Shown here in pieces: positions 1 through 29,501 of a DNA stretch of 29,501 bases. This DNA comes from a virus, in IMG/VR virus record IMGVR_UViG_3300025645_000325, positions 1 to 29,501 of that record; one strand, written 5' to 3'. The position numbers were made by a program, and so were the translations under genes. The notes beneath the pieces are model-generated. The model saw only the letters and a program-made list of their open reading frames with translations. It was not told the DNA's origin and searched no databases. Position 1 is the first letter of the stretch. Every line of letters begins with the position of its first letter.

Positions 1-1
1 T

Positions 2-1690
2 TCAGATATTGAAAACAAAAAAACTACACACGCTAAAGTAGCAGAGCTTCTAGGTGTAAATAAATCTACTGTTACCAGAATGTACAATGCTTATAGAGAA
101 GATAAACAGATTATAAAAGCCCAAGAAAATTGGGAAACACCTGAAGAAGCTATAGAGTCATTAAAAGATTTTAAAGATTTTAGAAATAGATATTTTAAAA
201 CAGAAACAGGTGACCCATACGAAACTGCTGATTTTCACGAAAGTTGGATTAACTCAATAATAAAAGCTATAGAAGAAGGTGGCGAACAAATGATTCTCTC
301 TCCACCACGACACGGCAAGACAGATTTACTTACACACTTTGCTGTATGGCAGATATGTAAAAACCCTAACATAAGAATTATGTGGGTAGGTGGTAACGAA
401 GATATTGCTAAGAATGCAGTAGGTTCTGTACTAGACCAATTAGAGAATAATGAATTATTAATAGAAGAGATATGTGGACCTGGTAACAAGTTTCAACCAA
501 AAAACAGAAGTGGTAAGTCTTGGAGTTCTGGACAGTTTACTGTAGGAACTAGAACAGTTACTGGTATTAAATCACCTACAATGGTATCTGTAGGTAAGGG
601 TGGTAAAATACTTTCTCGTGACTGTGACTTAATTATTGCAGATGACATTGAGGACCACGGCACAACAATACAACCTAGTGCAAGAGAACAAACAAGACAA
701 TGGTGGACAACTACTTTGTCATCTCGTAAAGAGGAACATACAGCTGTAGTTGTTATAGGGTCAAGACAGCACCCTGAAGATTTATATAACTTTCTTTTAG
801 AAAACCCAGAGATGCACACTATTGTTGAAGAAGCACATAGTTCAGAATGCGTACTACCAGAACACGAAATAATAGAACATCAAGATTGTATGTTGTGGCC
901 TACTAAAAGAACTTACAAATGGTTAACCTCAAGAAAAACAGCAGCTGAAACTACAGGTGGTAAAGCTATATTTGAAATGGTGTATCTCAACAAAGCATTC
1001 GTTGATGGTATAACAATGTTTAACTCAGAAGATATAGATAACTGCAGAGATGTTAATAGAGTTATAGGACACATACCACCAGGCACACATTTAATTGCAG
1101 GTTTAGACCCAGCAAGTACAGGCTTTCAGGCTTGTGTACTTTGGGCTGCAAACCCAGAAACAGGTCAGTTGTATTTAGTAGATATAGAAAACGAAGAAGG
1201 TGGTGGTGTCATACAAGCTAGAGAATCTATAAAGAAATGGTATGAAATGTACGGCCTTGCTCATTGGGTTATAGAAGAAAATGGTTTTCAAAAAGCTATT
1301 AGGCAAGATGAAAAGATAAAAGATTACTGTGCAAGGTTCGGTATATATACAGAGGGTCATCAAACACAACGAAACAAATTTGACCCAATATTTGGTGTAG
1401 GGTCTATGTCACAATTATTTAAAGAAGGCTTGATTAATTTGCCGTATGGTAGTGCAGATTCTGAAGTTAAGAGTAATATATATCGTAGACAGTTAATTTA
1501 TTTTTCTTCATCTGCTAGTAAGGCGAAGAGCAATAAAGGGTACAAGTCAGATGTTGTAATGGCATCTTGGTTTCCTTTAAAAGTTGTTAGAAGGTTAGGA
1601 AAAGAACGATTAGCTGAGGTAGGATTAGACTACACACCTAGTTTTGGAGAATGGGATATAAGCGATATGAATGAAAGTCCTTGGGGATAA
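2..1690 (+). CDS. terL: Terminase large subunit with N-terminal HTH (5' partial)
   Basis: This is the ATPase/nuclease motor that packages DNA through the portal and cuts concatemers. From the ATG at 80, a Walker A-like PPRHGKT lies at residues 75-81, a Walker B-like DLIIADDIED follows, and a RNase H-fold nuclease motif LIAGLDPAST and a late acidic motif (SDVVMASW) come towards the C-terminus. The reading frame stays open upstream of that ATG to the window edge. The upstream codons encode a helix-turn-helix (AKVAELLGVNKSTVTRMY) continuous with the ATPase, so the ATG at 80 is internal and the true start lies outside the window. The stop at 1688-1690 is one base before the portal ATG. The family assignment rests on motifs and position beside the portal and is firm; the exact terminase subfamily is not determined. 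Confidence 0.93.
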   Translation, partial: SDIENKKTTHAKVAELLGVNKSTVTRMYNAYREDKQIIKAQENWETPEEAIESLKDFKDFRNRYFKTETGDPYETADFHESWINSIIKAIEEGGEQMILSPPRHGKTDLLTHFAVWQICKNPNIRIMWVGGNEDIAKNAVGSVLDQLENNELLIEEICGPGNKFQPKNRSGKSWSSGQFTVGTRTVTGIKSPTMVSVGKGGKILSRDCDLIIADDIEDHGTTIQPSAREQTRQWWTTTLSSRKEEHTAVVVIGSRQHPEDLYNFLLENPEMHTIVEEAHSSECVLPEHEIIEHQDCMLWPTKRTYKWLTSRKTAAETTGGKAIFEMVYLNKAFVDGITMFNSEDIDNCRDVNRVIGHIPPGTHLIAGLDPASTGFQACVLWAANPETGQLYLVDIENEEGGGVIQARESIKKWYEMYGLAHWVIEENGFQKAIRQDEKIKDYCARFGIYTEGHQTQRNKFDPIFGVGSMSQLFKEGLINLPYGSADSEVKSNIYRRQLIYFSSSASKAKSNKGYKSDVVMASWFPLKVVRRLGKERLAEVGLDYTPSFGEWDISDMNESPWG

Positions 1691-1691
1691 T

Positions 1692-3437
1692 ATGACACCA
1701 GAAGAAATACAATACGCTATAACAAATTTGCACTTTGATAATCAGAGTGCTTATTCTACTAGAGGGCGTATTCGTGCAATTATGAATGGTGGACCTGATG
1801 GCATACAGGCTTTGCTTGGTGACCAATTAAAAGGATTTGAAGATTGGCAAGTACCTGTACCTAACTTAATGATGTCAGGATTAGAACACTTATCACAAAA
1901 AATTGGTCGTATTCCTAACTTAAAAGTAGATGTACCTAATGGTAAAGATTCTGAAAGAGCAAGAGCTAAAGCAGATAAGATTAGCAGAATTGTAAATGCT
2001 TATGATGAGGTACAAAAATTAGATTTACAAATGCCACAAGTAGGTAGATGGCTACCTGGTTATGGTTTTGCTGTATGGGTTATTAGAGAAAAGAAAGATG
2101 CCAATGGAACACCTTATCCTTGTGCAGAACTTCGTGACCCTTACAATTGTTTTCCTGGTTATTTTGGTGCAGACCAACAACCAAAAGAAATGGCTATTGT
2201 TCGTAGAGTTCCTAAAGAAGCTCTAGCAAGAACTTATCCTAAATCAGCAGAAAAAATTATGGCTAAAGATGGATATGAAACTAACACACTAGGTATTGGT
2301 AATGCCTATGCTTCTGCTTATACAGATTCTTACAATGGTAGTTGGGCTAACTCTAATGGCGAAGGTGACTTAATAGCAGAGTATTATAACTTAGATGGAA
2401 CTTATATATTCCATATGACCTCTGCAACTATTCTTGACTTCATACCAAATCCACTAGATAGTGGACCTGCGTTTGTTGTTGCAAAGAAATTTGCATTTGA
2501 CAGATTGCAAGGACAGTATGACCAAATCATAGGACTTATGGCTTCTATGGCAAAGATTAATGTGATGTCAATAATAGCTATGGAAGATGCAGTATTTACA
2601 GAAACTAACATATCAGGCGAAATAGAATCAGGACAGTATCGTAAAGGTAGATTTGCTGTAAACTATTTAGCTCCAGGTACACAAGTTAGTAAACCTGCAT
2701 CAAATGTTCCTTATCAAATATTTCAACAAATAGACAGAATAGAAAGACAACTTCGTGTTGGTGGTTCTTATCCTGTATCTGATGATTCACAGTCACCACT
2801 TAGTTTTGCAACAGGTAGAGGATTAGAAGAACTAGGTGCATCTATGTCACTTATGATTAGAGAGTATCACACAGTTATGGCTGATGCTATAGAGATGATT
2901 GACACTAAGAGATTAGAGTGGGATACAAAAATGTATGGTGGACAAAGTAAAGCATTGTCAGGATATATGAATAACACTTTTTATTCTGAAACATATGAAC
3001 CAGTTAAAGATATATCAGATTCTTTTAAAACACGCAGAGTGTACGGAGCTATGGCTGGTTATGATGAACCACAAAAAATTGTTACAGGATTGCAATTACT
3101 TAATGCAGGTATTATTGATACACAAACTTTACAAGAAAATTTAGATGGCTTAGATAACTTAACAAGAGTTAATGAAAGAATTACAAAAGAAAAAGCAGAC
3201 AAAGTATTATTTGAAACGTTATTAGCACAAGCTCAACAGGGTGACCCTAAAGCAACTATGACTGTTGTGCAGATACGAAAGAATCCAGATAATATGCAAA
3301 ATATATTAGATAAATTTTTTACTGCAGAAGAACCAGAAATTCCTGTGGCTGAACAAGAATTGCTTGGAGGTGAAGCCTTACCACCACAAGGCCCACCACC
3401 AGGCATTAATCAAGTGTTACAAGGACTAGGTGGGTAA
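1692..3437 (+). CDS. Portal protein
   Basis: A 581-residue protein directly after the terminase, at the usual place for the dodecameric portal that forms the DNA channel at the head vertex. The N-terminal region (about 45-200) has features typical of portals: a VPNLMMSGLEHL helix, IGRIPNLKV, then a GFAVWVIRE strand and LRDPYNCFPGYFG. The middle is mixed alpha/beta and the last 60 residues are Pro/Glu-rich (PPQGPPPG). An ATG at 1671 is in frame, but the one at 1692 follows GGGG at 1683-1686 with five bases between and leaves the terminase gene intact, so 1692 is preferred. The stop overlaps the next ATG (TAATG). The assignment comes from position, size and motif resemblance. Confidence 0.82.
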   Translation: MTPEEIQYAITNLHFDNQSAYSTRGRIRAIMNGGPDGIQALLGDQLKGFEDWQVPVPNLMMSGLEHLSQKIGRIPNLKVDVPNGKDSERARAKADKISRIVNAYDEVQKLDLQMPQVGRWLPGYGFAVWVIREKKDANGTPYPCAELRDPYNCFPGYFGADQQPKEMAIVRRVPKEALARTYPKSAEKIMAKDGYETNTLGIGNAYASAYTDSYNGSWANSNGEGDLIAEYYNLDGTYIFHMTSATILDFIPNPLDSGPAFVVAKKFAFDRLQGQYDQIIGLMASMAKINVMSIIAMEDAVFTETNISGEIESGQYRKGRFAVNYLAPGTQVSKPASNVPYQIFQQIDRIERQLRVGGSYPVSDDSQSPLSFATGRGLEELGASMSLMIREYHTVMADAIEMIDTKRLEWDTKMYGGQSKALSGYMNNTFYSETYEPVKDISDSFKTRRVYGAMAGYDEPQKIVTGLQLLNAGIIDTQTLQENLDGLDNLTRVNERITKEKADKVLFETLLAQAQQGDPKATMTVVQIRKNPDNMQNILDKFFTAEEPEIPVAEQELLGGEALPPQGPPPGINQVLQGLGG

Positions 3438-3640
3438 TGTCATTAAACAAAGATTTTTCTGATATAGTACACTACTCACTTGGTGAAGTAGATGAACTTG
3501 GTGATGATATATTGTTAGAAGAAACATTACACGCTCCTAAAATATTTCACGACCAAATGCCACCTATGGTTTTTCCTTTTGGATATATGATTATAAGTTC
3601 TACATTTATGTATTACGAAGATGAGGATGAAGATGAGTAG
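3437..3640 (+). CDS. Small acidic protein of unknown function
   Basis: A 67-residue protein that I do not recognise. It starts at an ATG overlapping the portal stop (TAATG) and ends in a run of alternating Asp/Glu (EDEDEDE) preceded by a moderately hydrophobic stretch (MVFPFGYMIISSTFMYY). The codons for the acidic tail include a GAGG that can act as ribosome-binding site for the next gene, which starts inside this one. The position between portal and the internal virion proteins suggests a minor virion or assembly role, but nothing in the sequence proves it. The coupling on both sides supports that it is a real gene. Confidence 0.65.
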   Translation: MSLNKDFSDIVHYSLGEVDELGDDILLEETLHAPKIFHDQMPPMVFPFGYMIISSTFMYYEDEDEDE

Positions 3641-3992
3641 AGCACCAAAAATTAATAAAACAAAATTAAACACACCACCTGCAGCTAGAAATTATGTAGA
3701 TAATACAAAAATGACTTATGGTGGAAAAACAGCTATGAAAGGATTTTTAGATGATGCTCCTAAATTTACTAATGAAATAGTTACAGAAACAGCTGCACCT
3801 CAACAAATACCAGTTGACCCATCATTACAAAAACAATTAGACTTAGATGCTTTCGCTTCAACAAATAGACAATCTGAACCAGTAACCACAGGCTTAGGTG
3901 GTAAGCCAAAACAAATGGACACTACTAGAGAGTTAATAGTAGAGTTGTACAACTTAACAGGTGATATAAACTTAGCCAGATTATTGAGATAA
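3633..3992 (+). CDS. Hypothetical protein in the virion operon
   Basis: A 119-residue hydrophilic protein of unknown function. In-frame ATGs occur at 3621, 3627 and 3633. The ATG at 3633 (MSRAPKINKTK) is preferred because GAGG sits six bases upstream and the overlap with the previous stop is short. The N-terminal third is basic (KINKTKLNT), the middle is rich in Gln, Thr and Pro and looks disordered, and the C-terminus (TTRELIVELYNLTGDINLARLLR) should form an amphipathic helix. A flexible protein with a C-terminal docking helix would fit a head-completion or scaffold-like partner, but that is inference. The stop overlaps the next start (TAATG). Confidence 0.65.
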   Translation: MSRAPKINKTKLNTPPAARNYVDNTKMTYGGKTAMKGFLDDAPKFTNEIVTETAAPQQIPVDPSLQKQLDLDAFASTNRQSEPVTTGLGGKPKQMDTTRELIVELYNLTGDINLARLLR

Positions 3993-6900
3993 TGTCGTAC
4001 TCAATATTTGACAGCGATATAGCAGATGATGAAGAAGCTAGGCAACAACAAGATAAGTTAAATAAACCTTCTATGGCTACAAAAGAAATGGCACAACAAG
4101 CTGCAGCTATAGCTAATAAGTACCCTACATTACCAGCAGGAGCTGTTGTAGGTGCTGCTCGTTTAAACATCTCACCTGATGACCCAAGACTAAAACAAAT
4201 TGTTATACAAGATTCTATTATTAAAGAAGAAGAAGGATTTGGTGCTGTTAAAACTGCAACTAATTTTGCTAAAGAAAAAGCTAAGTCAGGATTAAGAGGA
4301 TTATTTTTAGGGTTTCAATCTGCTTGGGAAGAAGGACTACCAGAAAAAGTTAGATATTTAGAAGCTAGACAACAAGGTATGTCACACGAAGAAGCTAAAG
4401 CTGCTTCTGAAACAGAATTATTTAAAGCAGGTATTACTGGTAAAGGTGATTTAGGTGATGGTTTATTTCTAGGAAGCACAGACCCTACAACAACAGATGA
4501 ATATAAAAACTTAGTTGAATCAGGTGTTAGTCCTGTAGATGCTAGACAGTTTGTACTAGATAATATTTTAGGTCCACAGATATACGAAGAGCAAAGATTA
4601 AAAGCTGAAACAGGTGTGCAATTCCAAGGCGATAGAAGAGCAAAGTTTGAAGCAGCAGGTGTTGCACCTACAGTTACTATTGGTCGTTGGTTGTTTAAAC
4701 CATTTGATGAAGTTATAGAACCAGGTACTAAAGCATATAGTTTTGTTACTGGCACTATAGATTTATTAGCACAGATATTTGCAGACCCTACAGCGTTAGT
4801 TACATTAGGTCTATCTAAAGTAGGTAAGTTAGGTAAAACATTTACTAACTTACAAGATATGAAAAAGTTTGAATCTAGTGGATTAATAGGTGCAGCTAGG
4901 AAATCAATACACGGACCAACTACTAAACAATTTTTAGCTGGAGATGAAGGTTTAGTTTTTAAAAAGTTTTTATGGGAAAATGCAGAAAATGGACAAGTAA
5001 TAGTAAAACAGTCTAATGAGCAAATTACTGATAAAAAGTTTTTAGATGAACTAAGAAAAATTAAAAGAGATAATCCTAATGCAAAATTTGAAGATGTAGA
5101 TAAAGAGCTAACAACATTTGTAGATGGATATTTAAGTAATCAATTAATTACAGAAGGTATGTTGCCAAAAATAGTTAGTAGAAAAAATCGTTTAACAAAA
5201 ATGATGGATAAAACTTATGGTGCAAGAATGATTACTGCAAATGTTGATGAATCTTTAGTACAGATGACAAGACTTTTAAATCTTGCAACTGACCAATTAG
5301 ATGCAGATGCAGCACAACAATTAAGTAGTAAATACTTTAATAAAACATTAGATGCTTTAGGTAGTGATGATGCACCAACAGAAGTAGTAAATGTATTAGT
5401 TGAGTTTTTTCAAAAAGATTTTAAAAACCCTATTGTAAAAAACTTTGGTGGAAAAATAAATAAAGATGGAAGTATATCAGGCCTATCAGAATTTCAAGTC
5501 AACCTTATAGAACGAGGCACTAATGTAATGGGCAAGTTTTATGCAGATGGTGATATGGCTAAAACAGCAGGAAGAAAATACAGTAATTTTGATTTACCAT
5601 TTTCTGGATTGTTAAAAACTATATTAAAGAAAAAAGGTAAGTCTTTAGATGAAGAGGCTTTACTTATGAATCCATTAACAGTTACGCAATTAGCAGATGA
5701 AATATATTTACCTAACCCTACAGATTTACTTAGAGTAGGTAAAGCATTAGACACAAAACTAGGCCCTATAGGTAGTAAAGCATTTGCTGGGGAAAGTGTA
5801 GATACAGTTCGTAGATTTATGGATTTTTATTATGGTGGAATATTTAAACCATTAGTGTTGTTAAGACCAGCTTGGACATTAAGAGTAGTAATGGAAGAGC
5901 AAATAAGATTAATGGCTTCTGGAACTACTAATGTAATAAGACATCCTATTGATACTATATTAAGAGCTTTTAACAGAGGGCCTGAAACACAAATAGGATT
6001 ATTAGGTTCATTTGATAACAACGCTTATCACATATCAGCACTAACAGAAACAGCAGGTACTTTGTCCTCTATAAGAAGAAGGTATGCAGGTGCAGGTACT
6101 TGGGGTACAGTTGATAAAGGTAAGAACTTTAACTCTTGGAAAAACGCATCTTTTAGAAATGTTTTACAAGCATACTTTGACCCTTTGTCAAAAGAGTTAG
6201 CAGCTATACAGTTGTTACCTGCAGCTAAAAGAGCAACAGCATTAAGAGCTTTAAAAAAGAACGCTAACAAAAAAGGTCATTATTTAAACAACCACATTAA
6301 AAAAGTTACAGGTGCTAAATCACATATGTTTAATGGTGCAGGTAGGCAATCAGACCCAGGTAGAAAACTAGCTGATGAATTTATTAATTATGTAAATGCA
6401 AACTTAGCTGATATAGCAGGTGGTTCTGTGTCAACTAAAACAGCTAAAGGTGCTACTGCAGCATCTAGTAGATGGATTCAAGAAACAGGTAAACCAGAGT
6501 TATTAGAATTTATTGCTAGAAAAGATGCAGTTGATGATTTAGCTGGTTTAAAAAATGTAGACTTCGAAAAGTACTGGCGTGGTGAATTAACAAATACAGA
6601 GTATGACAGAATTACAACAAAACTTAGACAAAATCAAGAACAAATTAAAAAAGATTTTTTTGAAAAATATTTAGATTTATTACCTAAAACAGCTAAAGCC
6701 GAATTATTTTCTGACAAAAGAAGTATTAATATGGCTAATGATTTTGTAGATAAAGCATTTGATATGCTTATGTCTGTACCTACAAATAAATTATCTAGGT
6801 CTGTTGCATTTAAAGCTAACTATTGGAAAAAAGTAGGAGAACTAGCTGGTTTTACTAATAAACAAACATTAAACAAACTAATTAAACAAGCTAAAGAAGC

Positions 6901-8668
6901 AGGTATTGATAAAGGTACAGCAGCAGAAAGAAAAGTATTTAAAAAAATAACATCTTACGAAGGACAAACAGGTGGCATTAACGATATAAAAATACTAGAC
7001 AAAGCTGCAGCATCATTTTCTTTAGGAGAAACTAAAAAACTTCTTTATGATGTGACTACTAGAACAAGATTAGGTAACTCTACTAGAGCATTGTTTCCTT
7101 TCGGTGAAGCATTCGTAGAAATATTTACAACTTGGGGAAGAATTGTTAGACAAGAAAGAGGTAGGCCTTTAAGAAGAGCACAACAAATAATTCAATCAGG
7201 TAGAAAAGAAGGTGCAAAGTTTGAAGATGATGACCAGAAAGGTTTCTTTTATCGTGACCCACTTACTCAACAAGAAATGTTTAATTACCCAGGACCTGGT
7301 TTGATTAGGAAATGGATGTTTAAAGATTTAGAAGAAAATGGTGTAAAAGTTAATATGCCTGTTTACCTGCAATCTGTTAACTTAGCAGCTAATGTAATAC
7401 CTGGATTTGGTCCAACTATTACAGTACCTGCAGCATTTTTAAATGAAAAATTTAAAGTATTTAAACCAGAAGGTATTGCACAGTTTATATTGTTTGGTGA
7501 TTTTTCAGCACCTAGAGCTGGTACTCCTGGTGAAATAGCTACAGCTTTAACTCCTTTTCCTAGTTACTTAAGAAAATTTGCTACAGCATTTACACAAAAT
7601 ACTGATGAAACAAAAAGAATGTTTAACAATACAACTATTGAAGTGTACAAAGCATTACTATTAACCGAACAAGCATCAGATGAGTCACCAGCACAAGCAC
7701 AAAAAGCATTAGACCTTGCTGCCGAATATGCTAAAGAAATAATAATGTTTAGAGCGTTTGCACAATGGGTAGGTCCAGCAGGTCCTGCATCTCCTAAATA
7801 TGAAATAACAGATAAGACTGGTAATTTCTTTTTATTTGAAACATTAGCTCAGGAATGGAGAGATATATCAAATGCAGCAGGTGATATAGATGAAGCTATG
7901 ACAGAGTTTACAGGTAGATTTGGATTTAATCCTATAACTATTGCAACAGCTAAAACAGAAACAATAAAGAAAAGACCAATTACTGCAGATGGTGCTGAAT
8001 GGGAAAGAAAAAACCCAGACCTAGTAGAAAAGTTTGATTTAACTTATGGGTTTTTAATTGATGAAACAGATGCAGAGTTTTCTTATGATGCTTATTGGAA
8101 TCAAATAGTAGAAGGTGAAAGAGCACCTAGGACACCTGAACAATGGCAAAGGGCTAAGAATATTCTTCTTGGTAACTTAGAGTTTGAGGCTTGGTTAATA
8201 AAAAATGATTTAGTTAATAAAACAGACAAGGTATCTACTGCTGCTAAAAGAAATAAAAAAGCAGATATAGCATCTAGATATTATGGATATGGACTATCAA
8301 TACCTGGTTCAACTAAGAAACCAGAGCTAGATGAAATAATTATGGAACTATATACTTGGTTTGACCCTGTAACTTATGAAATAATACCTGAATTAAAACA
8401 ACAACCTGTAGCACAAGCACTGGTAGAATATATTAAAGAAAGAGATAAAGTTATAGAGGTGACAACTAATATAGCAGGTAGCAGTTACTTACCTACTTCG
8501 TTTAGAACATCAGCTAAACTTGTATCTTTTAGAAAACATTTACGAAATGTTAAGGCTCAAATTGGTGTTAAATATCCAGAATCTAAGAGTTTACTAGAAG
8601 AAGTGTTTGAAAGAGAATTAAGAACAGAATACGAGGATGAAGAATTGCTAAAGGCGTTGAACGAATAA
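3992..8668 (+). CDS. Giant internal virion (ejection-type) protein
   Basis: At 1558 residues this is the largest gene in the window. No catalytic motif is recognised. It is mostly predicted helix, rich in Lys, Ala and Glu, with a few hydrophobic stretches (for example FDEVIEPGTKAYSFVTGTID at about 240-260, YYGGIFKPLVLLRPAWTLRV at about 611-630 and VNLAANVIPGFGPTITVPAA at about 1128-1148) that could interact with membrane. Size, helical character and location among structural genes of a phage without a tape-measure gene fit an internal core or ejection protein, the kind that leaves the head with the DNA in podoviruses. A fused polymerase or protease was considered but no signature was found. 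It overlaps its neighbours by one base on both sides. Confidence 0.7.
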   Translation: MSYSIFDSDIADDEEARQQQDKLNKPSMATKEMAQQAAAIANKYPTLPAGAVVGAARLNISPDDPRLKQIVIQDSIIKEEEGFGAVKTATNFAKEKAKSGLRGLFLGFQSAWEEGLPEKVRYLEARQQGMSHEEAKAASETELFKAGITGKGDLGDGLFLGSTDPTTTDEYKNLVESGVSPVDARQFVLDNILGPQIYEEQRLKAETGVQFQGDRRAKFEAAGVAPTVTIGRWLFKPFDEVIEPGTKAYSFVTGTIDLLAQIFADPTALVTLGLSKVGKLGKTFTNLQDMKKFESSGLIGAARKSIHGPTTKQFLAGDEGLVFKKFLWENAENGQVIVKQSNEQITDKKFLDELRKIKRDNPNAKFEDVDKELTTFVDGYLSNQLITEGMLPKIVSRKNRLTKMMDKTYGARMITANVDESLVQMTRLLNLATDQLDADAAQQLSSKYFNKTLDALGSDDAPTEVVNVLVEFFQKDFKNPIVKNFGGKINKDGSISGLSEFQVNLIERGTNVMGKFYADGDMAKTAGRKYSNFDLPFSGLLKTILKKKGKSLDEEALLMNPLTVTQLADEIYLPNPTDLLRVGKALDTKLGPIGSKAFAGESVDTVRRFMDFYYGGIFKPLVLLRPAWTLRVVMEEQIRLMASGTTNVIRHPIDTILRAFNRGPETQIGLLGSFDNNAYHISALTETAGTLSSIRRRYAGAGTWGTVDKGKNFNSWKNASFRNVLQAYFDPLSKELAAIQLLPAAKRATALRALKKNANKKGHYLNNHIKKVTGAKSHMFNGAGRQSDPGRKLADEFINYVNANLADIAGGSVSTKTAKGATAASSRWIQETGKPELLEFIARKDAVDDLAGLKNVDFEKYWRGELTNTEYDRITTKLRQNQEQIKKDFFEKYLDLLPKTAKAELFSDKRSINMANDFVDKAFDMLMSVPTNKLSRSVAFKANYWKKVGELAGFTNKQTLNKLIKQAKEAGIDKGTAAERKVFKKITSYEGQTGGINDIKILDKAAASFSLGETKKLLYDVTTRTRLGNSTRALFPFGEAFVEIFTTWGRIVRQERGRPLRRAQQIIQSGRKEGAKFEDDDQKGFFYRDPLTQQEMFNYPGPGLIRKWMFKDLEENGVKVNMPVYLQSVNLAANVIPGFGPTITVPAAFLNEKFKVFKPEGIAQFILFGDFSAPRAGTPGEIATALTPFPSYLRKFATAFTQNTDETKRMFNNTTIEVYKALLLTEQASDESPAQAQKALDLAAEYAKEIIMFRAFAQWVGPAGPASPKYEITDKTGNFFLFETLAQEWRDISNAAGDIDEAMTEFTGRFGFNPITIATAKTETIKKRPITADGAEWERKNPDLVEKFDLTYGFLIDETDAEFSYDAYWNQIVEGERAPRTPEQWQRAKNILLGNLEFEAWLIKNDLVNKTDKVSTAAKRNKKADIASRYYGYGLSIPGSTKKPELDEIIMELYTWFDPVTYEIIPELKQQPVAQALVEYIKERDKVIEVTTNIAGSSYLPTSFRTSAKLVSFRKHLRNVKAQIGVKYPESKSLLEEVFERELRTEYEDEELLKALNE

Positions 8669-9693
8669 TGGAAACATCAACATTTATAGATAGAATTGTT
8701 GAGATACTTAGGTATGTAAACTCACAACAACAAGCAGGAGAAAATCAACTTACTTTAACTCAAGAAGAATTTGAAACTATCAATACAGCAACAGATATAA
8801 ACACAGCATCAAGTTATTTATTAGCATATGGTGTACCTCAATATTTAGTTAACTTAGCATTAGATGAAAATGAATCAGTAGATTCTTTAGGTACATATGA
8901 TTTAAGTATGCAATCTGCCATAAATGAGTTTGGTATGGTACAACCAGGTTCTTCTCCAGTAGGTGTGACTGCAGGATATGTTAGCCCAAGAGGAGAATCA
9001 GCTACAGAGTACTACACAGAAAATGATTTAATAGATAACTTTGCTGGATTAGGTGAAGAAACAATAGCAGGTATTCAAGCACAATTAATAAATGCAGGTA
9101 TTTTAGAAACTGATGCTTCATTTATTGCTGGTGATTGGGGGCCTACTACACAAAGAGCTATGAGTTTTATTCTAGGAACAGTTAATAGAAGAGGTGTAAC
9201 AGAAGAAGAAAAGATTACTGGTGCAGCTTGGGAACAAGCATTAAACGAATATGAACTTAATCCACTTCCTAAGTACCCAGATAGTGCAGCTTATCTTCCA
9301 CCTGATTATGCAAGTGTATCTAACTCAATAGTAAGTATGTTTAGAAGAAGTGTTAATCGTGACCCACAACCTTATGAACTAAAATTATTAGCTAATACAT
9401 TGTATTCAGAATCGCAACAAGCCTATACTCAATCAGAAGATTTAGATAAAGAAACAAGACAACAAGATGTATCAGGAACTGGTTTACTTGCAGGTGAGTA
9501 CGGAAATTATTCAAAGGAAAATGTACAAGCTAAGATAGACAGTGAGGGCCTTACTGAGATAGACCCATTAGCAAGAACACAGTTTGGATTTAACAATATG
9601 ATACAAAACGAATTAGGAAGGTTAGGAGAAAATGCAGATACCAGGCGTACTAGGGCTAGTCTTTTCGCTTCTCTTAACCAACGGCCAAATTAA
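8668..9693 (+). CDS. Virion protein with peptidoglycan-binding-like repeat
   Basis: A 341-residue protein in the internal virion block. Residues about 122-170 resemble a PG_binding_1 module: a helix with a Gln/Leu pattern (TIAGIQAQLINAGIL) followed by GDWGPTTQRAMSFI, which matches the family's G-x-x-G-x-x-T-x-x-A-[VM]-x-x-[FM] turn and helix. A second segment (SMFRRSVNRDPQPYELKLLA, from about 222) looks like a repeated helical hairpin. The gene immediately downstream encodes a transglycosylase, so the two probably work together in local cell-wall penetration at infection. The match is by eye and the module is diverged. Confidence 0.6.
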   Translation: METSTFIDRIVEILRYVNSQQQAGENQLTLTQEEFETINTATDINTASSYLLAYGVPQYLVNLALDENESVDSLGTYDLSMQSAINEFGMVQPGSSPVGVTAGYVSPRGESATEYYTENDLIDNFAGLGEETIAGIQAQLINAGILETDASFIAGDWGPTTQRAMSFILGTVNRRGVTEEEKITGAAWEQALNEYELNPLPKYPDSAAYLPPDYASVSNSIVSMFRRSVNRDPQPYELKLLANTLYSESQQAYTQSEDLDKETRQQDVSGTGLLAGEYGNYSKENVQAKIDSEGLTEIDPLARTQFGFNNMIQNELGRLGENADTRRTRASLFASLNQRPN

Positions 9694-9694
9694 T

Positions 9695-10402
9695 ATGGAA
9701 GTAAACAACGAACTATACGCATTTATGGAAGCTATTAGACAGCAAGAAAATGCTGGTGGTGATTATCAAAAAGAACATACACCAACACAAACAATGACAA
9801 GTACTGGTTTACAAACTGTACAAGCACAAGGTGGTTATGGAATATTAGATATTAACTGGCCAGTGTGGTCTGAACAAGCAGGTTACGCAGGTGCTGATTG
9901 GAGAATACCTGTTATTCAAGATATAGTTGCAGGTAGTAAATTACAAGAATATTATAACAAGTATGGTTCTTGGGATTTAGTAGCAGTTGCTTGGTATGGT
10001 GGTCCTGGAGCTGCAGATAAAGCAGTTGCTGAAGGTATAGCGTCTGTAGGCAATACTCAAAACATAGAAGGATTTGGTCCTGATATGCAAACTTATGTTA
10101 ATAAAGTTATGAATACTTACAATACAGAAAAAGAAAAGCCACAAAAAGATTTAGGTTTACAAGCCTACGCAGAGCTTAGAAATAAAGATAAGTTCTTTAC
10201 AACAGCATATAACCCACAAGGTGAAATGTTAGATGCACCAACTAATAATATTATGTCACTTAATTCAGCAGATTACACATTGACAAATAGAGAAGTAGTA
10301 CCAGCTAATGACCAAATATCTAAATATGCTGCTGAAATTATAGATGAGCTTACACCAAACAGAAAAGATATAGCATTTGAAATGCCAGAAAGAGTTATCT
10401 GA
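9695..10402 (+). CDS. Virion lytic transglycosylase (SLT/lysozyme-like)
   Basis: A 235-residue enzyme predicted to cleave the glycan strands of peptidoglycan. Visible landmarks of the SLT fold are AIRQQENAGGDY at residues 13-24, with Glu18 as the likely catalytic acid; GGYGILDINW at about 47-56 for the substrate cleft; and VAVAWYGGPGAA at about 92-103, equivalent to the family's AYNaGpG motif. The C-terminal half beyond about residue 140 is unassigned. An in-frame ATG at 9632 would add 21 hydrophobic residues resembling a signal peptide but lies deep inside the preceding gene; 9695, two bases after that gene's stop, is preferred. The location among virion genes rather than the lysis genes points to an entry role, not release. 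Confidence 0.78.
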   Translation: MEVNNELYAFMEAIRQQENAGGDYQKEHTPTQTMTSTGLQTVQAQGGYGILDINWPVWSEQAGYAGADWRIPVIQDIVAGSKLQEYYNKYGSWDLVAVAWYGGPGAADKAVAEGIASVGNTQNIEGFGPDMQTYVNKVMNTYNTEKEKPQKDLGLQAYAELRNKDKFFTTAYNPQGEMLDAPTNNIMSLNSADYTLTNREVVPANDQISKYAAEIIDELTPNRKDIAFEMPERVI

Positions 10403-12522
10403 TGGCTGAATGGTGGGAAGAACAAGGTTATGATACAGAAGGAGAGGCAGAAAGAGATGGTGCAAAAAAACCATCTATATTTTCTAATGCTAATGCTCAA
10501 AGAGATACATATTTTAAAGATGTAAAAACACCACAAGATTACTTTGAGTTAATATCTAGTGGTTCGTATTCACCAAATTGGACAACAATAGGTGAACTTA
10601 GATGGGTTGAAAAAAAATTCAATGTAAATCGTGAAACAGCAATCCAATATAGAAAAGGTAATTTACCTAAAGAAAAAAAAGATGAAGCTCCATTTCCTAG
10701 ATTAGTTATATCTGAAGCATCAAAAACTGCAGGAATATTTGATGAAACTACTGGGGAAGTTATAACTGAACCAAAAGAAAAAGATGTTCCTAGTGATGTA
10801 ACTGGATTGAAAAACCTTAACGCTACTCTTAGCTTAATAAATAAACAGTTTAATAATTACGATAGTTTAGATGAATACATTACTGAAAGACCACAAGATA
10901 TAAAACGCTTTGTTAAAGACAATAAAGTAGAAGTAGAACCTGAGTACGAAGAAATAGGATATGTTTTACGAATAGATGACAATGGTGAACTAGAAGGCTT
11001 TGATGAACAAACAGGTAATACATTTAATCCAAAAAATACTAATGAAATTACTGGTAATGATTATTTTGAAAAACCTATAGTAACTGAAAACCAAACAGTT
11101 GTTACAAAAAAGAAAACTGATGGTACGCCAACAACAAAATATATTATTGTGCAAGGAGCTGATGGTCTATATGTTAAACAAGCAGACCCTAATGGAACTT
11201 ACACTGATGCCAATGTACAAGCAGAAATTGATAGATTAAATGCTGAAAGAAGTGAAGCACAAGGTACTACTCAAACAAATCCAATAGTAGGTTCACCAGG
11301 TTCTACAAAGATGAATCAATTTAATAATATACCTGAAGGTGCAATACTAGTTCAGTCAGATGAGGATAGATTGTATCTTATGTATACAGTTCCTGGAGCT
11401 GGAACAATGTATAAAGGTTTACCTATAAGAATGTTTTATGAAGTAAAAAACAATGACTTGTATAAAGCAGGTATATTAACAGAGGGTGCACCTTTTGAAA
11501 TAAATTATTTTTTAACAGAAGATGAAATAGATGACTTTATTGTTGCTGGTAATACAGCAGAGCTACCAGGTAATGACCCTAATACAGGCCAAGCTCCACA
11601 TCCTTTCTTATCTTTTGTAGATAATCTAACTACACAGGCACAGATAGCACCTTGGTTGTTAGAAAAAGAATCAATATCATTACTTGCTGAAGCAGCATTA
11701 GAAGGAAGAGAAGTTAGTGATGCAGAGTGGAGAGTTACTAATTGGTATCAAACACATTCAGAAGCTGAAAGAAATTGGCTTAGAACTTATTATGCTGACC
11801 CAGCAACAGCTACAGCTTTAAAAAATGATTACAAGATTCAAGTAAGTAGAGCATTACAAGCAGCAGGAGTTACTGGTGGATTTGATTCTGCAACAGGACA
11901 AGAGAAAGCTCCACCTGATGCTTTAGTTAGTTGGATTGCAGACAAGTGGGTAAGTGGTCAATGGACAGAATCTTACGCATCAGAACAGTTAGCTTTATTT
12001 GCAGACCCATTTAGGTCTGGTGTAAGAGATACAGATTTTACAAACTATGTAACTACAGCAGGTGTTGAAGGTCTAGAAAGAACAGCTGAAAAAGAAGATA
12101 GAGTAAAACAATTATATACACAATACCTTGGCCCAGTCTTTGGAAGTTTAACAGATGCAGAGGTATCTGAAAGAGCAGGTAGATTAAGAAACGACCCTGA
12201 TTATGAAGCAGCTTTAATAGACCAATTAAAAAATAATAGACTAGGTTTGTTTCCTAAATATACAAATCCAGAACTTACATATGAAGATATTGTTACACCT
12301 TGGAGAAATCTTACTACATCAGTATGGGGTGAAGCTGCAGATGAAACACAATCTTGGTGGCAAGATATGGTAGCTACTAATGATTTTACTACAGGTACTG
12401 CTACATTAAGAAATAAAGGTTTAGAGATTGGTAACAATCAAGTTACTATAGAAGCTACTGAAGCATTACAAAGAGCTTTAGGAGATGGCTCAACACTACA
12501 AAATTTAGGAGCTAATCAATAA
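10402..12522 (+). CDS. Large virion protein of unknown function
   Basis: A 706-residue protein that I do not recognise. The N-terminal 250 residues are charged and low in hydrophobics, with strand-rich segments of the type GYVLRIDDNGELEGFD and KYIIVQGADGLYVKQADPNG that look like small beta units. The C-terminal 300 residues are helical and Trp-rich (APWLLEKESI, WYQTHSEAERNWLRTYY, WIADKWVSGQWTESYASEQL). The ATG overlaps the stop of the transglycosylase gene (TGATGG) and its own stop overlaps the next start. As part of the same coupled block it is probably an internal or ejection protein; no direct evidence beyond context. Confidence 0.68.
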   Translation: MAEWWEEQGYDTEGEAERDGAKKPSIFSNANAQRDTYFKDVKTPQDYFELISSGSYSPNWTTIGELRWVEKKFNVNRETAIQYRKGNLPKEKKDEAPFPRLVISEASKTAGIFDETTGEVITEPKEKDVPSDVTGLKNLNATLSLINKQFNNYDSLDEYITERPQDIKRFVKDNKVEVEPEYEEIGYVLRIDDNGELEGFDEQTGNTFNPKNTNEITGNDYFEKPIVTENQTVVTKKKTDGTPTTKYIIVQGADGLYVKQADPNGTYTDANVQAEIDRLNAERSEAQGTTQTNPIVGSPGSTKMNQFNNIPEGAILVQSDEDRLYLMYTVPGAGTMYKGLPIRMFYEVKNNDLYKAGILTEGAPFEINYFLTEDEIDDFIVAGNTAELPGNDPNTGQAPHPFLSFVDNLTTQAQIAPWLLEKESISLLAEAALEGREVSDAEWRVTNWYQTHSEAERNWLRTYYADPATATALKNDYKIQVSRALQAAGVTGGFDSATGQEKAPPDALVSWIADKWVSGQWTESYASEQLALFADPFRSGVRDTDFTNYVTTAGVEGLERTAEKEDRVKQLYTQYLGPVFGSLTDAEVSERAGRLRNDPDYEAALIDQLKNNRLGLFPKYTNPELTYEDIVTPWRNLTTSVWGEAADETQSWWQDMVATNDFTTGTATLRNKGLEIGNNQVTIEATEALQRALGDGSTLQNLGANQ

Positions 12523-13346
12523 TGGAACAGTTTTTATTACTAGCACAATCACTATATCCTAATATGCCACCTGCAGTATTAAATGCTTTTGCTTTACAGT
12601 GGTCTGAAACAGGAGATGCAAACATAGCTATATCACAAGTAAGACAAACACAATTATATAAAGATAATTTTCCAGGTAATGTTTTACCAAATGGTCAAGT
12701 ACGATTTGATGAAGTTACATATCAAGGTTTAAAAGAAAGTTATATAGGAACTCTTGCAGAATTTGGATTACCAAGAGCTACAACAGAAGAGTTGTTATCT
12801 ACAAGATTTACAAATTTAATTGAAGGTGAAGTATCAGCTAGAGAATTTGAACAAAGAATAACAGCAGTATATAGAGGAATTAAAGACAATATACCACAAG
12901 TACAAGCATTTTATAAAGACAACTATGGTATGGACTTAGGACCTGAAGCAATATTCTTAGCATCATTAGACCCTGAAGTAGGAGAAGAAATAATTGCTGG
13001 AAGAATAACCTCAGCACAGATAGGTGGAGAAGCAGCTAAAGTTGGATTTAATATTTCTACTACAGTAGCTGATAGATTAAGAGGTGCAGGAATAACACAA
13101 GGAGAAGCTAGACAATTGTTTACTGCAGCAGCAGAAGAACTACCAAGATTGCAAGAGATAGCATCAAGAACAGAACCAAATCAAGATGCAGTTACATTAG
13201 ATGAGTTTACAGAAGCTGCAATATTTGGTGATGTTGATGTCACAGATAGAATACAAAGATTACAAGCTAGTGAAGAATCTTTATTTTCACCTACAGGTGG
13301 AGCAGCACGACAAGGTGCTAGAGTAACTGGCTTAACAGAACAGTAA
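12522..13346 (+). CDS. Helical virion protein, last gene of the ejection block
   Basis: A 274-residue, largely helical protein of unknown function. It contains repeated short motifs with Ala/Gln/Arg and Glu-rich helices (ADRLRGAGITQGEARQLFTA; IGGEAAKVGF) and a disordered Gly/Ala/Arg C-terminus (GGAARQGARV). It starts at an ATG overlapping the preceding stop (TAATGG). Its stop at 13344-13346 is followed seven bases later by a strong hairpin and then by the capsid leader, so it closes the first late transcription segment. A virion role is inferred from position only. Confidence 0.66.
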   Translation: MEQFLLLAQSLYPNMPPAVLNAFALQWSETGDANIAISQVRQTQLYKDNFPGNVLPNGQVRFDEVTYQGLKESYIGTLAEFGLPRATTEELLSTRFTNLIEGEVSAREFEQRITAVYRGIKDNIPQVQAFYKDNYGMDLGPEAIFLASLDPEVGEEIIAGRITSAQIGGEAAKVGFNISTTVADRLRGAGITQGEARQLFTAAAEELPRLQEIASRTEPNQDAVTLDEFTEAAIFGDVDVTDRIQRLQASEESLFSPTGGAARQGARVTGLTEQ

Positions 13347-13352
13347 ACTAAT

Positions 13353-13376
13353 ACACACTGTTTATACAAAGTGTGT
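13353..13376 (+). terminator. Hairpin with TGTTTATACA core after the ejection block
   Basis: A perfect 7-bp inverted repeat (ACACACT at 13353-13359, AGTGTGT at 13370-13376) encloses the 10-base loop GTTTATACAA. It begins seven bases after a stop codon. No U-tract follows; instead comes the self-complementary TATAATTAATTATA. Two other hairpins in the window (28106-28135 and 28602-28627) have unrelated stems but share the loop core. It could be an attenuating terminator, a processing site or a protein-binding operator; the sequence alone does not decide. Confidence 0.6.
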
Positions 13377-13382
13377 TATAAT
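13377..13382 (+). promoter_or_regulatory. Putative capsid-operon promoter (-10 element)
   Basis: A perfect TATAAT preceded by TG with one base between (an extended -10). No convincing -35 lies 16-18 bases upstream. The upstream segment ATACAAAGTG is nearly the same as ATACTAAGTG before the TATAAT at 24376-24381, so the two may be the same promoter class. Initiation 7-8 bases downstream would place the RNA 5' end at about 13390, exactly where the GC-rich leader starts. Confidence 0.5.
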
Positions 13383-13389
13383 TAATTAT

Positions 13390-13591
13390 AGCCTTGCAGG
13401 TTTCGGCTTAGAATAGATGCTGCACCTCCAGCTTATAACTGGCGTGTAAGCTGCGTATTACAATTCGCCTAGTATCTGAATAGCCCAGAAGTGGCTGACA
13501 ATTCAAGTTATTCATTATTTTTATTTGTCGCCTATCGCATTATATTCCCAAGGATAATGCAGTTAGTAGAAACTTGGAGTAGGAGATAACA
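13390..13591 (+). ncRNA. Structured leader upstream of scaffold and capsid genes
   Basis: Non-coding stretch with clearly raised G+C: I count 53 of 110 bases at 13391-13500, against about one third in the surroundings. Possible helices: TGCAG 13395-13399 with CTGCA 13420-13424; CAGCTTA 13429-13435 with TAAGCTG 13447-13453; GGCG 13441-13444, inside that hairpin's loop, with CGCC 13466-13469, forming an H-type pseudoknot; AGCC 13482-13485 with GGCT 13493-13496; and GCATTAT 13537-13543 with ATAATGC 13554-13560. It ends in a strong ribosome-binding site (AGGAGATAACA) for the scaffold gene. It matches no riboswitch or ribozyme consensus that I know. A cis-acting leader that controls or stabilises the capsid mRNA is the simplest reading. 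Confidence 0.5.
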
Positions 13592-14050
13592 ATGGAGAAC
13601 GAGATGAACGAAACAGTAGAAGAAGGACAAGATAATAATGCTATCAAGCAGATGCGAGAACGCATCAAAGAGCTTGAAGTTGTAGAGAAAGAGTACAAAT
13701 CTGTACAGGTAGCAAACGCTATCAGTGATGCAGGTTTTGACCCTTCTTCTGGACAAGGTAAAGCATTAAAAGACTTGTATAAAGGTGACTTACAACCTGA
13801 AGCTATACAACAGTTTGCTAAGGAGAACTACGGCTGGGGCTCTGAAACCCCTACTGAAGCTGACCCACAAGCTGCACAAAAAGCAAGAGTAGTAAGTAGC
13901 CAGGAAAATTTAGATACTGTAATTGAAGCATCAGTACCAGTAGAACCTGTAGGCATAAATGACCAAATTGCACAAGCTCAACAAGATGGTGATTGGCAAA
14001 CAGCTGCAAATCTCAAAGCAGACAAATTAAGAGCAATAACCCAAAAATAG
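13592..14050 (+). CDS. Probable capsid scaffolding protein
   Basis: A 152-residue acidic, helical protein directly before the major capsid gene. The N-terminal half has a coiled-coil-like segment (NNAIKQMRERIKELEVVEKEYKSVQ), the centre carries a small motif (DAGFDPSSGQGKALKDLYKGD) common in phage scaffolds, and the C-terminus is a Gln/Ala helix (DQIAQAQQDGDWQTAANLKADKLRAI). Composition, size and position fit a protein that chaperones procapsid assembly and is then lost. The start at 13592 has AGGAG seven bases upstream; a second in-frame ATG is at 13604. An AAGGAG between the stop and 14066 serves the capsid gene. Confidence 0.75.
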   Translation: MENEMNETVEEGQDNNAIKQMRERIKELEVVEKEYKSVQVANAISDAGFDPSSGQGKALKDLYKGDLQPEAIQQFAKENYGWGSETPTEADPQAAQKARVVSSQENLDTVIEASVPVEPVGINDQIAQAQQDGDWQTAANLKADKLRAITQK

Positions 14051-14065
14051 TAAAGGAGATTTAAA

Positions 14066-15004
14066 ATGGGTGCAGTATCAGGATTGGGAGATTCGTATGA
14101 CCTCCCTAATTTCGTGGGTGAGTTATTTAATATAACTCCAAATGATACACCTTTCCTTTCTGCGATTGGTGGAATGACTGGAGGTAAATCAGTTACCTCT
14201 AAGCAATTCACCTGGCAAACAGTTGACAATGCAACAGCAGCACAAACAGTGGTTGCTGAAGGTGCAGATGCAACTTTCGCAGAAAGAAGCAGAAGCGAAG
14301 TAACAAATGTTACTCAAATTATGCAATATGGTGTACACGTTTCCTACACAAAACAAGCTGCAACAGGTAACCTTAACGGAGAATCTATTATTGGAAATCA
14401 GCCAGTTCAAGATGAATTGTCTTTCCAATTAGATATGGCTATGAAAAGAGCAGCCAGAGATATTGAGTTCTCTTTCCTAAGAGGTTCATATGTTGCCGAC
14501 ACAAATGTAGGAACAGCAAGAAAAACAAGAGGTATGTTATCAGCTATTTCAACTAATGAAGTAGCAGGTGGTAACGCAGCTCTTGACCAAGCAAAAGTAA
14601 ATGCTTTGATGAAGGCTATGGCAGATTCAGGAGCTCCATTTGAGCAACCTGTAATTATGGCTAACGCTTTCCAAAAGCAAAAACTATCTTCAATTTATTC
14701 AAGTGCTTTAGCACTTGCACCAAGAGATAGAAACTATGGTGGTGTTAATATCAACACTATAGAAACTGACTTTGGTGAAGTAGGTATTGTCTATAGCAGA
14801 CACTTACCTGCTGAAGATTTAATTTGCGTTGACCTTGCATATTGTAAGCCTGTATTCTTAGACATCCCTGGAAAAGGACACTTCTTCGCAGAACCACTTG
14901 CACAAACTGGTTCAGCTTATAAGTTCCAAATCTATGGAGAAGTCGGATTAGAATATGGTCCAGAGCAATTCCACGGCAAAATTACATCATTATCAACTTC
15001 CTAA
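14066..15004 (+). CDS. Major capsid protein (SU10/DUF5309-like, HK97 fold)
   Basis: A 312-residue protein that forms the icosahedral shell. The N-terminus (SYDLPNFVGELF at residues 10-21, then DTPFLSAIGGMTGGK) is characteristic of the SU10-type DUF5309 capsid family. The body continues with the QTVVAEGADATFAERSRSEVTNVTQI segment, the helix FQLDMAMKRAARDIEFSFLRG, and a C-terminal VDLAYCKPVFLDIPG strand region. Codon use here includes more C-ending codons (TTC, AAC) than the neighbouring genes, as expected of a highly expressed gene. A strong AAGGAG ribosome-binding site precedes the ATG. A 10-bp hairpin follows its stop, which may stabilise this abundant message. Confidence 0.92.
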   Translation: MGAVSGLGDSYDLPNFVGELFNITPNDTPFLSAIGGMTGGKSVTSKQFTWQTVDNATAAQTVVAEGADATFAERSRSEVTNVTQIMQYGVHVSYTKQAATGNLNGESIIGNQPVQDELSFQLDMAMKRAARDIEFSFLRGSYVADTNVGTARKTRGMLSAISTNEVAGGNAALDQAKVNALMKAMADSGAPFEQPVIMANAFQKQKLSSIYSSALALAPRDRNYGGVNINTIETDFGEVGIVYSRHLPAEDLICVDLAYCKPVFLDIPGKGHFFAEPLAQTGSAYKFQIYGEVGLEYGPEQFHGKITSLSTS

Positions 15005-15028
15005 TAGGTAGTTAGATAGTATATTTAT

Positions 15029-15056
15029 TAGAGGGAGATAAATACTTCTCCCTCTA
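15029..15056 (+). terminator. Perfect 10-bp hairpin after the major capsid gene
   Basis: TAGAGGGAGA at 15029-15038 pairs fully with TCTCCCTCTA at 15047-15056 around an 8-base loop. It lies in the 69-base gap between the capsid stop and the connector gene. A T-rich run precedes it but no run of T follows, so a partial terminator or 3' stabiliser of the capsid RNA is more likely than a full stop to transcription. Confidence 0.6.
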
Positions 15057-15073
15057 GTAATATAGGAATAGAT

Positions 15074-15979
15074 ATGGCAGCAGTAAGCACACTTATAGAT
15101 AGAATTTATAGAGATTTTTTAAACAAACCAGATGATTTATCTGCGTTTTCTCGTTTAGATGGAGCAATTAGTAGTACAACAAGTACATCAGTTGTATATG
15201 AATCAGGATTATTTTCTACTGAAGAAGAAAACTTATTAGGTAATGGAGCAATAGTAGAAGTAGGCAAAGAACTTATGCTTGTTACATCAGCTAATACATC
15301 TACTAGAACATTAACTGTAGCAAGAGGATATGCTGGTACAGATGCAGCAACACATTTAGATGAAACAAACATTTTTATTAACCCAACCTTTCCTCGTAAG
15401 TCTGTATATGATGCAGTATCAGATAACATATCAAGGTTGTACCCAAGTTTATATAATGTAACAACAACAAATGTTACATCTAGTAGTACATATCAAGAAG
15501 TTCCTGCATCAACAGTAGAGGTACTTACTTCCTATGTACAAAATTCAACAGGTGACCAATACACATCTGCTGGAATACAGTTACTTAGAGATTTTCCACC
15601 ATCAAGTACAAACACAGCAGTACAGTTTTACAATACTTCTAATGGTAAGACAGTACATTTAGTTGTTAAAAGAAAATTTGTTAGACCAACAGATGAAACA
15701 TCAGACATAGAAAGTGTTTGTTTAGTTGCACCAGAGTATGAACAAATAGTTATGGTTGGTGCTGTAGCAGATATCATAGGTGCTACAGATATAGATGCCT
15801 CAACACAAGAATTTATCACAGAGAAACTAGCAGCAGAAAGTTACCCAGTAGGTTCAGGTGAAAGACTTAGAAATGCACTACTTAGACTTAGGTCATTGTT
15901 AATAGATGAAGCAAGAGGGAACTTGCGTTCTTTATATCCTGCTCCTGTATCAATTATGAACATAAACTATAGTGCATAA
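15074..15979 (+). CDS. Probable head-tail connector / adaptor
   Basis: A 301-residue protein directly downstream of the capsid gene. Residues about 40-100 read as a beta-rich domain (GNGAIVEVGKELMLVTSA, RTLTVARGYAGTDAATH) of the kind found in several phage connector and tail-completion proteins. The C-terminal part is helical (YEQIVMVGAVADIIGATDI, GERLRNALLRLRSLLIDEARG). Position after the capsid and before the big tail proteins fits an adaptor that attaches the tail to the portal. The ATG follows AGGAATAG; the stop overlaps the next start (TAATGG). The family was not identified with certainty. Confidence 0.6.
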   Translation: MAAVSTLIDRIYRDFLNKPDDLSAFSRLDGAISSTTSTSVVYESGLFSTEEENLLGNGAIVEVGKELMLVTSANTSTRTLTVARGYAGTDAATHLDETNIFINPTFPRKSVYDAVSDNISRLYPSLYNVTTTNVTSSSTYQEVPASTVEVLTSYVQNSTGDQYTSAGIQLLRDFPPSSTNTAVQFYNTSNGKTVHLVVKRKFVRPTDETSDIESVCLVAPEYEQIVMVGAVADIIGATDIDASTQEFITEKLAAESYPVGSGERLRNALLRLRSLLIDEARGNLRSLYPAPVSIMNINYSA

Positions 15980-17916
15980 TGGCAGTATTACCCTCACCTG
16001 CTAATACAACAGAACCACAATCACAAGGCTTTGAAGCTAACTTAGATGATTTGTTGTTGCGTTTTGCAGTAGGTCCTGGTAGGCAGATGAACATAAACAC
16101 TGCTCCACTCCAGGCACAAGCTATACAGACATCAGAAACTCCAGAAGATTTTCAACAAGAGTTTGGTCAAATATATTCTAGAACAGATTTTTCTGGTGGT
16201 TCAGGATTAGACAAAGCACATAAACGAAACGCTAGTGAAATAGATTTTTCTAGGTTTTGGGATAGTAATGGCATTGATGTATTTAGTGGTAAAGAAGTAG
16301 GACAAGAATATAAAGTATCTTTATTACACGCAACAGAGGAAGCACTAACTTCATCTAATACAAACTTATATATGCAAGAACTAGATGGCACAATATTTTA
16401 TGCAGATGGTGACACACTTATGAAGATAACTACACCTTTAACAGGAACACCGGCACAAGATGGTACATCTGGTCAGGGTAAACCTAGTTCTGGTAATGAT
16501 ATTACAGGTTTAGCTATTATGGGTAATCAATTATATATTGTTGCTAATGGTGTTATATATCAAAGAACTGCAACAAATACTTATGGTAGTTACAACTCTG
16601 ATAACACTTACAGTAGATTGTGGTCAGCTAAAGGTAGATTAATTGCATCAGACACATCTGGTGTTCTTTATGAAATAGAACCATCTTCTTCATCAGCAGG
16701 TGCTGATACAACAATTAAAACATTACCTAATGGTAGAAACTGGACAGATGTTTGTGATGCAGGTGCAGTTGTATTAGCAACAGCAGATGATGGATATATA
16801 TATTCTTTTGCAGATGAATCAGCAACACTATCACTTAAAGGACAAACATTTGTAGAAGGTGAAATACCTAATGCAATAGATGCAGCACAAGGTTTTATAT
16901 TTTATGGTACAGCTACTAACACAGCAAGTGGAAAAATAGGTAGATTATATAGAGCAGAAATAACTAACGCTAATAGTTTATATGTATTAATTAATTCACA
17001 GTTAATAAAACAGTGGGGTGATAGCACAACTACATTAGACCAAGCTCCTTATAGGATTCTTTCAACAAGAGATAGTATCTATACAGGTATAAAAGATACA
17101 GCAAGTAAAACAAATTTGTGGCGATATTATTTACCAACAGGTGGTATAGCTAGAGATTTGGAATTTGGAGAAGGTGGAATAGTAGAGGGTATAGCAGTAT
17201 TTTCTGATACTATTTTTGCAACTGTAAGTGGTGGAGGTTCATATAGAGAAACAACTAACTATGTATTATCAGGTTATATTATTACTGCACTAGGAGATTT
17301 TTATACTTCTGAAAAAAAACAATGGGTTGGTGCAAAGTTAAATACTAATGATGTAAGCACAGGTACAGTAAAACTTTCTACATCTACTATTGCTACAGAT
17401 ATAAATAGTGTATCAGCTTTAACTTGGCAAGAACAAGTAAGTATAAACTCTGGTAGAGGTGGCGAAGAAGAAGTAATGAGCCTTGTAAGTGGTAGGTGGA
17501 TTGCAGGAAAAATAGATATAACAACTGATGACCAGACACAAACCCCAGAATTATTATCTTTTGCTATTAGAGGTTTTCAATTAGTCAATGACTTAATTGT
17601 AGATATACCAGTAAATGTTTCAGACCAGATAGAAAGACCATTTAGAAAACGATTAAAGGTAAATGGTCAAGGTGAATTAGTATATCAAGCACTAAGAAAC
17701 AAAGAAGGTAAAAATGTTCAATTAGAGATATACAGACCAGATACTTTATTACGAGGTATAATAGAAAATGTTAGCAGTCCTATTGAAGAAATATCTCCAA
17801 GAGGCTCTGTAACAACTTATTGTCTAGTAAGATTTAGAGGTAGTAAGGTAATACAAATATCTACCTCTGGTGAAGGATTAGGTATAGCATTACTAGGAAC
17901 TGGAAGATTAGGATAG
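15979..17916 (+). CDS. Large tail protein, beta-propeller-like (tail nozzle/hub candidate)
   Basis: A 645-residue protein. After an N-terminal region with FSGGSGLDKAHKR (about 72-84) it shows a series of short repeated beta units of the type NLYMQELDGTIFYADGDTLMK, GLAIMGNQLYIVANGVIYQRT, RLIASDTSGVLYEIEP and VLATADDGYIYSFADE, spaced as in a propeller. The C-terminal 150 residues are a separate beta-rich domain (IDIPVNVSDQIERPFRKRLKVNG; EEISPRGSVTTYCLVRFRGS). In short-tailed phages a protein of this size between connector and fibre usually forms the tail nozzle or hub. That role is inferred from order and fold impression. The stop is one base before the fibre ATG. Confidence 0.62.
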   Translation: MAVLPSPANTTEPQSQGFEANLDDLLLRFAVGPGRQMNINTAPLQAQAIQTSETPEDFQQEFGQIYSRTDFSGGSGLDKAHKRNASEIDFSRFWDSNGIDVFSGKEVGQEYKVSLLHATEEALTSSNTNLYMQELDGTIFYADGDTLMKITTPLTGTPAQDGTSGQGKPSSGNDITGLAIMGNQLYIVANGVIYQRTATNTYGSYNSDNTYSRLWSAKGRLIASDTSGVLYEIEPSSSSAGADTTIKTLPNGRNWTDVCDAGAVVLATADDGYIYSFADESATLSLKGQTFVEGEIPNAIDAAQGFIFYGTATNTASGKIGRLYRAEITNANSLYVLINSQLIKQWGDSTTTLDQAPYRILSTRDSIYTGIKDTASKTNLWRYYLPTGGIARDLEFGEGGIVEGIAVFSDTIFATVSGGGSYRETTNYVLSGYIITALGDFYTSEKKQWVGAKLNTNDVSTGTVKLSTSTIATDINSVSALTWQEQVSINSGRGGEEEVMSLVSGRWIAGKIDITTDDQTQTPELLSFAIRGFQLVNDLIVDIPVNVSDQIERPFRKRLKVNGQGELVYQALRNKEGKNVQLEIYRPDTLLRGIIENVSSPIEEISPRGSVTTYCLVRFRGSKVIQISTSGEGLGIALLGTGRLG

Positions 17917-17917
17917 A

Positions 17918-20362
17918 ATGACAGCACAAGAAACGAAGCTCTTTAACGCTTTTGAAACTACATTAACAGCAACTGCTGGTGCTTCTGATTTAAACTTTAC
18001 TGTAAATAATTTAACTTTACCTGGACCAGATGTAACTGCACCATTGTATGTAGTTATAAATCCAGACAGTTCTACAAACAGAGAAGTAATACACATAACA
18101 TCTTTAAATGCAGGTACTAAAACACTTACTTGCGATAATGCAGACAAAAGATATTTAGCAGGTTCAGCAGCAACTTCAGGATTATCACACGCTTCAGGTT
18201 CTGTAGTTCGTATGTCACCACTTCAACAACACATAGAAGATTTAAACGATAGGGTAGATACCATAATTAACGAAGCTGGTACAGCAGTAAATACAACATT
18301 ATTTTTAGATGAAGATAATATGGCTTCTAACTCTGCTACCAAAGGTGTAACACAACAATCAGTTAAGGCTTATGTAGATACACAACTTGGTGCAAGTGAT
18401 TTAGATATTACAACTGATTCAGGTTCAATAGATATTGATTTAGATGATGACACCTTAACAATTACAGGTGGAGAAGGTATTGACACTTCTGCCACATCAA
18501 CAACAGTAACTATTGCAGGAGAAGATGCAACAACTTCTAACAAAGGTATTGCAAGTTTTTCATCAGATAACTTTGCAGTTTCTTCAGGAGCAGTAACGAT
18601 TAAAGATAGTGGTGTAAGTAATGATGAACTTGCAGGGTCAATAGCTAACGCTAAATTAGCTAACTCTAGTATTACAGTTACAGATGGCTCATCATCAACA
18701 GCAATAGCTTTAGGTGGAACTGCAACTTTTGCAGCAGGAGAAGGTATAGATGTAGGAGAATCATCTGGAACAGTTACATTTTCTGGTGAAGATGCAACAA
18801 CATCAAACAAAGGTGTAGCTAGTTTTTCTTCTGACAACTTTGCAGTATCATCTGGTGCTGTAACTATAAAAGATAGTGGTGTAAGTAATGATGAATTAGC
18901 TGGTTCTATTGCAAATGCAAAACTAGCAAACTCATCTATAACAGTTACAGATGGTTCTAGTTCTACTGCTACTGCATTAGGTGGCACTATAACATTTTCA
19001 GGAACTTCTAATGAAGTAGAGGTTGGTGAAAGTTCAGGAACTATAACAATAGGTTTACCTTCATCTATTACTGTAAGTGTTACAGGTGATTTAACTGGTA
19101 ACGCAGATACAGCAACTCAATTAGAAACAGCAAGAACTATAGGTGGAGTTTCTTTTAATGGAACGGCAAATATAAATCTTCCAGGTGTTAATACAGCTGG
19201 TAATCAAAATACATCAGGTACAGCAGCAGATTTATCTGCAACTTTAGATGAAACTAAAGGTGGTACTGGACTCACAAGTTTTACAACAGGAGATGTTGTT
19301 TATGCTTCTGGTAGCAACACACTTGCTAAATTAGCAATAGGTTCATCTGGCGAAGTATTAAAAGTTTCATCAGGTGGAATTGTTGAATGGGCTGCAGATT
19401 CATCAACTACATATTCTGCTGGTACATTATTAGATTTAGACAGCACAACATTTAATGTAGATTTGTCTGAAGCAGCAGAAGCAGCTATAGCAGATGGCGA
19501 TTACATATTATTCTTAGATGGTGGTGCAACAGGTACTGCTAAAAAAGAAGCTGTAGCAGATTTAGCAACACTTCTTGCAGGAACAGGACTTACTGCTTCT
19601 AGCTCTGTTATAGGAGTAGATGCTTCACAAGCTATTACAGCTTTAACTGGTGGCGATTTAACAATTTACGAAGATGCAAACAATGCAGATGTATCTTTAA
19701 AAATGGGAACAAGTGCTACTGAATCATTAACTATAGAAGTATTAAATGGTGGTTCAAACAAAACTGCTGAACAAATTAATTTTACAACTGCTACTGCTTC
19801 AGGAACTGCTGACCACGGCAAGATGGTATTTGCAGTAGATGAAACAACAATAGCAACTATTGATGATGGTGGTATTGATTTAGCATCAGGAAAAGAATTT
19901 AGTGTTAATGGAACTGCATTAGGTGGTGGTGGTAAAATACTTCAAATTGTAACAGGAACAACAGCATCAGACACAGGTGCAACAGCTTCAACAAGTTTTG
20001 TAGATACAGGACTTAGTGCAAGTATTACTCCTAGTGCAACATCTAGTAAAGTATTAGTTTTAGTTACTCAAACTGTACAATATACAAGAGATGGTGGGAA
20101 TGAACAAGTGGGCTACATAAATATTATGAGAGCCACAACAGAACTTGGAGAGTATTTTTATAAAGGAGATGAATCAGGTAGATATGGACCTAATCAAATA
20201 TCATTAAGTTTTTTAGATAGCCCTAGTTCAACTTCTGCATTAACTTATAAAACACAAATAAAAGCAGATACAACAAGCAATAGTGGTAGTGTTAGGGCAA
20301 ATCAGCAAACCACAGGGTCAGAAAGTCCTTCACATATTCACTTAATAGAGATAGGTGCATAA
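17918..20362 (+). CDS. Tail fibre with internal repeat
   Basis: An 814-residue fibre that probably recognises the host. The N-terminal 150 residues (ETTLTATAGASDLNFTVNNL and an RVDTI helix) look like the attachment domain. Then comes a Ser/Thr/Gly/Ala-rich shaft with a 67-residue unit repeated twice (65 of 67 identical), and a Gly-rich hinge (ALGGGGKIL). The C-terminal 140 residues form a compact beta domain of the type seen at the tips of marine phage fibres, ending SPSHIHLIEIGA. The composition (few charged residues, many small ones) is typical of trimeric fibres. The gene starts two bases after the tail-protein stop. A 94-residue partner gene overlaps its stop. Confidence 0.85.
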   Translation: MTAQETKLFNAFETTLTATAGASDLNFTVNNLTLPGPDVTAPLYVVINPDSSTNREVIHITSLNAGTKTLTCDNADKRYLAGSAATSGLSHASGSVVRMSPLQQHIEDLNDRVDTIINEAGTAVNTTLFLDEDNMASNSATKGVTQQSVKAYVDTQLGASDLDITTDSGSIDIDLDDDTLTITGGEGIDTSATSTTVTIAGEDATTSNKGIASFSSDNFAVSSGAVTIKDSGVSNDELAGSIANAKLANSSITVTDGSSSTAIALGGTATFAAGEGIDVGESSGTVTFSGEDATTSNKGVASFSSDNFAVSSGAVTIKDSGVSNDELAGSIANAKLANSSITVTDGSSSTATALGGTITFSGTSNEVEVGESSGTITIGLPSSITVSVTGDLTGNADTATQLETARTIGGVSFNGTANINLPGVNTAGNQNTSGTAADLSATLDETKGGTGLTSFTTGDVVYASGSNTLAKLAIGSSGEVLKVSSGGIVEWAADSSTTYSAGTLLDLDSTTFNVDLSEAAEAAIADGDYILFLDGGATGTAKKEAVADLATLLAGTGLTASSSVIGVDASQAITALTGGDLTIYEDANNADVSLKMGTSATESLTIEVLNGGSNKTAEQINFTTATASGTADHGKMVFAVDETTIATIDDGGIDLASGKEFSVNGTALGGGGKILQIVTGTTASDTGATASTSFVDTGLSASITPSATSSKVLVLVTQTVQYTRDGGNEQVGYINIMRATTELGEYFYKGDESGRYGPNQISLSFLDSPSSTSALTYKTQIKADTTSNSGSVRANQQTTGSESPSHIHLIEIGA
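18521..18721 (+). repeat. Fibre repeat unit 1 (67 codons)
   Basis: Encodes EDATTSNKG through ALGGT. Unit 2 at 18788-18988 has the same length and 65 of 67 identical residues, but about half of the codons differ by synonymous changes. The units are separated by 66 bases coding for a related AAGEGIDVGESSGTVTFSG stretch. Confidence 0.9.
18788..18988 (+). repeat. Fibre repeat unit 2 (67 codons)
   Basis: Second copy of the unit at 18521-18721. The two residue changes are Ile to Val in NKG[IV]ASF and Ile to Thr in STA[IT]ALGG. It is followed by a shortened version of the linker (EVEVGESSGTITIG). Confidence 0.9.
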
Positions 20363-20646
20363 TGGATGCAGTAAGTATAAAATCATCAGCAATATCACAA
20401 CTTGGTGGTACACAGTTTCAAGTCAAACCAGATTTATCTGTAGTATATTTTGATGGTAATGCAACAGAGCCAAGTGATAGCGATATTACAAATAAGATTG
20501 CAGAGATAGAAGTACAAGAAGCTAGGAAAAATTCTTACAAATCAATACAAGACCAATTAGATATGCAGTATTGGGATAATGTAAACAGTACTACTACTTG
20601 GAAAGACCACATAGCAAAGGTTAAATCAGACAACCCTAAACCTTAA
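20362..20646 (+). CDS. Small fibre-associated protein (assembly chaperone candidate)
   Basis: A 94-residue protein whose ATG overlaps the fibre stop (TAATGG). The C-terminal half (RKNSYKSIQDQLDMQYWDNV followed by TTTWKDHIAKVKSDNPKP) resembles the common tail-fibre assembly or fibre C-terminal module in which a Y-P-S/K-x-x-D-Q-L-D motif is followed by a TTTW-x-D/K-x-I-x-x-V helix. The N-terminal half is beta-rich. The position right after the fibre fits a chaperone or a cap on the fibre. The family match is by eye. Confidence 0.62.
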   Translation: MDAVSIKSSAISQLGGTQFQVKPDLSVVYFDGNATEPSDSDITNKIAEIEVQEARKNSYKSIQDQLDMQYWDNVNSTTTWKDHIAKVKSDNPKP

Positions 20647-20655
20647 TAAAAAATC

Positions 20656-20677
20656 ATATGATACAATCGTATTATGG
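20656..20677 (+). promoter_or_regulatory. Imperfect inverted repeat at the start of the lysis region
   Basis: The arms CATA-TG-ATAC and GTAT-TATG (one two-base bulge, four-base loop) end on the ATG of the 49-residue gene. A TACAAT that could act as -10 lies inside. It may mark the boundary between tail and lysis genes, as a weak promoter, an operator or a translation-blocking hairpin; no clear -35 is seen. Confidence 0.35.
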
Positions 20678-20823
20678 ATTATATAGTTGGCTTTATTTTT
20701 GGATTTATATTAAAAGAGTTATTTAATTTATTAAAATATATCAACACATCTGAAACATTTATCATAGATAATAATTGGGATGAGGAATGGGATTGGATGT
20801 CAAGACCAGAGGACCTACCATAA
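20674..20823 (+). CDS. Small membrane protein
   Basis: A 49-residue protein. Residues 3-21 (YIVGFIFGFILKELFNLLK) form one transmembrane or amphipathic helix, followed by an acidic, Trp-rich tail (NNWDEEWDWMSRPEDL). The stop TAA is directly followed by the next ATG. No strong ribosome-binding site is visible upstream. It has the layout of a short lysis-accessory or holin-like protein, but no family is recognised. Several other small membrane proteins follow, which supports a lysis-region assignment. Confidence 0.55.
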   Translation: MDYIVGFIFGFILKELFNLLKYINTSETFIIDNNWDEEWDWMSRPEDLP

Positions 20824-20991
20824 ATGACACACAACAATGGCTACACTCAAAAGGAACTTCTCAATATGGTCATTGATAGATTAGATAGATTAGAAGAAAA
20901 GCTAGATGCAAAGCTAGATAAGGCAGAGTTTTATAAAGTATTGACATTACTTGTAGCACTTGGTGGGGTTGTTGCAGCGATTGTAATGTAA
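20824..20991 (+). CDS. XhlA-like small holin-associated protein
   Basis: A 55-residue protein with a charged coiled-coil N-terminal half (VIDRLDRLEEKLDAKLDKAE) and one C-terminal transmembrane helix (VLTLLVALGGVVAAIVM). This arrangement is that of the XhlA/hemolysin-type membrane proteins that accompany phage holins and endolysins. A role in permeabilising the host membrane at lysis is likely. It starts directly after the previous stop and its own stop overlaps the next ATG (TAATGG). Confidence 0.65.
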   Translation: MTHNNGYTQKELLNMVIDRLDRLEEKLDAKLDKAEFYKVLTLLVALGGVVAAIVM

Positions 20992-21098
20992 TGGAAGATG
21001 ACTTCGTACTTCCAGAAGATATGTTTACAGACAACCCAGAGTTTGTAGATACCTCAAAAGAATTTGATGATGACTGTGGAGATGCGTGTAAGATATGA
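20991..21098 (+). CDS. Tiny acidic peptide with two cysteines
   Basis: A 35-residue, very acidic peptide (MEDDFVLPEDMFTDNPEFVD, then a C-terminus DDDCGDACKI with a CxxxC pair). It overlaps its neighbours at both ends (TAATG upstream, ATGA downstream), which supports a real coding sequence despite its size. No function is recognised. The CxxxC pair next to other Cys-rich peptides in the same cassette (23382-23485) may not be chance. Confidence 0.5.
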   Translation: MEDDFVLPEDMFTDNPEFVDTSKEFDDDCGDACKI

Positions 21099-23191
21099 GA
21101 AAGTTACTATGTTTAGTAGCAGCAGTAACACTACTTGTACCAGTCGTATCAATAGCAGAAGAAACTACAGTTACAGAAAACTTTAATAACCAACAAATAA
21201 ATACAGACATAGAGTTTATATATGGTGGTAATGACACAGTTGTAAGTGCAGCCACTACACAACATCCTGACTGTGCAAGTACAGAAACAGCAGGAAGTAT
21301 AGGTTTAGAAGATTTAGATTGTTTTGGTTCTATGTACTTTGGAACTGATAGATACCAACTAGGTATTCGTGCTAGTGCTGATACATTAACTATTGCTTTT
21401 CCTAATTCAGATAGTAAACCTATTACAGAAGTAGGTTTTGTTGTTAACGCTAGAGAGACTACAGGTACAGCAACTGTGTACTTTGATGACTCAACAACAC
21501 AGACAATTAATTTTATAGACCAACAAAGTGAAACTAATCAAACTACAAGTATAACCATTACTGCACCAACAGGTACAACTGTTAATGAAATACAAATACC
21601 AGGAGTTACTTCAGGTAATGACTGGTGGCTCATAGATAATGTATACTATAAGTATGATAATGTATCTACTCCAACGACATCTAGTACGACAACAACAACT
21701 ACCACCACAACAACGACAACGCTACCTGAGGCGAAAGATGTTGTTGAAGATGGTAACACAACCTATCTTGCGTGGGATGAATATGGTTGCGAACATCCGA
21801 ACAATCCCTTATCGTTTAAAGAATACCTGGAAGCAGTAGAAAGTGGATATTGGTTTGGTTATCAAGATGGTGATTGCTCTGACATACCTGATATTATTAC
21901 TATCATTGTCGCACCAGAAGAAGAGGAGTTAGAAGAAGATGAAATACTTGAAGAGGTTATATTGGTGGATGGACCTGAAGATTTGGAACTTACAGAGGAA
22001 GATTTCGTTGAGGAACTTACAGAAGAAGAGATAGCTGCAATAGAAGAAGAGATTAAAGCAGAAGAAGAACGGCTGATTCAAGAACAAATTGAGTTAGAAG
22101 AAGAAGCAGAAATACTTTTAGAGTTAGAAGAAACTATAAACTTAGAAGATATAGGACTACTTATACTTGAATGTCCTGAAGAAGAAATAGAATGTGTTGA
22201 TTTAACTGAAGAAGAAATAGCAGAAATAGAATTAGAACTACAAGAATTTATAGATGTCATACAAGAGTTAGAAGAACTAAACCTTGAAGAAGAATTTATT
22301 ATAGTTGAAGAAGAAATTATATTAGATATACCTGATGATATAATAGTTATCCAAATAGAAGAGGAAGAAGTTGAAGAAGAAATTATTATTGATAAGACCG
22401 AAGTTTTACCTGAGGTTAATGAGGAGATTTTGGTTGAGCCAATACAGGAAGATGTTGAAGAAGAACCTGTAGATATTATAGAATCTATAACTGATATATT
22501 TAATGTAGAAGAAGTTGTAGAACTAACTGAAGAGGAACTACAAGTAGAAGTTGCTGAGATAGAAGAAGTTATTGTTATAGAGATAGAGATAGCAACTGAA
22601 GAAGAGATAGAAGAATTTACGGAAGAGGAGTTAGTTGAGTATGAAGAAGCAAAAGAAGAAGCTATACAAGAGTATGTACAAGAGCTTACCAACGAAGAAG
22701 CATCAGAGGTCCTAGAAGAAGTTAATGATATTGGTGTTCAGAACTTAGACCAGGTATCAGAAGAAGTACAAGAGATAGTTCAAGCAGTAGTTGAAGAAGC
22801 TATTGAAGAGATAGAAGAACTTACAGAGGAACAAGTAGAAGTTGTTGCTGAAGTATTACAAATAGAAACAGAAGATGTTGAGATAATAGCTGAAGCTGTC
22901 AAAGAAGATGAAGTCGTAGCTGAAGCAGTAGAAGAATATGTAGAGAGAGCTGTAGAGAACGCAGATGTAGAGAACTATACTCTTGCTGATGTTGTTACAG
23001 AGGTAGCTTTCGAATCATTTATAGAAAATCCTATAGAAACATTTGTAGATATAGAAATACAAGATATAAACCTTTCAACTATTGGTGATGATATGACATC
23101 AGACCAAAAAGAAAAAGCACAAGAAGTGGTAGTCCCAGTTATTCTTACTAGAATAGTTAGTATGGCTGCCTTTATATTTAGGAGAAGTTAA
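21095..23191 (+). CDS. Secreted surface-like protein with poly-Thr linker and Glu-rich domain
   Basis: A 698-residue protein with a Sec signal peptide (MRKLLCLVAAVTLLVPVVSIA, cleavage expected after Ala21). Residues 25-185 are beta-rich and resemble a jelly-roll or lectin-like domain (TLTIAFPNSDSKPITEVGFV; NDWWLIDNVYY near the end). Residues about 190-210 are a Ser/Thr linker with twelve consecutive Thr, followed by a small Cys/Trp domain (YGCEHPNNPLSF, GYWFGYQDGDCSD). About 400 residues from 273 on are dominated by Glu, Ile, Val and Leu with recurring LTEEE[IL] units. The C-terminus has a hydrophobic stretch and basic end (VVPVILTRIVSMAAFIFRRS), like a membrane or wall-retention tail without LPXTG. 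It overlaps the previous gene by ATGA. The linker and acidic repeats look like actinobacterial cell-surface proteins, so host origin is possible. Function unknown: host-surface modification, superinfection exclusion or release. Confidence 0.75.
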   Translation: MRKLLCLVAAVTLLVPVVSIAEETTVTENFNNQQINTDIEFIYGGNDTVVSAATTQHPDCASTETAGSIGLEDLDCFGSMYFGTDRYQLGIRASADTLTIAFPNSDSKPITEVGFVVNARETTGTATVYFDDSTTQTINFIDQQSETNQTTSITITAPTGTTVNEIQIPGVTSGNDWWLIDNVYYKYDNVSTPTTSSTTTTTTTTTTTTLPEAKDVVEDGNTTYLAWDEYGCEHPNNPLSFKEYLEAVESGYWFGYQDGDCSDIPDIITIIVAPEEEELEEDEILEEVILVDGPEDLELTEEDFVEELTEEEIAAIEEEIKAEEERLIQEQIELEEEAEILLELEETINLEDIGLLILECPEEEIECVDLTEEEIAEIELELQEFIDVIQELEELNLEEEFIIVEEEIILDIPDDIIVIQIEEEEVEEEIIIDKTEVLPEVNEEILVEPIQEDVEEEPVDIIESITDIFNVEEVVELTEEELQVEVAEIEEVIVIEIEIATEEEIEEFTEEELVEYEEAKEEAIQEYVQELTNEEASEVLEEVNDIGVQNLDQVSEEVQEIVQAVVEEAIEEIEELTEEQVEVVAEVLQIETEDVEIIAEAVKEDEVVAEAVEEYVERAVENADVENYTLADVVTEVAFESFIENPIETFVDIEIQDINLSTIGDDMTSDQKEKAQEVVVPVILTRIVSMAAFIFRRS

Positions 23192-23380
23192 GTGATTAAG
23201 AAGTTATGGTCTTGGTTAGTAACAATAATTAAAGAAACACTAAACCTTAGTTGGACTTTGGTTGGTTTAGTTATTGCTACGCTTACACTAACTGGTTCTG
23301 CACAACAAGTGACAGGATTAGCCACTGTAATTACACTAGCTATATGGTTGTTAACCATTGGTTTTAGAAAAGGAGAATAG
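23192..23380 (+). CDS. Two-helix holin-like membrane protein (GTG start)
   Basis: A 62-residue protein with two predicted transmembrane helices (about 16-35 SLNLSWTLVGLVIATLTLTG-like and 42-57 LATVITLAIWLLTIGF) and basic ends (MIKK; RKGE). It starts with GTG directly after the preceding stop, with AGGAGA upstream. The layout is that of a class II holin or a pinholin/antiholin, and it sits in the lysis region that also contains an r1t-like holin at 24072-24353. Which of the two sets lysis timing cannot be read from sequence. Confidence 0.6.
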   Translation: MIKKLWSWLVTIIKETLNLSWTLVGLVIATLTLTGSAQQVTGLATVITLAIWLLTIGFRKGE

Positions 23381-23381
23381 T

Positions 23382-23420
23382 ATGGACTGCTGTGGTAGTG
23401 GTTGCTGTGGTGGTAAGTAG
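23382..23420 (+). CDS. 12-residue tetracysteine micropeptide
   Basis: MDCCGSGCCGGK, encoded one base after the previous stop and served by AGGAGA with five bases of spacing, one of the better ribosome-binding sites in the region. Two CC pairs separated by GSG make a compact soft-metal or redox-active ligand set. The stop is TAG; the same frame beyond it reads a hydrophobic segment (see findings). It is far too short for homology-based annotation, so the call rests on the ribosome-binding site, spacing and composition. Confidence 0.45.
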   Translation: MDCCGSGCCGGK

Positions 23421-23485
23421 TGTGTAGATGTAATTACCTTTGTTGTGGTTGCAGTTTGCATTGTTATAATTGGAGGGATAAATGA
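23420..23485 (+). CDS. Possible 21-residue Cys-rich peptide (GTG start)
   Basis: A GTG overlapping the TAG of the 12-residue peptide opens a 22-codon frame that ends in a TGA overlapping the next ATG (ATGA). The product has Cys at 2, 4, 8, 9, 11 and 15 (MCRCNYLCCGCSLHC...). Coupling at both ends and six Cys in 21 residues argue for it. The GTG start and the competing hydrophobic frame through the same bases argue against. Confidence 0.3.
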   Translation: MCRCNYLCCGCSLHCYNWRDK

Positions 23486-24072
23486 AATTACAAGTAGTTA
23501 GAACACAATTTGGAACAGATGCAACTAATGGAATACTGTTAGTTGATGGTCTGTTTGAGTGTTATACATTAGAAGACCAGTATCAAGCAGTAAAAGTTAT
23601 GCACGAAACCTGCATACCAGAGGGTACATACAATATAAAATTTAGAACTGTTGGTGGATTTCATACTAAGTATTCAGAGAGATATGGTAACTCACATAAA
23701 GGTATGTTGCACTTACAAGATGTACCTAACTTTACTTACATTCTTATACACGCAGGTAACACCGATGAGCATACCTCGGGTTGTTTAATTGTAGGAGAAA
23801 CACAACAAGACTTAGACCTTAGTGATGATGGATTTATAGGACATTCAGGCAAGGCGTATCTAAAACTTTACAACAAAGTGGCAAAAGCATTACTAAATCT
23901 TGATGATGTAACCATAGAGTACACAACTATAACTAAATTATTAGAGAAACCTGCATCAAATGCTTCTAGTGATGATGTTGTATTAGCTAGAACAGTCTTA
24001 GAAAAACTAGAAGAAGTCAATGGTAATGTCTTAGTAGGTAACGCTATGTTGAAAGGCAGGTTAATAAGATAA
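23482..24072 (+). CDS. DUF5675-like protein (endolysin or L,D-transpeptidase-like)
   Basis: A 196-residue protein matching the DUF5675 pattern found in many phage lysis regions: CIPEGTYNIKF at 44-54, a GGFHTKYSERYGNSH segment at 58-72, LHLQDVP at 76-82, and ILIHAGNTDEHTSGCLIVG at 87-105. The His90 to Ser99-Gly-Cys101 arrangement resembles the catalytic His and SxGC of YkuD-type L,D-transpeptidases, so action on cell-wall peptides is plausible. The C-terminal 60 residues are a helical extension. The ribosome-binding site GGAGGG precedes the ATG; the stop overlaps the holin start (TAATG). No other classical endolysin is visible in the lysis region, so this may fill that role. Confidence 0.68.
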   Translation: MKLQVVRTQFGTDATNGILLVDGLFECYTLEDQYQAVKVMHETCIPEGTYNIKFRTVGGFHTKYSERYGNSHKGMLHLQDVPNFTYILIHAGNTDEHTSGCLIVGETQQDLDLSDDGFIGHSGKAYLKLYNKVAKALLNLDDVTIEYTTITKLLEKPASNASSDDVVLARTVLEKLEEVNGNVLVGNAMLKGRLIR

Positions 24073-24353
24073 TGTTTGATAGAATAAAGAGAGCAAGAAA
24101 CCAGGATGGTACATTTAAAAAAGATGTATGGTGGACACCTTGGTCTGATTCGTGGGAGTATAGAATGAGTGAAGAACTCAAAGATATGATTGAGCGTACA
24201 GCTTGGACCTTCATTGAAGCGTTCATAGGTGCATTAACAGTTGCTCCATTAGTTGGTGTAGAAGCTGAAACACTTCAGTTAGCTGCATTAGCCGGTGGCG
24301 GTGCTGCACTTGCAGTCATTAAAACATACGCTAAAAAACAAATTACTAAGTAA
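24072..24353 (+). CDS. r1t-like holin
   Basis: A 93-residue membrane protein. The second half (RTAWTFIEAFIGALTV, GVEAETLQLAALAGGGAALAVIKTYAKKQ) follows the pattern of the Holin_r1t family common in actinobacterial phages: Arg-Thr-[AF]-x-x-F helix, short turn, Ala/Gly-rich second helix, basic C-terminus. The first 40 residues are soluble and Trp-rich (VWWTPWSDSWEYRM). It would form the membrane lesions that let the cell-wall enzyme out or collapse the potential. It overlaps the preceding gene by one base and is the last gene before a promoter-like gap. Confidence 0.78.
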   Translation: MFDRIKRARNQDGTFKKDVWWTPWSDSWEYRMSEELKDMIERTAWTFIEAFIGALTVAPLVGVEAETLQLAALAGGGAALAVIKTYAKKQITK

Positions 24354-24375
24354 AGAAATAGTCATATACTAAGTG

Positions 24376-24381
24376 TATAAT
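24376..24381 (+). promoter_or_regulatory. Putative promoter (-10) for the metallophosphoesterase gene
   Basis: TATAAT in the 50-base gap after the holin gene, preceded by ATACTAAGTG, close to the ATACAAAGTG that precedes the TATAAT at 13377-13382. No clear -35. Initiation would fall about 10-15 bases before the ribosome-binding site. Confidence 0.45.
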
Positions 24382-24401
24382 AGCCTTAACAGAAGGGCTA
24401 T
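24380..24401 (+). promoter_or_regulatory. Hairpin next to the ribosome-binding site of the metallophosphoesterase gene
   Basis: ATAGCC (24380-24385) pairs with GGCTAT (24396-24401). The AGAAGG ribosome-binding site (24391-24396) lies in the loop and stem edge, three bases before the stem ends and seven before the ATG. On a read-through transcript it could lower translation; on an RNA started from the adjacent TATAAT the left arm would be missing. That would allow opposite control of the two messages. Confidence 0.4.
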
Positions 24402-24403
24402 AT

Positions 24404-25561
24404 ATGACACAAGAACTTGGTAACAATTACTACAAATCTGGGTGGCAACCATCAATAGAGTTTGATGAAAATACTGGCAAAGGTGAGATTACTTATGTTG
24501 GTACTGACCCAGATTACAAAAATAAATATGATGACATCTTAAGAGGTTGGGGTTTTGACCCTAAGTACTACGAAATAGAAGGCACAGTTCGTGCATCTTC
24601 GTGGGAGGTACAACTTAAAGGTGGTAAACCTACTACTTTCTATGCGTTTAAGGGCGTAGTTAAAAGAAAAAATCCTGCATTAGATGAGTACTTTGATAAG
24701 TTACTCTCTCTGTATAAACAGAAACCTAAATTAAAAGATAAAAAATTTGGTGGCGATACTGCTTTTATATTTACAATGGCTGACTGGCAGTTAGGTAAAG
24801 CAGATTATGGTGTTGAAAATACTATTAAGAGATACCAGGAAGCTCTTTTGTCAGGAGTAAAACAAGTTAAGGCACTGCGTAAGGGTGGCACATTAATAAA
24901 TGAAGTGTACTTACTAGGTTTAGGTGACCTCACAGAAAATTGTGACCAAAGTTTTTACTCTTCAATGCCCTTTAATGTAGAGTTAAATCTATCTCAACAA
25001 TACAGACTAGCTAGACAACTTATTATGCAGACTATTGATACATTCCTACCTCTTGCAGACAAGATAACTGTATGTGGTATTGGTGGTAATCACGGAGAGA
25101 TGACAAGAAGTAGTAAAGGACAGGTCTTATCAGATAGATTAGATAACTCTGATATGATGCACTTTGAAATAGTTAAAGAGATACTTGCACAGAATAAAAG
25201 GTACGACAAAGTAAATGTGATACTTCCTACTGACTATCATCACTTGCTTGACATTAAAGGTAAAGGTGTAGCTATAACACACGGACATATGACAGGTGGT
25301 GGTGCAGGTCCAGAAGGTAAAATAATGAAATGGTGGCAAGGACAAATGTTTGGTTGGCTGCCGAGTGGTGCTGCTGAAATTCTTCTGACAGGACATTATC
25401 ATCACCCAAGATTATTAAAGCAGGGTAAGAGAACTTGGATGCAGTGTCCTAGTATTGATGCAAGTAAAGACTTTACTGCAAGGACTGGAATGTGGAACGA
25501 ACCAGGCGTTCTCACATTCACAATCAATAAAAGTGGTTGGGATAATTACAAGATAGTTTAG
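24404..25561 (+). CDS. Metallophosphoesterase (calcineurin-like)
   Basis: A 385-residue protein with the signature of binuclear metallophosphoesterases, spread from residue 127 to 334: DWQ (127-129, where the usual motif is DxH), GDLTEN (Asp175), GNHGE (Asn229-His230), THGHM (His293, His295) and GHYHH (331-334). The N-terminal 110 residues are an extra domain (WEVQLKGGKPTTFYAFKGVV) seen with this kind of phage enzyme. It probably acts on phosphodiester or nucleotide substrates; DNA end processing or nucleotide turnover are possible. It has its own promoter-like sequence and is the last rightward gene, overlapping the leftward zinc-knuckle gene by four bases. Confidence 0.85.
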   Translation: MTQELGNNYYKSGWQPSIEFDENTGKGEITYVGTDPDYKNKYDDILRGWGFDPKYYEIEGTVRASSWEVQLKGGKPTTFYAFKGVVKRKNPALDEYFDKLLSLYKQKPKLKDKKFGGDTAFIFTMADWQLGKADYGVENTIKRYQEALLSGVKQVKALRKGGTLINEVYLLGLGDLTENCDQSFYSSMPFNVELNLSQQYRLARQLIMQTIDTFLPLADKITVCGIGGNHGEMTRSSKGQVLSDRLDNSDMMHFEIVKEILAQNKRYDKVNVILPTDYHHLLDIKGKGVAITHGHMTGGGAGPEGKIMKWWQGQMFGWLPSGAAEILLTGHYHHPRLLKQGKRTWMQCPSIDASKDFTARTGMWNEPGVLTFTINKSGWDNYKIV

Positions 25562-25653
25562 ACTAAGTCTTCTATCATATGTGCAATACAATATGTACAC
25601 AAACCACTATGAGTTAGTGTAGTTTCAGGTGGTAACCCACAATCTCTACACAT
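25558..25653 (-). CDS. 31-residue zinc-knuckle peptide
   Basis: A peptide starting MCRDCGLPPETTLTHSGLCT with Cys at 2, 5, 19 and 22 (CxxC, 13 residues, CxxC), plus His15 and His25. The spacing and the CG and GxCxxC contexts are those of a minimal zinc ribbon. The ATG overlaps the stop of the preceding leftward gene (TAATG), and a GAAGAAGAAGAA run upstream supplies purines for ribosome binding. It converges with the metallophosphoesterase gene, overlapping four bases. Similar small zinc-binding phage proteins modify or recruit host machinery, but no target can be read here. Confidence 0.6.
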   Translation of the reverse strand: MCRDCGLPPETTLTHSGLCTYCIAHMIEDLV

Positions 25654-25838
25654 TATTCTTCTTCTTCTACTGTTGTAAGTACCTGCACATTAGGTAGTAT
25701 TGCTAGTAGTTGGAGTTGTCCATTAGATAATATTATGCTTTTACCCATAAACAATGGCTGCTCCTTGTCATCTTTTCTTCCTAACAACTCTGCTAACAAC
25801 ATACCTGTTGTTGCTTTGCTTAACATTACATCAATCAT
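25653..25838 (-). CDS. Small protein of unknown function
   Basis: A 61-residue protein with a mixed hydrophobic core (MLLAELLGRKDDKEQPLF, IILSNGQLQLLAILPNVQVL) and an acidic tail (VEEEE). It starts at an ATG overlapping the preceding leftward stop (ATGA) and ends with TAATG, coupled to the zinc-knuckle gene. I do not recognise a family. The pattern of two short hydrophobic beta segments suggests a small soluble domain rather than a membrane protein. Confidence 0.55.
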   Translation of the reverse strand: MIDVMLSKATTGMLLAELLGRKDDKEQPLFMGKSIILSNGQLQLLAILPNVQVLTTVEEEE

Positions 25839-26239
25839 TCTTTCTCCTCGTGTATCTTGGCATCTTTTTCGTAAAGATAACCTACTAATTTTGTTATTGA
25901 ATCATTATCAATAAACTCTGTAGTTTTAGGCATTGACCTTTCTTCCCAAGTAAAGTCATAATTTTTTCTAACTAACTTGTGAATATTCCAAGTCATAATT
26001 TTTCCTTTGTACTCTGTAAGATATACAAAAGTCTTACCTGTTTCTACAGATATAACAATGTTGCTATCAAATTTTTTCTTTTCAATTATCCAGCCATCAT
26101 ATTCTATTTCTCTTGATTTGATTTCTACAATGTAGCGTTCATTACTAGCATCATATGTGCTGTATGGGTCACTACACTCTATCAAATCTAAACCAGGATA
26201 TATTTTATTAAGTTGATTAATTATTTCTATTTGTGTCAT
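25835..26239 (-). CDS. PD-(D/E)XK-type nuclease candidate
   Basis: A 134-residue protein. After an N-terminal helix (EIINQLNKIYP) it shows Asp30, then YIVEIKSR with Glu39 and Lys41, then a Trp-containing turn and IIEKKKF. This D-x(8)-E-x-K order is the core of PD-(D/E)XK nucleases, the fold used by many phage Holliday-junction and recombination nucleases. The rest is beta-rich (IVISVETGKTFVYLTEYKGK). The ATG at 26239 is chosen over the preceding TTG. It lies in the same operon as the Rad52-like annealing gene, so a role in recombination or DNA degradation is likely. Confidence 0.6.
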   Translation of the reverse strand: MTQIEIINQLNKIYPGLDLIECSDPYSTYDASNERYIVEIKSREIEYDGWIIEKKKFDSNIVISVETGKTFVYLTEYKGKIMTWNIHKLVRKNYDFTWEERSMPKTTEFIDNDSITKLVGYLYEKDAKIHEEKE

Positions 26240-26541
26240 CAAAACATTTCCTCCTGATTGTCAGTTATAATTTGTTTTTCATTAGCACTGGTAACTAATG
26301 CGTGACAAACTGTGTACTCCCATTTGTAAGGGTTATTGTTGTCTTGTTTTTTATACCTGTTTCCACAAAATACATTACCTTCCATATCTTCATAAAATAT
26401 TTTATTGTCTTTACAAAGATATGGAGCTTTATGTGTTCTGTCTGGTGCAGGTGGTATATCAAAATTATAATCAGGGTATCTATCCTTAATTTTTTTGATA
26501 AGTTTATTTAAGTTAACTCCACCTGTTTGTTCTAAAGTCAT
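26239..26541 (-). CDS. Hypothetical early protein
   Basis: A 100-residue hydrophilic protein between the nuclease candidate and the annealing protein. It has an N-terminal basic helix (LNKLIKKIKDRYPDYNF), a Pro-rich turn (IPPAPDRTHKAPYL), two or three cysteines (YLCKDNK, VFCGNRY, TVCHA) with one His, and a Gln/Glu-rich end. A metal site made by the three cysteines is possible but not certain. It starts at an ATG overlapping the preceding stop (TAATG) and ends TGATG. Gene context suggests DNA metabolism. Confidence 0.55.
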   Translation of the reverse strand: MTLEQTGGVNLNKLIKKIKDRYPDYNFDIPPAPDRTHKAPYLCKDNKIFYEDMEGNVFCGNRYKKQDNNNPYKWEYTVCHALVTSANEKQIITDNQEEMF

Positions 26542-27452
26542 TACGACCCATCTATAAGTGACCAGGTATCTGTATCAATCCAATCAAATATATTTTTCTT
26601 GTTAGCTTTACCACTATTAATAAAAGCCTTGGCCTTTTTAACTAATTCTGTTTGGCCTTCATCAGTAGCTTTAGTTAGACAAGAGTTAAATGTTTTTAAT
26701 TGTTTTTCTGTAGGAGATTCGCCTTCCCACTTACCACTTGGAACATCAGTTATATCTTTTGTTTCACCAAATACTTCCTCAACAATTTGTTGATTATCAT
26801 TTGACTCATCAACAACTACCTCAATCATAGTTATATATGTTGACATCTGGTCAGCTGTCCACTCCTCTATGTTTTCTGGAAAGCTCTGTTCTGAAGTAAC
26901 TTGTTTGTAAGTTTCATTCATAAGTTTTTTCTTAGCCTTCTCATCAGGTATCATAGATGACACAGTGTGGTCCAACTGTTGCTTTTTGTTTGGGTTATCT
27001 TTAACCATATCCTCAAACTCTTTAGCTGACTTATCTGTGACCTTAGCTTCTTGTTTCTTTGCAGCTTTAGGTTTCTCTTCATCCATATAGAAGTCATCAG
27101 TACCTGACCACAGCTCAACACCAAGCCCAGCTCTCATTGATGCTCGTTTGAAAGCATCACTCTCTGCTAGTTTAAGACACTCACCTAGTGTTGCTCTTGC
27201 TAACGCAGGTCCTTCTACATCTCCTGCACCCTGGTAAACTAATCCATCAATGGTTAACTTACCAATAGCACCTACAATTTTGTCATTAATTATAACTGGT
27301 TCAAACTCCCACTCATACTTAACATCACAATCTCGTAGTCTTTCTACATAAACTGCGTGGTTTACGAACTTGCCAAACTTTCCTTTAGGTGGGTCTTGTA
27401 CAACCTCCTCTGGAAAGGGAGCAAGTAATTTCTTTTTAGTTTCTTTATTCAT
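26541..27452 (-). CDS. Rad52/Sak-like single-strand annealing protein
   Basis: A 303-residue protein. The N-terminal 120 residues fit the Rad52/Sak/DdrA fold: an initial helix and strand (VVQDPPKGKFGKFVNHAVYV), the strand pair GAIGKLTIDGLVYQGAGDVE, and the diagnostic helix AESDAFKRASMRAGLGVELW (97-116). From about 125 the protein is charged and probably disordered (KPAAKKQEAKVTDKSAKEF), ending in a separate helical domain (TEKQLKTFNSCLTKATDEG...) that may bind partner proteins such as SSB. Such proteins pair complementary single strands in phage recombination and replication. AGGAG precedes the ATG. Confidence 0.72.
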   Translation of the reverse strand: MNKETKKKLLAPFPEEVVQDPPKGKFGKFVNHAVYVERLRDCDVKYEWEFEPVIINDKIVGAIGKLTIDGLVYQGAGDVEGPALARATLGECLKLAESDAFKRASMRAGLGVELWSGTDDFYMDEEKPKAAKKQEAKVTDKSAKEFEDMVKDNPNKKQQLDHTVSSMIPDEKAKKKLMNETYKQVTSEQSFPENIEEWTADQMSTYITMIEVVVDESNDNQQIVEEVFGETKDITDVPSGKWEGESPTEKQLKTFNSCLTKATDEGQTELVKKAKAFINSGKANKKNIFDWIDTDTWSLIDGS

Positions 27453-27475
27453 TTCGTTCTCCTGTTATCATTAGA

Positions 27476-27503
27476 GAAACAAATGTTTTTATTCATTTGT
27501 TTC
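27476..27503 (-). repeat. 10-bp hairpin upstream of the annealing-protein gene
   Basis: GAAACAAATG (27476-27485) pairs with CATTTGTTTC (27494-27503) around eight bases. It lies 23 bases upstream of the annealing gene's ATG (leftward). A second hairpin lies just before it in transcription order (27512-27546). No T-run follows. It may be a processing or attenuation site. Confidence 0.55.
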
Positions 27504-27511
27504 CTTTCTGA

Positions 27512-27546
27512 GATAGTAAAGCCTCTAGCAATAGAGGCATACTATC
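27512..27546 (-). terminator. Long hairpin between HTH and annealing genes
   Basis: Outer stem GATAGTA/TACTATC and inner stem GCCTCTA/TAGAGGC, each 7 bp, interrupted by a small asymmetric bulge, with a four-base loop. It starts a few bases after the stop of the HTH gene. It is the most stable-looking hairpin of the early region. No U-tract follows on the leftward transcript, so partial termination or RNase processing is as likely as full termination. Confidence 0.6.
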
Positions 27547-27550
27547 TACC

Positions 27551-27799
27551 TTATTCATTATCTTCTTTGACTTCAATGACTTGATACAATCTTTGTCTTG
27601 ATACACCAAGTATCGTAGCCATATCTGTAAATGACACGCCTACTTCACGGCCATTGTTAACTAGCTCTGTCCTCTTTTGTTTAAGAGTATCTACTAGCTC
27701 ATTAGCTTCCTGTATTAGGTAAGCTACATTATGCAATTCTTCTAAGACATTTTTTTTGGTGTCTATAGATTGCAATAGGGTATTACTGCGTTGATTCAC
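27551..27799 (-). CDS. Small helix-turn-helix protein (GTG start)
   Basis: An 82-residue protein. Residues 1-45 form a predicted coiled coil (LEELHNVAYLIQEANELVDT), and residues 55-75 are a clear helix-turn-helix (VSFTDMATILGVSRQRLYQV). It starts at GTG with AAGGAG upstream. The dimerising helix plus HTH layout fits a small DNA-binding regulator acting on early or late phage promoters, or a DNA-organising protein. The recognition helix SRQRLYQVI recalls the HTH fused to the terminase at 2-80 (NKSTVTRMY), but the similarity is only that of the fold. Confidence 0.68.
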   Translation of the reverse strand: MNQRSNTLLQSIDTKKNVLEELHNVAYLIQEANELVDTLKQKRTELVNNGREVGVSFTDMATILGVSRQRLYQVIEVKEDNE

Positions 27800-27830
27800 G
27801 CTTCTCCTTTCTGTTCAGTCGCTGCTATTG

Positions 27831-28034
27831 TTAGCTGACTGTTGTTATGTATAGTTGATTTTGTTCAATATAGTCGCCACTATCGTTATCAATAATAGAA
27901 ACTACATTGTTGCCTTGTGAACATAGCTCAGCAAACTTTTGTCTTGCCTCAGCTATCGTACTGAATTTGTCATCATCATACTGATACACATCAGTACCTC
28001 CATAGATGTTATGACACTCTATTCGTATTGACAT
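27831..28034 (-). CDS. Hypothetical early protein
   Basis: A 67-residue protein with an alternating polar/hydrophobic N-terminus (SIRIECHNIYGGTDVYQY), a central helix (TIAEARQKFAELCSQG) and a C-terminal strand (NVVSIIDNDSGDYIEQ). The beta-alpha-beta layout suggests a small compact domain. GAGAGG precedes the ATG. The gene has its own 109-base upstream region with two TATAAT elements and a hairpin, so it probably begins a transcript. No family is recognised. Confidence 0.6.
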   Translation of the reverse strand: MSIRIECHNIYGGTDVYQYDDDKFSTIAEARQKFAELCSQGNNVVSIIDNDSGDYIEQNQLYITTVS

Positions 28035-28143
28035 ACAACCTCTCGTTGCTTACTGTCATTGTAATCTACATTATAATTAATGTAAACGATATTATAATTA
28101 TTAGTCAGCTCACTATCTGTATAAACAATGAGCTGTTTAATGA
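28035..28143 (-). promoter_or_regulatory. Intergenic control region of the 27831-28034 gene
   Basis: On the leftward strand two TATAAT elements occur (28096-28091 and 28075-28070). The second sits in the inverted repeat ACATTA-ATTA-TAATGT (28068-28083), and GTTTACA lies just upstream of it. The TGTTTATACA hairpin (28106-28135) lies upstream of both. TTATAATTAAT here also occurs at 13376-13386, in the capsid promoter region. Together it reads as a promoter with an operator. Confidence 0.5.
28106..28135 (-). terminator. Hairpin with TGTTTATACA core after the 28144-28563 gene
   Basis: CAGCTCA (28106-28112) pairs with TGAGCTG (28129-28135). The loop on the leftward strand is TTGTTTATACAGATAG. 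It starts nine bases after a stop codon, as do the two related hairpins at 13353 and 28602. A TATAAT follows 10-15 bases further on. Confidence 0.6.
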
Positions 28144-28563
28144 TTACTTGTCATCTTTACTTCTAACTATAAATCTTTTATCAAATATAGATTTATAATC
28201 TTCAGTTTCCACACTCTGCAGAGAGTGTTTTAATCTGTCTGCGTTTGGTGTGTACTGTATGTACCCAATCACTTTGTTTCCCTTGACCTTTGTATATATT
28301 TGCAAAGGTAAGTTCTCTTTCTTAATGTGATTGTTAAGATTATTTCTAAACTTTCTTTCTTCAGTCTTGACTTCACTTAAGTCTTCACTGCTAAATGTAT
28401 AGAATTTTACAATAGCAAACGGATTAGTTTTAGCTAGTTTGATTGCTTTCTTAAGTACATCTCTATGGTCGTACCATTTCTTAGTTGGTCTAGTGAGCTC
28501 TTTAAACTCATCTTGATTCACTAACTTTGGTTCTTCCATCTCGTTCCAGTGTATCTTTGACAT
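28144..28563 (-). CDS. Hypothetical early protein
   Basis: A 139-residue basic protein without recognised family. The N-terminal part is charged (MSKIHWNEMEEPKL), the middle has a helix and strand (DVLKKAIKLAKTNPFAIVKF), and residues 80-125 are basic with a strand pair (LPLQIYTKVKGNKVIGYIQYT). A small nucleic-acid-binding fold would suit but cannot be asserted. The frame extends upstream without an ATG; ATGATG at 28566-28561 follows AGAAAGGAA, and the second ATG gives normal spacing. The upstream hairpin (28602-28627) then lies in its leader. Confidence 0.58.
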   Translation of the reverse strand: MSKIHWNEMEEPKLVNQDEFKELTRPTKKWYDHRDVLKKAIKLAKTNPFAIVKFYTFSSEDLSEVKTEERKFRNNLNNHIKKENLPLQIYTKVKGNKVIGYIQYTPNADRLKHSLQSVETEDYKSIFDKRFIVRSKDDK

Positions 28564-28601
28564 CATTTCCTTTCTGATATTTACTCTGTATAAATACCTA
28601 T

Positions 28602-28627
28602 CACCTCTCTGTTTATACAAAGAGGTG
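28602..28627 (-). promoter_or_regulatory. Hairpin with TGTTTATACA core between early genes
   Basis: CACCTCT (28602-28608) pairs with AGAGGTG (28621-28627). The centre holds CTGTTTATACAAAG (28609-28622), identical over 14 bases to 13358-13371. It begins nine bases after the stop of the 48-residue gene (leftward) and 39 bases before the next start. TTGTAT inside it could also serve as a leftward -35, with TATTTA about 18 bases on. Confidence 0.6.
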
Positions 28628-28635
28628 TTAGCTAG

Positions 28636-28782
28636 TTATTCTTCTAGTACATTAAACAATCTCATTAAGTACAGGTCATCTTCTCTCTCCCTGTCTATTT
28701 GTTTTTGCGTTTTGTACCCACCATACTTCTGCAGTAAGGCATAAAATAATATTGATACTGCAATCATATCTAAGAAAGACAT
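28636..28782 (-). CDS. 48-residue small membrane-anchored protein
   Basis: An N-terminal hydrophobic helix (MSFLDMIAVSILFYALLQKY) followed by a charged tail (KTQKQIDREREDDLYLMRLF) ending LEE. One transmembrane helix with a cytoplasmic charged coil is expected. The ATG overlaps the preceding stop (TAATG), and the hairpin at 28602-28627 follows the stop. No family is recognised. Small membrane proteins in early regions often alter the host envelope or block superinfection, but that is only a possibility here. Confidence 0.55.
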   Translation of the reverse strand: MSFLDMIAVSILFYALLQKYGGYKTQKQIDREREDDLYLMRLFNVLEE

Positions 28783-28910
28783 TACACACGACCTAACTGT
28801 GTTAAGTTGTCGTATACTGCATCATATTTAAAGTTCTCGTTCAAATATGGGCTATCTAATTCATAGATAACATTGTCATCATCTATAACTATTACTTGAT
28901 ATATTTCCAT
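28782..28910 (-). CDS. 42-residue acidic hypothetical protein
   Basis: MEIYQVIVIDDDNVIYELDS followed by PYLNENFKYDAVYDNLTQLG and RV. It reads as a short beta hairpin with an acidic turn and a helix. It is coupled on both sides by TAATG overlaps, and the codons for the EEE end of the upstream gene form its ribosome-binding site (GAGGAGGAA). Function unknown. Confidence 0.5.
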   Translation of the reverse strand: MEIYQVIVIDDDNVIYELDSPYLNENFKYDAVYDNLTQLGRV

Positions 28911-29104
28911 TATTCCTCCTCATCATAAAGACCAACATCTTCAGTCAATCCACTTTGTAATGCTTCCACAATGTAGACACTATCACTCAATCTGTCTTGT
29001 GTTGCACCCCATTGATGCCAACTGTCATTGATGTCGTTATCAATACGAAACTTACTATCAACACCATTGATAGTTATAGTTCCCTCAACTGTAATTAGTT
29101 CCAT
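28910..29104 (-). CDS. 64-residue acidic hypothetical protein
   Basis: A beta-rich N-terminus (ELITVEGTITINGVDSKFRI), a Trp-containing loop (SWHQWGATQDRL), a short helix (SVYIVEALQSGL) and an acidic tail (DVGLYDEEE). AAGGAGG just inside the preceding gene serves its ATG, which overlaps that gene's stop. Its own EEE codons plus TAATG start the next gene. No family is recognised. Confidence 0.55.
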   Translation of the reverse strand: MELITVEGTITINGVDSKFRIDNDINDSWHQWGATQDRLSDSVYIVEALQSGLTEDVGLYDEEE

Positions 29105-29397
29105 TACAATCCTCCTTGTGTGTGTGAATTTACATCTTCAAAGTAATATTTATAATCAAGTATTCCTCCACCATAAATATTTTCTTTCCTTGATTCCTGT
29201 ACTTTAAACCCTAGCTCTACATACCCAGGGTAATCATCATCAAAATTGATTCGTACTGGTTCTTTAAGAATCACATCATCTCTCTCATCATCATCCATTC
29301 CCTCATTCATAGGCATAAGATAAAAATCTAATCTTATTTCTTCATAATCATCAGGGTGTGTTTCTTTAATTAAATTAATTAGCTCTCCTAATTTCAT
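29104..29397 (-). CDS. 97-residue acidic hypothetical protein
   Basis: An amphipathic N-terminal helix (KLGELINLIKETHPDDYEEI) followed by a strand (RLDFYLMPM), an Asp-rich loop (GMDDDERDDVI), further strands and a Gly-rich end (HTQGGL). It is a small acidic alpha/beta protein. Acidic early proteins are often DNA mimics or inhibitors, but nothing here shows that specifically. The ATG overlaps the stop of the partial gene upstream, whose GAGGAGGAA codons give the ribosome-binding site. Confidence 0.55.
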   Translation of the reverse strand: MKLGELINLIKETHPDDYEEIRLDFYLMPMNEGMDDDERDDVILKEPVRINFDDDYPGYVELGFKVQESRKENIYGGGILDYKYYFEDVNSHTQGGL

Positions 29398-29501
29398 TAT
29401 TCCTCCTCTTGCATTATGAAAATCTCATAATAAAGATGGTAAACAACAGATATATACTCTGTCTGGTCATACTTACTTATATCAATTTCACTAACAAGAT
29501 T
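29397..29501 (-). CDS. 3' end of an early gene (start outside window)
   Basis: An open frame enters from the right window edge and gives 34 residues, including EIDISKYDQTEYISVVYHLY and ending MQEEE, before TAATG. The uninterrupted frame, the coupling to the next gene and the same EEE-TAATG ending as two other early genes support that it is coding. Too little is visible to say more. Confidence 0.5.
   Translation of the reverse strand, partial: NLVSEIDISKYDQTEYISVVYHLYYEIFIMQEEE

Follow-up and report, generated by a model that had tools for sequence, protein, structure and literature searches.

A tetracysteine gene of twelve codons embedded in phage late-gene operons and its possible role in metal binding

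The tetracysteine micropeptide gene lies between a gene for a holin-like protein and a DUF5675 gene in the window, by which we mean the whole stretch of DNA analysed, a virus record of 29.5 kb. The features of the locus are listed below, with the evidence on which each one was placed given in brackets.

23192..23380, + strand: upstream neighbour, a 62-aa holin-like membrane protein (hydrophobic, adjoins a putative peptidoglycan enzyme)
23370..23375, + strand: Shine-Dalgarno-like AAGGAG of the 12-mer, within the 3' end of the holin-like gene (sequence)
23382..23420, + strand: tetracysteine micropeptide gene of 12 aa, MDCCGSGCCGGK and its stop, also written ATGGACTGCTGTGGTAGTGGTTGCTGTGGTGGTAAGTAG (pN/pS, family conservation)
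23420..23485, + strand: second Cys-rich micropeptide gene (class B), 21 aa with a GTG start, VCRCNYLCCGCSLHCYNWRDK and its stop (pN/pS, no stops)
23421..23501, + strand: transmembrane-like frame past the TAG, CVDVITFVVVAVCIVIIGGINEITSS and its stop, judged not to be a gene (pN/pS, simulation, stops in relatives)
23482..24072, + strand: downstream neighbour, a DUF5675 protein with an HxGN...SGCL motif (PF18925, E 3e-30)

The AAGGAG is separated from the ATG of the 12-mer by 6 nt, and the last G of its TAG stop is the first G of the GTG at 23420, forming a TAGTG overlap. Cysteine accounts for 33% of the 12-mer (4 of 12 residues) versus 0.39% in the large ORFs of the window. The CC-GxG-CC motif has a single occurrence there, and 100 shuffles produced none. 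The 62-aa upstream protein, presumably a holin, had no match in Pfam and no match in PHROG. In the downstream protein the HxGN...SGCL motif is YkuD-like and suggests a catalytic cysteine; one phage relative (n=1) is annotated as an L,D-carboxypeptidase/transpeptidase. The surroundings also include a 93-aa protein at 24072-24353, possibly a second holin, whose match to the r1t holin family (E 0.03) is below threshold, and a 698-aa protein at 21095-23191 that combines a signal peptide-like start with a Thr tract and extended Glu-rich repeats and has a relative (L194) directly after the 12-mer in another virus.

To avoid a choice of sequences based on the motif, viral loci were first collected through the flanking proteins and the gap between the flanks was read. 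The 12-mer, or 13-residue forms beginning with MDN-, MGE- or MEN-, was present in 60 of the 84 distinct holin-DUF5675 gaps. Among 28 distinct 36-nt versions obtained in this way, compared pairwise and with shared ancestry uncorrected, the frame of the 12-mer showed a pN of 0.087 and a pS of 0.728 (pN/pS 0.12), while the other two frames gave pN/pS values of 2.22 and 0.36, the latter frame containing 31 stops. Synonymous change was near saturation in these relatives: the Cys and Gly codons alternate between TGT and TGC and among GGT, GGA, GGC and GGG with the residues unchanged, and all four Cys and five Gly were retained in 26 of the 28 variants. Strong variation was limited to position 6 (S, N, G or Q) and to the last residue. 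Since the codons switch synonymously while the residues stay, selection acts on the peptide. In roughly one in four of the relatives fetched by their neighbours, the holin-DUF5675 site lacks the 12-mer, and the gene is therefore not essential at that site.

A pattern scan of viral contigs and two narrower scans, of which the first two patterns specified neither the stop nor the start position, recovered at least 183 distinct copies of the family versus 26 chance pattern matches among the matches listed. The family consensus is M[DE]-CCG[N/S/G/Q/A]GCCGG-[KRNSE]-stop. In nearly all family copies among the matches listed, the first CC is reached 2-5 codons after the start, and the stop falls one codon past the final GG. 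The stops of the 183 listed copies are TAA in 152, TAG in 18 and TGA in 13. Ahead of the start, 135 of the 183 carry a Shine-Dalgarno core of 4 nt or more, a feature shared by 9% of all the ATGs that the window contains; of the 176 listed copies with an ORF upstream, 152 begin between -1 and +2 nt from the stop of that ORF, and 111 of the 183 overlap a possible next start codon (TARTG in 104, ATGA in 7). The three-residue spacing of CC-GxG-CC is found in all members; it was required by the scan pattern, and the neighbour-fetched members show the same spacing.

These data bear out the earlier note, which had described a genuine tetracysteine peptide with a good ribosome-binding site, and the 12-mer is almost certainly a real, selected peptide gene. 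The reading of it as a chance short ORF in a repeat resembling Cys and Gly codons, to which only the length of 39 nt and the simplicity of the TGYTGYGG repeat could be said to point, is contradicted by the conservation, by the Shine-Dalgarno and position statistics and by the shuffles; it is refuted by the substitution pattern and can practically be dismissed. The 12-mer is a phage gene that is selected independently, with its own ribosome-binding site, and is embedded in late-gene operons through stop-start overlaps.

The family was sought outside the viral contigs as well. When 85,000 species genomes of bacteria and archaea were scanned with the pattern extended by a K, R, S or N residue and a stop, four matches came up, none of them a micro-ORF. 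In an annotated phage collection the window had no DNA match, the holin and the coiled-coil protein had no match, and the padded 12-mer returned nothing, a weak search given the low-complexity masking of BLAST. A literature search whose scope did not extend to one relevant survey of small phage genes found no paper describing the 12-mer family. The family goes unannotated in hundreds of viral contigs because gene finders do not call genes of 12 codons.

The neighbours of the 12-mer change from virus to virus. Its commonest flanks, in the majority of cases, are a holin-like gene and then DUF5675. Other copies lie between a coiled-coil membrane protein and another coiled-coil protein, between a tail terminator (phrog_17840) and a major tail protein (phrog_9522), or between a small membrane protein and a secreted Thr-rich protein. 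Among 37 records tested, an SU10-type capsid protein was found in 17 and the major tail protein in 8 different ones, no record having both; records of both kinds carry the 12-mer, which thus occurs in virus lineages that are not related in their structural genes. In one major-tail-protein record the tail protein is located at 7991-8960, whereas the 12-mer, at 21112, lies about 12 kb away among lysis-like genes, with a coiled-coil membrane protein before it and MCKCKYLCCGCILHCNNYDQEIKR after it. All 28 records of 6-85 kb examined for copy number, which may be fragments, have one copy each, and in a separate set of 50 records 41 match, 40 of them with a single copy. The lone two-copy record (that of L115) has one 12-mer gene at each of its homologous contig ends (L399 and L400), which are 80-92% identical, and is probably a chimeric or wrapped assembly. 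As one copy per genome is kept while the neighbours change, the 12-mer most likely acts in trans.

The 60 bases that follow the 12-mer had been read in two ways in the earlier note, as a GTG-started peptide with six Cys coupled to both neighbours and as a transmembrane-like segment in the frame of the 12-mer. The overlaps of the GTG-started peptide were confirmed: besides the TAGTG at its start, its TGA (23483-23485) overlaps the ATG of DUF5675 (23482) as ATGA. Its GTG/ATG frame showed a pN/pS of 0.25 in 14 sequences and of 0.26 in 11 neighbour-fetched ones, with no stops, whereas the transmembrane-like frame gave 2.08 in the same 14 class B sequences and 2.41 in the 11. Comparison of substitution patterns across the frames, which the note had proposed, thus places the 12-mer and GTG frames under purifying selection and the transmembrane-like frame not. 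In relatives with the arrangement of the window the class B consensus is [V/M]C[RKMIN]CNYLCCGC[SNKE][LY]HC, and the motif M/V-C-x-C-N-Y-L-C-C-G-C-x-[LY]-H-C is conserved in relatives. Class B was also found at sites with no 12-mer directly upstream (L284, L286 and L287) and in a record bearing the major tail protein; the coupled 21-mer had no match in Pfam. The six-Cys GTG peptide is best explained as a second, optional member of the same Cys-rich micropeptide set as the 12-mer, its translation being coupled to that of the 12-mer and of DUF5675, an explanation that as a whole we put forward with some reserve.

The transmembrane-like segment did not survive as a gene. One-base shifts of TGY and GGN codons yield Val and Ala codons, and when the 21-mer of the window was back-translated with the codon usage of the window, the +1 frame scored as transmembrane-like in 93% of the back-translations versus 4% when random peptides of the window were used. 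The frame actually observed sits at the hydrophobic end of this simulation, where only 1.8% reach the same level. The transmembrane-like frame is a +1 frame-shift shadow of the class B Cys and Gly codons. Read-through of the TAG into a Cys-headed membrane miniprotein of 39 residues, a length that the note had counted correctly, draws on the 26 open codons that follow the TAG in this frame of the window and on their hydrophobic character. Against it stand the pN/pS above 2, the TAA or TGA stops of most family members listed, the interruption of the frame in most relatives that have another downstream ORF, and a hydrophobicity that codon shadowing predicts; there is neither a conserved leaky stop nor a selected downstream frame. 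The substitution pattern, the broken frames and the simulation leave both the segment and the read-through product unsupported, and we consider the latter very improbable.

For nearly all relatives of class B, folding predicts an RNA hairpin (at about 23417-23464 in the window) that precedes the ribosome-binding site of DUF5675. Two-sided changes were seen in none of its 17 pairs, the changes being one-sided only, and the shuffle control was uninformative; class A and tail-context relatives have a different sequence at this position. The class B hairpin may simply follow the codons. At the 12-mer locus no Rfam match and no terminator-like site were found.

Other Cys-rich mini-genes occur nearby. 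Class A, a second micropeptide with the pattern C-x(6-8)-G[TS]x[IV]x[IV]C[ND]xK-x-G (e.g. MCVTFVNDAGTYITICNGEYGGI), is unrelated to class B and fills its place in most other relatives. It was present in 54 of the 84 holin-DUF5675 gaps with a pN of 0.27, a pS of 0.67 and no stops, and is another unannotated conserved Cys mini-gene. It stands between the 12-mer and DUF5675 in L039, L007, L005 and others, and occurs without the 12-mer in L113 and L041. Further Cys-rich micropeptides, ...VDTSQEFxDDCGDxCKI and MICGLCSGSCATCPIGGL, each running to its stop, are located downstream of the 12-mer in L178, L214 and L234 and replace it in L002, L027 and L035. Additionally, small putative zinc-ribbon proteins (e.g. 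MKKSDPPCPVCNHTLMERHAGLYCYNYKCPQFNQKVVACCEGGQC) lie near the 12-mer in L401 and L402; these have weak Pfam matches, below cut-offs, to the DNA ligase zinc finger.

With regard to function, the composition of the 12-mer makes metal binding in trans a proposal on which we are about evenly divided, and the fuller reading, a free peptide made late in infection whose CC-GxG-CC thiols chelate a soft metal, is the one that we tentatively prefer. Under this reading the 12-mer would be made late and act in trans as a free peptide, and its four thiols, in a flexible CC-GxG-CC turn, would chelate a soft metal ion, on chemical grounds most likely zinc, with copper(I) or an iron-sulfur unit less probable. 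The result might be that metal or thiol chemistry is buffered in the dying cell, or that a small metal-held knob docks on a partner protein. Metal binding is favoured by the five Gly being as invariant as the Cys, by the absence of a CxxC redox motif and by the putative, sub-threshold zinc-ribbon neighbours. Four thiols within 12 residues could, on the other hand, equally form disulfides or dock on a protein.

The same conserved thiols would suit a redox peptide, in which the vicinal Cys pairs alternate between the dithiol and disulfide states or form mixed disulfides with a partner, shifting the thiol balance of late infection and possibly acting on the adjacent enzyme, whose YkuD-like motif suggests a catalytic Cys. 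We regard this as unlikely: the 12-mer is also kept beside tail genes with no adjacent DUF5675, it has no CxxC motif of the thioredoxin type, and a simple thiol buffer would not need five invariant Gly. The redox-gated lysis suggested in the earlier note is weakened because the same peptide also sits between tail genes, and lipid attachment, another of its suggestions, has no support, with no signal peptide or lipobox and only M-[DE] (1-4 residues in the longer variants) before the first Cys. A docking or inhibitor peptide, directed at some conserved protein of the host or the phage and imitating, for instance, a zinc knuckle or a SecA-like CCG tail, with the metal optional, agrees with the conserved acidic second residue, glycine frame and basic or small C-terminal residue, and the spread over unrelated phages suggests a common host target. 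Yet no structural or sequence relative was found, the padded 12-mer having no match in the PDB (weak, as the query is very short), and the SEC-C spacing is absent, so that we consider this explanation rather doubtful.

A device acting in cis, either a leader rich in Cys codons that senses the supply of Cys-tRNA or nothing more than a translational coupler to the following gene, would account for the listed copies that overlap a possible next start codon, and short polycysteine ORFs reportedly serve as attenuators in mycobacteria. It is disfavoured by the glycines, whose codons are as invariant in meaning as those of Cys while both vary synonymously, by downstream genes that differ widely, and by the lack of terminator-like sites, Rfam matches and conserved folding, which was near the shuffle level in five of six sequences. 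A single copy per record whatever the neighbour is also hard to reconcile with local regulation, and we hold a cis role to be improbable.

The preferred reading of the 12-mer as a metal-binding peptide has a bolder extension, which we offer as speculation with a minor chance of being right: the 12-residue tetrathiol would travel as a self-contained late gene among phages that are not related, by virtue of disabling a shared host target or stealing metal from it, and would head an interchangeable set of Cys-rich micropeptides (CC-GxG-CC, CNYLCCGC, GTxIxICNCKYG and others). If this is true, few conserved protein-coding genes known from viruses would be as small as the 12-mer. The major capsid protein (14066-15004) is nearest to Mycobacterium and Propionibacterium phages (44-48%; Mycobacterium 48%), a similarity that hints at an actinobacterial host; the tail protein is closest to Arthrobacter phages (32%) and the terminase is about 25% identical to that of Streptomyces phages. 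WhiB was not found in 26 records. The 12-mer is a clean case of a trans-acting micropeptide, in that its sequence is fixed, its copy usually single and its position variable, and thanks to its four thiols a synthetic peptide would allow direct tests of its biochemistry. Should it bind metal, the gene would be a natural metallopeptide gene of exceptionally small size and would offer a new handle on the management of metal or thiols by marine-type phages during cell killing.

Compared with known systems, the 12-mer belongs to none of the families tested. It shares with metallothioneins and other Cys-rich metal-thiolate peptides a content of one third Cys (4 of 12), two vicinal CC pairs, glycine spacers and the absence of aromatics. 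The resemblance appears to be one of composition only: unlike them it has 12 residues, 4 Cys and a fixed sequence, lies in phage operons and has no detectable homology, at a length too short for HMM searches, and its metal binding is a prediction. The SEC-C zinc motif is given as CxCx8C[C/H] (PMC6620043). The 12-mer has CGSG and CCG elements near its C-terminus as in SEC-C and the SecA C-terminal zinc motif, but by inspection its spacing is CC-x3-CC, and it is freestanding. Biarsenical tetracysteine tags (CCxxCC, e.g. CCPGCC) are likewise very short peptides with two CC pairs; their spacer has two residues instead of the three of GxG, and they are engineered tags rather than natural genes. Polycysteine short-ORF attenuators, reportedly leaderless and described in mycobacteria by Canestrari in 2020 (cited in PMC9094748), are like the 12-mer in being Cys-rich short ORFs tightly upstream of another gene, whereas the 12-mer has a conserved Shine-Dalgarno, invariant glycines, diverse and unrelated downstream genes, and no attenuator structure or terminator-like site. 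Finally, the 12-mer is comparable to the small phage genes that Fremin et al. in 2022 (cited in PMC11323111) are said to have predicted from global virome surveys, which are, like it, conserved tiny phage genes of unknown role.
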